64,000 bases of DNA, from contig NZ_RCMB01000010.1 in NCBI RefSeq assembly GCF_011319465.1, forward strand, positions 1-64,000, in the 5' to 3' direction. The translations under genes were made by a program, and so were the position numbers. The notes beneath the pieces are model-generated. The model was not told the DNA's origin. It ran no database searches and worked only from the letters and a program-made list of their open reading frames with translations. Shown piece after piece: positions 1 through 64,000 of this stretch; position 1 is the stretch's first letter; every line of letters begins with the position of its first letter. This stretch comes from Candidatus Nitrosotalea sp. TS. GTDB taxonomy: Archaea; Thermoproteota; Nitrososphaeria; Nitrososphaerales; Nitrosopumilaceae.

Positions 1-1
1 C

Positions 2-401
2 CCTGACATGATCTTGGTTGCACAACCGTCTCAAAATGGAGGTAAATCTGTCCTCACATGGATACCAAGGCCTGCTGAAGGAATTGACGGCATACCAATT
101 CCAAAATCAGCTCAGCAAAATTCAGAGATGCTTGCATCTTCTCCTAAGCCAAGTGATCCAAATCCAATGATGTTAGTAGCAACTTCACCCACTGTCAAAG
201 GAGGCAAGGCTACTTTCATGCTGGTGCCAAAAATTGCTGAAGGAATTGACGGCATACCAATTCCAAAACAAGCTGCACCTGACATGATCTTGGTAGCACA
301 ACCATCACAAAATGGCGGCAAGCCTATCCTCAGCATGGATACCAAGACCATCTGAAGGAATTGACGGCATACCCATACCAAAACTGACTCCAAGCGGCTG
401 A
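2..401 (+). CDS. C-terminal part of a tandem-repeat protein (5' truncated by window edge)
   Basis: I do not recognise this protein. The visible part consists of repeated units of about 40-50 residues, each starting M(I/M)LVA followed by a GGK and ending in the nonapeptide GIDGIPIPK. Two complete units and a third are present. The third unit continues in a different frame: the DNA of unit 1 reads ctcacatgg where unit 3 reads ctcagcatgg, so one extra G near position 334 shifts the frame. Beyond it EGIDGIPIPK-like sequence resumes and stops at 399-401. The repeat register suggests the gene begins upstream of the window. There is no visible membrane segment or signal in this fragment. No function is proposed. 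Confidence 0.6.
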
Positions 402-680
402 TCACCTTCATAGCGGAAAACATGTGGAAAAGATAAACATGAAAAGATCAATTTCCTGTGTTTTAGAAGAGTGACACAAATTGGAGATTCCATCTTTTTT
501 TAATCATTGTATAGTGAAGGCAGGTTTGTCAGTTCTGTTTTAAAATTCAATGAAGTTCAACTAACGCAATGCACTCATACTAATTTTTAACATTTTTCTT
601 TGGCTTTTGAGAAGTAATTTCACTGCTTTCGTTTGGTGCAATGTTTGTTGGAATGTGATTTAGCAATAATAGAAAGATCT
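402..680. other. Intergenic stretch without a supported gene
   Basis: A 279-base AT-rich stretch between the repeat protein and the convergent cysteine-rich small gene. I see only very short open frames on either strand, no RNA-like fold I can defend and no clear terminator. Confidence 0.5.
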
Positions 681-800
681 TTAATGTATTGCATCCCAGC
701 AACAGCATTTGTCCAAAGTACAATTAGGACAACTCTTGGGAGATTTTGATAATTCACATTCTGATGGCAAGCACCTACAGTCAGCACATTTTATTCTCAT
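681..800 (-). CDS. 39-residue cysteine-rich protein, probable metal-binding
   Basis: A complete small gene, ATG at 800 to TAA at 681, encoding 39 residues. Nine are cysteine: Cys5, Cys8 and Cys10 (CADCRC), Cys15, Cys24 and Cys27 (CPNC), and Cys32-34 (KCCCWD). Paired CxxC and CxC spacing in such a short chain suggests a zinc, iron or copper site, or a thiol relay; that is inference. The start codon lies four bases after the stop of the membrane-protein gene upstream on the same strand, so the two are probably co-transcribed and translationally coupled. No hydrophobic segment is present, so the product is likely cytosolic. I know no named family for it. Confidence 0.7.
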   Translation of the reverse strand: MRIKCADCRCLPSECELSKSPKSCPNCTLDKCCCWDAIH

Positions 801-804
801 GATT

Positions 805-1287
805 TCACTTTGTAATTTTGCACTGTGTAGTTATTCCCTTTACAGAAACATAGTATGTGTACCCCAAAATAGCAATAGAAATTAGGCGTAATGGAATCTC
901 ATAATTAGTCAGAAATGCAGTAGCTGCTCCACCTACTGCACCAAATTCCGATACTACTGCAAAGCCAATTGAACCACAACTGCATGCACCAGCACTAGCT
1001 CCTATGATTGAACCCAAGAACCCAGTTCCTGATCTCTTTATCCCACTGCCGAGCATATGAATTCTATATATGCTAAGGCTTATGACTAGACCAGATAGCG
1101 CTGCAACTATAACGATCAATGAGAAATTTGTAATATCATATACAGGAACATAGAAAAGAAAATTGGGTGAGAAGAAGATAAACTCTGAAACTATGGAAAG
1201 GGATATCAAGAGAACGCTGAAGATGGTAGCAGATAAGGCAAGATATCTCTTATTTGAAAATACTAAGCTCAATGCTTCTTTGTGCAC
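805..1287 (-). CDS. Four-TM membrane protein with an intramembrane CxC motif
   Basis: A 160-residue hydrophobic protein starting at GTG 1287. About four membrane helices are visible (roughly residues 15-35, 45-70, 88-112 and 128-150). The third carries a glycine/serine-rich stretch with GACSCGS, putting two cysteines one residue apart inside or at the edge of the membrane. Another cysteine lies near the C-terminus (TTQCKITK). I do not recognise the family. Its stop codon is four bases from the start of the cysteine-rich 39-residue gene, and a DsbA-like gene is transcribed divergently about 100 bases away, so a role in thiol or metal handling is plausible but unproven. Confidence 0.7.
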   Translation of the reverse strand: MHKEALSLVFSNKRYLALSATIFSVLLISLSIVSEFIFFSPNFLFYVPVYDITNFSLIVIVAALSGLVISLSIYRIHMLGSGIKRSGTGFLGSIIGASAGACSCGSIGFAVVSEFGAVGGAATAFLTNYEIPLRLISIAILGYTYYVSVKGITTQCKITK

Positions 1288-1422
1288 TTCATTTTATCTT
1301 AGGTCGCGATAATTATTTAACAATATTTCCAAATTGAACATGACTTTAGAACAGTTCAAGATTTAGTTGAATTTCATTTTGGAATCAATTTGGAAAAAAG
1401 ATTAAATCACAAAACAAGTTTA

Positions 1423-2315
1423 ATGAGCATAATAATGAACGCAATTGAAAAGTCATTGTTACTTACTTTAATCTTCATAATTACGGGTTTCTCTTATGCG
1501 TATGCAGATTCCATGCAAGGTAGTGGTTCGATGCCAATACATGAGAACAACATGATGAATGGTAGATGCGACATGTCAGGTGGCTCCACGATGGGCAATA
1601 ATATGTCTGGATGGGGGAATGGTTCCATGAAAGACGGCAGTATGATGATGCCAAGTGGAAGTGTTGACTTGTCCAATGGCATCACCAATATTAGGTTCAC
1701 AAAATGCGCCAGTTACCATAGTAGAGTTTGGCGATTACCAATGTCCAGAGTGTGATGCATGGTTCAAAAATCAGGAACCTGCTATCAAGGCAAATTATAT
1801 TGATACAAACAAAGCCAAGTTATACTTTGTAGACTTTCCGTGGGCAGGCGCAGATTCTATAGCAGCAGCAGAATCTTCCTATTGCGCCGGTGACCAAGGA
1901 AAATATTGGGAATATCACGATTACCTGTATCAGAATCAAGGAGGAATACAGACAGGTTGGGCCAGTACAAGCAACCTAAAGTCATACGCGAGCTTCACTA
2001 GGTCTTGACACAAATCAATTCAATACGTGTCTTGATTCTGGAAAATATTCAGACAGGGTTACTCATAATAGAGAAGTAGGCCTATCAAAAGGAGTTCAAG
2101 GAACTCCGACATTTTTCATAATTGGACCTTCTGGAGCAATGCAGGAGATAGTAGGTGCTCAACCAGCTTCAGTATTTTCTTCAGTCATTGATCAAATGAA
2201 CACACAGACAGTACCCGAGTTTGGTCCTGCAGCTGCCATAGTTCTCGTGATGGCGATATCTACATTAGTGATTATATCTGTAAAAGCTGGTCTAAGAATA
2301 GTTCCAAGATACTAA
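1423..2315 (+). CDS. DsbA/thioredoxin-fold oxidoreductase with Met-rich N-terminus and PEFG-type anchor
   Basis: Predicted exported thiol-disulfide oxidoreductase. ATG 1423 gives a signal peptide ending near SYAYA. A linker rich in Met, Gly and Ser follows, and then a DsbA-like domain beginning NAPVTIVEFGDYQCPEC, with redox motif CPEC. The DsbA cis-proline region GVQGTPTFFI is visible. The C-terminus has VPEFG followed by a hydrophobic helix and basic residues, the PEFG-CTERM pattern known from Nitrososphaerota surface proteins. Two frameshifts are needed: near 1681 (the signal/Met-rich part is in one frame, the CPEC part in another) and near 1993 before LGLDTNQF. A TTG at 1390 is an alternative start. 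The Met-rich segment resembles copper-binding linkers; that is inference. Confidence 0.8.
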
Positions 2316-2473
2316 GATCCAGTATTTTGATTGAATATAGTCATCTGAATGCATCATACTGATTCAATGAATTTCATTGTCGTATTCTGATAAGACTTTC
2401 ACAGCATAATCAGATTTTTGTTGAAATTTTAAAAAAGTATGGGAAAAACAAACGTAAGGTAACCTTCCATAAT
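2316..2473. other. Intergenic stretch
   Basis: AT-rich spacer between the DsbA-like gene and the probable start of the lysyltransferase-like gene. No convincing small gene or terminator was seen. Confidence 0.4.
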
Positions 2474-4387
2474 ATGGTGGCTACGGAACCATTGGGCCAC
2501 TACAAACTTGAATCTGGTATGTTGAGACCAGATCGTCGTAACAATTGTACGCAGAATTGCTTTTACAAGAATTGTTGTTTTTAATACTTTCTTGACCATG
2601 GAATAATCAGGTTGTCGAATAAATCTAGTGACATGCACAGGTGCTGGAAAACCGTCTATCTGCATAACATCACAGCTGCCAGCCATTATTTTCATTGGCC
2701 TTTTTAATCTGCTTGTGACAATGAGAATATTACATCTTCCTTCGTCACTAATAGAGCTTAGAATAATCCCACCGGAATTTCTCTTCAAGAGTCATATCTA
2801 GAATCATTGATATCGATAATTCTTTTGATAAGTGCATTACATCTTATACGAGGAAAGAAATTTGCGTGTTACTTTTGTATAGGCGCCTTGGCCGTGTCTC
2901 TTCTGTTACACTCTTTTCACAGGCATAGTGCGGTTGAATTTGTTCTCCCTGCTACATTATTAACAATTTTAACAATTCAGAGAAATACTTATACTGTAAA
3001 AGGAGTATTTGGGCAAAATTTTTCTAGACGAGAAATGAGTTATCTTTTCTTTATTATGTGCGCAATATTCTTCATTTCATTTGTAGCATTTTACATGCAA
3101 GGAGGACAATTTAGTCCAACGCTTGGATTTCATGGGTCGGTAATATCGTCATTTATGTCATTTCTTCTTCTGGATACCACTAAGATATACAAACCAACCA
3201 CCCACATTGCAACAATATTGATAGAATCGGTAACGGTGTCATGGGTCATGTTCTATTCTTATCTTTCATACTCGATATTTTCTCGCGTATGGTCTGCTAA
3301 AAAAATAGGCATTGGATATCCTAAGAAAAGGCTTGACAAAATAATGAAAAGATATGGCTGTGAGTCGCAACATTGTTTTGCCTTGCATCCAGACAAAGAG
3401 ATTTACTTGATCGGAGATTGTAATGCGCTTTTGTCATATAAAATAGTGCACGGTGTAGGGATAGTTCTTGGCGGCCCAGTAGGATCGTCAGCAGAAAAGA
3501 AAAAAGCAATCGGAAATACAACCAATTTTGTAGGGAAAATGATATCATACCGGCATTTTATGGCTTTACTGAAAATGAGATAAACTATTACACGAGCTTG
3601 GGCATGCGGATAATCAAGATAGGCGAAGAAGGAGTCATAAATCCGCATACGTTTAACCTCAAAGGTTCTAGGATGAAGAACCTCAGGAATTCAGTAACCC
3701 GTGCAAGGCATCTGGGGGTCACATCCTGTATCGTTAGAAACAGAGACGAACTAGATGCAGAGATCCTAAAGAGACTGTCTGTTATTTCTTCGGATTGGAA
3801 TGCTGCAAGAACGAATGTAGGATTTTCATGCACTCCTTTTGACCCGAATTTTTTATTAGCAAATGATGATGAATTCTTGATTCTAGGTTATTACAAGGAA
3901 GAGATCTCTGCTTTCTTGACTTTGAAAATATATCCAAACAAGCGTGGTGCTACACTTGATATCATGAGAAGAATGAAGGATGGGCCTAATGGAATAACCG
4001 AATTAATGATAACCAAAGCTATTTCTTACCTATCCGTAAAATTTCCAGAAGTTACTGAGCTTAGCTTGGGCCTAGCTGGTCTTTCTGACTCACTTCGACA
4101 AATGGGATACTATGGCTTTGCTGAAAAGATATTGTTCTTTGTTGGATGGCGTCTCAACACATTTTATGGATACCAATCACTATTTTCTTTCAAGAACAAA
4201 TTTGACTCCTAAATGGAGAGCAAGATATCTGTCCACCCCGAATTCATTAGTCTTGTCCAAAGTTCTTTATTCAATATACAAGGCTCATGTTTTACCTGTT
4301 CCATCAAGACCGGAGTTATTCTTAAAAGGTTATAATATTATAGAAATAGATCTGAAAGCTAGAGCAGGACGAGTCAACTATAGTTGA
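2474..4387 (+). CDS. Lysyl-phosphatidylglycerol-synthase-like membrane protein (DUF2156/MprF type), frameshifted
   Basis: Multi-pass membrane N-terminus followed by a cytosolic DUF2156 domain, the GNAT-like aminoacyl-transfer domain of MprF/LPG synthases. The catalytic half is clear: the QHCFALHPDKEIYLIGD stretch, a VLGGPVG motif, FYGFTENEINYYTSLGM, NLKGSRMKNLRNSV, GATLDIMRR and a C-terminal PSRPELFLKGYN. Frame changes occur near 3560 and near 4190. The best open stretch begins around 2762, but plus-strand pieces further upstream (2539-2797) encode membrane-like segments (LPAIIFIGLFNLLVTMRIL) that fit the family N-terminus in shifted frames, so I place the start tentatively at ATG 2474. In bacteria the enzyme adds lysine to lipids; archaeal lipids differ, so the substrate is unknown. 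Confidence 0.75.
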
Positions 4388-4399
4388 ACAAGTTGAGGA

Positions 4400-4414
4400 C
4401 TCCAGTATCTGGAG
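4400..4414. other. Small inverted repeat (CTCCAG-tat-CTGGAG)
   Basis: A perfect 6-bp inverted repeat with a 3-base loop, 13 bases after the lysyltransferase-like stop codon. No T-run follows, so it is not a classic terminator. It may be an mRNA 3'-end hairpin or chance. Confidence 0.3.
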
Positions 4415-4528
4415 CTTGTACAAGGACAAGAGGGTCCAAGATCTTGCAATGTCAATCCTGATATGATAGTACACATTGTGTGACTTTGAACACGTACTAG
4501 TTTTATTTTTGCATGTGGAACTTATACT

Positions 4529-4870
4529 ATGGAAAATAGGAAATCGACTATTGGGTCCATCATTGCCTTTGCAGTAGGCATAGGTATGATTGGTTCTTTT
4601 GCGATGGCCGGGTTTGTTCCTATGATGCCACAGGCATTTGCAGAACCTAGTGTGCAGTCTAATGTTGCATACAACGGCCCGCACGTACCACAAGTTTCAT
4701 TCCAACTGCAGAATGGAATTCCTCTGGGCCCGCCATATGGAACTCCAACATTATGGCATGAGGAGCAAACCACAGCTGTAGCAGTATCAGTTGGAGCACT
4801 TGTATTTGGAATAGCATTAGTGATCTATCTCGCAAGTGGCAAAAATCTGCCAGTTATGAAGATAAGATAA
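4529..4870 (+). CDS. Small exported/membrane protein, N-terminal signal and C-terminal TM helix
   Basis: 113 residues. The N-terminus (residues about 9-37) is a signal peptide or membrane helix ending AQAFA-like before EPSVQ. The middle is Pro/Gly/Gln-rich and non-repetitive, with LGPPYGTPTLWHEE. Residues about 88-106 form a second helix (VGALVFGIALVIYLA), ending in a short basic tail. This suggests a protein exposed outside the cell and anchored by its C-terminus. No family recognised. A T-rich stretch lies about 20-28 bases before the ATG, consistent with a leaderless transcript, and an oligo-T run follows the stop. Confidence 0.7.
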   Translation: MENRKSTIGSIIAFAVGIGMIGSFAMAGFVPMMPQAFAEPSVQSNVAYNGPHVPQVSFQLQNGIPLGPPYGTPTLWHEEQTTAVAVSVGALVFGIALVIYLASGKNLPVMKIR

Positions 4871-4888
4871 CCTCAAGTGCAAACCTCC

Positions 4889-4895
4889 TTTTTTT
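4889..4895 (+). terminator. Oligo-T terminator after the small membrane protein
   Basis: Seven consecutive T on the plus strand, about 20 bases after the stop codon at 4870. Oligo-T runs without a stem are the usual intrinsic termination signal in archaea. Confidence 0.5.
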
Positions 4896-4976
4896 GATAA
4901 ACACGACAGACGGTTTTGGCCGCTGCAACAACTAACAGCAGGCATTGTATCGCTGGAGTTTGTACTTTTAGTTGTA

Positions 4977-5071
4977 TACCGGGGGTGGGTTTCGAACCCA
5001 CGACCTCCAGATTATGAGTATTGTCCTTTTTGTGGAGACTGGCACTCTAGGCCAGGCTGAGCTACCCCGGC
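4977..5071 (-). tRNA. tRNA-Met (CAU), elongator type, with an intron
   Basis: Read on the minus strand, the 5' acceptor GCCGGGG (from 5071) pairs with the 3' strand CCCCGGT, with G1-U72 wobble. D arm GCTC...GAGT and T arm GTGGG-TTCGAAA-CCCAC are clear. The anticodon arm CCAG...CTGG encloses an extra ~19 bases. Removing them leaves loop CTCATAA with anticodon CAT. The intron therefore lies on the 5' side of the anticodon rather than at the usual 37/38 site. Mature length is about 76. Trp (CCA) is the alternative reading, but the tRNA body matches elongator Met (GCCGGGGTAGCTCAGCCTGG) better. Position 31-39 would be a U-U mismatch. Confidence 0.85.
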
Positions 5072-5391
5072 ATAGATTACGCGTTATTTCAACTGCAATT
5101 AAATGTAGCTCGTGTAAAATATTGAGCAAATTTCAAAAACCAATTCTTTTAAAATACAAAAAGATATTTGCAGTCTAAAATTAATTAGACTGCTTTTTTT
5201 TGGGAGGGCACAAATGATGTGATAGTTAATCAGCCAAATTGTTTTAGTCGAATCTTTTATTGACTCTATCCGCGCATTAGGTCTGTCCATACTCTGCTTG
5301 GATCCACTGATTCCATATTGGTGCATTCAATGTAAGACAAAGTGTGACGCAGGGCTCTGGAATGTTCATGCTGGAAAAACAGACTACGAGA
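5072..5391. other. Intergenic stretch upstream of tRNA and downstream of topoisomerase
   Basis: 320 bases with no supported gene. It holds the tRNA promoter region (minus strand, near 5095-5105, sequence TTTAATTG on that strand) and an 8-T run at 5194-5201 on the plus strand that follows no recognised plus-strand gene. Short open frames here lack family features. Confidence 0.5.
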
Positions 5392-6957
5392 TTAATCTTT
5401 GGCAATCTCTTTCCAATTCGTATCTACTTTGGAAACCCATTGGAATTTCTTTTGTAATGCACTGGTGTAGAGTTTCTCCCATTCTAAACCAACTTGGTCA
5501 GACCATGCTTTGACCACTCTTGGATCGACATAGTTACGCAATGACGTACCGAGATTGTAATCCCGTGTCTTTTCGGTAAGTTCTATGGTAAGTTTTAGTT
5601 TCTCTTCCCTCTGTTTTTGCTTTTCTGCCTGCTTTTCAGTCTTAGTGGGAGTCTCCTTGAGTTTTTTTAGTGCATCTCTTTTTTTCTGGAGAGCTTCCTC
5701 AAAACTCTTGGGGATGGTTCTCTTGTGATTACAGGTTATTGCTGCCTCAAGATTTGCCATCTTTGCATGATAAATCTTGATGTTTTCTGACTTGGAATCT
5801 AGCTTGTCTACTTTTTTGAGATAGTTCCTGACAACATTTGTTGCCAAGTATGTCCTGAATACCTTGGCAGTAAGCCCCTTGACTACACCACTCAAGAACT
5901 CATTTACGTGCCTTGAAGTGATGCCGTCAAATATGAGGTCGTCTTGCTTTTTCTTTTCAGTAAACATTTTGAGGTTTTCATAAAAGACCTTGTCCTGCTC
6001 TCCTACAGGCAGTGGCTTTTGCCATCTTACACTGTCTTTTCCAAGAAAGTCAAATTCTATTGTACCGGGTTTTAGCTTGATATGTTCAACACGCAGAGTT
6101 GTGGCACCTACCGTGTCTGCCTCGTCAGGATCCTTTTCGTCTCCCACCCTCATTGCAGTCTTGTAAATTAGATAACTAACTGTAGCAATACGCCTTACCT
6201 TGTCTTCCTTGTCTGACATCTTTTTGACTATGGCATCGAGTACCTTGTCTATGTGCTCTGACAGCTTGGTTGCCTTTTCATATTTCATCTTGTCGCGCTC
6301 TTGCTTTAGGTCAGAAGTGTCAGAGAGCCAGACATACTTTTTCTTCTCAGTTAGGCTGTCCTCCCAGCTTGCAAGCCACATAAAATCAGACTCGTGAATT
6401 ACCTGGCCCCACTTGCCAGGTGGAACTTTGGCACCTTTTCCAAGGTTTAGCGTGACATCTTTTTCAGTGACTCGGGGTTTCCATCGTCCTCTGATTGGAT
6501 GATCGCCACGCCCTATGAAAAGGCCAGGTGGCTCTGCCATCCAGTTGGCAACCTCTACCTCTTTTCCATCCATCATTGCCTTTCCGTATACTCCCTTCAT
6601 CTTTTCCTTGATCTCTTTTCTTGTGGTGGCAATCTTCTTTTTTTCCTCTTTTGTTATTGTGAGCTTTGCGTCTTTTTCTTTATCCACAACCTTGAAGGCA
6701 TCTGAAAAATCAATATCTGAAAATGCAATTTTCTTGTACTTGTCTGGAAGCACAGTGATAAAATCAGAAAAGAAATTCTTCTGAAAAACAGAATCTTTCA
6801 CATATGGCGTGTCTTTCTTTTTTGCCCACTGGTATGCCATCTCTTCTGCATCCAAGCTTAGGGGGACCTTCTCACCCTTGATCCTAATCGTTATCCCCTT
6901 TGACTCAAAAGGAGGAGGGAACGCAATGCCATTATGTTGTAATGTCTTCCATTTCAT
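5392..6957 (-). CDS. DNA topoisomerase IB (eukaryote-type)
   Basis: 521 residues from ATG 6957 (a GTG four codons upstream is the alternative). It relaxes supercoils by a 3'-phosphotyrosyl intermediate. The core matches eukaryotic TopIB: the N-terminal WKTLQHNGIAFPPPF, FIGRGDHP, the catalytic-core segment KTAMRVGDEKDPDEADTVG with the active-site Arg, then FRTYLATNVV, a Lys/Glu-rich linker coiled coil of about 70 residues, and the C-terminal NLGTSLRNYVDPR with the nucleophilic Tyr near residue 475. TopIB of this type is a known marker of Nitrososphaerota among archaea. The frame is intact, unlike many neighbours. Confidence 0.97.
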   Translation of the reverse strand: MKWKTLQHNGIAFPPPFESKGITIRIKGEKVPLSLDAEEMAYQWAKKKDTPYVKDSVFQKNFFSDFITVLPDKYKKIAFSDIDFSDAFKVVDKEKDAKLTITKEEKKKIATTRKEIKEKMKGVYGKAMMDGKEVEVANWMAEPPGLFIGRGDHPIRGRWKPRVTEKDVTLNLGKGAKVPPGKWGQVIHESDFMWLASWEDSLTEKKKYVWLSDTSDLKQERDKMKYEKATKLSEHIDKVLDAIVKKMSDKEDKVRRIATVSYLIYKTAMRVGDEKDPDEADTVGATTLRVEHIKLKPGTIEFDFLGKDSVRWQKPLPVGEQDKVFYENLKMFTEKKKQDDLIFDGITSRHVNEFLSGVVKGLTAKVFRTYLATNVVRNYLKKVDKLDSKSENIKIYHAKMANLEAAITCNHKRTIPKSFEEALQKKRDALKKLKETPTKTEKQAEKQKQREEKLKLTIELTEKTRDYNLGTSLRNYVDPRVVKAWSDQVGLEWEKLYTSALQKKFQWVSKVDTNWKEIAKD

Positions 6958-7135
6958 TTTCAATATCACCGCATTTTTTACCTAAATCTGTTGACTTTGA
7001 CAAAAATTGACTCTCTGACTTATATCAATCTATTCAAAAATAATGTAAAAAATTCATACATTTTTTCAATAATTATACGTGTAGTGCTAAAAATATTTTT
7101 ATACATGAAAATTTCTAGCTGAAAAAGTTCCTTTT

Positions 7136-7941
7136 TTATATAATTTTCAAACTCAATGTCAGTCTTGCTCTTCTTGGCCTCAAGAACATTATGGCATCAT
7201 TGCCCACGGGATACCTGGGCAGTGGGTTCTCAGAGCTTACTGCATTGATTATGGTTCTTGCCACCTCTTGGGCTGGTGTGCCCATCTGGGACATCATGAT
7301 CAATCCCTGCATCACTTTTTCAGTGATATCCTTGTAAACTGAATCTGGTTTTGTGGTCTTTTTGAGCGACGCAAACAGGTTGGTCTTGACAACTCCTGGT
7401 TCAATTATTATTGTCTTGATGTTAAATGGCGCAAGCTCGTATCTCATGGACTCGCTGAGCCCCTCTAGTGCAAACTTTGAGCTGATATATGCAGGTGTTA
7501 CCGGAAACCCAATTCTTCCTGCAACAGAGCTTACATTTACTATGATTCCTGACTTTTGTGCGCGCATTGTTGGCAGCACTTCTTGGATTGTTCTTACGAC
7601 ACCAAAGAAATTGGTCTCAAATTGAGCCTTGATATCTTTTCATTGACAGGTCTTCTAAGGCAACCAACCAGGAAATATCCTGCATTATTTACAAGAACGT
7701 CTATTCTTTTTTTATCATCAACTATCTTTTTTATGGAATTTTTAATTGTCTCCTCCCTGTCTACATCAAGTTCTAAAACCTCTATCTTCAGGTTCTCCTT
7801 TTTTGCAATCTCCGTTATCTTGCCGCTTTTTCCTGTATCGCGCATTGTGGCATATGTGTGATATCCATTTCTTGCCAGGGCAAGTGCAGTCTCAAAGCCT
7901 ATGCCGCTTGAGCTGCCGGTGACAATTGCAACTTTATCCAT
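7136..7941 (-). CDS. Short-chain dehydrogenase/reductase (frameshifted)
   Basis: Classical SDR oxidoreductase with an NAD(P)-binding Rossmann fold. The N-terminal half (ATG 7941) shows TGSSSGIG and LVNNAGY. The second half shows VNVSSVAGR with the catalytic Ser, YISSK with the Tyr/Lys pair, and PGVVKTN. Two single-base insertions around 7632-7650 separate them. Removing one A from an AAAA run and one base upstream restores EDLSMKDIKAQFETNFFG. A GTG three codons upstream is an alternative start. Substrate unknown; the Ser-Tyr-Lys catalytic set is complete. It stands alone between topoisomerase IB and the helicase. Confidence 0.88.
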
Positions 7942-8019
7942 AATTATCACTCTAAAATCATCTTAATATTTTCTATTATTTTGGATGGTATCGCAGAAAA
8001 GGACACATGTGTTATGATT

Positions 8020-10530
8020 CTAGACTAGGGGCTTGTCTCCTTCTACAGGCTCTGAGACCTCGGTTGTCTCGCCATCTGTGATTCTCTGGAGAATCTCAGC
8101 AGATGCCAACTTGTGCAGATATTCATTGTTGTTGCCGCACCTGTACGAGAATGTACATCGAGGACATCCTGCTTCATTTTTGCAGGGACATTCTTTTACT
8201 ATGTGCAAGCTACGATCAAACGCCTTTTCTAGTCTGTCATACAATGCCTTACTTGCACCATTTCCACCTATTGCAGAATCATACACAAAAATCAGCCCTG
8301 ATGTGCCAAGCGAGATTCCGCCCAGGTCTTGTGATACTCCTCCTGTAATCATGTTGCTGCCTTCTATGATTACATGCTCTGTTGCATGGTACCCGCTTGC
8401 CTCGGTATACTCCTCATTTTCAGATCTGTCCATCTCAACTAGCGGCCTTGGCGCCTTGAAGACAATTCCTTTTGTGACAAAATCATACTCTAGAGGATTG
8501 TCCAAAATGACTCTTTGACCCTGCGTTACCTCTTGGCCTAGCTCGATATTGACGTATCCTGATACTCGTTTTTGTATGTGCAGTTTGCAAAATGCCACCT
8601 CAATTCCATTTGCCTGCCTTTTCTCAAAAATTGTCTCAATGGTTGGCCATTCTTCTGTGAGCGCCTTTGTATAATATGGATAATTTTTTGGAAGAAATTC
8701 TAATTTTGCAGACATGTTTTTGGGATATCCAAGCTCCTTTACCCGATATCTTGTTCCGGCAAGAAAATAGACAGCTGATGGGTGGAGCTCTTCTAGTGCG
8801 ATAGGCAGAACTCTGTCTCCTACTTTTTTGCCATTTAAGAAAATGTCAATTGACTTGCCAATTCCCCTAATGCTATAGTCTTCCAGAAGGCCTTTGATCT
8901 GGTCAAAGTTTGGCACATATCTATTTTCAACTAGAACTAGGTTTCCAACATTGAGATGTCTTTGAATGACATCGCGGTGTTCTGGCAACTCGTGTTTTGC
9001 AATGGGTTTGTCACAGGCCATTGCAAGCACCTGGAATTCCTCGACAAATGGATTTTTTGGGTCAATGTAGATTTGTTCAGTGTCTTCAAAGTAATCATCT
9101 GGATGGTTTTTGTAATATTGTGATATCGGATCGTTTCCAAGAACCAGAAATGCAAAACCGTCTTGGCCTTTTCTTGCAGCTCTTCCAATTCTTTGAACCA
9201 GTCGATTGACTGGAATGGTAGACGATATTACGCCATCAACATTTCCAACATCGATTCCAAGCTCAAGGGTTGGGGTTGCAGAGACTGCCAACAATTTATC
9301 GTTTTTGAACAGATTCTCAATTGACCGTCTATAGTTTGCCATCAGGCCTGCCCTGTGAACCTTGATGTCTATTTTTTGCCGTCCTGCCTGCAGGGCCAAA
9401 AGTTCGGAATTCAGATGTGAATTGCTGAATACCAATGTCTTGCGCTTTTTTGATGCAAGCTTCTTTAGTATGTCAATCATCAATGCGCGCTGAGTTACAA
9501 GGGAGGGAAACAGCATACAAAACTCTATTCTCCCTTTTTTTCCAGACCCTGTAACCTGTACCATGTCTACTCCAAACAAGCCCTGACAAAACAAGAGTGC
9601 ATTTTCAAGCGTGGCAGAAGATGCCACAAACTGTATCTTGGGGCAGATTCTCTTTAGCCTTTTTATGATATAGTGAACATTGGAGCCAAAAATTCCAGAA
9701 TATGTATGCGCCTCATCTACTGCCAAAAACTTTACCGTATTTAGCAGTGCGGCAAACTTTGTCCTGTGCCATAAATGGTAATGCAGCACATCAAAGTTTG
9801 TAATTATTATCTCTGGAGGAGAATCCAAGATCTCTCTTCTTTCAGTATCCTTTGTATCTCCATCAAAAACTGCAATTCCCAGGCTGAGTCTATCTGCAAC
9901 GTCCTTTATCTTTGGATATTGATCACGTGCAAGAGACTTTGTTGGATAGACAAAGAGTGCATGAACGCTGTGCCTTGGTGCCTTTGAATCAACTATCCTC
10001 TGCATTATTGGTATGACAAATGCCTCTGTCTTGCCTGATGCTGTTGGCGCAGTAATTATGACATTTTTCCCAAATACGATATCTGCGATGGCGTCCTCCT
10101 GAAATTTGTAAAACTTTGAAATCCCTTTTGCTTCTAATGCCTCTATGATTCTCTCATCCAGTCCAGAATCATCAACGGTAGAGCCCATCTTGGGGTCTGG
10201 CTCTACAATTGACTTGAAATGTGATACGTAATGTTTCTTTGAGAATAATACTGATCTGGTCAACTCGTCAATCTTTGAATCCCCTATCATCTTTTTGATC
10301 TCGTCTTCGCTTTGAAGCAGGCCTTCTTTTTCCAGTGCACTCTGAGATTCTTTCTTCGTTGGAGTCTGCCCGGTGTCAAATTTTAGCAAAAAATCAAGAT
10401 ATGCCTCGTCTAAATTCTTGTTATAGTCTATTACATCTTCAATCTTGCAGTGCGTGCAGCCAAATAGAATTTTTTGATTAAATGTTTTTTGAACCTCCAG
10501 CTTTGATTTACATTTGGGACACGTGTGCAC
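8020..10530 (-). CDS. Superfamily 2 helicase with DUF1998 zinc domain (Hrq1/MrfA-like)
   Basis: 836-residue ATP-dependent DNA helicase. An N-terminal zinc ribbon (CPKC...CTHC, residues 4-28) precedes the RecA-like domains: Walker A APTASGKTE near residue 160, DEAH near 270, SATLEN, SATPTLELGIDVG and the motif VI QRIGRAARKG. The C-terminus is the DUF1998/MZB type with a four-cysteine cluster (CPC...CPRC then CGNNN). Family members (yeast Hrq1, Bacillus MrfA) act in repair of crosslinks and other damage, so a repair role is the likely job. The frame is intact. No neighbouring repair partner is visible. Confidence 0.92.
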   Translation of the reverse strand: MHTCPKCKSKLEVQKTFNQKILFGCTHCKIEDVIDYNKNLDEAYLDFLLKFDTGQTPTKKESQSALEKEGLLQSEDEIKKMIGDSKIDELTRSVLFSKKHYVSHFKSIVEPDPKMGSTVDDSGLDERIIEALEAKGISKFYKFQEDAIADIVFGKNVIITAPTASGKTEAFVIPIMQRIVDSKAPRHSVHALFVYPTKSLARDQYPKIKDVADRLSLGIAVFDGDTKDTERREILDSPPEIIITNFDVLHYHLWHRTKFAALLNTVKFLAVDEAHTYSGIFGSNVHYIIKRLKRICPKIQFVASSATLENALLFCQGLFGVDMVQVTGSGKKGRIEFCMLFPSLVTQRALMIDILKKLASKKRKTLVFSNSHLNSELLALQAGRQKIDIKVHRAGLMANYRRSIENLFKNDKLLAVSATPTLELGIDVGNVDGVISSTIPVNRLVQRIGRAARKGQDGFAFLVLGNDPISQYYKNHPDDYFEDTEQIYIDPKNPFVEEFQVLAMACDKPIAKHELPEHRDVIQRHLNVGNLVLVENRYVPNFDQIKGLLEDYSIRGIGKSIDIFLNGKKVGDRVLPIALEELHPSAVYFLAGTRYRVKELGYPKNMSAKLEFLPKNYPYYTKALTEEWPTIETIFEKRQANGIEVAFCKLHIQKRVSGYVNIELGQEVTQGQRVILDNPLEYDFVTKGIVFKAPRPLVEMDRSENEEYTEASGYHATEHVIIEGSNMITGGVSQDLGGISLGTSGLIFVYDSAIGGNGASKALYDRLEKAFDRSLHIVKECPCKNEAGCPRCTFSYRCGNNNEYLHKLASAEILQRITDGETTEVSEPVEGDKPLV

Positions 10531-10626
10531 TGTATCATGGAAACGTCTATCTGATTTAATTTTTAGTTACATGTGGAATTCCACGCTAGGTCAAACATTT
10601 AAGCAAGAAAATTCTATCTTGAGCTA

Positions 10627-11529
10627 TTGGCAGTACTTGTAACTGGCGCTACGGGATTTATAGGAACAAAATTGGTCGCCAAACTGGTTGGACGAGGAGA
10701 CGAAGTAACTGTCCTTGTACGCGCAGGACAAATCCAAAACCCCAAGGTTAAGGTAGTTACAGGAGACCTCACTTATCCTGACTTTGATTTTATCGATGAT
10801 CAATACGATGTGGTGTATCACCTTGCTGCTGCATGGCCTGGCGAAAAAGACAAGAAACTGCAGAGAAAAGTAAACTATGACGGGACAGTTAACCTGTTCA
10901 GCAAGATAAAGGACAAGACAAAATTCTTTGTGTATGTCTCAGGTCTTGGCGCTTTTGGGGGCACAAAAGAAAGTACGATAGACGAGAATACCTCCCCATC
11001 TCCAAATACAGACTATGCCAAGCTAAGACTGGAGGCGCAAAAATATCTTGAAGACAACTGCCGGCAAAGCGGAATTCCATTTACTGTTGCGTATCTTGGA
11101 GATGTGTATGGTGATGGAGGTTGGTTCAAGTCAATGATGGTTGAAAGGCTCAAGAAAGGCTCATTTAAAATTCCAGGCTCTGGGAAATATTATCGAAGTT
11201 TTGTTCACGTGGACGATGTAGCATCTGCACTGATATCCATTGCAGAAAAGAACCAGACAAACCAGTCGTTTGTTGTCACTGATTCTAATCCTGTCATGTT
11301 TTCAGAATTTGTAAGTTTTGTATGCTCCAAACTTGGCGTGAAAACACCTGGAACGATTCCTGCATTTCTTGCAAAAACCATGCTGGGTGCAGACTTTGTT
11401 ACACTGCTTACAACATCAGTCAAGGCATCAAACTCTAAAATATCTAAAATATGCAACATTGCATATCCGTCATACCAAGAGGGAGTAAGCTCTGCTGTTT
11501 CTGAAATAAAATCCATGATTGACATATAA
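10627..11529 (+). CDS. NAD-dependent epimerase/dehydratase (extended SDR)
   Basis: 300 residues, TTG start (ttggcagtac) because no ATG precedes the Rossmann motif TGATGFIG at residue 6. It shows DLTYPD, VYHLAAAW, VYVSGLGAFG and a Tyr at the catalytic place (DYAKLRLEA). At the position of the usual catalytic Lys (YxxxK) there is Arg: YAKLR. Lys just before it could move into register, but the alignment with YGKSKLEAE-type motifs favours the substitution. The family acts on nucleotide sugars or related alcohols. The gene's stop codon lies just before the start of the methyltransferase gene. Confidence 0.88.
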   Translation: MAVLVTGATGFIGTKLVAKLVGRGDEVTVLVRAGQIQNPKVKVVTGDLTYPDFDFIDDQYDVVYHLAAAWPGEKDKKLQRKVNYDGTVNLFSKIKDKTKFFVYVSGLGAFGGTKESTIDENTSPSPNTDYAKLRLEAQKYLEDNCRQSGIPFTVAYLGDVYGDGGWFKSMMVERLKKGSFKIPGSGKYYRSFVHVDDVASALISIAEKNQTNQSFVVTDSNPVMFSEFVSFVCSKLGVKTPGTIPAFLAKTMLGADFVTLLTTSVKASNSKISKICNIAYPSYQEGVSSAVSEIKSMIDI

Positions 11530-11530
11530 T

Positions 11531-12245
11531 ATGTATTATCAGTCTAGGCCTGTTGTGGGCCTTGGAAGCAGTTGGGGACAAGTACTAGATGTTCTGGAAC
11601 AAATAATTCCAGTCTATGACAAGGTAAATTCGTTTATCTCTCTTGGAAAAGACCTAGAGTTTAGGGAACGTGGAATCCGCGGTCGGGTAAACAGAGGGAG
11701 ACTGGGTTCTTGATGCAGGATCTGGATTTGGTAACATGTCAAAGACTGCCATGAAAATTTGCAACGATGATCTACATGTTACGCTATACGACCCTCTAAG
11801 ACCAATGCTAAAGAACACAAGCAGACTGTTTGCAAAAACTCCTGCTCTGACTTGCGGCGTATTTGAGCACATACCGTTTCGAGAAGAAAATTTTGATGCG
11901 GTTATTTGCGGATACTCGTTGCGTGATGCAATCAGCCTCAGGACGGCAATATCTGAGATACATCGAGTCTTAAAAAAGGGAGGCAGGTTTGTCATTGTTG
12001 ATCTTGGCAAGCCAGACAATCCATTGATTAGGGCAGGCGTCTCGTTCTACTTGCGGGTCTTTCTGCCTGTTATTGCACTTGCAGCAGGAGGAAAACTGGG
12101 ATTAAAATTTGCGGCGCTTTATGACACGTACAGGTTGTGGCCACAAAATAAAAAACTCGAATCACTGCTTCTTGAAAAGTTTGCAAGAGTTGAATTTGAT
12201 ACTGGCATGATGGGAGGCGCAGTAATAGTTGCCGCTTACAAGTAG
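11531..12245 (+). CDS. UbiE/MenG-like SAM methyltransferase (frameshifted)
   Basis: Class I SAM-dependent methyltransferase. The N-terminal part (ATG 11531) has YDKVNSFISLGKDLEFR, the region preceding motif I in UbiE/COQ5 enzymes. After one extra G in a GGG run near 11697 the frame resumes as GDWVLDAGSGFGN (motif I), then the acidic LYDP, IPFREENFDAVICGYSLRD and LKKGGRFVIVDLGKPDN. That pattern matches the quinone-ring C-methylases, so a menaquinone step is the likely role. It follows the epimerase directly and precedes TatA. Confidence 0.82.
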
Positions 12246-12282
12246 TCTAAAGCTTTAATTTTGGAAAAGACCCAATCACTGC

Positions 12283-12639
12283 GTGACAGATTTCTCTCTT
12301 GTCATAATGGGCAATGACTGGATAATGATAGCATTTGTGGCTCTAGTGATGTTACTTGGAACAAAACGCATGCCAGAGGCATCAAAAAAGATAGGAAAAA
12401 TTGTGGGCCAATTCAACAAAACAAAAAACATTGTCCAAGATGAGATTCAAAAGGCCAAGGGAGACTTTGGTATGCAAATACAGGGCCCTGCAACTTCAGA
12501 GCGACAAAAACTTGAGGTCATGGCACAATCACTTGGAATAGATTCTAAAGACAAGACAGATGACGATCTGCGAAATCTTATCTCGTCCAAACTTGGGGGA
12601 TCAAATACCAGTAAAGGATCTGAACAGCCTACCAAGTAA
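12283..12639 (+). CDS. tatA: TatA/TatB-like twin-arginine translocase subunit
   Basis: 118 residues, GTG start (ATG at 12307 is an alternative). One short N-terminal membrane helix (WIMIAFVALVMLLG), a hinge (TKRMPEA) and an amphipathic basic helix (KKIGKIVGQFNKTKN) give the TatA layout, with a hydrophilic C-terminal tail. In the Tat system TatA forms the pore for folded proteins. No TatC is in this window. The region between Tat and the upstream methyltransferase is 37 bases. Confidence 0.85.
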   Translation: MTDFSLVIMGNDWIMIAFVALVMLLGTKRMPEASKKIGKIVGQFNKTKNIVQDEIQKAKGDFGMQIQGPATSERQKLEVMAQSLGIDSKDKTDDDLRNLISSKLGGSNTSKGSEQPTK

Positions 12640-12696
12640 GATGTAATCTATTCTAAACAAATTTAAATACAATACCTAAGTAGACGATCGGTAAGT

Positions 12697-13945
12697 TTGA
12701 ACAAGATAGATCCATGGCAGAATGCACTAAAACAACTTGCATCTGCTGCAAAGATTTTAAAACTTGATCCAGGCGTTCACGAGATGCTCGCATCGCCAAA
12801 AAAAGTATTGACTGTTTCTCTTCCAGTAAAAATGGATGATGGAAGAATCAAAGTATTCACGGGATTTCGATCTCAGCATAATGATTTTAGGGGACCATTC
12901 AAAGGCGGAATAAGATATCACCCTGATGTAACAATAGAGGAAGTCAAGGCACTCTCAATGTGGATGACTTGGAAGTGCTCCATTGTAGATGTTCCCTTTG
13001 GAGGCGGAAAGGGTGGAATCATCTGTGATCCTAAAAGGCTCTCTGCTGGAGAAAAGGAGAGGCTGACACGAAGATATGCATATGCCATTTCTGAAATTAT
13101 AGGTCCTGGCAAGGATGTGCCTGCCCCAGATGTTTACACCACAGGAAAAGAGATGGCACAGATAATGGACGTTTACAGTATAATGCACGGACAAGGCGAG
13201 CCTGGCGTAATTACTGGCAAGCCGCTTTCTATAGGAGGTTCCCAGGCAAGAAACGTTGCAACAGGTCTTGGAGTATCATACTGTGTAAGAGAAGCTGCCA
13301 AGAAACTTGGATTGAGACTAAAAGGTGCAAAGGTTGTAGTGCAAGGATATGGCAATGCGGCAACATTTGCTGCAGAGTATATTGAAAAGATGGGTGCAAA
13401 GATAATTGCAGTCAGCGACTCCAAGGGTTCCATAGTAAATACAAAGGGACTAGATTCCAAAAAAGTACTAGAGTACAAGAACAAGAATGGAAGCGTAGTA
13501 GGATATCCAGGCAGCAAAAAAATCACCACAGAACAACTTCTCACCACTCCATGTGACATATTGGTTCCAGCAGCTCTTGAGAATCAGATAACTCCACAGA
13601 TTGCAAAAAATGTTGATTGTCAAGATGGTTGCAGAGGCAGCAAATGGCCCGACAACTCCAGAAGCTGATGAGATTTTATTTAAAAACAAGATTACAGTCA
13701 TTCCAGACATACTGGCAAACTCTGGAGGTGTATGCATTTCATACCTAGAATGGGTACAGAACTTGCAGCGATACTACTGGTCATTTGACGAGGTGGCAGG
13801 CAAGATGGAACACCACATTGTCAAGGGATTCCATGACACACTTGCCTTGTCAAAGAAGCACAATGTGGACATGAGAAAAGCAAGCATGGTGCTTGCAGTT
13901 GGACGAGTCTTAGAGGCATACGACGCAAGAGGCCTCTGGCCGTAA
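12697..13945 (+). CDS. gdhA: Glutamate dehydrogenase (frameshifted)
   Basis: Hexameric-type Glu/Leu/Phe/Val dehydrogenase, about 415 residues, TTG start (ttgaacaag). It interconverts glutamate with 2-oxoglutarate and ammonium, the link between ammonia and carbon metabolism. Visible: [29 protein letters not shown] with the catalytic Lys, PAPDVYT, and the NAD-binding GYGNAA. One extra base near 13620 (after NVDC) shifts the frame; the C-terminus resumes as [29 protein letters not shown] and ends YDARGLWP. A stand-alone AsnC-type sensing domain gene follows 27 bases later and may respond to amino acids. Confidence 0.95.
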
Positions 13946-13972
13946 AAAATTCTTTATTTTCAGGTTGGTACA

Positions 13973-14200
13973 ATGAGCAAGGCATTTGTAGCTATTCATT
14001 GCGAGACTGGAAAAGAGTCGCAGGTGATTAGAAAACTTACTGAGATAAAGGGAATAAAAAATGTCACAGGTGTTCTTGGCCTGTACGACGTAATTGTGGA
14101 AGTGGAATCTAGTGATTCCATGACTTTGGAGCAGGCAGTTACTGGATACATACGCAAAGTACCCCACGTGCTTTCTACCATGACACTAATTGTGGTCTGA
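13973..14200 (+). CDS. Stand-alone Lrp/AsnC ligand-binding (RAM) domain protein
   Basis: 75 residues with the beta-alpha-beta-beta-alpha-beta pattern of the RAM domain: MSKAFVAIHCETGKE, then GVLGLYDVIVEVES and a C-terminal VLSTMTLIVV. There is no DNA-binding helix-turn-helix. Such free RAM proteins are common in Nitrososphaerota and are thought to bind amino acids or pair with full regulators. It lies 27 bases after gdhA on the same strand, which suggests co-transcription. Confidence 0.9.
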   Translation: MSKAFVAIHCETGKESQVIRKLTEIKGIKNVTGVLGLYDVIVEVESSDSMTLEQAVTGYIRKVPHVLSTMTLIVV

Positions 14201-14249
14201 AAAATTCTTTACAGTAGATATTAGAAAATAAAAATTAAAAGATCTGAAT

Positions 14250-14600
14250 TTAAGAGGTGCTAAACGAGTGACCGCAAGAACATGACTTGGTCACGTTTGG
14301 ATTGTTTATCTTAAATCCAGCGCCCATTAGACTCTCAATGTAGTCAATATTTGCGCCTTTGAGGTATTCGGCACTGTAGCTGTCAACGATCATCTTTACA
14401 CCATTCTCTTCAATTAGGAGATCATCTTCCTCGGCTTGTTTTTCAAAGCCCATTCCGTAGGATAATCCCGAGCATCCGCCGCCCTGTACGTAAACTCGCA
14501 GAAACTCTGGCTTTTCTGCTTCTTCTTTCATAAAAGCAGTTACCTTTTCTGCGGCCTTTGGTGTGATTGTGACAAGTTTTGTTGTCTGTGTATTGCTCAT
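14250..14600 (-). CDS. HesB/IscA-type iron-sulfur cluster assembly protein
   Basis: 116 residues with the A-type carrier signature: GGGCSGLSYGM with the first Cys, and the C-terminal CSCGHSFS with the two others. The three cysteines can hold an Fe-S cluster for transfer to target enzymes. The region VKMIVDSYSAEYLKG is the conserved middle of the family. The gene is complete and monocistronic, followed by the convergent RAM gene. Confidence 0.95.
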   Translation of the reverse strand: MSNTQTTKLVTITPKAAEKVTAFMKEEAEKPEFLRVYVQGGGCSGLSYGMGFEKQAEEDDLLIEENGVKMIVDSYSAEYLKGANIDYIESLMGAGFKINNPNVTKSCSCGHSFSTS

Positions 14601-14682
14601 AAACCAGATTTGGCGCCTAAATTATAATAATCTTTTCATACCGGGCATATTAGGAATGGATGGCAGTAAAGGGGCAGTTTTT

Positions 14683-15444
14683 CTATTTCTTTGACTTGTT
14701 TACAAAGGCAGTCATTCTTTCTGCTCTGTCTGGGTGTGTGAAGCACAATCCCCACGTGTAAAGCTCAAGTGCAAGACCTGTATCGATATCAGAGTTTCTT
14801 CCCTTGTTTATCGCAACCTTTGACATTCTAACTGCCATGGGAGAGTTTTGTGCAATCATCTTTGCAACATTTGTGGTCTCTTCCATTAATTTTGCAAGCT
14901 CGACTACCTTGTTTACCAGTCCCATCTCTTTTGCCTCGTCTGACTTTACCATTCTTCCAGTATAGATCAAGTCCTTTGCTTGTGATATTCCTATGGTTCT
15001 CTGCAATCTTTGTGTACCTCCCCATCCGGGACAGACTCCAATTGTAACTTCGGGCTGGCCAATCTTTGCAGTATCTGCAGCTATTCTCATGTCACATGCA
15101 AGTGCAAGCTCGCATCCGCCACCGAGTGCAAATCCATTGATTGCCGCAATTGTTGGCCTGCTGCAATTTTCTACGGTAAAAGTAAGAAGATGGCCTACCT
15201 TTGCATATGCCTCGGCCTCAATTGGTGTAATGGTTGACATGTATGCAATGTCTGCACCTGCAGAGAATGCCTTGTCTCCCTCACCTGTAATAATTACTAC
15301 CTTTACTGAATCGTCTGTTTCTATTTCTTTGAATACTTTGATGATATCATTTGCAACGTCCATGTTCATGGCGTTGAGCTTGTCTGGCCTGTTTATCTTG
15401 ATGGTGCAAATTCCATCTGACTTTGAAACAATAACAAGAGACAT
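14683..15444 (-). CDS. Enoyl-CoA hydratase: crotonyl-CoA hydratase / 3-hydroxypropionyl-CoA dehydratase type
   Basis: 253-residue crotonase-fold enzyme. It shows the oxyanion-hole region FSAGADI, the first catalytic Glu in [13 protein letters not shown] and the second in [14 protein letters not shown]. In Nitrosopumilus maritimus the adjacent homologues of this pair (Nmar_1308 and Nmar_1309) carry out two steps of the 3-hydroxypropionate/4-hydroxybutyrate carbon-fixation cycle. Here the gene lies 26 bases after the ADP-forming CoA ligase on the same strand, the same arrangement, which supports the assignment. Frame intact. Confidence 0.93.
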
Positions 15445-15470
15445 GTTGGGACTCTAAAAACTAGAGGAAA

Positions 15471-17679
15471 TTAAACCTTGTCTGGCTTTTGCTTTCCCCA
15501 TTGGTACAGCGCAGCGCCTGTTGCTACCCAGTTTCTAATGTCGTCATATACTGGAACGCTATGCTTCTCAATGAGTGCTGATACCTTCGCTGTGTAAGGG
15601 CCGCCATTTCCGCCTACAAGTAATGGTTTCTTTCCTTGCTTTGAAAATTCTCCCAAGTAGTCAATTATTGTCTCCTCTAATGGATCGTCCTGGAATACAA
15701 ACCACGGCATTACGATATCCACATTTGGATCGTCCATGAACTTTTGAATTGAATATCTGTAATCGTCTGCATTTGCTCCGCCTGTAACGTCAGCGGGGTT
15801 GCCGTTTCCAATTACATATGTTGGTGGATAGTGCTCTTTCATCTCTTTTAGTGTGGCTTCTGTGAACCTTGGCAAGCTCTAATCCGTATTTTTCAAACTG
15901 GTCGATTGCTCCAATCATTGGGCCTGCTCCGTTGCTCACTAGTGCAACTCTTGGGCCCTTGGCATGTGGTTGCCATGCAAGTCCCTTGACAACAGATGCA
16001 AGTTCTTGGTAGCTCTCAACTGAGACTATGCCAGCTTGCTTGAAGGCGCCCATGATGATTGCATTCGAGCCTCCAAGTGAGCCTGTGTGAGATGCGGCTT
16101 GTTTTGCACCAAGTGCTGTTCTTCCGCTCTTCCAAATTACAATTGGCTTTTTCTTCTCTCGCATGACGCGTTTTGCAGTCTCGATGAATTTGCGTCCATC
16201 ACCAAATCCTTCAACATAGAGTGCAATTACTTTGGTCTGCGGGTCATTTGCCAAGTACCAGATCATGTCGGCCTCGTCTACATCTGACCTGTTTCCGTAA
16301 CTTACCATCTTGGATAATCCAAAAGAATCTGCAGTCTCAAGGAAACTGATTCCCATTGTTCCGCTCTGGGACAGCAATGCTACTGGGCCTTGCTTTGCAC
16401 GAACCATTCTTGCCTGACCTTGGAACGCACAATCAAGTCTGTTTGCTGCATTGAACATTCCTATGCAGTTTGGACCAATTATTCTAATCTTGTTTTGCTC
16501 TGAGAGTCTCTTTATTTCAGCTTCGAATCCGGCTCGCTCTCCACCAAGCTCCTTTCCTCCGCCTGACACTATGACAACATTGTGTATTCCTTTCTTTGCA
16601 CATGTTTCAAGAACTGGTGCGGTGACAGAAAGATCAACACATACGACAACAAGATCCACGGGCTCCTGTATTGACTCAAGAGATGGATAACATTTGATTC
16701 CAAGAATCTCTTCTGCTTTTGGATTTATTGGATATACCTTTCCTTTGTAATCGTGCTTTGCTATGCTGTCAAGCACAGAGTTGCCGACCTTTCCTGGAGT
16801 GGCAGAAGCACCAACCAGTGCGACTGACTGTGGGGTGAAAAACGTCTCCATGAATTCAATGTTGGGCTGGGCTTTTGAGATTGCGTCCTTTTGGACCTCT
16901 TTTTTCAGAATTATCTTTGCATCTACAACATAGTATGATTTTGGATATACTACAATTGGGTTAAAGTCCACGCTGTCAAAATAGTCTGCATTGTCAACTC
17001 CTATCTTTCCAATCTGGACAAGTGCCTTTGCAAGCATGTTCAGATCAATTGGCTTGCTGCCTCTGTACCCCTGAAGTATTTTGGAGCCTTTCAATTCCGC
17101 AAGCATTGATTTTGCATCGTCTATGCTGATTGGAAGCATTCTAAATGCAACATCTTTGAATATTTCAGTCAAGATTCCGCCAAGTCCTACCATTATGACA
17201 GGACCGAACTGGTGGTCATTTTGTAATCCTACAATGAGCTCAACTCCTTGTGGAACCATTTTTTCAAGCAAGATTCCTTTTAGCTGGACACCTTTCTTCT
17301 TGGAGAGTCTAGAGTACATGTCAGTGAAGGCCTTCTTTACCTCCTTTTCATTTTGCAAGCCCACCTTTACTCCTCCAACATCTGTCTTGTGAAGAATTTG
17401 TGGTGATACCACTTTCATGACAAGAGGGAAACCTAGTTTTTTAGCCGCACGTGTTGCCTCTTTTACATTGTTTACCAGTGCATATCCTGGAACCTTGATT
17501 CCATATTTTTTCAAAACTGCTTTTGAGAGATCTTCTGTTATTACCTTGTGATCTGTCGATATTGTCTGTTCAAAAACTTTCTTGACTGCGCTCAAAGCGA
17601 GCACTCCTTTTTGTTTGGATAGAATCCATTCTGCTTTTTGGTTTGAGATATCATAACGAGATCCGAGTCTTGATGTCAT
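15471..17679 (-). CDS. ADP-forming acyl-CoA synthetase, probable 3-hydroxypropionate-CoA ligase (frameshifted)
   Basis: About 735-residue NDP-forming acyl-CoA synthetase with an ATP-grasp domain first ([20 protein letters not shown]), then the CoA-binding domain ([19 protein letters not shown]), and the ligase domain with SHTGSLGGS containing the phosphohistidine. One indel near 15870 moves the C-terminus to a new frame, resuming [15 protein letters not shown] and ending KQKPDKV. By family and by its place directly before the hydratase it should be the 3-hydroxypropionate-CoA ligase of the thaumarchaeal cycle, which spends only one high-energy bond. The 4-hydroxybutyrate paralogue is the alternative. 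Confidence 0.9.
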
Positions 17680-17715
17680 TATATTAAACTTTTGTCAAAA
17701 TGTGGGAAAATAGTT

Positions 17716-18075
17716 TTAACTCGAATTCTCCTTTAGCCTATATTTTACAATTTTCTTTACTACATCAAATGGAATCTCCTTATCTATCGGAAATTGGACA
17801 GACCCTTTTGCTTGCTTATATGGAGATAACTCTTTTTTGAAAGCAATGATTGCTGATGGAGTGGGATAAAACCCAATATGATTCTTGAATGCTGCGAAAT
17901 GCACCAAGTTGCCATTGAGCTTGAATGTAGGTATCCCATAATTTATCGTCTCTTCAGCTTTAGGTGCCGATTCACTAATTACATATCTTAGTTTTTTTAA
18001 AATATCTTGGACATTTTTTGGAAACGTAGCGATATATTCGTCCATGGTTTTAAATTGTTTTCTGGGCGTGGTCAT
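17716..18075 (-). CDS. DUF1801 family protein
   Basis: 119 residues matching the DUF1801 fold (YdhG-like): an N-terminal PRKQFKTMDEYIATFP, the helix LRYVISESAPKAEETINYG, then the strand-rich FKLNGNLVHFAAFKNHIGFYP and a C-terminal DVVKKIVKYR. The fold is related to an iron-chaperone-like group in bacteria, but no function is established in archaea. Complete gene, no operon partner. Confidence 0.88.
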   Translation of the reverse strand: MTTPRKQFKTMDEYIATFPKNVQDILKKLRYVISESAPKAEETINYGIPTFKLNGNLVHFAAFKNHIGFYPTPSAIIAFKKELSPYKQAKGSVQFPIDKEIPFDVVKKIVKYRLKENSS

Positions 18076-18238
18076 GTTGTTCTTTTTATAAATTAAAATT
18101 TATAAATACACTGTTTTGTAACGGAAGAATTCTATACGACTAACTGTATCATTGTTTTTCTAGTGATATTACAGCAAGGATGAAGAAGTTGCGAATTTAA
18201 TTGAGTTTAAGAGAATTTAGTACGACATTAAACTTTTG

Positions 18239-18924
18239 TCAAAGATTAAACTCTGACTTGAAATTTTGATAAAATATTGCATGTTTTTTTGTATGGCATC
18301 CATGTTTTTGGGGATGCTTTGGATATCTCTCAGGGTTGATGTATGGTACAGCACTTAGCTCCTCTTTTGATTTGTCAAGCCACAGCTGTATGGTGGGCGC
18401 ATCTACCTCAAGGTGAAACTGAACCCCAACGGCGCTTCCAATCTTTATTGCTTGATTCTGATAGTCTCTTGAATGAGCAAGCCTTGTGGCATTATAGGGA
18501 AGATCAAACGTATCCCCATGCCAATGAAATACCGTAGCAGGACTCTGTATTCCGTCAAAGAGCCTTGATTTTGTAGTACTGTCAAACTCTACATCATGGT
18601 AGAATCCTATCTCTTTTCTGCGGCCTTGGTATACCGTGGCACCAAACGCCTTGGCGATAAGCTGCGACCCAAGGCATATTCCAAGAACCGGGTGTCATTT
18701 TTGACTGCATTTTGTATCAGTGCCAACTCTTCTTTTAGGTACGGCAAGTCGTCGTTTGCACTCTCTGGTGCACCTAGTATTACTATGACACGGGGATCAA
18801 TTGATGGGATTTTTTCTTTTTTTGCAAGAACTGTAGTGATATCAAACCCGTCTTCTTCAAATAACTTGCCTAGTGTGGCAATTCCCTCGTTTCTTGTATT
18901 CTGTATTGCCAAGACCTTTCCCAT
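18239..18924 (-). CDS. Class I glutamine amidotransferase (frameshifted)
   Basis: A type-1 GATase resembling the GMP synthase glutaminase subunit. The first 80 residues (from ATG 18924) have LAIQNTRNEG and a VIVILGAPES strand. After one indel near 18690 the second frame gives VLGICLGSQLIAKAFGA with the nucleophilic Cys, FHWHGDTFDLP, and GVQFHLEVD with the catalytic His-Glu, ending at TGA 18239. The triad is complete. Such stand-alone amidotransferases act on unknown acceptors. The short conserved repeats around 18690 (ccgg) suggest a G-run miscount. Confidence 0.88.
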
Positions 18925-18972
18925 GGGTAAATTTTTGAAAATTGCTTAATATGTTTAATTGCAAACCAAACT

Positions 18973-19349
18973 GTGCATCTTGACGAGTCTGAGATATCTG
19001 AGGTACATCACTTCGTCAAGTCCCTTGATTCAAAAAAGGACTGCATTGTAGTAGTTGAGGGAAGAAAAGATGAGGAAGCACTCAGGGATCTTGGCTTTTC
19101 TGGAATGTCTGCCAGTTTCACAGCTTCAAGGGCATGGTAAAGTTTGTAGACTCGATGCCCAAGTATAAGAATTTGATTGTACTTTTTGATTACGACAGGA
19201 AAGGGGCATATCTTACTAAAAGAATAGTCTCGCACCTTGAGCATCGCATGACCGTAGATCTCTCATTTAGACGAAAACTGATCACAATAACAAAAGGCAA
19301 GGCACGCCATATCGAGGATCTATCTTTGTATTCTAGACCCAAGATCTGA
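18973..19349 (+). CDS. Toprim-domain protein (UPF0292/RNase M5-like), frameshifted
   Basis: About 126 residues from GTG 18973. The first part reads CIVVVEGRKDEEALRDLG, giving the Toprim Glu. One indel near 19120 later, the second part gives FHSFKGMVKFVDS and LIVLFDYDRKGAYLT with the DxD motif, ending KGKARHIEDLSLY. Toprim residues bind metal for cleavage or transfer of phosphodiesters. It lies 63 bases upstream of dnaG on the same strand, another Toprim protein. RNA processing is a reasonable guess. Confidence 0.8.
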
Positions 19350-19412
19350 CAATAAGCACTTATATCTGCCCCTGAAGAATGTTAATTGATAAAAAATTAA
19401 GAGGATAATGAT

Positions 19413-20559
19413 TTGCCATATAGTGGAATTGTCAAGTATCACGTTAAGCTCAGCTTTGACGTAGATGGACTCGTCGAAAAAGCCGATATCATAGGCGCGA
19501 TTTTTGGCCAAACAGAAGGTCTGCTTGGTCCAGAGATGAACCTAAATGAACTTCAGAAAGTCTCGAAAGTAGGACGAATCGAGGTCAACACTACGAGCAC
19601 GACTAATCAAACAAAAGGCGATGCCTTGATTCCTATGAGTACTGATATCAACACTGCAGCACTAATTGCAGCTGCCATTGAAAGTATCGATAAAGTAGGT
19701 CCATTCCAAGCCAACTTTAAACTCGAAGCAATCGAAGATGTTCGTTCTGCAAAAAAGAAAGAGATTGTGGACAGGGCAAAACAGATTGTTCAGAAATGGT
19801 CTACCAAAACAATTAGCGAAGGCGAAGAGATGCTAAAGGACGTACAAGAAGTAACATCTTCTGGAAAACTTGTTACATTTGGAAAAGAAAAACTTGCATG
19901 TGGCTCGGGAGTCTTTGACGCACCTTGGGTGATTCTAGTTGAAGGACGAGCAGACGTGATAAATCTCCTAAGGGCAGGATTTGACAATGCACTTGCAATC
20001 GAGGGAGCAAGGATTGACGAATCTATAAAATCGCTTTGTGAATCAAAACAAAAAGTAGTTGCGTTTCTTGACGGAGACAGGGCCGGAGGTTTCATCTTAA
20101 AAGAATTAAAATCACTTGTAAACGTTGACGTGGTTCACCGTGCACCAGAAGGCGTCGAAGTCGAAGAGCTTACCCCTCAACAGATTGCAGATATCCTAAA
20201 AGAAACTGCAGAAGAGATGAAAAAAGAGACTGCCAAACCAAAACTTCAGGATCCAAAAGATGAACCAATTGCAAACATTGTAAAAAAAGTATATTCAGGA
20301 TCTCAATGAATCTCTAGAGGCAGTAGCGCTAGATGAAGGGCTCAACAGCTTGTTCAAAGTTCCTGTAAGCGAGATTGTATCAAAACTCTCTCCTGGCTCT
20401 GGAATAAAGTATCTTGTACTTGACGGAATCATAACACAGAGGCTAATTGATTCAGCAAAACAAGCAGGAATAGAGTGCGTCGTAGGACACAGGGCGGCAA
20501 ACCTAAAATCAACTGACGGTCTAATCCTCAAAACATTTACAGAGCTTGGTATTGCATAA
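19413..20559 (+). CDS. dnaG: Archaeal DnaG-like primase / exosome subunit (frameshifted)
   Basis: About 380 residues, TTG start (ttgccatatag). N-terminal archaeal DnaG domain (YHVKLSFDVDGLVEKADIIGAI), Toprim centre with LVEGRADVINLL and VAFLDGDRAGG, and a long charged helix. Near 20285 an A7 run precedes a frame change; the tail resumes as LNESLEAVALDEGLN...KYLVLDGIITQRL and ends LKTFTELGIA. Archaeal DnaG associates with the RNA exosome and can synthesise short primers. The riboflavin kinase gene starts six bases after the stop. Confidence 0.95.
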
Positions 20560-20564
20560 AACCA

Positions 20565-21260
20565 ATGCCGGAACTCAAGCTACAACACATACTAACACTT
20601 GCAGAACTTTTTGCCAAAGGTGCACGGTACAATTACATTCCAATCACAACCTCATCTCTTGGTAAAAGCATACACAAATCACAACAGGCCGCATCAAAAC
20701 ATCTGCTTGAACTAGAATCTGATGGATACATAGAACGACTAAGGACAGGACCGCGAGTTTCTATTAGAATCACAACCAAAGGACATGCAGAAATGTCAAA
20801 GATTTTTTCAGTACTAAAATCAAGTCTTGAGACCTCCTTGCCATATGTCGAGTTCAAGGGAACAATAATCTCGGGGATGGGGGAGGGGGCATACTACATG
20901 TCAATGAAGGGATACACAAAACAATTCAAGACAAAGCTTGGCTATGTTCCATTTCCGGGAACGCTCAATGTAAAACTCAAGGACAAGGAGTTCATTGAGG
21001 CAAAACGATCACTTGATGCACATCCTGCAATAATGATAACTGGATTCTCAGATGGCAAACGAACCTATGGATGGGTCAAGTGCTATCCGGCAAGGGTTAA
21101 CAACAGCGTGGATGCCGCACTGATTTTGCTAGAACGAACGCACCATGATGATTCCATAATAGAGCTTGTCTCAAAAGAGAACATCAAGAAATTGACAAAA
21201 CTTTCAACAGGTTCCCAGGTCACGATTCGGGTCAATGTAAAACCTAAACTTTCACAATAG
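20565..21260 (+). CDS. ribK: CTP-dependent riboflavin kinase with N-terminal HTH (RbkR type)
   Basis: 231 residues. The N-terminal 85 form a winged helix-turn-helix (QQAASKHLLELESDGYIERL), and the C-terminal DUF120 domain has GMGEGAYYMSMKGY, GYVPFPGTLNVKL and an acidic C-terminal region. The catalytic domain makes FMN from riboflavin using CTP. HTH-fused homologues (RbkR) are described as both kinase and regulator of riboflavin genes. The gene starts six bases after dnaG and faces the FAD synthetase gene across 16 bases. Confidence 0.95.
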   Translation: MPELKLQHILTLAELFAKGARYNYIPITTSSLGKSIHKSQQAASKHLLELESDGYIERLRTGPRVSIRITTKGHAEMSKIFSVLKSSLETSLPYVEFKGTIISGMGEGAYYMSMKGYTKQFKTKLGYVPFPGTLNVKLKDKEFIEAKRSLDAHPAIMITGFSDGKRTYGWVKCYPARVNNSVDAALILLERTHHDDSIIELVSKENIKKLTKLSTGSQVTIRVNVKPKLSQ

Positions 21261-21276
21261 CTGTACTGGAAAAACC

Positions 21277-21891
21277 TTAGATGCCGTAGATTGATTTTCC
21301 GTAATCGCTTTCTATCTTTGAGCTCTTGATGTCTGGTATAGGGGACTGGAGTCTTGCAATAGATACTTCCACTCCAATTTTTTTGCATCCGTCTATGATG
21401 AATTTTTCTTGGTGTATCTGGTCATAGCCGAGTGCCACGATGTTGGGTTTTATGCGCTCTACTGTCTTGAATATGTCTCCCTCACGGCCAACCACTGCAT
21501 AATCCACCATTGAAAGTGAGCCGACAAGGTCTCTTCGCAACTCCATGTTGTGCAACGGAACACGTTTTTTCATCTTTTGTGCAGTAGCGTCTGTTGCAAC
21601 CACTACCACTAAGACATTTCCTAGTGCCTTTGCGCCTCTCAGCGTGTGGATGTGACCTGGATGGATGATATCAAAGACTCCTCCTGCCAGCACTACCCTG
21701 ATAGCGCCCCTCCCAATCTCAGTCAAGGTCCTGTCTTTTTCAATCAAGCCATTTTTTACAAGGGAGTCAAGTCTGCTTGAGATGTATTCCGTACTGACAG
21801 ACAATTTTTTTCTTATCATCTCTACCGGATCTTCTCCAGAAAGTGAGGAGACATAACACATTGAAATTATTTCCTTGTCAAGTGCATCCAA
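21277..21891 (-). CDS. ribL: FAD synthetase (RibL-type cytidylyltransferase) with N-terminal HTH-like domain
   Basis: 204 residues. The first 65 look like a winged-helix segment (STEYISSRLDSLVKNGLIEK). The nucleotidyltransferase part has GGVFDIIHPGHIHTLRGAK with the HxGH motif, then VVVATDATAQKMK and a MVDYAVVGREG strand. It transfers AMP to FMN. The gene converges with ribK, so the last two steps of flavin cofactor synthesis are side by side. Each enzyme carries its own N-terminal HTH-like domain. Confidence 0.9.
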   Translation of the reverse strand: MDALDKEIISMCYVSSLSGEDPVEMIRKKLSVSTEYISSRLDSLVKNGLIEKDRTLTEIGRGAIRVVLAGGVFDIIHPGHIHTLRGAKALGNVLVVVVATDATAQKMKKRVPLHNMELRRDLVGSLSMVDYAVVGREGDIFKTVERIKPNIVALGYDQIHQEKFIIDGCKKIGVEVSIARLQSPIPDIKSSKIESDYGKSIYGI

Positions 21892-21929
21892 TTATACCAC
21901 AAGAGCTGAAGCTTTACCACTTGATTAAT

Positions 21930-22968
21930 CTATGTCCATGGGTCTATGCCCTTTGAGAGACGCAGCGCATCGATCAGGCCCTCTGCATATCCAATGCTAA
22001 GTATTGCAAGCTCCTCTTTTCCTTCGTTTTGAAATTTTTCACAGTCATCAATATACAGACGTGCATTTTCTATGACAGGTTGCATGTTCTTGTCGTCTCC
22101 GAACATCTTGATTACCTCATCTAATGCCCGTCTTGCCTTTGGGACATACTTTGTAATCATCTGGTCAGATATTTTTTGTATCCTCGATGAATTGTCAAAT
22201 GGCTCATCAAGACACCTGGCAAACGCCTTGAGTGCGTCTGTTTCTGTAAAATGCATCCTTCCTGGAATGATAACTGTATGCGGGGGTTTTCCAAAATCCA
22301 TCTTGGAAAGACTAGCAAGTTTTCCAGCCGTGATGCTCTGTGTCTTGGAGCCAATCCTCGAAGCCACTATGAGAAACGTTGATTCATCTATGACATTTCT
22401 TTTCTGCTCGCTTTCTGCAACAAGTAGACTTGAGATTGCATCCTTTGGGTCTAAAAAGAAATTCTCAATGCTGCTGTATTCAAGTATCAAAATACTATGT
22501 GTGCCCTTTGCAAGGTTCTCGTATATGGTATGGTATACGGTGCTCCAAGACTTTTGCTCTCTCATTACAGTGACGGGGCGTCCAATTTTGTAGTATTGTA
22601 GTCCGCACTCGCCAACAAGGGATGGTATTGCAGACGCTGCATGTATCGTCCTGGCTCTTGATCTTTTCAGTCTCTGCCCTAGTCCGAAGTTCTATGTGCG
22701 TCGTTGCAATGTATGGATCCCCATATGCAAGAAGGACAACTGTCTTCTTCTTGGCCTCGGCAAGAATTGTTTTTCCATCCTCTACGAGCCACCGCGGAGC
22801 AACCCTGAATCTGCTTTTGACAAGTTTTTTTATTTTGGACTGGTCGCTTTTTGGTATGGGGCTTGTAAAGTTTTCAAAAAAGACAAGATCAGCTTTTTTT
22901 AAAATCTTGATGGTATCCTGACCTACACCGTCAATTCCAGCGATTCCAAGGCCAATAAACCATAACAT
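21930..22968 (-). CDS. dphB: Diphthine synthase DphB fused to a C-terminal DUF357 helical domain (frameshifted)
   Basis: About 345 residues. The methyltransferase half has MLWFIGLGIAGIDGVGQDT at the N-terminus, AYGDPYIATTHIELR, and, after a frame change near 22665, IHAASAIPSLVGECGLQ and LILEYSS. It methylates the side chain of a His in elongation factor 2 during diphthamide synthesis. The last 75 residues are a DUF357 domain: ARRALDEVIKMFGDDK, ENARLYIDDCEKFQNEG and LSIGYAEGLIDALRL. DphB is normally about 265 residues. The C-terminus is in frame with the methylase and no break separates them. DUF357 function is unknown. Confidence 0.87.
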
Positions 22969-23011
22969 AGCAAAAAATCTCTTTGTTGTATATTTTGGTG
23001 TTCGTTTTGTG

Positions 23012-24148
23012 TTATTTGCCAGAACCTATGTGGTTGTCGTGCAATCTCTTTAGGTGATCAAGCATTCGCTTGAAGACCTCGATGCTTCTTAGATATTCAT
23101 CGCTTGACACATGTTCATCAATTGTATGTGATGCATGGGGGTCGCCAGGTCCATATGTTACAACAGGAATGCTCAGGGCATTTCCAATGATGTTCATGTC
23201 CCCTGTACCTGTCTTTCTGATAAGCTGTGGTCTTGCCTTTTCAACATCTAGTATGCCAAGTGTTAATGCCCTTACAAGTGGTGAAGTATGCGGCGCCTCA
23301 AAAGGTTCTGTCTCATCTAGAATGGAATAAAATGCGTTCACTCCTTGTTTTTTGGCAACCTCTTGGACAGTAGTTGCAATTTTTTCTCCAACCATTTTGC
23401 AGTTCATGTCTACTGGAATCCTAATGTCCATGATTGCATCGCATTCTACTGCAGTTACGTTGTGGCTTGTTCCTCCCTTTATCTCGGTGAGAACTGCAGT
23501 AAGCATCATACTCTTTGGCTTGCCCTCCTGGTTTCCTTCCAGTGCTTTCTTTATTGCAGTGGTAAAGATGTATGATTCTTCAATTGCATTTTTTGCAAGC
23601 CATGGTGCACTGGCGTGAGCACTGTCTCCTACATTTATCTTCAGGTTTATGGCAATTCTTCCCTTGTATGCTATGGTGATATTTTTTATGCCGCTAGGCT
23701 CGCCGAAAATTGCATAATCTATATCTAATTTTTGTTTGACCAAACTTTTGATTCCAGTTGCATTTCCTTCCTCGTCTACCACAGCTGCAAATACTACTGT
23801 TCCATTGCTGTTTTGGACAGATGCGGCTGCAAGCAGCATTGACATCAATGGAGCTTTTGCATCAGATGCTCCCCTGCCATAGATGTGTCCGTTTTCGTTT
23901 CTTACCTTGATCTTTCCTGGAACGGTATCCATGTGACCGCAAAGAAGTATCTTGGGAGAGCCTGAGCCCTTTGTTGCAATAAGGTTTCCTACCTCATCGA
24001 TGTGAATATTTTCAAAGCCCAAGTCGTCGCACTTGTCTGCAAGAAACTCTGCAAGAGCTTTTTCAGAAAGCGATGGCGTGTAAAGTCTTAGAGCCTTCTC
24101 TAGCATCTTTACTGAATATCTTGGTGTAATGGTAATTGAAGAGTCCAA
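23012..24148 (-). CDS. lysK: [LysW]-lysine/ornithine hydrolase (M20 peptidase)
   Basis: 378-residue metal-dependent hydrolase that releases free lysine or ornithine from the LysW carrier. M20 signature: LLCGHMDTVPG with the first metal His and Asp, GRGASDAKAPL with the bridging Asp, VVDEEGNATG with the Glu pair, GDSAHASAP with the dimerisation-domain His, and a C-terminal YGPGDPHASHT with the last metal His. It lies four bases downstream of LysX on the same strand, in the HCS-LysW1-LysX-LysK run. Frame intact. Confidence 0.94.
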   Translation of the reverse strand: MDSSITITPRYSVKMLEKALRLYTPSLSEKALAEFLADKCDDLGFENIHIDEVGNLIATKGSGSPKILLCGHMDTVPGKIKVRNENGHIYGRGASDAKAPLMSMLLAAASVQNSNGTVVFAAVVDEEGNATGIKSLVKQKLDIDYAIFGEPSGIKNITIAYKGRIAINLKINVGDSAHASAPWLAKNAIEESYIFTTAIKKALEGNQEGKPKSMMLTAVLTEIKGGTSHNVTAVECDAIMDIRIPVDMNCKMVGEKIATTVQEVAKKQGVNAFYSILDETEPFEAPHTSPLVRALTLGILDVEKARPQLIRKTGTGDMNIIGNALSIPVVTYGPGDPHASHTIDEHVSSDEYLRSIEVFKRMLDHLKRLHDNHIGSGK

Positions 24149-24151
24149 TTC

Positions 24152-25001
24152 TTATTTTCTCGATTTCATTGCGTAATCTATCATCAAGGCTGGTATATCT
24201 ACGCCAGTAACTCTGACGGTATTTTTGTATTCCGTTGTGTTGTTGACCTCGTGAACTACCAGGCCGTTTTCCTTGCTTTCCATCAAATCTACCCCTACTA
24301 TCTGACCTTGGACAGCATTTTTTGCCTTGATGCAAATATCTTCTAGTTCTTTTGTTACTTTCATTGGTTCTGCCTTGCCGCCAAGGGCCATGTTTGTCTT
24401 CCACTGCCCGTCACCAGAATAGCGGTAAATTGCTGCAACCACCTCGTCGCCAACCATTATAGCTCTGATATCGCGGGGAGGCCTGTTGACAAATTCTTCC
24501 AAGTAATATACCTGATAAATTGGATACATTGATTCCCTTGTCTCCATTATTCCTTCTGCAGAATCGCGATCCTTTAGCAGTGCAATCATCCTTCCCCAGC
24601 TTCCAACCGTGGGCTTGAGAACCATTGGGTATCCCCTTTTTTCTAGGGTATCAATTGCGGCTTCTTCTGAGAATGCGACTGCACTAAATGGTGTAGGAAT
24701 TCCATTTTTTACCAAGAGCATGTGGAGTGAAAAGCTTGTTTCCTGCAAATATGCTGGTGTTCAAGCTGTTGATTACGTTGACTCCCTTTCCCTCAAGTGC
24801 TGCAGTGGAGTGCAGGCTGCGATAATAGCTGACACATCGCTGTATGGCAGTACCGTATCTCTCTTCGGTCTTGTCTAAATTGATGGATAAACTCTTACAA
24901 TCGACCATCGTTGCATCGACGCCTTTTTTCTTTGCTGCGTCAAACAGAGCTTTTTCTTCCCATCTGATGGTATCGTAGAGTATCGATAGACCTGAGCTCA
25001 C
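24152..25001 (-). CDS. lysX: LysX: ATP-grasp ligase joining an amino-dicarboxylate to LysW (frameshifted)
   Basis: ATP-grasp ligase, about 280 residues, GTG start at 25001 overlapping the LysW1 stop codon by four bases. The first part has SILYDTIRWEEKAL and a CVSYYRSLHSTAALEG strand. One indel near 24730 later, the second frame gives HMLLVKNGIPTPFS, YPMVLKPTVGSWGRM, EEFVNRPPRDIRAIMVGD and VVHEVNNTTEYKNT. It catalyses attachment of alpha-aminoadipate (lysine) to the C-terminal residue of LysW. Partner choice rests on its place next to homocitrate synthase and LysW1. A second ligase occurs at 29981-30839. Confidence 0.9.
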
Positions 25002-25162
25002 TGGCCCCAGTCCTCACCAACAGTTTGTGCTGGTTTTAACTCAAAGCCTGAGGATCCTTTGGATAACTCAAAACTTGCACCACAGTCTGGACAAGTTATA
25101 ATCTCTCCCTCCATAGAATCCTTTGGAGGGTTGATGTCTGCGTCACATTCTAAACATTTCAT
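24998..25162 (-). CDS. lysW: LysW1: amino-group carrier protein, C-terminal Gln variant
   Basis: 54 residues from ATG 25162 to TGA 24998. N-terminal zinc-binding CLECD and CPDCG pairs, an acidic middle, and the C-terminal EDWGQ. In characterised LysW the last residue is Glu (EDWGE), whose gamma-carboxylate receives the amino acid. Here it reads Gln, from codon CAG overlapping the GTG start of LysX. The change is a substitution in a region of indels, so it needs confirmation. The gene follows homocitrate synthase by one base and precedes LysX, both on the same strand. Confidence 0.9.
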   Translation of the reverse strand: MKCLECDADINPPKDSMEGEIITCPDCGASFELSKGSSGFELKPAQTVGEDWGQ

Positions 25163-25163
25163 A

Positions 25164-26354
25164 CTATTTACCTGTCTTTACCTTAACTTGGGTGTCATTA
25201 ATTATCTTTCTTTCAAGCTTGTCATCAAGCGGTATCTCAAGCAGGTCTCCCATCCTTAGGTTCTTGAGGCCTGCTGCCACCTTCTTTGCATGCTCCTCAT
25301 CCTGGTCAAGACCTAGTATTGACATGAGATATGCCGCACCGTTCTTGCCTGCCAGCTCGCCAAATACGATTTTTCTCCTATTTCCTACCACTTTTGGCTC
25401 AATTGGCTCGTAAGCTGCAGGATTTCTAAGGATTGCAGCAAGGTGCGTTCCTGCCTTGTGCTTGTATGCAGTAGAGCCAACAATTGGTTTAGAGTCATAT
25501 GGAACAATGGTTGTGTACTGTTCAATCAGTCTTGAGAGGTCCATCAGCATGTCCAGTCTGAAATTATTTGGAGACTTGTAAAGATAAGTGAGTGCCACCG
25601 CAGTTTCTGCAAGTGCAGGTATGCCAGTTCTTTCACCGATACCGTCGATAGTAGTATGAATCTGATCAGCTCCTGCATCGCACCCTGCAAGCGCATTAGA
25701 TAATGCAAGCCCAATGTCATTGTGGCAGTGCACGTCAAGCGGAGTCTTGATTTTATCGCGAACTGTCTTTACCAGATTGTACATGCCGTTTGGTCTCATT
25801 ATCCCAACGGTATCAGGTATGCTTATCCTGTCAACACCTGCATCTGAGATCTCCTTGCAAACTTTGATTAGAAATTCTGGGTCTGCCCTACTGCCATCTT
25901 CTACTGTGAATCGCATCTTAAACCCATGTGATTTTGCATACTCGACTGTCTCTACCGCTCTTCGCAGCGCTTCCTCTCTTGTTATTCTCAGCTTGTCTTT
26001 CATGTGGATGTCAGATATTCCAAGATATGTTGCCATCCACGTGGCCTCACACTCTAGTGCAACATCGACATCTTCCTTTAGGGCACGCACATGAGCTACG
26101 ATATCTGCCTTGAGCCCTTGCTTGATTATTGTCTTGGTAGCTTCTTTATGATCTGGTGAGACCACTGGTGAGATCTCAATCTGGTCAACACCAAAATAGT
26201 CTAGCATCCATGCAATCTGGATTCTCTGCTTGTTGGAAAATGTAACACCTGGGTGCTGCTCTCCCTCTCTTAGGGTGCTATCGAGTATGTGAATCTTCTT
26301 TGGTTTTGTTCCCATCTCGTTATACTTGTATGCATAATAATTCGGATCGTCCAT
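25164..26354 (-). CDS. Homocitrate synthase / 2-isopropylmalate synthase family
   Basis: 396 residues, ATG 26354. It condenses 2-oxoglutarate with acetyl-CoA to homocitrate, the first step of the alpha-aminoadipate lysine route. HMGL-like TIM barrel motifs are visible: LDSTLREGEQHPGV with the catalytic Arg and metal Asp, VHCHNDIGLALSN with the metal His pair, and TIDGIGERTG. The C-terminal regulatory part (HKAGTHLAAILRNP) contains the conserved His. Context (LysW1 one base downstream) favours homocitrate over isopropylmalate synthase. It opens the minus-strand lysine run and has a TATA-like box just upstream. Confidence 0.9.
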   Translation of the reverse strand: MDDPNYYAYKYNEMGTKPKKIHILDSTLREGEQHPGVTFSNKQRIQIAWMLDYFGVDQIEISPVVSPDHKEATKTIIKQGLKADIVAHVRALKEDVDVALECEATWMATYLGISDIHMKDKLRITREEALRRAVETVEYAKSHGFKMRFTVEDGSRADPEFLIKVCKEISDAGVDRISIPDTVGIMRPNGMYNLVKTVRDKIKTPLDVHCHNDIGLALSNALAGCDAGADQIHTTIDGIGERTGIPALAETAVALTYLYKSPNNFRLDMLMDLSRLIEQYTTIVPYDSKPIVGSTAYKHKAGTHLAAILRNPAAYEPIEPKVVGNRRKIVFGELAGKNGAAYLMSILGLDQDEEHAKKVAAGLKNLRMGDLLEIPLDDKLERKIINDTQVKVKTGK

Positions 26355-26379
26355 TACCGATCTAGTATCAAAATTTTGG

Positions 26380-26387
26380 AAATATAA
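26380..26387 (-). promoter_or_regulatory. TATA-like box of the lysine operon
   Basis: TTATATTT on the minus strand, ending 26 bases upstream of the homocitrate synthase ATG. The spacing predicts transcription starting at or close to the ATG, a leaderless mRNA as is common in archaea. The adjoining 26400-26470 region between this and the regulator gene contains repeated cgtt and gattcaa elements that could be operators. Confidence 0.5.
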
Positions 26388-26470
26388 GTATATTCGTACA
26401 GGTTTCGGCTAGTTTTGTATATTTTGTAACGATTTTCGTTAATGATTCAAATTTAGAGCCGAACTTCGTT

Positions 26471-26891
26471 TTATGATACGGTTCTGAGTATGATGACAGT
26501 ATTAGTGTCAAAAACGCCAGGAACCTTGCGCAGTGCATCTATGCATGCATTGATCTCTGTGATATTTGGCGCTCTGATTACTGTTGCAATGTCATACTGG
26601 ACCAGTGATTTCATAAACGGTATGGACTCCTTGCAGTTTTGAGAGTCGTGCTGAAACCTTTGAGGTATCAGTTGAAGAATCAACAGATATCAAAATTATT
26701 GCGCTAGTTGAATTGCTGTCACCCGTTTCTATTGTGAATTTTTTTATCATGCCGCCATCAAGTAGGTTTTTCACTCTTCTTCTAACGGCAGATTCTGAGA
26801 GTCCAAGCTTTGCACCAATCTCCACAAAAGATTGCCTAGAGTCCTTCTTTAGCATTTCAATTATTGTTTCATCTGTCTTGTCTCTAGACAT
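26471..26891 (-). CDS. lysM: Lrp/AsnC family transcriptional regulator (LysM-like), frameshifted
   Basis: About 140 residues. N-terminal winged helix-turn-helix with DKTDETIIEMLKKDSRQSF, IGAKLGLSESAVRRRVKNL, then the RAM domain. After VYEITG one inserted C (ggtccag for ggtcag near 26610) shifts the frame; it resumes QYDIATVIRAPNITEINACID and ends NTVIILRTVS. In Sulfolobus LysM activates the lysW-lysX cluster and responds to lysine. The gene lies between the two lysine/arginine runs, transcribed with the aminotransferase upstream of it; the overlap with lysJ suggests co-expression. Confidence 0.88.
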
Positions 26892-28060
26892 TTCTTCTTT
26901 GTACCTCTTTTGTTAGTATGAGATCTAGAGTTTCTAAAGCTTTGTTTATGTCAGACTCTGAAATGACAAGAGGAGGCAACAATCTGAGTATGTTTTTCCC
27001 GGAATAAAGCAGCAACAAATTGTTTGCAATTCCGTCAAACAGGATGTCTTTTACTTCAAACTTCATTTCTACTCCAATCATGAGCCCCTTGCCACGTATT
27101 TCGCGAATTATCTTGTGTTTTTCTTTTAGTCTTTCCAGCCCTTCACGGAAAACCTTGCCCATCTTGGCAGCGTTTTCAACCAGCTTGTCTTCTGTCAGTG
27201 CATCAATTGCAGCAATTCCTGCAGCACATGAAAGCGGGTTGCCACCAAATGTTGATGACTGTTCACCTTTTCCAATAGCATGCCAAAATATCTGGTCTTA
27301 GAAGAGTTGCACCCATTGGCACGCCTCCTGCAATTCCCTTTGCAAGGCACATGATGTCAGGTGCCGTATCCCAGTGCTGACTTGCCCACATCTTGCCAGT
27401 CCTTCCAAGGCCTGCCTGGATCTCATCGAATATCAAAACAATTCCTCGCTCATTGCAAATCTTTCTTATCTCTTGCAGAAAACCATCTGGTGCCACATGA
27501 ATTCCACTCTCTCCCTGGATTGGCTCCAGTATGATGAGTGCAGTGTCAGGGGTTATTGCAGATTTTAATGCCTCGATATCGCCAAATGGAGTAAAGGACA
27601 CGTTGCTTAGGAGTGGCTCAAAGGCCTTGCGATATTTTGGATTAAATGTAACTGATAGTGAACCAAATGATTTTCCGTGGTAAGAGCCGTTCATTGCAAT
27701 CATTCCTTTTTTGCCAGTGAACTTGCGAGCAAATTTTATTGCAGCTTCGACTGCTTCAGTTCCACTGTTGTTAAGATATACCTGGCTCAGGCTGGGCGGT
27801 GAAATATTGATTAGTTTTTCAAGAAACTCTTCTCGTGTCTTGTTGTAAAGTGAGCTGTGTACAGTAATTATTTTGTCAAGCTGTGCCTTTAGTGATTTTA
27901 CCACGCGAGGATTGCAGTGGCCAACAAGGGCTACGCCATATCCACCCATGCAATCGATGTACTCTTTTCCGTTAATGTCCCATACATGGGCTCCAAGTCC
28001 TCGCTCTATTGTTACGGGAAATCTCTGGTAGATGCTTCCCATGAATTGATCTTCTGTCAT
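26884..28060 (-). CDS. lysJ: [LysW]-aminoadipate semialdehyde/glutamate semialdehyde transaminase (frameshifted)
   Basis: Class-III PLP aminotransferase of about 390 residues. The N-terminal half (ATG 28060) has YIDCMGGYGVALVGHCNP, LNNSGTEAVEAAIKFARK, SYHGKSFGSLSVT, IFDEIQAGLGRTGKMW and CLAKGIAGGVP with the PLP-binding Lys. An indel near 27270-27290 shifts the frame; it continues SSTFGGNPLSCAAGIAAID and ENAAKMGKVFREGL, ending KEVQRRNV. It acts on LysW-bound semialdehydes of the lysine and ornithine branches. The start overlaps the end of lysZ by four bases, indicating coupling. Confidence 0.92.
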
Positions 28061-28858
28061 TTTGATATCACCGTACAGTTATCATTAGCTATGGCTCTTG
28101 ATATTGGGTTTTCTCTCTGACCGCTCGCAACCAGTGCCTGCTTTACACCCATCTCGATTGCTTCTGTAGCAGCTAGTATCTTCTTTTCCATTCCAAAACC
28201 TATCTTTGGAAGCATTGCCTTGGCTTCGTCAAGCGATAATTTTGTCACCAGTTTTTCATCCATGAGGAGGCCATCGACATTGGTCAGAAACAAAATCTTG
28301 TCTGACTGCATCTTACCTGCAACATATGCTGCTGCCCTGTCGCCGTCGACGTTTAGAAAGTCAGATTCTTCGCTTGTGGCAATAGGTGAGATTACAGGAA
28401 CATACCCCTGGTCTAGAATCACCTGGATGAGACTTGTGTTGATTTCTCGTATCTTTCCAGTGTATCCTCCATCAATTACCATCTTTCTTCCTTTTTCATT
28501 CATGACAATTAGTTTCTTTTTTCTCTCTGCCTGGATTATTTTTCCATCAATGCCTGAAAGACCTACTGCATTGATTCCATTTTTTTGCAGCATGCTTACA
28601 ATCATCTTGTTTATCTTGCCTGACATTACCATTGTGAAAATTTCTGCAGTTCTCCTTGTCAGTGTATCTGCTCTTGATTCCTCCAGGTGAGACTATGAAT
28701 TTTTGTTCTTTGCCCAAAGCTTCTGAAATTCTTGTTACTTCCTTTCCTCCGCCGTGGACTAGAATCACTTTTTCTTGCTCTGAAACTTTTTTCAAGTCTG
28801 ATATGGTAGAAGGATGAAGGCCATCTACCACACTTCCTCCTATTTTTATTGTGATCAT
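28057..28858 (-). CDS. lysZ: [LysW]-aminoadipate/glutamate kinase (frameshifted)
   Basis: Amino-acid-kinase fold, about 265 residues, related to N-acetylglutamate kinase. The first frame (28858) has MITIKIGGSVVDG and ILVHGGGKEVTRI. An extra G near 28650 shifts it; the second frame gives MVMSGKINKMIVSMLQKNGI, VNVDGDRAAAYVAG-type motifs and FGMEKKILAATEAIEMG, ending DNCTVISK. It phosphorylates the carboxylate of LysW-bound aminoadipate or glutamate. The gene is followed by lysJ and preceded by lysY, all overlapping or within a few bases. Confidence 0.92.
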
Positions 28859-28862
28859 CTTT

Positions 28863-29915
28863 TCACACAGGAGTTAGCGGAGAATATGCCAGGCCGTCCA
28901 TCTCGTTGAATCCTGACATTACGTTGAGGTTTTGTATGGCAGAGCCTGCTGCACCTTTCATTAGGTTATCTGATGCCGATAATACAACCAGCCTGTTGTT
29001 GTCTTCATCAATGTCAAATCCTACATCGCAAAAGTTCGAGCCCACAACAAACTTTGGATCAGGAAACTTGTAGAATCCTTTCTTGTCACGAATTAGTCTG
29101 ATGAATCTCTCGTTTTGATATTGTTCACGATATATCTTCCACAAATCCATCTCTGTTACTGGTTTTGTCATAAATGTGTGGTTTGTACACAAAATTCCTC
29201 TGACAATATCCACTGCATGTGGACTCATTGATACCTTGATCTTCATTCCAGCTGCCTCACTTAGTTCCTGCTCGATCTCACCTGTGTGTCTGTGCTTTGC
29301 TGGCTTGTATGGCCTGACAACACCTGACCTCATTGCATGGTGAGTTCCTGCCTCAGAGCCAGCTCCTGCTCCTGAAGAGCCTATCTTGGAATCTACAATA
29401 ATGTGCTCTGTGTCTATGATTCCTTTCTTTACCAATGGATATAATGCAAGAATTGATGTGACTGCCATGCATCCTGGACATGATACCAGCTGTGCCTTTT
29501 TGATCTCTTCTCTGTGAAGTTCTGGAACTCCAAAGACTGACTTTGGAAGATAGTCTGGATGTGGGTGTTGCCAACCATACCACTTGTCATAGTCTGGAGC
29601 ATTGTGCAATCGATAGTCTGCACTCAGATCAATTACTTTCATTCCTCTATCATACAACTCTTTTACAATGTCAACTGCAGTACCGTGTGGCACTGAAGTA
29701 AATACCAAGTCGCACTTGTCTGACAACTTGTCATAGTTTAATTCTGAAAAAGTTAGATCAGTGAATCCCTTGAGGCTTGGCTGAACTCTGGAGATGTATT
29801 CTCCTACGTGCTGTCTTGAAGTGACTGCCGTGATCTCAACCTTTGGATGACTAACAAGTAGTCTGAGGATCTCTCCTCCAACATATCCTGATGCCCCGAT
29901 TACTCCTACTCTCAT
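28863..29915 (-). CDS. lysY: [LysW]-aminoadipate/glutamate-phosphate reductase
   Basis: 350-residue NADPH-dependent reductase of the ArgC/LysY family. It shows the Rossmann motif GASGYVGGEILRLL, DLSADYRL, the active-site VSCPGCMAVTS with the nucleophilic Cys, SKIGSSGAGAG, and the HRHTGEIEQEL and VDIVRGI segments with the catalytic His region. The frame is intact. It reduces acyl phosphate on LysW to semialdehyde. Between it and the second carrier ligase lies a 65-base gap, so it may have its own promoter. Confidence 0.95.
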   Translation of the reverse strand: MRVGVIGASGYVGGEILRLLVSHPKVEITAVTSRQHVGEYISRVQPSLKGFTDLTFSELNYDKLSDKCDLVFTSVPHGTAVDIVKELYDRGMKVIDLSADYRLHNAPDYDKWYGWQHPHPDYLPKSVFGVPELHREEIKKAQLVSCPGCMAVTSILALYPLVKKGIIDTEHIIVDSKIGSSGAGAGSEAGTHHAMRSGVVRPYKPAKHRHTGEIEQELSEAAGMKIKVSMSPHAVDIVRGILCTNHTFMTKPVTEMDLWKIYREQYQNERFIRLIRDKKGFYKFPDPKFVVGSNFCDVGFDIDEDNNRLVVLSASDNLMKGAAGSAIQNLNVMSGFNEMDGLAYSPLTPV

Positions 29916-29980
29916 AAGTGATCTCCTAGGATAACATAGTATAATTTAAACTCTAAAATTTTCTAAATTCCGTATTTTAT

Positions 29981-30839
29981 CTAACAGATGAGTTGAACTG
30001 CATACTCTATCATTTCTTTTGGAATATTACGTTTGGCAACCTTTGCCAGTCCCTTAAACTCTACAGTGTTGTTGACTTCGTGAACTACAAATCCTCTTTT
30101 TTCATCTTCCATTATATCGATTCCAAGAATTCCTCCGCCCACTGCTTTTGATGCCTTTCATGCAGATGTCTTCAAGTTCCTTGGTTATCTCGCATGGTAC
30201 AGGTTCTGCACCAAGCGCAATGTTTGTCTTAAATCCGCCAGTTGAGGTTCGATACATTGCAGCCACCTACCTGATCTCCCACAGCAATTGCGCGTATGTC
30301 TCTTGGCGGCCTTTGCACTGCCTCTTGCAGATAAAATATCCTGTCAAGTGGTCCGTCAGTTAGCTCCCTTACTTCCAATATTGGCATCAGCTGTCTCTCT
30401 GTCCTTTAGCAGTATGACACCCCTTCCCCAGCTTCCTATGATTGGCTTTATGACCAGTGGATATCCTTGCTTGTCAAGTGTTTCTACTGCGGATTCTGAT
30501 GAAAATGAAAAGTATGTCTTTGGGGTGGGTACGCCGTGTTTCTTTAACAGGAGTGATGTCAACATCTTGTTTCCGCAATTGTTGGCAACCTCAAACTTGT
30601 TGAACACTGGAACATCAAGAAACTCTAGACACGCTGTAAAATGCAGGCCGCGAAAATAACTGACGCACCTTTCCAGTACTACATTGCCAAAATCAAAATC
30701 TGTTTTCTTGCTCTCTGTGTTGATGTTTGTTATCTTGGCGTCTATCATCTTTTGTATCGTGTCCAAGCTCGACTGCTTTTTCCTCTAGCATTTTTTCCTC
30801 TAGTCTTACTCTATCGAACACGATACGGACCTTGGGCAT
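29981..30839 (-). CDS. argX: ArgX: ATP-grasp ligase joining glutamate to LysW (several frameshifts)
   Basis: Second LysX-type ligase, about 285 residues from ATG 30839. The N-terminus reads PKVRIVFDRVRLEEKM, then pieces in shifted frames: RCVSYFRGLHFTACLE, YPLVIKPIIGSWGRG, LQEAVQRPPRDIRAIAVGD, RTSTGGFKTNIALG, GGGILGIDIMEDE and VVHEVNNTVEFKG, ending YAVQLIC. At least four indels are needed (near 30755, 30385, 30262 and 30160). Its place after ArgG and LysW2 suggests glutamate loading for ornithine/arginine. The middle is the most damaged of all genes in the block. Confidence 0.87.
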
Positions 30840-31007
30840 TTACTCTCCCCAATCTTCGCCGACTTTTTCAGCATGCTTTAATTCGCATACGCTACCGTTC
30901 TTTGAAGCAATCTCGAAATCTGCACCGCAATCAGGACAAGATACTATTTCTCCAACACTTGCGTCGTCTGGAATTTTTAAATTTGCATCACATTCTGGGC
31001 AATTCAT
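30840..31007 (-). CDS. lysW: LysW2: amino-group carrier protein, canonical C-terminus
   Basis: 55 residues, start at ATG 31007 (the GTG at 31022 overlaps the argG stop and is the alternative). Zinc pairs CPECD and CPDCG and the classical EDWGE end. It shares the layout of LysW1 but differs in most positions outside the motifs. It sits between argG and the second carrier ligase. The two carriers probably serve separate branches. Confidence 0.93.
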   Translation of the reverse strand: MNCPECDANLKIPDDASVGEIVSCPDCGADFEIASKNGSVCELKHAEKVGEDWGE

Positions 31008-31018
31008 TCTTTGATCAT

Positions 31019-32208
31019 TCACCTCTTTTTTAGTAATTTATTAGCTTCTGTAGATTGAAGTCCCCACAATTCTACAAATCCTTTTGCAAGAGTCTGGTCG
31101 AAAGTGGAACCTGAACCATACGTTGCCAAGTCATGACTATACAATGAGTAATCTGATTTTCTCCCAACAACTCTAAGACTTCCTTTGAACATTTTCAGCT
31201 TTACAGTTCCGCTAACCCTTTTTTGGGACGCATTGATAAACATATCTAAATCTGTTTTCAGAGGATCTTGCCAGAGTCCAGAATATGCAAGCCATGACCA
31301 TTCTGAGTCAACCATTGTTTTGAATTTTAATTCGTGTTTTGTCAGAACCATTTTTTCCAGATCGGTATGTGCCTCAATTAGGCACAGAGCAGCCGGTGTC
31401 TCGTACACTTCACGAGATTTTATTCCAACAACTCGATCTTCGATGTGATCGACTATTCCAACACCTGATGCTCCTGCTTTTTTGTTGATGTACTGGATTA
31501 ATTCAATTGGTTTTAGACTCTTGCCGTCTACTGCCACCGGTACTCCTTGGCTAAACTTGATTTCCAAGTACTGTGGCCTGTCTGGCATGTTTTTTGTCTT
31601 GACCCAGATGAATGCATCATCTGGAGGTTCGGCATATGCGTCTTCCACTTCTCCTCCCTCAATTGCGCGTCCCCACAGGTTTTGGTCTATGCTAAACCTT
31701 TTTGCTGCAGTATCAATCTGTATTCCATGTTTTTTTGCAAATTTTAATTCTACATCGCGAGTAAGGTTGAGATCTCTGATGGGAGCAATGATTGGTAGGG
31801 TAGAACCTGATCGCATGGTAACATCAAATCGCACCTGGTCGTTTCCTTTTCCAGTACAGCCAGTGAGCTAAGAGCCTTTGCATTTTCTTTTTTGGCAATC
31901 TCTACAACCTTTTGTGCAATAAGTGGTCGTGCAAGAGCCGTTGCAAGACAATATTTCTTTTGGTATAATGCGTTTGCTTTGATTGATGGTAAAATGAAAT
32001 CATTTACAAATTCGCTTCTTGCATCAACGTTGTAGTGTCTTACCACTCCGAGTTTTTTTGCCTTGGCTGCAATCTTTTTCAGATCGTCGCCTTGTCCGAC
32101 ATCAACTGTAATGGTAACAACATCCAATCCGTGTTTTTCTTGTAGATATTTTACGACGACGGATGTGTCCAATCCGCCAGAGAAAGCTAAAACCGCTTTT
32201 CCTTTCAT
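31019..32208 (-). CDS. argG: Argininosuccinate synthase (frameshifted)
   Basis: About 395 residues, ATG 32208. It joins citrulline and aspartate in the arginine pathway. N-terminal VLAFSGGLDTSVVVKYLQEKH is the PP-loop. Two indels within about 15 bases near 31860 disrupt the conserved AHGCTGKGNDQVRF segment. The second frame continues FDVTMRSGSTLPIIAPIRD and ends STEANKLLKKR. Its position at the head of the LysW2-ArgX-LysYZJ run marks that run as the arginine branch. Confidence 0.93.
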
Positions 32209-32437
32209 TGAGGTTTTCTGTGATCAGATTTTAGCATTTATCTTTTATGATCCTCGTTTTATCTTGGTAAAAAATCAGAAATTATTTTTCTAATTCATGA
32301 GACAAACCAAATTAGTCCAAGCTAAAATTCGAACACTATTTAACCGCAATATTATAACGCTGTTATATGAAAATTGCTCCCTTTGCGGGTCACTTACAGT
32401 ACGTGGCATCGCAAAGATTGGAGAGGAGATCATAACC

Positions 32438-33214
32438 ATGACAAAACTTCAGGCAAAAAACATTGTAAAGCATTTTGATCATAATGGCACTTCAGTGATT
32501 GCGCTTGGTGGAATAAACTTGGATGTACAGGAAGGAGACTTTGTGTGTATAGTAGGTCCTTCCGGATGTGGCAAGTCCACGTTTCTAAATATTGTAGCTG
32601 GATTGGAAAAGCCAGACTCTGGAGAGATTTTACTAAATGGAAATCCCATCTCTACTCCAGGTCCTGACAGGACCATGGTGTTTCAGGAAGGTGCACTCTT
32701 TCCGTGGCTCAAGGTGATCGATAACGTAGAGTTTGGATTGAAGATGGCAGGAATTCCAAAAGATGAGCGCAGACAGATATCTCAGCGATACTTGGACATG
32801 ATGCAGCTAACAAAGTTTGCAGACTCGTACACGTATCAGTTGTCCACTGGAATGAAGCAAAGAGTTGCAATTGCAAGAGCACTTGCCATGGATCCAGAAA
32901 TTTTATTGATGGATGAACCATTTGCAGCTCTTGATTCTCAGACAAGGGACTTGTTGCTTGTAGAGCTTCAGCTCATTTGGGAGAAGACAAAAAAGACAAT
33001 TATTTTTGTGACACATAACATTTCAGAGTCTGTTATACTTGGAAACCGTGTAGTAGTTTTCAAAAACAGGCCTTCGAAAATAAAAAAAGAGATTACAATT
33101 GATTACCGCAGACCAAGACTAATGGAAGATGAAAACCTCCAAAAATATTATCATCAGATAGTTGAAGAGCTCAAAAACGAAGTGATTGCACAAATAAAAG
33201 ATGAGAACCCATGA
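32438..33214 (+). CDS. ABC transporter ATP-binding protein, NitT/TauT type
   Basis: 258 residues from ATG 32438 (SD-like gaggag 10-15 bases upstream; an earlier TTG/ATG at 32297 would add a 47-residue non-homologous leader). Walker A GPSGCGKST, Q-loop VFQEGALFPW, signature LSTGMKQR, Walker B LLMDEPFAALD and H-loop THN. The signature has Thr where LSGGM is usual. The family imports nitrate, sulfonates, thiamine precursors or similar anionic ligands; the substrate here is unknown. Permease and binding-protein genes follow. Confidence 0.93.
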   Translation: MTKLQAKNIVKHFDHNGTSVIALGGINLDVQEGDFVCIVGPSGCGKSTFLNIVAGLEKPDSGEILLNGNPISTPGPDRTMVFQEGALFPWLKVIDNVEFGLKMAGIPKDERRQISQRYLDMMQLTKFADSYTYQLSTGMKQRVAIARALAMDPEILLMDEPFAALDSQTRDLLLVELQLIWEKTKKTIIFVTHNISESVILGNRVVVFKNRPSKIKKEITIDYRRPRLMEDENLQKYYHQIVEELKNEVIAQIKDENP

Positions 33215-34013
33215 GTGAAAAAGCAATTTCAGAGAAAAAACTGCAAAGCCTACATGATGCTGGAAACGCGGCGCTCTTTTTTGGCAATCTTTGTTGGCGT
33301 GTGGGAGCTTGTATTTGTATTGGGAATATTTCCCACAATATCCCTGCCGTCTCCTCTAATGGTTGCAGGCTCGTTTGCCAAGATAATACTGAACCTGTCT
33401 TTGCCGATAGGCGTAGGGGTAACAATGGGAAGACTGGTTGCGGGATTTTCAATCTCAATAGTTCTTGGCACGCTAATTGGGTTTACGAATGATACGATTC
33501 AAGGGATTTGGCAGGACCCTGAGTTCCTTCTCGGCAGGACTCTTGGCGTTTCCAAGCATCGCATGGGTCCCATTCTCCATTCTATTGATAGGCTTCAATG
33601 ACTTTGGCATCTTGTTTGTAGTAATAATGAGTTCAATTTTTTCAGTAATGATATCGACTTATAGCAGCATAAGGAACATACCGCCAATCTATATCGATGC
33701 TGCAAAAAATATGGGCGCAAAGGGATTTAGATTGTTCAGACATGTTACAATACCTGCAGCTACCCCATCTCTGATAATTGGATTAAGGCAGGGGTGGTCA
33801 TTTGCATGGCATGCAATAATAGGCGCAGAAATACTAATGTCAATTGTAGGACTGGGGCACATTCTCTCAGTTGGCAGAGATTTTCTTGATATGAGTGAAG
33901 TAATTGCTAGCATGATTACCATATTCACAATAGGTCTGATAGTTGACAGATTTTTGTTAAACAAGATTGAAGAAAAGATACGAAGAAAGTGGGGACTGGA
34001 CAATCATCGCTGA
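33211..34013 (+). CDS. ABC transporter permease, NitT/TauT (BPD_transp_1) type, frameshifted
   Basis: About 260 residues, ATG 33211 overlapping the stop of the ATPase gene. The N-terminal MSEKAISEKKLQSLHDAGN is followed, after an indel near 33270, by membrane helices (LAIFVGVWELVFVLGIF; VGVTMGRLVAGFSISIVLGTLIG). A second indel lies near 33540. Then come AFPSIAWVPFSILLIGFND, the EAA-type loop DAAKNMGAKGFRLFRHV and GWSFAWHAIIGAE. The last region ends in a short charged tail. Together with the ATPase and the binding protein it forms one importer. Confidence 0.9.
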
Positions 34014-34070
34014 AATGACTTTGATATTTGAATTCGGTTATATTGGAATCTTTTTGAGGTCGTTTAGCTA

Positions 34071-35140
34071 ATGAATCCACTGGTAAAGTTTGGAATCGCC
34101 GGTGCAATAATTGCAGCTGTAATTGCTGCAAGTTTTATCTCAACACCGGAAACTAATCAAACTCATGACATGGCAACAAACTTCTACAACTAATGTTCTA
34201 AGAATTGGATATTTTCCAAACATCAGCCATGCGCAAGGCCGTAATTGGACTGGGTGATGGGGATTATCAAAAGAACTTGCGGGAATACAGGTGCAGACTC
34301 AGGTATTCAACGCAGGTCCTTCTGCAATAGAAGCGCTCTTTGCAAACAGGATTGATGTTGCATATGTTGGACCAAATCCTGCCATTAATGGATATATCAA
34401 GTCAGACGGTCAGGGACTTCGAATAATTGCAGGTGCAGCAAGCGGAGGAGTCGTATTTGTGGTAAGAAACGATGATGGCATAAACTCCACTGCTGATTTG
34501 GGAGGGAAAAAATTTGCGTCACCACAACTTGGAAACACACAAGACGTTGCACTACGATCATTTTTGCTCAAAAATGGGTACAAGACGTCAGACAATGGAG
34601 GGAATATACAGATCATAAATGCGGCCAATGCCGATGTTTTTACTAATGATGCTAAAAAACAACATTGATCGGTGCGTGGGTACCAGAACCGTGGGGAACC
34701 AAACTAGAGCACGAAGCAAACGGTAAGATTCTTGTCGATGAGAGAGACTTGTGGCCAAACGGGAAATTTGCAACTGCTCTAATTGTTGCAAGAGCGGACT
34801 ATCTACAAAATCATCCCTGATATTATTAAAAAACTACTAGAGGCACATGTGGATGAAACCTTGTGGATTAACAACAACAAAGATCAAGCAATTACAATAT
34901 TCAACGAGCAGCTGGGAAACCTGACTGGGAAGACACTTCCTGTTGGTGAACTAGATGAGGCCTTCTCAAGGATGGATATCACATACGATCCGGTGGAAAG
35001 TTCGCTTTATCAATCAGCCAATGCTGCCTATGGTCTGGGATTTTTGGGCAACCAAAACGCCAGACCTGTCTGGAATATTCGATCTAACTCTTCTAAATCA
35101 AGTGTTGACTGAGAAAGGATTACCGGAAATTTCCTCCTAA
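34071..35140 (+). CDS. ABC transporter substrate-binding protein (NMT1/SsuA-like), several frameshifts
   Basis: About 350 residues. ATG 34071 gives a membrane-anchoring N-terminus (FGIAGAIIAAVIAASFI), then the periplasmic-type binding fold: VLRIGYFPNISHAQ, FNAGPSAIEALFANRIDVAY, LGGKKFASPQLGNTQDVAL, DGAWVPEPWGTKLE, DYLQNHPDIIKKLLEAHV and the C-terminal FDLTLLNQVLTEKG. At least four indels (near 34180, 34225-34290, 34655 and 34795, and again near 35055) split the reading frame, the densest damage in the window. The domain order and length match SsuA/THI5-like lipoproteins. Ligand not inferable. Confidence 0.85.
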
Positions 35141-35292
35141 TTCAAGCTCTTAAACATAATCTAACGTAACTCACACACAGCCTCATAGTGAGAATGTAAC
35201 TTTTGAATGTGGAAAATGCTAATGCTTGACAGCAATAGTTCAAAATGATAATGGCAAAGGACTGTTGTCAATTAGAAATAAAATAGTTTTTC

Positions 35293-36045
35293 TTAAACTT
35301 TGTTTAGTATATCAAGCGCTCCCTTGAAATCATTTGGAGAGCTCAAAAGTACATCACCTGCAATTTTGTGAACCTCTTTTACAAATCCTACCATGTCATT
35401 TTTGTATCCTGACCAGTCAAGACCTAACATCTGTGCAGATTTTTGGTTGAGCTCTGACGCAAGCAGTATGCAAGGTATTATCCTAAACCCCTGCGGCTTT
35501 AGCTTGTCAACTATCCTTGTTACCTGATCGATAGAACTTATGACCTGTGTGACAAATCCCTTTGGCTGGGCCTCGACCTTTTTGTGAATCTTGTCAAAGT
35601 TGGGATTGCCTGAGACTGAGAGATAAAGGTCAATTTTTTCTCCAAAGCCCTGCTCGTTGAATTGTTTTACGACCTCACTTGGGACAAGCCTTGAATCCTT
35701 GGGGCCTGTGGGCGGCGGGTCTCCCTTGACTATGAGAACACCGTTCAAGTTCAAAAGTATCGCATCGCAGACGGTTTGTGTAAGTGATGTGTGGTTTCTG
35801 TCTCTGACTCGAACACTTGCAGAGATCTTTATCCTGTCATTGGAATTTTTTATGAAAAATCCTGCCGTTATGGGAGATATCCTTGGGATGCCAAGTACAG
35901 AGTCTGTCACATGTATGCTGCCGCAGACCTTTCCTATCTCGACTGATTTTGATTTGAACTTGTCAACTGATTCCTGCAACTCGCTGTGAGAAAGTATCCT
36001 GTCCTGCATTACCTTGGGTGGATTTAACTCGTAGATTATCGTCAT
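35293..36045 (-). CDS. metF: Methylenetetrahydrofolate reductase-like protein
   Basis: 250 residues, TIM-barrel MTHFR-related. It shows TIIYELNPPKVMQ at the N-terminus, a long barrel with NLNGVLIVKGDPPPTG (the folate/FAD loop), IDLYLSVSGNPNF and FVTQVISSID. Length is shorter than typical MetF (about 290). It lies divergent to methionine synthase with a 99-base gap, so it likely supplies the methyl-pterin. Family members may use tetrahydromethanopterin in archaea. Confidence 0.8.
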   Translation of the reverse strand: MTIIYELNPPKVMQDRILSHSELQESVDKFKSKSVEIGKVCGSIHVTDSVLGIPRISPITAGFFIKNSNDRIKISASVRVRDRNHTSLTQTVCDAILLNLNGVLIVKGDPPPTGPKDSRLVPSEVVKQFNEQGFGEKIDLYLSVSGNPNFDKIHKKVEAQPKGFVTQVISSIDQVTRIVDKLKPQGFRIIPCILLASELNQKSAQMLGLDWSGYKNDMVGFVKEVHKIAGDVLLSSPNDFKGALDILNKV

Positions 36046-36144
36046 AAAAGAGTGTCACGGCTACTTGATTATAACCTTTGAAGGCAATTAACATGTGACA
36101 AAACAAAAGAAAATTAATACATTGAAAACCAGCATCAATTACTG

Positions 36145-37107
36145 TTGACCACAAAAATTCCTCTTGCAGACCTGATGAAGCAAAAGATAGTGCTCTTTGA
36201 TGGCGCCATGGGAACCGAGATTCAAAAGTTGAATCCAAATTCGGAGGATTTTCCAGACGGCAAGGATGGCTTCAACGACGGTCTGTCCTTTACAAGACCT
36301 GAATGGATAAAAAATATCCACCGAAATTATCTCAAGGCAGGTGCTGACTGTATCGAGACTAACACATTTGGCTCAAACAAGCTCAAGCTTGAAGAATATG
36401 GTTATGGCGATAAAACACTAGAGTTTAATAAAAAAATTGCAGAGCTTGCAGTTGATATCACAAAAGAGTTTTCTGACAAGCCACGATATGTGGTGGGTTC
36501 CATGGGTCCTACTGGGTTTTTGCCAAGCTCAAATGATCCGTCACTTGGACAAATACCGCTTGAAAAGATAAGGGAAGCATTTGAGATCCAAGCAGAGGGT
36601 CTAATCTTGGGTGGAGTAGATGCGTTACTAATTGAGACAAGTCAAGACATCTTGGAAGTAAAGATGGCAATAGATGCATGCCACAGTGCAATGAAAAAGA
36701 CAGGAAAAAAAATCCCGATCATTGCAAATGTAACACTAGACAAGTATGGCAAGATGTTGCTTGGGACAAATATTCAGGCAGCGTATACCACCGTATCAGA
36801 TATGGGAATAGACGCATTTGGGCTCAATTGCTCCACTGGGCCTGTTGAGATGACTCCCAGCATACGATGGCTAAATGAGCAAAACGATCTTCCATTACTT
36901 GTTGTGCCAAATGCGGGAATGCCGGAAAACCAGGGAGGAAGGGCAGTCTACAAGATGACGCCTGAAGACATGGCAAAAGCAATGCGTGATTTCATATCGC
37001 AGTATGGCAACGTCAGAATAATAGGCGGTTGCTGTGGCACAAATACCGAACATATAGCACTCTTAAGAAAAATAATTGATGAAAAGCAATCAGAAAATAA
37101 GCGCTAG
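36145..37107 (+). CDS. metH: Methionine synthase, homocysteine-binding subunit (split MetH)
   Basis: 320 residues, TTG start (36145). It is the N-terminal domain of B12-dependent MetH as a separate protein: LFDGAMGTEIQKL, ETNTFGSNKLKLEEYG, and the zinc cysteines in NCSTGP and GGCCGTN. It activates homocysteine as a thiolate. The rest of MetH is the next gene, 33 bases downstream. Several stop codons lie in the gap, so the split is genuine, unlike the frameshifts elsewhere. Confidence 0.93.
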   Translation: MTTKIPLADLMKQKIVLFDGAMGTEIQKLNPNSEDFPDGKDGFNDGLSFTRPEWIKNIHRNYLKAGADCIETNTFGSNKLKLEEYGYGDKTLEFNKKIAELAVDITKEFSDKPRYVVGSMGPTGFLPSSNDPSLGQIPLEKIREAFEIQAEGLILGGVDALLIETSQDILEVKMAIDACHSAMKKTGKKIPIIANVTLDKYGKMLLGTNIQAAYTTVSDMGIDAFGLNCSTGPVEMTPSIRWLNEQNDLPLLVVPNAGMPENQGGRAVYKMTPEDMAKAMRDFISQYGNVRIIGGCCGTNTEHIALLRKIIDEKQSENKR

Positions 37108-37140
37108 GTATTTAGAAAAAGCACTTGAGAATAACTATTC

Positions 37141-39643
37141 ATGAAAGATCCTAGAGTGAGTTCTGCATTAAAAGCAGTAGAGCTAAGGCAAGACCCTGCA
37201 CCTCTGATTATAGGGGAGAGACTCAACGCACAAGGATCAAAAAAGGCCAAGGAATGCGTCCTAAACGGCAATTTTGAAGAATTGGTAAAAATTGCAAGAG
37301 ACCAGGTAGATGATGGAGCACATTGTCTTGATGTGTGTGTTGCCACCACAGAGCGCTCAGACGAACTAGAGTTTATGAAAAAACTTGTAAAGTCACTCAG
37401 CCTTGAAATCGAGGCTCCGCTTGTGATAGATTCTACCGAGCCAAAAGTTGTTGCATCTGCACTGGAGCAGATTCCTGGAAAGCCGATAATTAATTCGATT
37501 AATCTGGAAGGAGATGGAAGTAGGTTTCATTCACTAGCTCCTCTTATGGTACAATACGGAGTTCCTGCAATTGCCATGTGTATTGGACCAAAAGGGATGG
37601 CAAAGACTCCTCAGGAAAAACTTGAAACTGCGGAACTTCTTGTTGAAACGGGAAAAAAATATGGACTACAAGAGCAGCATTTCATCTTTGATGTTCTAAC
37701 TTTTACACTAGCTACAGGTGAGGCAGAATTTCTTGATGCAGGGAAAAATACACTTGAAGGAATCAGCCTAGTCAAGAAAAGATTTCCAAATTCGTTTACA
37801 ACACTTGGACTAAGTAACATAAGCTTTGGTCTTGCTCCAAGGGCAAGAAAAATACTAAATGCTGTATTTTTGTATCATGCCGTAAAAGCAGGCCTTGATA
37901 CTGTCATCATAAACCCAAAAGACGTGATTCCATATACGGAAATAGACGAGAAGGAAAGAAGTGTAGCAGAGGATCTGATCTTTAACAAGCACCCAAACGC
38001 TCTTGCAGAGTTTATTGCATATTTTGAGGCAACAAAAGGCACTGCTCAGCTTGCAGCAAAGAAGATTGAAGTGGATCCATCCTGGCCTGCAGGCAAACGT
38101 TCCAACTTTAGGATAGTGAACAGGCTTCGTGACGGAATAGAAAGAGATGTTGTAAGTGCCATATCTGAAAAGATCTCAGGCAAACATGGTATTTCGGAGA
38201 AGGATGGGATGGCAGTCATTGATGCAACCAAAGGAGATCACGCATCCTGCTGCAATCAAGACGCTAAATGATGACCTATTGCCTGCAATGAAGGAGGTAG
38301 GTGACAAGTTTGGTGCAGGAGAGCTCATCTTGCCATTTGTATTAAAATCTGCAGAGTGCATGAAAGCAGCAGTTGCAGAACTTGAGAAATATCTTCTAAA
38401 AGAGAAAGGAAGTACCAAAGGAAAACTTGTCTTGGGCACTGTATACGGAGACGTTCACGATATAGGAAAGAACTTGGTCAAGACAATTTTTGAGAACAAT
38501 GGGTATACTGTATACGATCTGGGAAAACAGGTTCCAATGCAAAAGTTTCTTGAAAAGATTGAAGAGGTAAAGGCAGATGCAATAGGACTGTCCGCACTCT
38601 TGGTGTCAACATCAAAACAGATGCAGTTCTTCGTAGAGCATGCCAGAAAAAACAACATGCAAATTCCAGTATTGTGCGGAGGGGCTGCAATTAACAGCAA
38701 CTACATAAATCGTGTTGCAAAAGATGGCGGCATATACACGCCGGGAGTGTTCTACTGCAAAACAATGTTTGACGGCCTCAAGACCATGGACAGTCTTGTA
38801 TCGCAAGAAAAAACACAATTTGTCGAGCAATGGCAGAAAAGAATTGAAAAGTGGACTGAGACAATAGTTGAAAAACCTGAAGAAAATATCATGGCGCGCA
38901 GCGACATAAAGCCGGTTACTCCTCCAGTTCCACCTCATCTCAACAAAGTAATACGATTTGAACCAAAAGACATTGATCTAAATGAAGTATGGAAGTTTCT
39001 TGACAAGAAATCGCTTTTTGTGTTATCATGGGGTCTGAGAGGCAAGTCTGCCAAAGAGTCAGAGGCAGAACATGAAGCGCTTTTTGAAGAATGGAAGAAA
39101 AAAATTCTTACAGAAAAATTGTTTGAGCCAAGAGCAGTATATGGATACTTCAAGTGCCACGGAAAAGATGGAAACCTAACAGTAGATCATCCAAACGGTG
39201 AAAAACTCGTGTTCGAGTTTCCGCGCTCATCTCGATCAAAACACCTGTGTCTTGCAGATTACTTTGGACAGGATGATGTTGTGGCTTTTCAAGCAGTAAC
39301 TGTGGGAACAAAGGTCTCTGACATCATAGAACAGTGGAATAAAGAAGACAAATACACTGATGCATATTATCTGCACGGCCTTGCTGTTGAAACCGCAGAG
39401 GCAATGGCTGCATGGATAAACCAAAAAATAAAAGACGAGCTAAAGATTGATGGTAAACGAGGACTGAGGTACAGCTGGGGCTATCCAAGCTGTCCTGATG
39501 TGTCACAGCATTATATTGTCTGGAAATTACTAGAGCCTGAAAAATCTGGCATGACACTGACAGAATCAGGACAGATAATACCGGAGCAATCAACTGCTGC
39601 CATAGTTGTACACCACCCAGAAGCTGAGTATTTTGCGCTTTGA
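37141..39643 (+). CDS. metH: Methionine synthase, pterin-, B12- and activation-domain subunit (frameshifted)
   Basis: About 830 residues. The first part is the pterin-binding barrel (IGERLNAQGSKKAKE, APLVIDSTEPKVV, FTTLGLSNISFG). The cobalamin domain follows, with GDVHDIGKN (the His ligand), then SALLVSTSKQM and LCGGAAINSNY. The last 240 residues are the AdoMet-binding activation domain. One indel near 38235 (run ccaaagg) shifts the frame between pterin and cobalamin domains: ISEKDGMAVIDATK then EITHPAAIKTLND. Catalyses methyl transfer from methyl-pterin via methylcobalamin to homocysteine. Ends at TGA 39643. Confidence 0.93.
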
Positions 39644-39679
39644 TCACAACAGAAAATAACAAACCATAACATTGGTATC

Positions 39680-40242
39680 ATGTTGGAACTGGAAAAAATA
39701 AGAAATGCCCTGTCGAGGCCTATATCGACACAGACACAAGGAAATCAGAACACAAAACTTGCGGCAGTACTCATCGTGATTTATGGCCCAGAGCCATCTG
39801 TGATAATGACTGAGAGACCAAAAACAATGGACCATCATGCAGGCGAGATATCATTTCCTGGCGGGAGATGGGAAAAAGATGATGCAGATCTTCTTGCTAC
39901 TGCCATACGGGAGACAAGGGAGGAAATAGGAGTTCAAATACACAATAACCAAGTCATAGGGCAACTCACGCCAGTTACAACGCTAAATTCTGGCTTTACA
40001 ATTGCCCCTTTATCACAATTCAGGAAAAAATTCCGCTGATCAGGACAACCTCTGAAATCGAATCTATCTTACAAATACCACTTATTCCGCTTTTGAAAAC
40101 TATGGATGAAGACAAAGATCCGGCACACACGTCCATCCAGGAGATGTACACATTCAAATTTCAAAATCATCTGATATGGGGAGCTTCTGCTAGGATGCTA
40201 AACCAGATTGCCAATGCATTGTCGGCAAATGGTTTATTGTAA
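39680..40242 (+). CDS. Nudix hydrolase, CoA-pyrophosphatase type (frameshifted)
   Basis: About 185 residues from ATG 39680. The Nudix region reads EISFPGGRWEKDDADLLAT then REETREEIG-type (AIRETREEIGV), with Asp in place of the first Glu, as in the CoA-diphosphatase group. One indel near 40008 shifts the frame; the tail resumes ITIQEKIPLIRTTSEI, DPAHTSIQEMYTFKFQNHLI and ends SANGLL. Expected to cleave CoA or similar nucleoside diphosphate derivatives with Mg. It precedes the ribosomal gene pair on the same strand. Confidence 0.85.
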
Positions 40243-40288
40243 TATTTTCGAGATTCATTTAAAAAGAGGTCTAGATTTTCAAACGTTC

Positions 40289-40447
40289 ATGGGTGCCAAC
40301 AAGTCAACTCCAAGAAAGATAAGGTTGATGAGCAAACTGAAGCAAAATGCGGCAGTTCCAGCTTGGATTATAGTCAAGACAAAACGTAGAGTGAGAACAA
40401 ATCCAAAGAGAAGACAGTGGCGCAGAACTGACGTGGGGGTTGGTTAG
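40289..40447 (+). CDS. rpl39e: 50S ribosomal protein eL39
   Basis: 52 residues, ATG 40289. Strongly basic: KSTPRKIRLMSKLKQN, AAVPAWIIVKTKRRVRTNP, KRRQWRRTDVGVG. Length and residues match eL39, which lines the exit tunnel. It is followed two bases later by eL31, the usual archaeal order. Confidence 0.97.
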   Translation: MGANKSTPRKIRLMSKLKQNAAVPAWIIVKTKRRVRTNPKRRQWRRTDVGVG

Positions 40448-40449
40448 TC

Positions 40450-40986
40450 TTGTCCGAAGAAGCATTAGAGAGGATTTATACCATTAATTTAGGAAAGGTG
40501 CTACTTTCTCCAAACAATCAGAGAGCAAAGCGAGCGATAAACATGATACGAGAGTTTGCTACAAAGCACATGAAATCAGAAAATGTGAAAATTGAGGAAG
40601 ATGTTAGCCACTTGGTATGGGAACGCGGAATTCGACATCCACCAAGAAAGATCAGAGTCAAGCTATCAAAAGATGACGACGGTAACATCATAGTTTCAAA
40701 ATATCAGGAAGAAAAGAAAGTAGAGGAAAAATCAAAGGCAAAGAAAGAAGAAAAGAAAGTAGTAGAAGAAAAACCAAAGAAGGAAGAAAAGAAGGCAGAA
40801 GAAAAGCCGAAGACTGAAGAGAAGAAAGTAGAGGAGAAACCAAAGAAAGAGGAACCAAAGGAAGAAAAGAAAGTAGAGGAGAAACCGAAGGCAAAGAAAG
40901 AAGAAAAGAAAGTAGCAGAAGAAAAGCCAAAAGCTGAAGAAAAGAAACCTTCAGAAACTAAATCTGCAAAGAAATCAAAAGAATAA
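40450..40986 (+). CDS. rpl31e: 50S ribosomal protein eL31 with a long Lys/Glu-rich tail
   Basis: 178 residues, TTG start (40450). The first 85 are eL31: ERIYTINLGKVLLSP, KRAINMIREFATKHM, LVWERGIRHPPRKIRVK. About 90 residues follow with imperfect repeats such as EEKPKKEEKKAEEKPK. The canonical protein is about 85-95 residues, so the tail nearly doubles it. The corresponding plus strand is almost purely A and G from about 40710 to 40985. Similar tails of lower length occur in relatives. Confidence 0.95.
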   Translation: MSEEALERIYTINLGKVLLSPNNQRAKRAINMIREFATKHMKSENVKIEEDVSHLVWERGIRHPPRKIRVKLSKDDDGNIIVSKYQEEKKVEEKSKAKKEEKKVVEEKPKKEEKKAEEKPKTEEKKVEEKPKKEEPKEEKKVEEKPKAKKEEKKVAEEKPKAEEKKPSETKSAKKSKE

Positions 40987-40988
40987 AT

Positions 40989-41943
40989 CTATTCTATTTG
41001 TTCTAATTCTAAATCAATTTTTACGCTGGCATCTGGCTCGTCCCAATCAAGAACATTCTCTTTTGGAATCATTCCAAGTGGGTCATACTTGTCAAAACGA
41101 GTCTCGCCTTCTATTGAGGTTAGCAAAACAACTTTGGATTTTCTCTCCATTTGAGACAGACAAGCTGACTCGTGTACTGTCATTGCTGAATATACCGCTG
41201 ACGGTACTCACCATTGAATTCAAAACACCTATTGGAACTTTGTTGCCACCTACTACGTAGAGCAACGCACTCTTGATGTTGTTTGGCGGTGCATCTTCGT
41301 AAAGCATTTTGATTGAATCTCTAAGTGATGTTTCAACATCTGGTATGTCTTTGCTTGTTGACAGGATGTTTGTCTTAAGCGGTAAAGATGAGTTTTTCAG
41401 GGTTGAGACAACGTGCATCAAGGCTGCATTTGTGATTGTATTGCAAGAGTCAGGTGTCAGGTCTGGATTGCTGTCAAGCAAGGCATCGTTATCGATAATT
41501 ATTGTACAGTCTGAATTTGCCTTCAGTCTCTTCAATGAAACCCCTGAGAAGAAGATCCTGTCTTTTTCAAACTTGAAGGGCATTATTCCAAAGGAAAGTA
41601 CGCTCTTGCCCAGTTCCTTGCCAATCTGGGATACTACTGGAGCCAAAGCGGCGCCAGATTTTCCTGCCAAGTTAGCCACAATCATGATAGTAGAATAGGA
41701 TTCTAGTCTCTGGGCAATTGAGCTTCTTGCTCCAAATGATATGCCTCTGATAAGATATGCTGAAGGGTTGAGAACGGGACTGGTATTTATCAAAATCTTG
41801 GAAGATTCGTGATTCAGATCCTTTGGGTCATGGCTTATCAGGAGAGAATCGCATCCAAGTCCTTCCTTTATGCTTGTAGCCAATCTGCAGCCTGCTCCGC
41901 CCAATCCTACAACTAGAATTGGATCTTGTATCTGAAATTCCAT
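40989..41943 (-). CDS. ftsZ: Divergent FtsZ/tubulin-like GTPase (frameshifted)
   Basis: About 315 residues, ATG 41943. N-terminal VVGLGGAGCRLATSI is the first glycine-rich nucleotide loop, LLISHDPKDLN follows, and the T4 region reads NLAGKSGAALAPVVSQ instead of the canonical GGGTGTGA(A/S)P. FGIMPFKFEKDR matches the FtsZ strand. A frame change near 41165 joins it to KVVLLTSIEGETRFDKYDP, the C-terminal domain, ending LEQIE. Thaumarchaeal FtsZ is known to be divergent, and Cdv is thought to do division there. The G-loop change may reduce GTPase activity. Confidence 0.83.
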
Positions 41944-42017
41944 GACTCTATCTTGCTTGCAAAAATGATTAAAAAACTTTGTTGCTTAGTTTTGATCCAA
42001 AGTTCGATCTAAAAAAT

Positions 42018-43288
42018 TTAACTTGCAATCTGACCATAAAGACCATGTTTTGCAGCCCTTGTTATTTTCACTTTGATCTTCTGTCCAAGATCGATCTTTT
42101 CTTGTACAAAAACAGGCTTGTATGCATAATTGCGACCCTTTATGGTGTCTTCTGAGATCTCATCGAACAAGACATCCCCTTTCCAGCCTACCCATTCTTG
42201 GTTTCTCTCATGCGATATCTTGTTTACTAGCTCGGAAAGTTTCTTGCTTCGCTGTACCATATCTGAGACATCTACTTGGTCCATCAAGGCAGCCTTTGTT
42301 CCAGATCGTGCGCTGTATCTTGAGAGGTTGACGATATCAGGCCTTGTCTCTTGTATCATCTCAAGTGTATGCTCAAAGTCTTCTTTAGTTTCTGTTGGAA
42401 ATCCCACTATGACATCGGTGGAAATTGTGAATCTCTCAAATTTCTTCCTAAATTCCTCACTTGACTTTCTGAATGTACTCTGCTGTATGGCCACGCTTCA
42501 TGTCATTTAGGACTTGGTTGCTTCCGCTTTGGACTGGAATGTGAAGGAACTTGAAGAGTTTGGGGTTTTCAAACGATTTCAGCAGGCTTTCGCGTATTCT
42601 TGGCATGTACATTGGGTTCATCATGCCTACACGAATCATGAAATCACGCTCTATCTCTGATACTGAATCTACCAAGCTTGGAAGGTCTGTCCCAATATCA
42701 AAACCATAACAACCATTGTCAGTCGATGTTAGCCATACTTCCCTGCATCCTTCATCGATCTCTTGTCTTACCTGCCTCACGATATCCCCTATCCTAAAAC
42801 TGCGAATCTCTCCCTTTGCTAATTTTGTCTGGCAAAAAGTACACTCGCTCATGCACCCGCTAGCAATCTCCACTATCCCAACAGCAGAGTTTAGACGCAC
42901 CTTTGGCAATCCAACCTTTGTTGCATCAGAGTCTTCAAGCTCGATTCTTCTGTGTCCCACAAGCGTGGAATCAATTACCTCCAAAGTCTTTCCAAGAGAG
43001 TTTGGTCCAAGAAGACTTGCCTTTGGACTAAATTTTTCAACAGTTACAGTCTCTGCCTTTGGAAGGCAGCCAGCCACAACTAGCGGCTTGTTCCTTAATC
43101 GTTTTATTCTGCCTACCATCTTGTCTGCAGTTACGTCCTTGACTGAGCATGTAACTATGACATTTAGATCTGCATCAGAAGAATTCTCTGCAAGAGTGTG
43201 ACCGCCATTTACTACAAGACCTGAAATCATTTCCGAGTCTGCAAAACTTGCAGAGCAACCATATGCCTTCAACCCAGATCCTGGCCAT
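42018..43288 (-). CDS. tRNA N6-threonylcarbamoyladenosine methylthiotransferase-like radical SAM enzyme (frameshifted)
   Basis: MiaB/CDKAL1-type enzyme, about 420 residues. ATG 43288 gives MARIWVEAYGC once one extra G in gaaggcat is removed; the frame then continues [12 protein letters not shown] and AGCLPKAE. The radical SAM cluster motif is GCMSECTFCQTKLAKGEIR (CxxxCxxC). Another indel near 42478 joins TAEYIQKV to EEFRKKFERFTIST. TRAM ends with KVKITRAAKHGLYG. It thiolates t6A37 in tRNA. Without correction the ORF reads straight into the preceding lyase, a false fusion. Confidence 0.88.
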
Positions 43289-44659
43289 GCTATCCCAATA
43301 ATGATATTGACTTCTTTTTCACTCATCAATCCCTTTGAGACTACGAGTTGTCGTATTGTCTTTCCAGTCTTGAGAGATTCTTTGTACAGGTCAGCAGAGA
43401 CCAAATAGCCAAGCTTTGGAGCAAGTAATGTGACTATCACAGGACTATTTTCGATATAGTGTTTGAGCTTCTGTTTGTTTGCACTAAGTCCTGCGACCAG
43501 ATTGCGTGAAAATATTGGCACGAAATTCTTTAACATGTCTGTTGATTCCAAAACTGCCTTTAGCATTACAGGCAGCATCACGTTGAGCTCAAACTGGCCT
43601 GACTGTACTGCAAGAGCTACGGTTGTATCGTTGCCTATGATATCAAAGCATATCATGTTCATGCATTCTGCAAGAGAAGGATTGACCTTTCCTGGCATGA
43701 TAGAAGAGCCTGCATGAACTGCAGGTATTCCAAGTTCTGATAGACCTGCAACAGGACCTGAGGCCATCAGTCTGATATCGTTTGAAAATCTTCCAATCTC
43801 AAGAGCTAAATTTCTAAGCGCCGATGACATGTTTACAACTGCAAATCTGCTCTGCAAACCATATTGCATGTCAGATTGTGGCCTGAGCTGCAGTTTTGAA
43901 ATCTTGGCAAGCTCTGATATTGCTACAGCTCTGTATCCTTTCGGTGTGTTTGCACCAGTGCCAACAGCTGTTCCACCTAGTGCGATATGTTCCAACTCTT
44001 TTTTTGCAGCAAAGACTGCGTCGCGTGCTTTTGCAATAGCTGTACCGTATGCCAGCAAACTCTCCTCCAAGAGTAACGGGAAGAGCATCCATCAAGTGTG
44101 TTCTGCCTATTTTTTGGTATCCTGAAAACTCTCTTGCTTTTTTTGTTATTGTTTTGATAAGATCATCAAGTGCAGGGATGACTTGTTTTATGTTGAAAAG
44201 TATTGCAACATGCATTGCAGTTGGAAATGTGTCATTGCTTGACTGGTGACATGTTTACATGATCATTTGGATGCAGGACTTTGTCGTCTCCTTTCTTTTT
44301 CCAAGAATTTCTAGAGCCACATTTGAAATTACCTCGTTTGTATTCATGTTAAACGCAGTGCCGGCGCCAGAGTTGATTGGTTCTACAAGAAACTGATCAA
44401 GAAATTTTCCTGCCAATATTTTGTCGCATGCATTAACAATTGCATTGCCGCGCTTTGCATCTATGGCACGAGTCTTCATGTTGGCAACCGCAGCTGACCT
44501 TTTGATCATTACAAAGGCCATTATCAAATTGATGTGCGGCCTGAGGCCTGTTACATGGTATTGGTTGATTGCCCTTGATGTAAAGGCACCATAATATGCA
44601 TCTGAAGGAATTTTTACCTCGCCTAGAGAATCTCGCTCTGTTCTGTATTCCACGTGCAT
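43227..44659 (-). CDS. aspA: Aspartase/fumarase superfamily lyase, aspartate ammonia-lyase-like (frameshifted)
   Basis: About 475 residues from ATG 44659: [20 protein letters not shown], then [52 protein letters not shown] and the signature [11 protein letters not shown]. Next to the signature, [18 protein letters not shown] resembles aspartase more than fumarase. Frames change near 44215-44290 and near 44060. The 3' end is uncertain: the frame runs into the methylthiotransferase because of an inserted G; with it removed the lyase would stop at about 43227, overlapping that gene. Function: reversible deamination of aspartate, or fumarate hydration. Confidence 0.82.
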
Positions 44660-44770
44660 CGTACAATCAAAATTCCTAATATTCATTCGCATTTGAAAAA
44701 TTGTAAAATATCTCTCTCTCACAAATAACAATCAAAAGTTGTACTCGTTTTGAAGCAAAAACCCAATAGG

Positions 44771-44787
44771 TTAATATACTTATAAAC
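44771..44787 (+). promoter_or_regulatory. TATA-like promoter of the NirK-like copper gene
   Basis: ttaatatacttataaac lies just upstream of the ATG at 44798. The nearest TATA-like core is about 15-25 bases from the start codon, predicting a transcript with almost no leader. High expression of this gene is known in ammonia-oxidising archaea; I infer only that the box is strong. Confidence 0.5.
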
Positions 44788-44797
44788 AAAATTTGAG

Positions 44798-46103
44798 ATG
44801 ATGAATAAACGATACAGTATACTGTCCATTGTTGCAGTAGTAGCAGTGGCCAGCGTTCTGTTCGGTAGCACATATTCAAACACACAGGTAGTGTCTGGTA
44901 GCGCACAAAGCGTTTCACCAGCTACAATTGACAAAGTCACACCACAGACAATTGATTCTGTCACTGCAAAAGATGTGCAGAACGCAGGTGGTCTGGGATT
45001 CAATATGGTCGGAGCGGATGCAATTCCACTAGATCAAGTTGCAGTATGAAAAGGCAGCTGGTCGAACCGTTCATGAAGTTACCCTGACCGCACAAAGCGT
45101 AGATCTGCCAATTCCTGGCGGACAGATGTATCATGCAATGACCTTTGACGGTCAAGTTCCTGGTCCAACAATTAGAGTAACACAAGGCGATGTAATCGAA
45201 GTTACACTAAACGTACCATCAACTGAGAAGACAGGTCACAGCCTTGATAATCACGCCGGTCAACTCTCTGCAGTGCCAAACTTTTTGGCTGTGATGCCAG
45301 GCAAGTCAAACACATACGCATTCATTGCAAACTATCCAGGGGCCTTCAAGTATCACTGTGAAGGTGTAAATGTCATTGGAATGGACCAACATGTTCTTTC
45401 CGGAATGTACGGAATGGTTATAGTTGATCCACTCAATGGATATCACAAACTCCTGATAACGAGAACTGCAACACAAGGCGGACATGTCGTACTAAACAAT
45501 ACTTTAGTTGACCCCGCTGCATACGAGTTCACTTTGCAATTCAACCAACTATACCTCAATTCGGACGGATCTTACAACCAAGCCTACATGTTCTTACACA
45601 ATACAACTTGGACTGTAATCAACGGCAAGCCATTTGGCTATGATCCAGTCGTAACAAAGGTATGGAAGGGTGCCGGCGGTCAAAATGAAGCTGCCCCGTT
45701 AATTCTACCAGTTGGCCAACACATACGATACTTCGTAGTGAACCAGGGTAACATGCCGTTATTCTTCCACATTGTGGGAGGACAGATGGACAGAGTTACA
45801 CAAGGTAACATGGTACAAGCAATGGGCACTCAGACATGGCTTATTGGTGGTTCACAAGATGCAATCATCGATGTAGTCTATGACCAACCAGGAGCATATG
45901 TGATAGTCAATCATGACTATGCTGCAATCTTCAGTGGTGCAGCTGCAGTCCAGCTAGCTCAGGCAAGTCCAGCTCCAAATCCATCGGATGCTGTACCTCC
46001 AGTCTCGAGCCTACCTGACACAAGCATTGCACAGAAGACATTTGTCCACTGTGAATGCACAAACGATCGTGCTGCCCAACTAGGAAACATGACAGGACAG
46101 TAA
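44798..46103 (+). CDS. nirK: NirK-like two-domain multicopper oxidase (frameshifted)
   Basis: About 435 residues with signal peptide (SILSIVAVVAVASVLFGS), a Ser/Thr-rich linker, and two cupredoxin domains. One frame change lies near 45047 (QVAV then YEKAAGR-like). Copper ligands: HSLDNHAGQ (Asp and His of the type 2 site), YHCEGVNVIGMDQHVLSGMYGM (His, Cys, Met of type 1), and FFHIVGGQ and VNHDYA in the second domain. The C-terminus has an unusual FVHCECTND. Such proteins are abundant in ammonia-oxidising archaea and linked to NO metabolism. Location outside the cytoplasmic membrane. Confidence 0.9.
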
Positions 46104-46119
46104 GTCCATTAATCCCAAC

Positions 46120-46132
46120 TTTTTCCTTTTTT
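46120..46132 (+). terminator. T-rich terminator after the NirK-like gene
   Basis: Two T-runs (5 and 6 T) separated by CC, 17 bases after the stop codon at 46103, before the serA gene. Confidence 0.5.
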
Positions 46133-46178
46133 ATTCTAGTACCACACAATTATATTCTGTAAATAGTGGTTTTCTTGC

Positions 46179-47111
46179 ATGAGCATGAATCAAACAGTTC
46201 TCATCTGTGATCAAGTTGATAAAATATTAAATGAAATTTTACAAAAAAATGGCTTGAAGGTTACATACGAACCGGAAATTATGCCAGATCAGATAAAGGA
46301 AAAGATCGGCAACTATGAAATTGTCATAGTACGAAGCAGAACCAAGCTAACAAAAGATTTGATTGAAAAAGCAGACAAGTGCAAAATAATTGCACGGGTT
46401 GGAGTGGGCCTTGACAATATCGATGTTGATGCTGCAAAGGCAAAGGGCATCCGGGTCATCAACGCAGTGGAAGGCGCAATGAATGCAGTAGCTGAGCTTG
46501 TCCTGGGGTTAATGCTATCTCTTGCAAGGGAGATGCCAAGAGCAGACCGCGAGATACGAAATGGCAAATGGTTAAAGAAAGAATTGATGGGCAGTGAACT
46601 TTCAGGAAAATATCTTGGTGTAGTAGGACTGGGCAATATTGGAAAGAAACTTGCAAGACACGCAAAGGCCCTTAACATGAATATCATTGGATATGATGTG
46701 ATCCCAATACCCGACGAGTTTTCAAGGGAAGTGGGGCTTGTCAAGGCAGATCTTGACACATTGTTGTCAAGTGCAGACTACATCTCATTTCACGTGCCGT
46801 TTACTCCAGAGACACATCATCTTGTAAATGCGCAAAGACTGTCAACCATGAAAAAGACCACATACATCATCAATACATCCCGTGGTGAGATAATTGACGA
46901 AGATGCCCTTTACAATGCATTAAAGGAAGGAAAGATTGCAGGGGCGGCACTAGATGTCTTTGAGAAAGAACCTGCTGTTGGAAACAAGCTTGCCACTTTG
47001 CCAAATGTAATCTGCACACCTCACATAGGAGCCCAGACAAGAGAAGCTCAGGCTTTAGCTGCAAATGTTATAGCAGAAAAGATAATAATGATTCTTCGTG
47101 GCGTAATCTAG
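46179..47111 (+). CDS. serA: D-3-phosphoglycerate dehydrogenase-like 2-hydroxyacid dehydrogenase
   Basis: 310 residues, ATG 46179. It begins serine synthesis by oxidising 3-phosphoglycerate with NAD. Motifs: RVGVGLDNIDVDAAKAKG, VVGLGNIGKKLARHAK (Rossmann), NTSRGEIIDEDAL with the catalytic Arg, DVFEKEP with the Glu, and CTPHIGAQT with the His. It lacks the C-terminal ACT domain of longer SerA forms, as in some archaea; another D-2-hydroxyacid dehydrogenase is possible. The next gene starts two bases downstream. Confidence 0.9.
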   Translation: MSMNQTVLICDQVDKILNEILQKNGLKVTYEPEIMPDQIKEKIGNYEIVIVRSRTKLTKDLIEKADKCKIIARVGVGLDNIDVDAAKAKGIRVINAVEGAMNAVAELVLGLMLSLAREMPRADREIRNGKWLKKELMGSELSGKYLGVVGLGNIGKKLARHAKALNMNIIGYDVIPIPDEFSREVGLVKADLDTLLSSADYISFHVPFTPETHHLVNAQRLSTMKKTTYIINTSRGEIIDEDALYNALKEGKIAGAALDVFEKEPAVGNKLATLPNVICTPHIGAQTREAQALAANVIAEKIIMILRGVI

Positions 47112-47113
47112 AC

Positions 47114-47855
47114 TTGGTACGCCTAGCACTCGTAGTGCCTGCATTATTCTTGGTATTTTCTTCACTATCGTCTGTCTTTGCAGACACAGGATCATTTCCA
47201 GTTGTTTTTGGCAATACGTATCAGATAAACTATAACGCAAACGGAGTAGTGATACAAGACATTGAGGTAAACCCGACATATGACGAGCTTACAGTGACAG
47301 TGCAGGTGTCAAGCCCAAATGCATCCCTTGACCTGACAATACCGCGTGACCTTATTGATTCAAAGCAAGGAAACAACGACATTTCATTTATTGCCGTAGT
47401 TGACGGAACACTTGCAGATATGCAAGAAAAGACTCCTACTGCAACAACTAGAACCGTATCGCTACAGCTCACACCGGACAATAAACAAATTGAGATAATT
47501 GGAACCTACATGGTAACACCTGTACAAAACGGAGGAGCAACTACTCCAGCACCGAAAACTACACCCACGCCACAGACGTATAACAACACTCCGCCTCCAC
47601 CAATACAATCTCCATATTCTGGCCCAAAAAATTCAACAATACCGCAACCTCCTACCTGAAACTCCAAAGCCACAACCAAACACAACCCCTGAAAATACTC
47701 TACCTAGCACAAACATGACAGGAAGCATTGTTTTTACAATCCCCTATCTTCCAAACGGAACCATCAGTCTCAGTCCAATTGACTGTGCAGTGATTGGGGC
47801 AATAGCTATTGTTGTTATAATTGTAATTGCAAGCACTGCAAGAAAAAGAAAATAA
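47114..47855 (+). CDS. Secreted protein with a Pro/Thr-rich stalk and C-terminal membrane anchor (frameshifted)
   Basis: About 245 residues, TTG start two bases after serA. Signal peptide (LVVPALFLVFSSLSSVFA), a beta-rich domain (about residues 30-145; YDELTVTVQVSSPNASLDL), a Pro/Thr-rich linker, and a C-terminal helix (GAIAIVVIIVIAS) with a KRK tail. One indel near 47658 joins IPQPPT to ETPKPQPNTTP. The layout is of a surface protein on a flexible stalk. No named family. Confidence 0.75.
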
Positions 47856-47867
47856 GATTGTAAAGAA

Positions 47868-48492
47868 CTAGACTATCATTATTTTTGATTCCAAAAGATA
47901 CTGTACTACATGCCCGAAATCATTGTCTGAAATGGAACCGTTTGACCACCAGAGTGCATCATTTTTGAACCATGATGGAATAGCAGTCATGTTTTGGTCG
48001 TGGTAATCATCTATCTTGATTGTACCTGATTTAACAAGATAGAAAATATTTTCTCCAAATAATCTGTCAGATGTCTGGTTCTGAACCCATGAGCTTGCTA
48101 CCTCTTTGAACTGTGGGGGAATTACGATATCTCCAGAGTCAACTATCTGAAAACTTGCGATAGCACTTGCTCCGGACATATTGAACCTTCAAAAAGTAAG
48201 TTCCGGTAGCATATGTTGTCCTATAAAATGGAAATGGGGCAGTAAAGTTTGAGGTTGGTTTTGTAATTATCATTGGGATAGGACCTGATGATTGGTTTGA
48301 CTGGTCTATTATCTCTAAAACCGCGTTGCTCCCAGTAACATTTGACACTGTAACCAAAAAAGAGAGATTCTCTCCATATGTGTAAACTGGCTTGCTTGTG
48401 GAAATTGAGATCTGGGTTAATCCATGTGACTCGCTAATGGATCCAACAATCAGTAGTCCGGTTGCAAGCAAAAAGATAGTTGCAAATTTCAT
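47868..48492 (-). CDS. Secreted protein with C-terminal SW..WW motif domain (frameshifted)
   Basis: About 205 residues. Signal peptide (ATIFLLATGLLIVGSIS), then a beta-sandwich-like part (ISISTSKPVYTYGENLSF), and a C-terminal domain with the motif IPSWFKNDALWWSNGSISD and VVQYLLESKIMIV, which recurs in many thaumarchaeal exported proteins. A frame change near 48175 splits it. The gene converges on the stalked protein at 47114-47855. Function unknown. Confidence 0.7.
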
Positions 48493-48592
48493 AAGATCTG
48501 CAACAATTCAATTTCATAATAGGGTTTTGAAGCTTGGCATGCATGGGTTGTTCTAACAGAATATTAAGGGGGAATTTAGTAGTGCCGAGTAT

Positions 48593-49051
48593 ATGGCAGG
48601 TCATCAGGATCAGGTATGGCTCAAGATGTGGAAAGAAAATTCACCCGAGCTTAGAGCTAAAGCCGTAGAATGGAGAAGAGAGCACGCCTTGGAAAGAATT
48701 GACAGGCCAAGCAGGTTGCAAAAGGCAAGACAACTTGGATACAAGGCAAAGCAGGGTATAGCAGTAGTAAGAATGCGTGTGGGTAGAGGAAACATGCGCA
48801 AAAAGAGACCTGTTGCAGGAAGAAGGCCAAAACACCTCGGTGTACTGCGAATCAAGCCTGCACTTAGCATGCAAAGAGTTGCAGAGCGTAGAGTTTTAGA
48901 AAGATTTCCAAACATGAAACTTCTCGGTTCATACTATCTTTACCAAGACGGTATCTATCTATGGTATGAGGTCATACTGGCTGATCCATCGCACCCAAGA
49001 ATATCTACCGATAGAGAAATGCGCGGCAAAATTTCTGGTTTGAAAAATTGA
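48593..49051 (+). CDS. rpl15e: 50S ribosomal protein eL15
   Basis: 152 residues, ATG 48593 (tatatggcagg). Basic: RRPKHLGVLRIKPALSMQ, RVAERRVLERFPNMKLLGSY, and DPSHPRISTDREMRG. Length matches the family. The stop codon overlaps the TTG start of the next gene. Intact. Confidence 0.97.
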   Translation: MAGHQDQVWLKMWKENSPELRAKAVEWRREHALERIDRPSRLQKARQLGYKAKQGIAVVRMRVGRGNMRKKRPVAGRRPKHLGVLRIKPALSMQRVAERRVLERFPNMKLLGSYYLYQDGIYLWYEVILADPSHPRISTDREMRGKISGLKN

Positions 49052-49554
49052 AGACAGAACTTCTCCTAACCCTTGTACTTGTCCTAGTAGCATCATCCGT
49101 CTTATTTTCAACACAGGCCTTGGGTCAGATACAGTTTAAGAATCTCAACCACCCTGGGATAAAATGGGCCTGGCCAATTCATGCAAACCAGTATATCTTT
49201 ACAGTAAACACTACCTCAAACTATGATATGCAAAATGTTACGTTTAACAATGGTACCAAGACGCTGACATTTTTTGGCAACAGCTCCCACACTGGAAACA
49301 TTGCCGAAATAGAGATACCAACCAACCTAATTGGAGGAAACTATACTGTTTATCAGAACGGAACGCAACTTTATCCAATTGTACTGAAGAACGCAAATCT
49401 CACCACTGTAATCTTGAAATTCAACCAAAGTGGTAAGGTGGAAACTAACATAACAGGAACAACATACCTGCCAGAGTTTTCAGGAATTGCCCCGATGATA
49501 ATGATGGCATCTTTTGCAATCTTGTTTCTTACTGTGAGATACCGCAAGATCTAA
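49048..49554 (+). CDS. Exported Asn/Thr-rich protein with PEF-type C-terminal anchor
   Basis: 168 residues, TTG start overlapping the eL15 stop. Signal peptide (LLTLVLVLVASSVLFST), an Asn/Thr-rich beta domain with many potential N-glycosylation sites (NTT, NGT, NQS, NIT), and a C-terminal PEFSGIAPMIMMASFAILF helix and RYRKI tail. PEF with following hydrophobic helix and basic end is the PEFG-CTERM pattern recognised by archaeosortase-like enzymes. Function unknown. Confidence 0.75.
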   Translation: MKTELLLTLVLVLVASSVLFSTQALGQIQFKNLNHPGIKWAWPIHANQYIFTVNTTSNYDMQNVTFNNGTKTLTFFGNSSHTGNIAEIEIPTNLIGGNYTVYQNGTQLYPIVLKNANLTTVILKFNQSGKVETNITGTTYLPEFSGIAPMIMMASFAILFLTVRYRKI

Positions 49555-49565
49555 GATTACAAAAT

Positions 49566-50258
49566 CTAGTAGAATCCATTGTTATAGTCTTCCCACATGT
49601 TAGAGCGTGTGGTAAACTTGTTTATCTGATAAAATATTCCACCCACTATTCCTGCTTGATAGCATGCATACAGGTACACTTGTGAGTGTGTTGGGTCGCT
49701 ATGTGTCAGACTCAGTGCAATCATTGTAAAGAAAATATATGTTCCAACAAATGTGAAGACCCTGCTTAGGAAACCATCCATTCCAACTATGCGCTTGGTA
49801 GCAGCCGCCATCATTGTAATGCTTGACACTATAAGAAATGTCAATCCACCGTTTGCCTGGACAAACTCGTTTATCCATTTCATCACTCCTTCTTTTAAAA
49901 TAGAATCCTGTGGGGGATGAGCTCCTCCATGAAGCGCAAATGAGACTGATGTAAATATTGAGCCCATCATGAATATGAACAAAAATATCTTGATTATTCC
50001 TCTCCTGATTGGACTACGTGGTGCTGTAGGGGACATTACGCGCTCTGCCATCTTGACCCCATAAAGCAGACCTATGAGAAAAGATGGAATGAACATCAAA
50101 TCTATAATTATTGGCGACTGTATGATGGCCTGGTTAATGGCGGTACCACAGACCAAGGAAATTAGCATCGAAAGTGCGACTGCTCCGGCAAAGATGCTGA
50201 TATCTATCCAGCTTCTCTTGTGTCTGAGCTCAAATATGTCAGGTCCCCACTCGTCCAA
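49566..50258 (-). CDS. Six-helix membrane protein, family unknown
   Basis: 230 residues with about six membrane segments (ISIFAGAVALSMLISL; IIIDLMFIPSFLIGLLYG; IKIFLFIFMMGSIFTSVSF; LTFLIVSSITMMAA; RVFTFVGTYIFFTMIAL; VYLYACYQAGIVGGIFY) and an acidic N-terminus (MDEWGPDIFELRHKR). No transporter motif seen. Intact. It converges on the PEFS protein gene. Confidence 0.7.
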   Translation of the reverse strand: MDEWGPDIFELRHKRSWIDISIFAGAVALSMLISLVCGTAINQAIIQSPIIIDLMFIPSFLIGLLYGVKMAERVMSPTAPRSPIRRGIIKIFLFIFMMGSIFTSVSFALHGGAHPPQDSILKEGVMKWINEFVQANGGLTFLIVSSITMMAAATKRIVGMDGFLSRVFTFVGTYIFFTMIALSLTHSDPTHSQVYLYACYQAGIVGGIFYQINKFTTRSNMWEDYNNGFY

Positions 50259-50429
50259 TCCGAGATTTCCTTTATGAGAGATAATTAAAGAAGGAAATCC
50301 AAATGATTTTGCCTATTTTATCAACTCATTTTAGGTTCTATTGAGGCAGACATTCTTTGCAGCCTTTTTGCTCTTATTTGGATTTGCCAAGATTATTATC
50401 GCTTGATAACAGTAAAGGTGTGATCCAAA

Positions 50430-50711
50430 ATGCCAGCAACCATGATAATTATAATTGGCGTTGCAATTGCCGCAATTGCCATAGCATACTTTTACAAGAG
50501 GAAAATAGGAATTCCATTGATAGGCATAGGTGCAGTCATTGCCGCCTTTGGCGTTATATTCTTTTTACAAGGAAACTCTATCGTAGGACCACATTCGTCT
50601 TTTATGTACTCTAATCCAAAATGGATTGTAAACGGCGGAGTGATAGCTGCTGCAGGTGTAGGGCTTATTGCATTTGGAGTCGGAATTAGCTTACGACGCC
50701 TAAGGTCATAG
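50430..50711 (+). CDS. Small three-helix membrane protein
   Basis: 93 residues, ATG 50430. Helices at about 5-20, 27-47 and 69-88 with short basic loops (YKRKIG; RRLRS). Its 3' end overlaps the convergent RAM-domain gene by 26 bases. Family not recognised. Confidence 0.65.
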   Translation: MPATMIIIIGVAIAAIAIAYFYKRKIGIPLIGIGAVIAAFGVIFFLQGNSIVGPHSSFMYSNPKWIVNGGVIAAAGVGLIAFGVGISLRRLRS

Positions 50712-50916
50712 TCGACCTGACTTTTTCCATCTTTCTTATCTTCTTTGTAATCAGGTTATCCAACTGGACATCAGTGCTTGCTTCTGCCTCAACAACAATG
50801 TCATAATCGCCATAGACAACTCTTGCATCTTTTACTCTGTCCATGTGTTTTATCTTCTCTACTATCTCGCCTTCTGCGCCAAGCTCGCAGCCAATCAATA
50901 TGTATGCTTTTTCCAT
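50686..50916 (-). CDS. Stand-alone Lrp/AsnC ligand-binding (RAM) domain protein
   Basis: 76 residues: MEKAYILIGCELGAEGEIVE, then ARVVYGDYDIVVEAEAS, and VRSTMTLGVVS. Second free RAM protein in the window, about 35-40 percent alike in plan to that at 13973. No HTH. Overlaps the 3' end of the small membrane-protein gene on the other strand. Confidence 0.88.
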   Translation of the reverse strand: MEKAYILIGCELGAEGEIVEKIKHMDRVKDARVVYGDYDIVVEAEASTDVQLDNLITKKIRKMEKVRSTMTLGVVS

Positions 50917-51128
50917 GGTATTATAACAAAATACAGCTTTAAAATCTTACTTGAAATTGGCTGGATCTTTTGTTCTTGATGAAAATTTGCAAAACTGGAT
51001 TGATTTGTTATGTTTTATTGCACATTGGGAATTGATTCTAGAGACATTAGAAATGTTGCATAGTTGTTCGTAAACTACCTTAAATCCTTGTCTAGAGTTT
51101 TTAAATGACCATATATCTAACAAGCCAT

Positions 51129-51395
51129 ATGGGACTTTTTGGTAAAACAAAACAAAAAGACGAGAATGTGGAAAAACTCAGGGCTATATTTGACAGGTTT
51201 GAGTATCCTCATCTTGAAAAACTATGTGTTGATGTAATAAAAAAATCGCCAAAATCCCCGGGTGGAGAACATCCAGAAAGGATACAGTATCTAGAATTTA
51301 TCTGGGAGCAATACAAGAAAGGCGTAATGACTTTTCAGCAAGTCGAGGATTTTGCAGTAGCTCAGCAAATCATACCGAAAAATTTCTTTGAATAA
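51129..51395 (+). CDS. Conserved-looking small soluble protein, unknown
   Basis: 88 residues, ATG 51129 (atgggactttttgg); a TTG 24 bases upstream gives an 8-residue longer form. Helical and charged, starting GLFGKTKQKD, with YPHLEKLCVDVIKKSPKSPGG and EFIWEQYKKGVMTFQQVEDF. No family recognised. It converges with the NHLRC2-like gene, four bases apart. Confidence 0.6.
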   Translation: MGLFGKTKQKDENVEKLRAIFDRFEYPHLEKLCVDVIKKSPKSPGGEHPERIQYLEFIWEQYKKGVMTFQQVEDFAVAQQIIPKNFFE

Positions 51396-51399
51396 TTTT

Positions 51400-52889
51400 C
51401 TAATTGGTAATCTGCAAAGTCTTGAGAAGATTTGTTTTAAGATCATATACCCGTATCAAATGATTGTTAGTGTCCGAGATGTACAGCATATCTTTGTACC
51501 ACTTGACATCGCTTGGCTCGTATAGTCCAAGAGAGTCACAACCTGGGTCATCAAGTCTGCAAATTCCAGTCGAGTCTTCTTTTCCAATCATTGTTGTCAC
51601 GGTTTCACTTTTCAGGTCTATGACTCTCAATGCAGAGTTGTATGTATCTGCGACAAAAACTTGGTTTTGTGTTGCACATAATCCAAGCGGGTGCTGGAAG
51701 AGTGCACCATTAGTACGACCATCCTTGTGTCCAAAGGAAAAAAGTCCCTGTCCAACAATTGTTCTGACATAACCTGACTTGAGGTCTATCTCACGAACTG
51801 ATGAAGTCTCGCTGTCTGCAAAATATAGTATGTCGCCTGAAATTGAAAGGCCGCTTGGCTGGGCAAGCTGCGCCCTCATCCTATTCCCATCTATGATGTT
51901 TTCATAACCATTTCCTGCAAAGGGGGATACCATGTCTGTCTTTGTGTCATATACCCATATCTGGTGGTTTCCTGCCATGGCAATGAAAATGAAATTGTCC
52001 TTTGCCGCCACATCCCAAGGCGAAGAAAGTGCAGTTTCCTTTCCTTTTCCGCCCATTGACATCCAAGGTCCCTGTTTTCCGGTACCAGCAACTGTGATCA
52101 CCTTGCCTGCAACGATGTCTATCTTTCGTATGGCGTGGTTTTCAGTATCGGCAACAAATATTGCATTATCATAAAAAACCAGTCCCTGAGGCCTAAAAAA
52201 TGTGGCATCTAAAAAATTTCCGTCTCCCAGTCCTGCCTTTCCACTTCCGATGATTTTCTCAATCTTGCCTGCCATGTCTGTTATGATGATTCGGTTGTGG
52301 TTCGAGTCAGAGATTGCTATTTTGTCGTTTGATATTGATAATTTTCCAGGATAAGACAGAGTTGCCTTGTCTTGGAAACCCGATGAGTGATCTTGATTGG
52401 CACTTTGGCAAGACCTCCTCTTTTACCGTAATTTTCCAGTAAAACATCTATTGTATCTTGTATGACTTCTTTTTGGCCCTCGCCTGATTGTTTGTACACT
52501 ATGGTACCACTTGGGTCGATGATCACAATTGTAGGCCAGCCACTGACTTCGTATTTTTGCCAGACTGCCATCTGCCTGTCTACCAAAACGGGGTGTGAAA
52601 TCTCGTATCTTCTCACTGCTTGCTCTATGTTGTCTCTGTCCTGTTCGTTGAAAAATTTTGCAGAATGAACGCCTATGAATACCACTGGTTTTCCCTCATA
52701 CCTTCTTTCAAGCTGGGCAAGTACCGGTAGAGTATGCATGCAGTTTATGCAGCAATATGTCCAAAAATCAAGGACAACCACGTGTCCTCTAAGCTTCTCA
52801 AGTGAGAGAGACTCACTTGAGTTTATCCAGTCAAAATTGGATGGAAACTCGGGAGCCTTTGTAACTCTGGTGTAAAAGTTGTCAAACAT
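51400..52889 (-). CDS. NHLRC2-like protein: thioredoxin domain fused to NHL beta-propeller (frameshifted)
   Basis: About 495 residues, ATG 52889. The first 160 residues are a thioredoxin fold with VVLDFWTYCCINCMHTLP, so the redox motif is CINC, and VSGWPTIVIIDPSG. After one indel near 52370 the second frame continues with ISDSNHNRIIITDMAG, then NHL repeats: FVADTENHAIRKIDI, YFADSETSSVREIDL, FVADTYNSALRVIDL, YISDTNNHLIRVYDL. This order equals NHLRC2, whose animal form is needed for cell survival. In this archaeon it has no signal peptide, so it is likely cytosolic. Thiol redox coupled to a propeller is inferred. Confidence 0.87.
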
Positions 52890-53047
52890 GCTTGCATGTC
52901 GTAACAATGACAATAAAAATTATTACTGAAATTCTAGATATGAAGCAGATGTTATCAAAATATGCTGTCTTTTTATTTTCAAACTTGAATTGACTATGCA
53001 AATTAAGTCTTGTTCTCCAATGCCTGTGTTGGTTCTCTGAAAGATGT

Positions 53048-54247
53048 TTAGAAACCTGCCGCAACAGGATCAGATGGTTTGATTATCTCCCTTAGCAACA
53101 TGGTCGCATACGAGCCCCTTGAAAGTGTGAAACTTACATACGGCGAGTTTACTGCAAAGTCTCTGCAGATCATGACGACATGCCTGAATCCACCCTCTCC
53201 GCTTATTTCCTGCATCTCTTTTACAAAGAAATCCTTTGGATTCATCTGCTCTTCGCCAAGTATCTTTGATATCTGGTAATCAAACCTGTTTCTCTTTGAA
53301 TACGAGTACCCGACAAGAGGCATTGCCAACTTTTGTCCTGGGTCGTTTTGATATCTGCCAAGGTTGTCATCCTTGTCATAGCATACATCATCTGCCTGTG
53401 GTGCAAACATGTTTTCTCCCATTTCGTATGCCATGCTGACAGTGCGATTGAAGATAAATGATTGATATGCTTCGACAAAAAATCTTCTCAGGGATATTGG
53501 TATTGCACGCAATGCCTTTAGCGCATCGCCATGTGCTATCATTTCTTTGAGTACTATTCTTTCAATGTCCATCTGTGGAGGAACATCGTCGAAGATCTTT
53601 TGATAGTTTGTTTTATCCTTGAGTGCCTCTCTGATCTTGTTATTTTCTGCAAAGTCATACTCTGATGTATATGAAAGCAGGACTTCAACGGCCAAGTCAA
53701 AGTTTCTCTGCAACAATGCCTTTCCTATGAGGTGCGATACTGCTCTTCTGCTGCCAAATCTCTGATATCCGTAAAAGTTTAGGATTTTTTCATGCTGGTC
53801 AAAACCTGAAATCTTTGTAAAATCCGCATCTTGTATATTTATCTTGAAGTGATTTCCAACCATGTCCTTTTTTGTAAGAGGTTTTTGAACATAGCCGATT
53901 CTCTCAAGCGTGTACCTGTTTGTTGTAATATTTTCGTGGGCATGCGAGGAGTTCATGTCGCAAACAAACTGCTCAGTTGTGGCATTTGCATCCTTGAGTC
54001 CAAGTGCCTTTAACCGCAGGCCATGTTTGTTTAGTATGTCAGAGAGAGCATGATTTGTGTCAATTCCGGATTTTTTTAATCTAAAGACTGCATAGTTTCC
54101 AGACTGGGAAATCTTTGAAAGTGTTTTTTCGCGCAAGACTTCGGAGACAAAGAACTGGTCTTGGCTTGTTCGTATCTTTCCTCCCGTACCCAGTGTGTTG
54201 GTGCAATAGGTGGAAATTCCGATTAGGTCATCTAGTTTTGGGACCAC
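53048..54247 (-). CDS. truD: tRNA pseudouridine synthase D
   Basis: 399 residues. It isomerises uridine-13 in tRNA. TruD motifs: LGLKDANATTEQ with the catalytic Asp, the NYAVFRLKKSGIDT segment, NFYGYQRFGSRRA, and LRRFFVEAYQSFIFNRTVS. Intact, in the same direction as and five bases downstream of the propeller gene. Archaeal TruD homologues are also this length. Confidence 0.95.
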   Translation of the reverse strand: MVPKLDDLIGISTYCTNTLGTGGKIRTSQDQFFVSEVLREKTLSKISQSGNYAVFRLKKSGIDTNHALSDILNKHGLRLKALGLKDANATTEQFVCDMNSSHAHENITTNRYTLERIGYVQKPLTKKDMVGNHFKINIQDADFTKISGFDQHEKILNFYGYQRFGSRRAVSHLIGKALLQRNFDLAVEVLLSYTSEYDFAENNKIREALKDKTNYQKIFDDVPPQMDIERIVLKEMIAHGDALKALRAIPISLRRFFVEAYQSFIFNRTVSMAYEMGENMFAPQADDVCYDKDDNLGRYQNDPGQKLAMPLVGYSYSKRNRFDYQISKILGEEQMNPKDFFVKEMQEISGEGGFRHVVMICRDFAVNSPYVSFTLSRGSYATMLLREIIKPSDPVAAGF

Positions 54248-54251
54248 TTCT

Positions 54252-55799
54252 TTACTGTATGGTAACTGTAATGAATTGAGATATTGTCACGTCTTGGTAT
54301 CTTGCACCAATCACTACCTTGTAAGTGCCTGATAGCGCAAAATTGTCAGCAGACAGATTTACAGATACGATTTTTTGTTTGTCAAGTGTTATGGTTTTAT
54401 CAGCTGGTGTAACTGTAAGATCCTGCGTGCTTGCTGTCTGCTGTGTCAGTATCTCAACTGGGCCGGTTAGCTGCTCGCTTGGACTCAATGTAACATTTAC
54501 CGTTCCGTTCTGACCTCTGTGTAGCGTAATTGATGAAGCAGATGTATTGAGTGCAAGTGGCAATGGAACAGTTGTATCAAGCACCCCAATGTTGTTTTCA
54601 ACCCATTCTGGGAACCATACCTTGTTGTGTGAAACTGTAAAGTCAAGCACCTGGGCTACTCCACAATCTGTCTGATTGCCACAATCTGACCAGTTGGGGT
54701 TCTTTGTTGGTACTAGGTATTCGACAAGAGATTCTTTTGCAGGGTCAAACACTGCTAGCGAATTTGCCACTTGCTCATTGAACCAAAGTCTTCCTTGATC
54801 GTCCATCTGACTCCAATATGGTCTTGTGATTGGTGTCTTTATCAGTCCTGATACATTACCATAAGTTGAGACTTGTGGTACTGGAGTCATGTATTTTGTA
54901 AACTGTTGGGACTGTGGGTCAAAGCCAACAAACATGCTGCTTGCAGTGTCTGTCAGCCATATCTTTCCATTTTGTCCAATTGCGAGTCCATTTGGTGCAA
55001 GTATTCCAGAAGGAAGTGTATAGTTTGAGAACTGTGAAGTTTGCGGATCATAGCTTACTAAAAGTCCTCCAAGTTGATAATTCCATACTGTATACCAGAT
55101 TTTGTTTGCAGAATCGACTGCCATATCGCTTGTAAAGTTGTAGTTTCCTGGAGACATGATATTGGTAGTCTTTAGATCAGTGCCTGACTGATCTGTACTG
55201 AAAAGGGCAACTTTTCTTCCTGTAAAGTCATTTACCATTACATCAGAGCCATCTGGCTTTAGCATTTGAGGAAATGACTCTGATTGGGTTGAAGTCTTTG
55301 GAAATATGAAACTTGAATAATTTTTCAGCTGTGTGTTAAATTCCCATATCAAGCTGTGCTGCGAATCGCTAAACCAAATGTTTCCATCAGGTGCATAGTA
55401 GATTCCCCACAACATTGATTTTTCTCCTTTTTGCCATAATGGGTTGTCAAATTCATGAAATGAATTTGTGGCAGGAATAAACTCTGCAATGTTTCCGGTG
55501 TTAGTTTCGGTAAACCAGACATTTCCAGAAGGATCTGTAGTAACGGCAAGCGGCTGTGTGCATAGAGTTGGAATCTTAAATTCGGTAATGTACTTTGTCG
55601 ATTCTGTATTATTCTGACTCTGGCAAAAAGTTGTTCTCTTGTCAGGGGGATAATTATCCATGGGGGTTCCGGTTAGGGCAACCTGGGTGTCTGGCGCTGG
55701 GTTGCCATGAAAATATCCTGCTCCTACTACTGTAACAGTCGAAATTATGAAAACTAGCATAAAACCAACAGCTAAAATCTTTTTTGTATTCTTCTTCAC
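54252..55799 (-). CDS. Secreted or anchored Vgb-like beta-propeller protein
   Basis: 515 residues. N-terminal anchor helix (ILAVGFMLVFIISTVTVVGAG), then propeller blades of the virginiamycin B lyase (Vgb) type: VTTDPSGNVWFTETNTG, YYAPDGNIWFSDSQHS, AIGQNGKIWLTDTAS, QMDDQGRLWFNEQVAN, VSHNKVWFPEW. The last 100 residues look like an Ig-type beta domain (ITLHRGQNGTVNVTLSP). In Vgb the propeller opens streptogramin lactone; here the substrate is unknown and the name only denotes fold. Intact. Confidence 0.82.
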   Translation of the reverse strand: MKKNTKKILAVGFMLVFIISTVTVVGAGYFHGNPAPDTQVALTGTPMDNYPPDKRTTFCQSQNNTESTKYITEFKIPTLCTQPLAVTTDPSGNVWFTETNTGNIAEFIPATNSFHEFDNPLWQKGEKSMLWGIYYAPDGNIWFSDSQHSLIWEFNTQLKNYSSFIFPKTSTQSESFPQMLKPDGSDVMVNDFTGRKVALFSTDQSGTDLKTTNIMSPGNYNFTSDMAVDSANKIWYTVWNYQLGGLLVSYDPQTSQFSNYTLPSGILAPNGLAIGQNGKIWLTDTASSMFVGFDPQSQQFTKYMTPVPQVSTYGNVSGLIKTPITRPYWSQMDDQGRLWFNEQVANSLAVFDPAKESLVEYLVPTKNPNWSDCGNQTDCGVAQVLDFTVSHNKVWFPEWVENNIGVLDTTVPLPLALNTSASSITLHRGQNGTVNVTLSPSEQLTGPVEILTQQTASTQDLTVTPADKTITLDKQKIVSVNLSADNFALSGTYKVVIGARYQDVTISQFITVTIQ

Positions 55800-55965
55800 A
55801 GAAAAAGGGCGGTTTTTACCTCGTTATATTTTATACGTAGTATCTCGTTTTTGTCGTCTTTTACCTCGATATGGTCTGAGTTGAGAAAGACTGTTACCTC
55901 GTAGAGCAATTGCAAAATATGTTTTACAAGACAAATATTAAACAAAGAGGTTATAGTTACTTTGC

Positions 55966-56193
55966 ATGTCAAATGACGATCTTGAGAGAGTGACTCTTTT
56001 GGAAGTGGTGATGAGCAGGGGAATTCAAGCGCTCACAAGAGATGAGCTTGAACGCCTACACACTCTGTTGGAACAGAAAGATTATTCAAATGATGCCAAA
56101 GCTCAAAAATCAAAGAAAAAACTCCTCAAAAAAATTTCAATTGCAATTTATGATAAAGACGAAAAATATGGCAATTCATTTAAAATGAGCTAG
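55966..56193 (+). CDS. Small helical protein, unknown
   Basis: 75 residues, ATG 55966. Mainly helical and charged (DLERVTLLEVVMSRGIQ; ELERLHTLLEQKDYS) with a Lys-rich middle (QKSKKKLLKKIS). No family recognised. Fifteen bases before the DedA-like gene. Confidence 0.6.
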   Translation: MSNDDLERVTLLEVVMSRGIQALTRDELERLHTLLEQKDYSNDAKAQKSKKKLLKKISIAIYDKDEKYGNSFKMS

Positions 56194-56208
56194 ACGCAAG
56201 GTCAGGCA

Positions 56209-56706
56209 ATGGCTCTATGGAATGTTATACATGCAATATTCCATGACACTTTGTTCATAAAATACGGTCTTGCCGGACTTTTCTTCAATGGGATGTTTTC
56301 TTCATTTATTCCAATTCCAACCGAGATCACTACGTCAACTCTGCTTTTGGGAGGTGCAAACCCCTTTCATGTCTTTGTGGTTTTAACAGTTGGCTCTGTA
56401 ATTGGCGGTTACATTGCATATTATCTTGGGTATAATGGAAGGCTGATCGGAAAATTCCGAAAATCTACTCCAAAATATGAACAAAAAAGTGTGAGCATTA
56501 TGACAAAGTACGGCTGGAGCACGATAATCTTTGTCTCTCCATGGATTCCAATACTTGGGGATATTGTATCCATAATAGCTGGTACCAAAAAATACAACAT
56601 AATAAAATATTCTATCGCAATGGCAACTGGAAAGACGGTAAAATCACTTGCAATAGTATTTTTTAGCGTACATTTTTTGCACTGGCTATTTTACGTTCTG
56701 CACTAG
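56209..56706 (+). CDS. DedA/VTT-domain membrane protein
   Basis: 165 residues. The VTT pattern is visible: GLFFNGMFSSFIPIPTEITT, GGANPFHVFVVLTVGSVIGGYIAYYLG, WSTIIFVSPWIPILGDIVSII. The family moves phospholipids across membranes. Short compared with the about 200 of bacterial DedA. Follows the 75-residue gene and precedes an aminopeptidase. Confidence 0.85.
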   Translation: MALWNVIHAIFHDTLFIKYGLAGLFFNGMFSSFIPIPTEITTSTLLLGGANPFHVFVVLTVGSVIGGYIAYYLGYNGRLIGKFRKSTPKYEQKSVSIMTKYGWSTIIFVSPWIPILGDIVSIIAGTKKYNIIKYSIAMATGKTVKSLAIVFFSVHFLHWLFYVLH

Positions 56707-56725
56707 AAGGTATATTACTTGTATA

Positions 56726-59230
56726 TTGGAACCAAGCCTTGTGAGGCCTGTTTCACCAATCAACTATGATCTGGAATTTGAGCCAGACTTTGATAAATTC
56801 AAGTTTAGAGGAAAAGAGAAAATTCTCATAAAGGTACCCAGGCCTACGCGACAGATAATTATGCATTCTGCAGAACTTGAGATTCAAGACTGCACGGTAC
56901 TCTGGAATGAAAAAAAGATAAGGGCAAAAGTAAGGCTTGATGAGAAAAAAGAAGAACTGGTCCTGAATCTGCCTGAAAAAATATCTGGCAGGGCTGTACT
57001 CTTGATTAATTTTGTAGGCACGCTAAATGACAAGCTGGTCGGTTTTTACAGGAGCAAATACGAGTACAAGGGAAAGGAAAAACACCTTGCAACCACACAA
57101 TTTGAGGCAGCAGATGCAAGACGCGCATTTCCATGCTGGGATGAGCCCGAAGACAAGGCGACATTTGATGTATCGTTAATAGTTGACAGTAACCTAACTG
57201 CACTCTCAAACATGCCTGTTGTATCAAAGAAGAGGCTTGGCAAGAAAACATCATTTCGATTTGACACAACCCCTGTCATGTCCACGTATCTTTTGTATCT
57301 TGCAGTAGGAGAGTTTGAGTTTCTGCAGGGCAAGTTGGGAAAGACACTTGTTAGAATTGTCACAACTCAAGGAAAGAAAGAACAGGGAAAAATGGCACTC
57401 TTGTTTACAAAACAATTCTTGGCATATTTTCAAAAATATTTCAAAATTCCATATCCGCTACCAAAGCTTGACATGATAGCAATTCCAGACTTTGCGTCCG
57501 GTGCCATGGAAAATTGGGGTGCAATCACGTTTAGGGAGACTGTACTGCTGTATGATCCAAAGACATCATCCACTGATACAATGCAACACATCGCTGAAGT
57601 AATAGCACACGAGCTTGCACACCAGTGGTTTGGCAATCTTGTTACAATGAAATGGTGGAATGATCTTTGGCTCAATGAAAGTTTTGCTACCTTCATGGCA
57701 ACAAAGGCAGTAGACAAGATTTACCCAGAATGGGATTTCTGGGACCAGTTCCTGATATCTGAGATGACAGGTGGAATGAGCCTTGATTCACTAAAGTCTT
57801 CCCATCCAATAGATGTTGATGTAAAAAGTCCTGCAGAGGTTCGACAGATATTTGACGAGATTAGCTACAACAAAGGTGGAAGCGTGCTCATGATGCTGGA
57901 AAATTTCATCGGGCCTGACAACTTTCAAAGGGGAATGCATAGCTATCTCAAAAAACACGAATACTCTAATGCTACAACTGAAGATCTCTGGAATTCTCTT
58001 GGTGCTGCATCAAGAAAGCCAGTGCGCCAGTTGATGAACACATGGGTGAGGCAGATTGGATATCCAATAGTTGAGGCAAAAGCAATTGATTCTAAAATAA
58101 AATTATCACAAAAAAGATTTTTACTTGAAAACGACGGCAAGTCACGACAAGGAAATTGGATAATTCCTGTATCAATTAGGATGGAAGATAAAGTGGTCAC
58201 AAAGATGATGCGCGGCTCTGTCACTGTACCATATACGAGCAGATGGTTCAAGGTAAATGACGGACAGAAGGGATTCTACAGGGTAAGATATGATGAAAAT
58301 GCACTAGATAATCTGGGAAGGCTGGTAGAGGAAAAAAAGATATCAAATCTTGACCGCTGGAGCATCCATCATGACTTGACTGCACTTGTGATATCAAACC
58401 AATATCAACTCAAGCACTATCTTGACTTTGTAAGACACTATGAAGAAGAAGATGACTATGTTGTGTTGTCTGATATCATTGGATTTCTGAACTTTTTGTA
58501 TGTCTTGCTCTCGGGAGAAAAGTTCTGGGACGAGATAAAAGAATTCAATCAATATTTCATGAATGTCATATTCCGAAGGATAGGATGGGATAAAGTCAAG
58601 GGTGAAAAACCAACATATGCACTATTGAGAAGCAGCCTGATAGGCTCCCTTGCAAAACTCGATGACAAGGAAATAGTGGAAGAAGCAAAATCTAGATTTT
58701 CAAATACTCTACGATCAGGTTTGCTGAATCCAGATCTGAGAAGTGCAGTGTACTCTACTGTTGCATGGGATGGAAATCCTGGCACGTATCAACAAATGGT
58801 TGGCCTGTATCGCAAGGCATCAACACAGGAAGAGAAGATAAGATTTCTAGGCTCCCTTTCAAACTTTAAAGAAGAAAGATTACTTGCCAAAACTCTTGCC
58901 TTTGCATTATCTCGGGAGGTAAGGACGCAGAATCTCTTCATGCCGGTTGCAAGGATGGTTGCAAATCCATATGGAAAAGAATTGGTGTGGCCATGGATTA
59001 AAAAGAACTGGAAGGGCCTTGTCAAGAAATTCGGCGTAGGCAATCCATTACTTAACAGAATAATTGGAAGTGTATCTGTTATGGCTGACCTTGAAAAAGA
59101 AAAAGAGGTCCGCAGCTTTTTTGTAAAGCACCATGTTCCAGGAACTGAAATGAAACTTGCTCAAAGCCTTGAAAGAATAAGAATCCATGCCAAGTTTCTA
59201 AAAAATGCAAGAAAAGAATTTGGACAATAG
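56726..59230 (+). CDS. M1-family zinc aminopeptidase (tricorn-interacting-factor-like)
   Basis: 834 residues, TTG start (ttggaaccaag). Removes N-terminal amino acids from peptides. Zinc site: GAMENWG near residue 260, HELAHQWFGN near 295, and WLNESFATF near 318. The Tyr-bearing ERAP1-like C-terminal helical domain follows. Intact long frame between frameshifted neighbours. No signal peptide. T8 run follows the stop. Confidence 0.95.
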   Translation: MEPSLVRPVSPINYDLEFEPDFDKFKFRGKEKILIKVPRPTRQIIMHSAELEIQDCTVLWNEKKIRAKVRLDEKKEELVLNLPEKISGRAVLLINFVGTLNDKLVGFYRSKYEYKGKEKHLATTQFEAADARRAFPCWDEPEDKATFDVSLIVDSNLTALSNMPVVSKKRLGKKTSFRFDTTPVMSTYLLYLAVGEFEFLQGKLGKTLVRIVTTQGKKEQGKMALLFTKQFLAYFQKYFKIPYPLPKLDMIAIPDFASGAMENWGAITFRETVLLYDPKTSSTDTMQHIAEVIAHELAHQWFGNLVTMKWWNDLWLNESFATFMATKAVDKIYPEWDFWDQFLISEMTGGMSLDSLKSSHPIDVDVKSPAEVRQIFDEISYNKGGSVLMMLENFIGPDNFQRGMHSYLKKHEYSNATTEDLWNSLGAASRKPVRQLMNTWVRQIGYPIVEAKAIDSKIKLSQKRFLLENDGKSRQGNWIIPVSIRMEDKVVTKMMRGSVTVPYTSRWFKVNDGQKGFYRVRYDENALDNLGRLVEEKKISNLDRWSIHHDLTALVISNQYQLKHYLDFVRHYEEEDDYVVLSDIIGFLNFLYVLLSGEKFWDEIKEFNQYFMNVIFRRIGWDKVKGEKPTYALLRSSLIGSLAKLDDKEIVEEAKSRFSNTLRSGLLNPDLRSAVYSTVAWDGNPGTYQQMVGLYRKASTQEEKIRFLGSLSNFKEERLLAKTLAFALSREVRTQNLFMPVARMVANPYGKELVWPWIKKNWKGLVKKFGVGNPLLNRIIGSVSVMADLEKEKEVRSFFVKHHVPGTEMKLAQSLERIRIHAKFLKNARKEFGQ

Positions 59231-59236
59231 GTTTTC

Positions 59237-59244
59237 TTTTTTTT
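59237..59244 (+). terminator. Oligo-T terminator after the aminopeptidase
   Basis: Eight T on the plus strand, seven bases after the stop codon at 59230. Confidence 0.5.
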
Positions 59245-59259
59245 GAAATAAAATTCTCA

Positions 59260-59502
59260 ATGTTTAATAGTGTATCAAATCAGCAAAATCTAATGTCAAA
59301 CCCATCGCCACAAAAACTCAGGGCAATATCGATAATGTTTCTTGTGGCAGGTGCCTGGGGACTTGCAATGGGGATGTTTTATTTCAAAAATCCTAGTTTT
59401 CCTCTTGCTGCACTTGGAGTGATAAATCTAGTACTTGGAATTTTCTTGGGATTTCGCCAGATGCAAAAAAGAGACAGTGGAATGTACAGGAAAAAAAAGT
59501 AG
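59260..59502 (+). CDS. Small two-helix membrane protein
   Basis: 80 residues, ATG 59260 (ATG 59293 possible). Helices near 24-42 (IMFLVAGAWGLAMGMF) and 48-65 (AALGVINLVLGIFLG), basic tail RKKK. No family recognised. Confidence 0.6.
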   Translation: MFNSVSNQQNLMSNPSPQKLRAISIMFLVAGAWGLAMGMFYFKNPSFPLAALGVINLVLGIFLGFRQMQKRDSGMYRKKK

Positions 59503-59562
59503 CAAAGAATTTTTTGGGCATTTTGGATCTCTTTTTATAATTTGTTACCTTGAGAGTTAGGG

Positions 59563-60844
59563 ATGGTTGACATAAGTGTAGGGTCATTGTTTAGGACAGA
59601 ATGGATTCTTCCAATCTTTCTTGGCATGATTTTTCTTGCCTCATCTGCTTGCCAAAAAGATTAGACTGCCATATACCATGGTTCTTGTAGGAATAGGAAT
59701 AGCGGTATCACTTGTACACGTATCGGGATTTGGCATTTTTGATACTTCCAAGTTTCATGTTGACCCAAAATTAATTCTGTATTTCATCGTGCCGCCTTTA
59801 ATCTATGAAGCCATGATGAAAATAGATAGAGAACAATTCAAGACAGTTAGGATATCGTCATTGTTGCTTGCCACCCTCGGTGTGGTTCTTGCCACCCTAG
59901 TGGGTGGATTTTTGCTTTCTTATGTTGCAGGATTGCCAGTCATTGTCGCTTTTGCATTTGCAGCACTCATTGCACCTACAGATGCTGCAATTGTAATCCA
60001 GGTATTCAAAAAAGTCAGGGTGCCAAAGGCACTGACAATGCTTATGGAGTCAGAAGCAAGTTTTAACGATGCGACAGGACTTGTTATCTTTTCTTCTATT
60101 ATTGCAATAGCTGCAGCTCAAGGTTCTGCATTGGGATCGCCTGAAACCATTGGGCAGATAAATGTCAATATTCCAGAACAGATAGTGCATTTTGCCATCG
60201 TGTTTTTTGGTGGACTAGCTGTTGGTCTGGGATTTGCAGTTGCCGCCCGCTTTCTCTTCAAGCTCATGGATGAGCCGTTTTCAGAGACTGCGCTTTCCGT
60301 TGCTGTCTTGTTTGGTTCTGTAGTTGTCGCAAATGCGTTGCAACTTTCTGGTCTGGTTGCAGCAGCTGCCTCTGGGTTGTATTTTGGTAATTTGGTTATG
60401 AAGGGAAAGGGAATAATGAGCGAAAAAACACTAGTGTACAGTTCGCACTTTTGGGAGATGATTGCCTTTTTTGCAAACTCGGTGGCCTTTTTGTATCTTG
60501 GACTGAGCATGGATATTCAAAACATGGGAAAGAACCTGCCGCTAATTGCAATGGCATTTGGAGCTGTATTGGCGGCGCGAGCAGCGTCCACATATCCAAT
60601 ACTTGCTGCAACCCATAGATTTACACACGAAAAGTGGCCAAGTGCGTGGAGACATGTAATAATGATAGGTGGCATGAGGGGTGCTCTGTCTGTTGCGCTG
60701 GTGGCAACACTTCCAGACAGCAACTTCAAGGATATTTTGGAGCCTATAACATTCGGAGTTGTCCTGTCGTCCCTGATAGTCCAGTATCCTTTGCTGACAA
60801 GATATATCAAAAAGGCATTTCCTGAAAATGCCGTACCTCAATAA
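59563..60844 (+). CDS. Na+/H+ antiporter, CPA1/NhaP type (frameshifted at N-terminus)
   Basis: About 425 residues, ATG 59563. The first TM (WILPIFLGMIFLAS) is in one frame, and after an indel near 59635 the frame gives HLLAKKIRLPYTMVLVGIG and 11 further helices. The transport-site motif is AALIAPTDAAIVIQVFKK (PTD in place of a double Asp), then ESEASFNDATGLVIFS (ND) and the C-terminal GGMRGALSVALVATLP. CPA1 exchangers keep Na and pH. The cytosolic tail is very short. Confidence 0.9.
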
Positions 60845-60867
60845 ATTATTTTATCATTATACAAAAT

Positions 60868-61371
60868 TTATTGCAATTGTAAGATTGTCAAAATTATGCT
60901 AGGTACTACTGGCTCGTCAACTGGACAGATTGCCTCAATGCCTATACCTTCATCTGCGACCTCAACTGACATCATTATGTTCAAAATGTCATTTTTGTTG
61001 AGATATGTTACAGTCTGTGTAATGATGACATCCTTTAGGTCAGAGTCCTTTATCACGGCCCTGACATTGGAATCGTGCACATCTTTGTTGTTTACCCTTA
61101 GCCAAAAATCTAGCCAGCGTGGCTTGTCACCTGCTATCTTGCCTACCTGCAGACCAGCTATTACAAGATACATGGCAGCTTGCTTGATCTTGACGTCGGC
61201 TCCGTCAAAATCTATGGTGTGCTCTTTTCCCTGTGTGTCTTCTTGATTGTCAAGTATGACCTTCACAGGACCTAGTCTGGTTGGTCTCTGAGTTATGGAA
61301 GAAGAGAATTGGCCAAATGCCTTTTGTTCTTGAGGTGGCATTACGATCGTTACTATAACGATACAAATCAA
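60868..61371 (-). CDS. Exported beta-rich protein, family unknown
   Basis: 167 residues if TTG 61371 is used; a hydrophobic start (ICIVIVTIV) then QEQKAFGQFSSS. The body has ILDNQEDTQGKEHTIDFDGAD, MYLVIAGLQVGKI and WLDFWLRVNNKDVHDSNVRA. No named family. Intact. Converges on the antiporter gene. Confidence 0.65.
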   Translation of the reverse strand: MICIVIVTIVMPPQEQKAFGQFSSSITQRPTRLGPVKVILDNQEDTQGKEHTIDFDGADVKIKQAAMYLVIAGLQVGKIAGDKPRWLDFWLRVNNKDVHDSNVRAVIKDSDLKDVIITQTVTYLNKNDILNIMMSVEVADEGIGIEAICPVDEPVVPSIILTILQLQ

Positions 61372-61512
61372 TTAAACTTTCCTAGAGTTGTCATTTGTTG
61401 TATGTGATATCGATTTTAAAACTAATGTAGATTGTGAAAAAATTAATGCTGGTCTTACATCATCAATTTTTATATAATACAATTGTTGATCAACCATATC
61501 TTAAAACATCAC

Positions 61513-63245
61513 ATGAAGACTAAATCCAAGCCTGCAAAAAAGAAGATACAAAGAAAAATAAAATTCTCTAGGAAAAGTGCTGCACAAAAAAAGAATCGTA
61601 AAGTCTCTGTTCAAAAAAAGAAGCAGAGTGGAGGTGAATCTAACATGCAGCAACAATATAAAAAACTAAAAGAGGAGAATGACCGTCTCATTGCCACTGA
61701 GAAACGATATAGGATCCTGTATGACAAAACCCCCACCTTGTTGCGTACTGTCACAATTGATGGGATATTAACAGACTGCAACGAGGCATATCTGAAATCT
61801 CTTGGTTATTCCATGGACGAAATAATTGGAAAACAGATTAACGATCACACTGCAACACGAAGCATCAAGGAGATGGATGCAAACGTCGAACATTGGAAAA
61901 AAACACATGAGACACTCCCTTCCGAAGTCTGGATGAAAAGAAAAGATGGAAGTATATTCCCAACATTGCTGAGCGGAACAAGTTTGTACGACGAGCATGG
62001 CAAGTTGACTGCAAGAACACTTGCAATAGTAGATATGACTGAAATTTATGAGACGCGAGAGAATCTGGAACACAAAGAAGCACGCCTAAGAGAGCGATTC
62101 GATGATCTCAAAAAAACCCACGAGCGCCTTGAGACGGCAGAAAAGACATATCGCACTCTGTACGAGAAATCGCCCAGCCTGCTTCGTACCATTACAATTG
62201 ATGGGATATTAACAGACTGCAACGAGGCATACATGAAATCCCTTGGCTATACGAAAGAAAAGATAATCGGAATGTCAATTTATGATCACACTGCGGAAAG
62301 AAGCCTAAATGATTTGAAAGACGATTACGAAAAATGGCGCGAAACTCATGAGGTATCACACAGAGAGATCTGGATGAAAAGAAAAGACGGGAGCATATTT
62401 CCAACGGTACTGAGCGGAGCAAGCTTGTACGATGAAAATAACAACATCATTGGTAGAACTGTGGCCTTGACTGACATATCAGAACTGCGGGAAACAATGG
62501 ATCATGTACAGGAACTTGAAAAAGTGGACCAACTAAAAGAAGAATTTTTGTCAATGGTCACACACGAGCTAAAATCTCCATTAACCCCAATCATTGGATT
62601 TGCACAGGCTCTAAAAAGAACAAAAATGCTCGGTGATCTAAATGCTAAACAACTAGATGCGGTGGAGACCATACTTGCAAGTGCAGTCAGGTTAAAGAAG
62701 CTAATAGGTGACCTGCTTGATGCACAAAAACTAGATTTGGGAAAAATGAAGTTCGATCATGCCGATATCAAAGTTGATGAATTGTTAAAACGAATAGAAT
62801 CAGCATTTACGTATACTGCAAAAGAAAAAAATATTACATTTGTCAACAGCAATACAGAAAACACGATTATAAACAGTGACAGGGACAGAATAGAGCAGGT
62901 AATGACAAACTTAATTTATAATGCTATAGACTTTGTACCAAAAGAAGGAGGTAGAATAGAAATAAACGCAAAATCCAGATGGCAATAACATGTCTTTTTC
63001 AGTAATAGATAATGGAATCGGGATTCCTGAGGAAAAGCAAAAGAATCTATTCCAAAAGTTCTACCAAGCGGAAACTTCGCATGACCAGAAAACATGGTGG
63101 ATCGGGCTTGGGGCTCTCTATTTGTAAGGGAATCGTAGAAGGACTAGGCGGCAGTATTGGGGTATCAAGCAAACCAGGCGTAGGATCTACGTTTTATTTC
63201 ACTGTTACCAAAGGAGAAGATGTAACTTGCGCATACTTGGAGTAG
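61513..63245 (+). CDS. Sensor histidine kinase with Lys-rich N-terminus and two PAS domains (frameshifted)
   Basis: About 575 residues, ATG 61513. An extremely basic N-terminus ([20 protein letters not shown]) without membrane helix, then two PAS domains in tandem at about residues 65-185 and 210-330, near-copies of each other. HisKA with [19 protein letters not shown] holds the phospho-His. The ATPase has [15 protein letters not shown] (N box), [18 protein letters not shown] (G1) and [14 protein letters not shown] (G2), with indels near 62985 and 63090. It is cytosolic. The response regulator gene starts inside its 3' end. Confidence 0.88.
61753..62231 (+). repeat. Internal PAS duplication with identical 38-base copies
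   Basis: The 38 bases at 61753-61790 recur identically at 62194-62231, 441 bases (147 codons) later, at the same place in the second PAS domain ([12 protein letters not shown]). Other stretches of the two PAS units (tggatgaaaagaaaag) are also alike. This points to a recent duplication or gene conversion inside the kinase gene. Confidence 0.8.
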
Positions 63246-63587
63246 ACGACAACACTGACATTACAAAACTTCTCAATACCATACTGTCAAGTGAAGGTCA
63301 CGAATTCTCGTCTGTTGACAACGGTCGTGAAGGTTTGAAGCGCATGAGAGAACAGAGTTATGATTTGATATTTCTTGATCTGTCCATGCCGGGATTCTCC
63401 GGATTAGATGTGGTTCGAAGAGCTTGTCAAGGACGGCAACATCAACAAACAAAAAATTGTCCTGTTTACAGCATCTTCAGTATCTGATATAGAGATAAAC
63501 AACTTGATAAAAAAAGGAGTCCACTCGTGTCTTAGAAAACCAGTAGACATTGATGCAGTACTTGACAAAGTAAGTCAGTTTCAGTAA
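63227..63587 (+). CDS. Response regulator receiver protein (CheY-like, frameshifted)
   Basis: About 120 residues, TTG start at 63227 overlapping the kinase stop. Receiver: [32 protein letters not shown] with the phospho-Asp, and after an indel near 63420 [10 protein letters not shown] and CLRKPVDID with the conserved Lys. No output domain, so it works alone or with another protein. Translationally coupled to the histidine kinase. Confidence 0.88.
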
Positions 63588-64000
63588 CTAGTTTTTCGGC
63601 TTGTTTTCAAAAACAGGAAGTCTTCCTGTCACTTCATATATTTTCTTCTTCATATCATCGTAGGAAAATTCCAGTTTGCCGTTTTCTTCTTTTGTGGATG
63701 ATTCACCAATTAGCTTGCAAACAGAGTTTATCTCTTCCATCAAGGAAGGATCTAGCGTGTCGTTTGCAAAATATAATGTGCTGCGTATTGCTTCTATCGC
63801 AGGTTTTATTTTTTCCATATGCTCATTAATTTTTTCAATGATCTCTTCTTTTCCATCTTCTTTTTTGTTGAATTCGATAACCAGCCTGTTAACAAAACCC
63901 ACCGTAAACAAAAGTGTTGTAAAATGATTTTTTATGTCATATATGGCATACTTTAGACGTCTTTGTCTTAGGAGTTCCTGCTCTTGAAGTATCCTGTGTT
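63588..64000 (-). CDS. Helical protein, 5' part outside the window, kinase-linked
   Basis: An open frame runs from the window edge to TAG at 63588 (TTG 63911 is an internal start only). The visible part begins ILQEQELLRQRRLKYAIYD and IKNHFTTLLFTVGFVNRL, then charged helices (EEIIEKINEHMEKIKPAI). The KYAIYDIKNHFTTLL segment resembles the dimerisation/phospho-His helix of kinases; that is inference. It converges on the response regulator with adjacent stops and probably belongs to a second signalling protein. Confidence 0.55.
   Translation of the reverse strand, partial: HRILQEQELLRQRRLKYAIYDIKNHFTTLLFTVGFVNRLVIEFNKKEDGKEEIIEKINEHMEKIKPAIEAIRSTLYFANDTLDPSLMEEINSVCKLIGESSTKEENGKLEFSYDDMKKKIYEVTGRLPVFENKPKN

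Follow-up and report, generated by a model that had tools for sequence, protein, structure and literature searches.

A nine-cysteine 39-residue protein of Nitrososphaeria, a putative cytosolic soft-metal thiolate protein

The window, a 64,000 nt stretch of the genome of Candidatus Nitrosotalea sp. TS (contig NZ_RCMB01000010.1), contains a gene of 39 codons whose product, judging by the sequence searches, is a member of a real, widespread, new and uncatalogued protein family. Under the reading that we prefer (probability about 0.6), this product is a cytosolic soft-metal thiolate protein that acts, for the membrane protein or enzyme of the adjacent gene, as a buffer or hand-over partner; here we infer metal binding, the side of the membrane and transfer. 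In ammonia-oxidising archaea the central enzyme is copper-dependent, and the internal movement of copper and zinc is little known. A thiol micro-protein at copper, zinc and arsenic loci, together with an uncatalogued membrane family closing zinc-uptake operons, provides concrete genes that can be tested. The features of the locus are as follows.

681–800, minus strand: gene of the 39-aa nine-cysteine protein, ATG at 800 and TAA at 681; member of the family described here
805–1287, minus strand: 160-aa membrane protein, GTG start, about four hydrophobic helices with CSC where the third begins, conserved C-terminal CKI
1288–1389, no strand: short intergenic gap from which the membrane/cysteine gene pair and the DsbA-like gene diverge, probably the promoter region
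1390–2315, plus strand: exported DsbA-like thioredoxin (Thioredoxin_4), divergent, N-terminal region rich in Met, CPEC motif

Translation of positions 681–800 of the minus strand reproduced the frame given in the preliminary description, with nine cysteines in 39 residues spaced as CxxCxC...C...CxxC...CCC. In the window copy, the motif reads CADCxC-P-xxC...CPNC...CCCW. Of the 218 ATG-initiated ORFs of 30–60 aa in the window, no other has nine or more cysteines. A set of 60 dinucleotide shuffles yielded a total of two such ORFs (0.03 per window), neither with the motif spacing; the alignment of homologues and the third-codon-position bias described below are far stronger evidence than this shuffle test. 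The genome is 71% complete and genes neighbouring the cysteine gene are frameshifted; the cysteine gene itself is intact and of normal length.

A search with the single sequence against 61 related genomes gave a match in 24 of them. In the same genomes, 19 places (query included) were found at E below 1e-5, with 50–82% identity to the window protein and aligned cysteines. Asp7 and eight of the nine cysteines are invariant in these copies, and the ninth cysteine (C32) and Pro12 are nearly so. An initial alignment proved too diverse to be used in scanning the genomes. Cysteine counts on pattern-selected copies were circular and were superseded by a count on 68 free-standing loci collected without any pattern filter, in which each cysteine is present in 65–68 copies. 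Thus, the finding that had been named in advance as refuting the gene, namely the absence of a conserved cysteine pattern in relatives, was contradicted. Several other residues are conserved in the same 68 copies (Pro12 in 65, Ser20 in 61, Asp7 in 59 and Trp35 in 53), as is Pro25-Asn26. The members are 35–45 aa long with a core of eight to nine cysteines, and the eight-cysteine core remains where the ninth is absent (CDC and CCR variants).

Substitutions summed over close pairs of copies numbered 611, 533 and 1448 at the first, second and third codon positions, respectively. Compared with two near relatives, the window gene gave dN 0.10 and dS 1.5 (G005) and dN 0.09 and dS 1.8 (G018), and the close pairs are under purifying selection. 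A chance ORF or non-coding conservation is therefore refuted by the codon-position pattern and is hardly credible, despite the shortness of the gene and the existence of degenerate or interrupted copies (for example, the copy at about 4869–4976 of locus L059 in G156 has an in-frame TAG right before CCCW and may be decayed); it is also at odds with the occurrence of the family in many genomes and with in-frame fusions. Weak matches in G004, G016, G028 and contig C23 of G026 (E 0.03–0.3) were discarded because of broken frames, and a match in G423 was discarded as a chance similarity to a TnpB-like zinc ribbon.

A profile search found the family in 118 of 400 Nitrososphaeria genomes, belonging to 32 of 82 genera. 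Beyond the class, within the phylum, it was found in three genomes of one genus. The carriers include Nitrosotalea, Nitrosarchaeum, Nitrosopumilus, Nitrosocosmicus and other Thaumarchaeota MAGs. The distribution is patchy, with several copies in some genomes and absence from many complete relatives. No Pfam or NCBIfam model matched any of 19 members, a sequence search of the PDB with the peptide gave nothing credible, and the viral contig, phage and plasmid collections searched did not contain relatives. Text searches of one open-access library returned no description of the family. The gene had been supposed to lie below the usual size limits, and it is indeed a conserved, selected protein-coding gene outside these family libraries; a recurrent protein family can fall below usual catalogue sizes.

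The start codon of the cysteine gene at 800 follows the TGA of the 160-aa ORF at 805 after a gap of 4 nt, as first noted, and the two genes are probably co-transcribed given this gap. The upstream product was also correctly recognised as a membrane protein with CSC: hydrophobic helices were found and the motif is located at about residues 104–106. Applied to charge only, the positive-inside rule suggests a cytosolic position for CSC and the last cysteine, since the loop ahead of the CSC helix and the C-terminus are both basic. Neither Pfam nor NCBIfam matched the window protein, Pfam matched none of nine members of its family, and the PDB sequence search with this family gave nothing credible. 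AlphaFold2 modeling reached a pLDDT of 46 for the membrane protein and 60 for the cysteine peptide (23 sequences); both models were too poor for use, and so no fold search was performed.

The CSC membrane family was found in 38 of the 61 related genomes, often in several copies. In genomes near the genus, 8 of 21 copies of the cysteine gene are located within 3 kb of a member of this family, with 0.18 expected under a null that, like those of the other proximity counts in this work, assumes uniform gene placement and independent genomes for neighbour families picked after inspection, so that P values are rough. The order of the two genes varies: the membrane gene may lie immediately upstream or with other genes in between, and it may also be on the opposite side or divergent. 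Thus, the link has been kept through rearrangement, the genomes involved all being close relatives. The proposed coupling of the two genes is therefore non-random but local, since most copies of the cysteine gene have other partners or are fused.

The partner family itself is tied to copper. Five of its 33 members lie within 6 kb of a match to the copper-ATPase family (0.46 expected), and islands containing a family member, a Cu-type P-ATPase and an archaeal TRASH regulator were found in G032, G025, G005, G028 and contig C16 of the window genome, with a DsbA-like gene in most of them. Copper islands at loci L116, L117, L118, L119 and L125 contain the Cu-type ATPase, the TRASH regulator, a CxC membrane paralogue and an exported protein of 150–180 aa. 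The latter carries the motif MHIHPxLxL...GMxGMAPLHTHDxxGxIHVES and has no Pfam match, as tested with the relative from G177.

The occurrence of DsbA-like, CxC membrane and cysteine peptide genes together at the window locus is what would be expected of a thiol-redox peptide, whose cysteine pairs would relay electrons between thioredoxin in the cytosol and the CxC membrane protein, the latter serving the outside DsbA-like protein in the manner of bacterial DsbD. A DsbA-like neighbour is present within about 6 kb at about 14 of 77 loci, a figure to be read with the fact that the cluster of 17 such neighbours contains three unrelated chained sequences; in G036 the cysteine gene starts 7 nt past the DsbA-like gene. 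However, most loci have no DsbA neighbour, none was found near the zinc-operon and arsenic contexts, and nine cysteines with a CCC run are unlike the design of a redox pair, so that this explanation is improbable. The DsbA-like gene of the window is broken near 1690 and 2000 into pieces in three frames, and in relatives it is an intact gene of 285–304 aa. The LPG_synthase_C-type gene at 2807–4212 of the plus strand is split as well; indel errors in the assembly are the probable cause in both cases.

Elsewhere, the cysteine gene was found behind genes for a DUF6789-like membrane protein, a DsbA-like protein, a Met-rich protein of the DUF7482 type, an exported repeat protein or regulators, often with a gap of 4–7 nt. 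Met-rich stretches recur among these neighbours, namely in the DsbA N-terminus, the DUF6789-like proteins and the DUF7482 proteins. In G264, G253 and G206 the cysteine gene is in one frame with the DUF6789-like membrane protein; with an internal ATG present, this is only a possible fusion. An arsenic cluster with the cysteine gene was found twice, in two distant families (L038 and L112). In the first case (G038), the gene is downstream of genes for an ArsC-like reductase and an aquaporin and ArsR is encoded divergently, and at L112 it is followed by genes for ArsM, ArsC and an aquaporin.

Metal genes are absent from the vicinity of many copies. P-type ATPase genes accompany 4 of 59 free-standing copies (0.71 expected, P 0.005), a weak link; the Cu(I) signature residues are present in two of these ATPases, and of the other two, one has CPC but not these residues and the other has no CPC. 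An earlier pooled count that included fused copies gave 6 of 68, with 0.68 expected. Zinc permeases accompany 2 of 59 free-standing copies, both in sister genomes (P 0.05), which is also a weak link. Because the links of the free copies are weak, no single metal was assigned. At the loci nearest to that of the window (G005 and G018), ZnuABC and NikR-like genes are located 3–5 kb from the cysteine gene.

A second membrane domain of about 175 aa was found in 43 of 400 genomes. It is built of two halves, both of which have an intramembrane E-x-x-C...A-E motif. Nearly every full-length case that was read has, ahead of this membrane domain, an N-terminal domain with the same cysteine pattern, degenerate in places. 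The window genome encodes one such protein, on contig C15. At L175 (3306–3935) and L176 (3774–4418), on the minus strand, the fused gene is the last in a znuA-znuC-znuB run, with gaps of 9 and 27 nt, respectively, so that genes for ZnuA, an ABC-3 permease and an ATPase, as in Zn/Mn ABC uptake operons, stand in tandem with it; at L175 a NikR-like gene is located at the opposite end of the run. Domain matches in the operons with fused genes confirmed ZnuA, ABC-3 and NikR_C. Seven of 39 fused forms are within 6 kb of an ABC-3 permease gene (0.34 expected), and none of 500,000 simulations gave as many. The PDB sequence search with the membrane domain returned nothing credible. On the basis of these gene contexts, the fused protein is a candidate new zinc-uptake component. 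In three larger versions, at L161 (contig C35 of G243), L159 (G278) and L160 (G143), another outside domain replaces the cysteine domain; two of them are near ABC-3 zinc permease genes.

Contexts of copper(I), zinc and arsenite were all found, and affinity for thiols is the trait common to the three. A pure copper role was considered and set aside, since the fused form is encoded in zinc operons and two copies of the gene belong to arsenic clusters; copper is slightly favoured for the CSC partner family and zinc for the fused form. In the cytosol, the peptide would use its cysteines to grip a thiophilic ion, namely Cu(I), Zn(II) or As(III), and would be a small buffer or hand-over partner of the membrane protein or enzyme encoded by the neighbouring gene. 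For the window copy, this partner would be the adjacent CxC membrane protein with CSC and the C-terminal cysteine at its cytosolic face, and the Met-rich DsbA-like protein would be on the outside. The simplest reading offered before, a metal or thiol-transfer pair, fits the copper, zinc and arsenic neighbourhoods, and it is from this context that we infer the role itself. The weak links of the free-standing copies to metal genes, the many copies with no such gene close by, and the conservation of Asp7, Pro12, Ser20, Pro25-Asn26 and Trp35 beyond what a loose metal sponge needs count against the buffer or hand-over reading. More tentatively, and with the odds somewhat against it, the small nine-cysteine domain could be a portable module of Nitrososphaeria. 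Either alone or in fusions with two or more unrelated membrane protein families, it would then provide copper, zinc and arsenite systems with a common cytosolic unit for docking and hand-over, and one of its fused forms would be an undescribed component of zinc uptake.

The same conserved positions, together with the retained eight-cysteine core, which is enough for two ZnCys4 sites, may also indicate a structural zinc-finger micro-protein, in which zinc would not be cargo but would hold a fold contacting a partner protein, nucleic acid or membrane protein. One report describes many archaeal micro-proteins of such a size with C(P)XCG motifs as binding zinc (PMC11241148). The Haloferax and Halobacterium members of this group (Brz, HVO_0758 type) are likewise archaeal one-domain proteins of less than 70 aa with CPxC-like knuckles, but they have four cysteines rather than nine and no profile matched the cysteine peptide. 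The paired C(P)XCG motif is absent, with Thr or Ser instead of Gly after CPNC and Gly after CADC in about half of the copies. The CCC run is unusual, and repeated metal-transport and arsenic gene contexts would not be expected for a generic finger, which makes this alternative rather unlikely. Models of the archaeal TRASH (PF08394) and YHS domains did not match the family either.

Among known systems, the peptide resembles bacterial metallothioneins of the SmtA/NmtA type, with which it shares a very small size, CxC/CxxC spacing and the expected cytosolic soft-metal thiolate chemistry; 9 of its 39 residues (23%) are cysteines, within the approximately 15–30% typical of metallothioneins. Aromatic residues are rare or absent in metallothioneins, whereas Trp35 and several other residues are conserved here; in addition, relatives are fused to membrane domains, and none of the 19 members matched a metallothionein model in Pfam or NCBIfam. 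The metallochaperones CopZ (HMA domain) and ArsD would share the hand-over role beside a copper ATPase or ars genes, but the peptide is much smaller and has no match to ArsD or to the Pfam HMA model. The MerP-MerT mercury import relay similarly combines an outside thiol protein, a small membrane protein with a cysteine pair and cytosolic acceptor thiols. The window membrane protein has CSC instead of CC, no mer genes were recognised, and the Pfam MerT model did not match nine members of its family. The Csp copper storage protein is a cysteine-rich copper protein of the same archaeal group with 18 cysteines (15.3% of residues), and under copper limitation N. viennensis is reported to up-regulate it, with changes in CopC/D and DsbD (PMC7785015). 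A comparative study reported that Dsb genes were gained repeatedly in this archaeal group (PMC7554672). However, Csp is a four-helix bundle, a fold of about 100 residues or more, in contrast to the 39 aa with CxxC and CCC clusters found here. The cysteine peptide would be metallothionein-like or similar to small metallochaperones in its working, but by its sequence it is outside every family tested.

Two further observations concern the window itself. Positions 1–420 of the plus strand encode the last part of a protein with AEGIDGIPIPK repeats, which the contig start truncates and which has a frameshift near 340, and a 95-nt tRNA match, long enough for an intron, is located at 4977–5071 of the minus strand.
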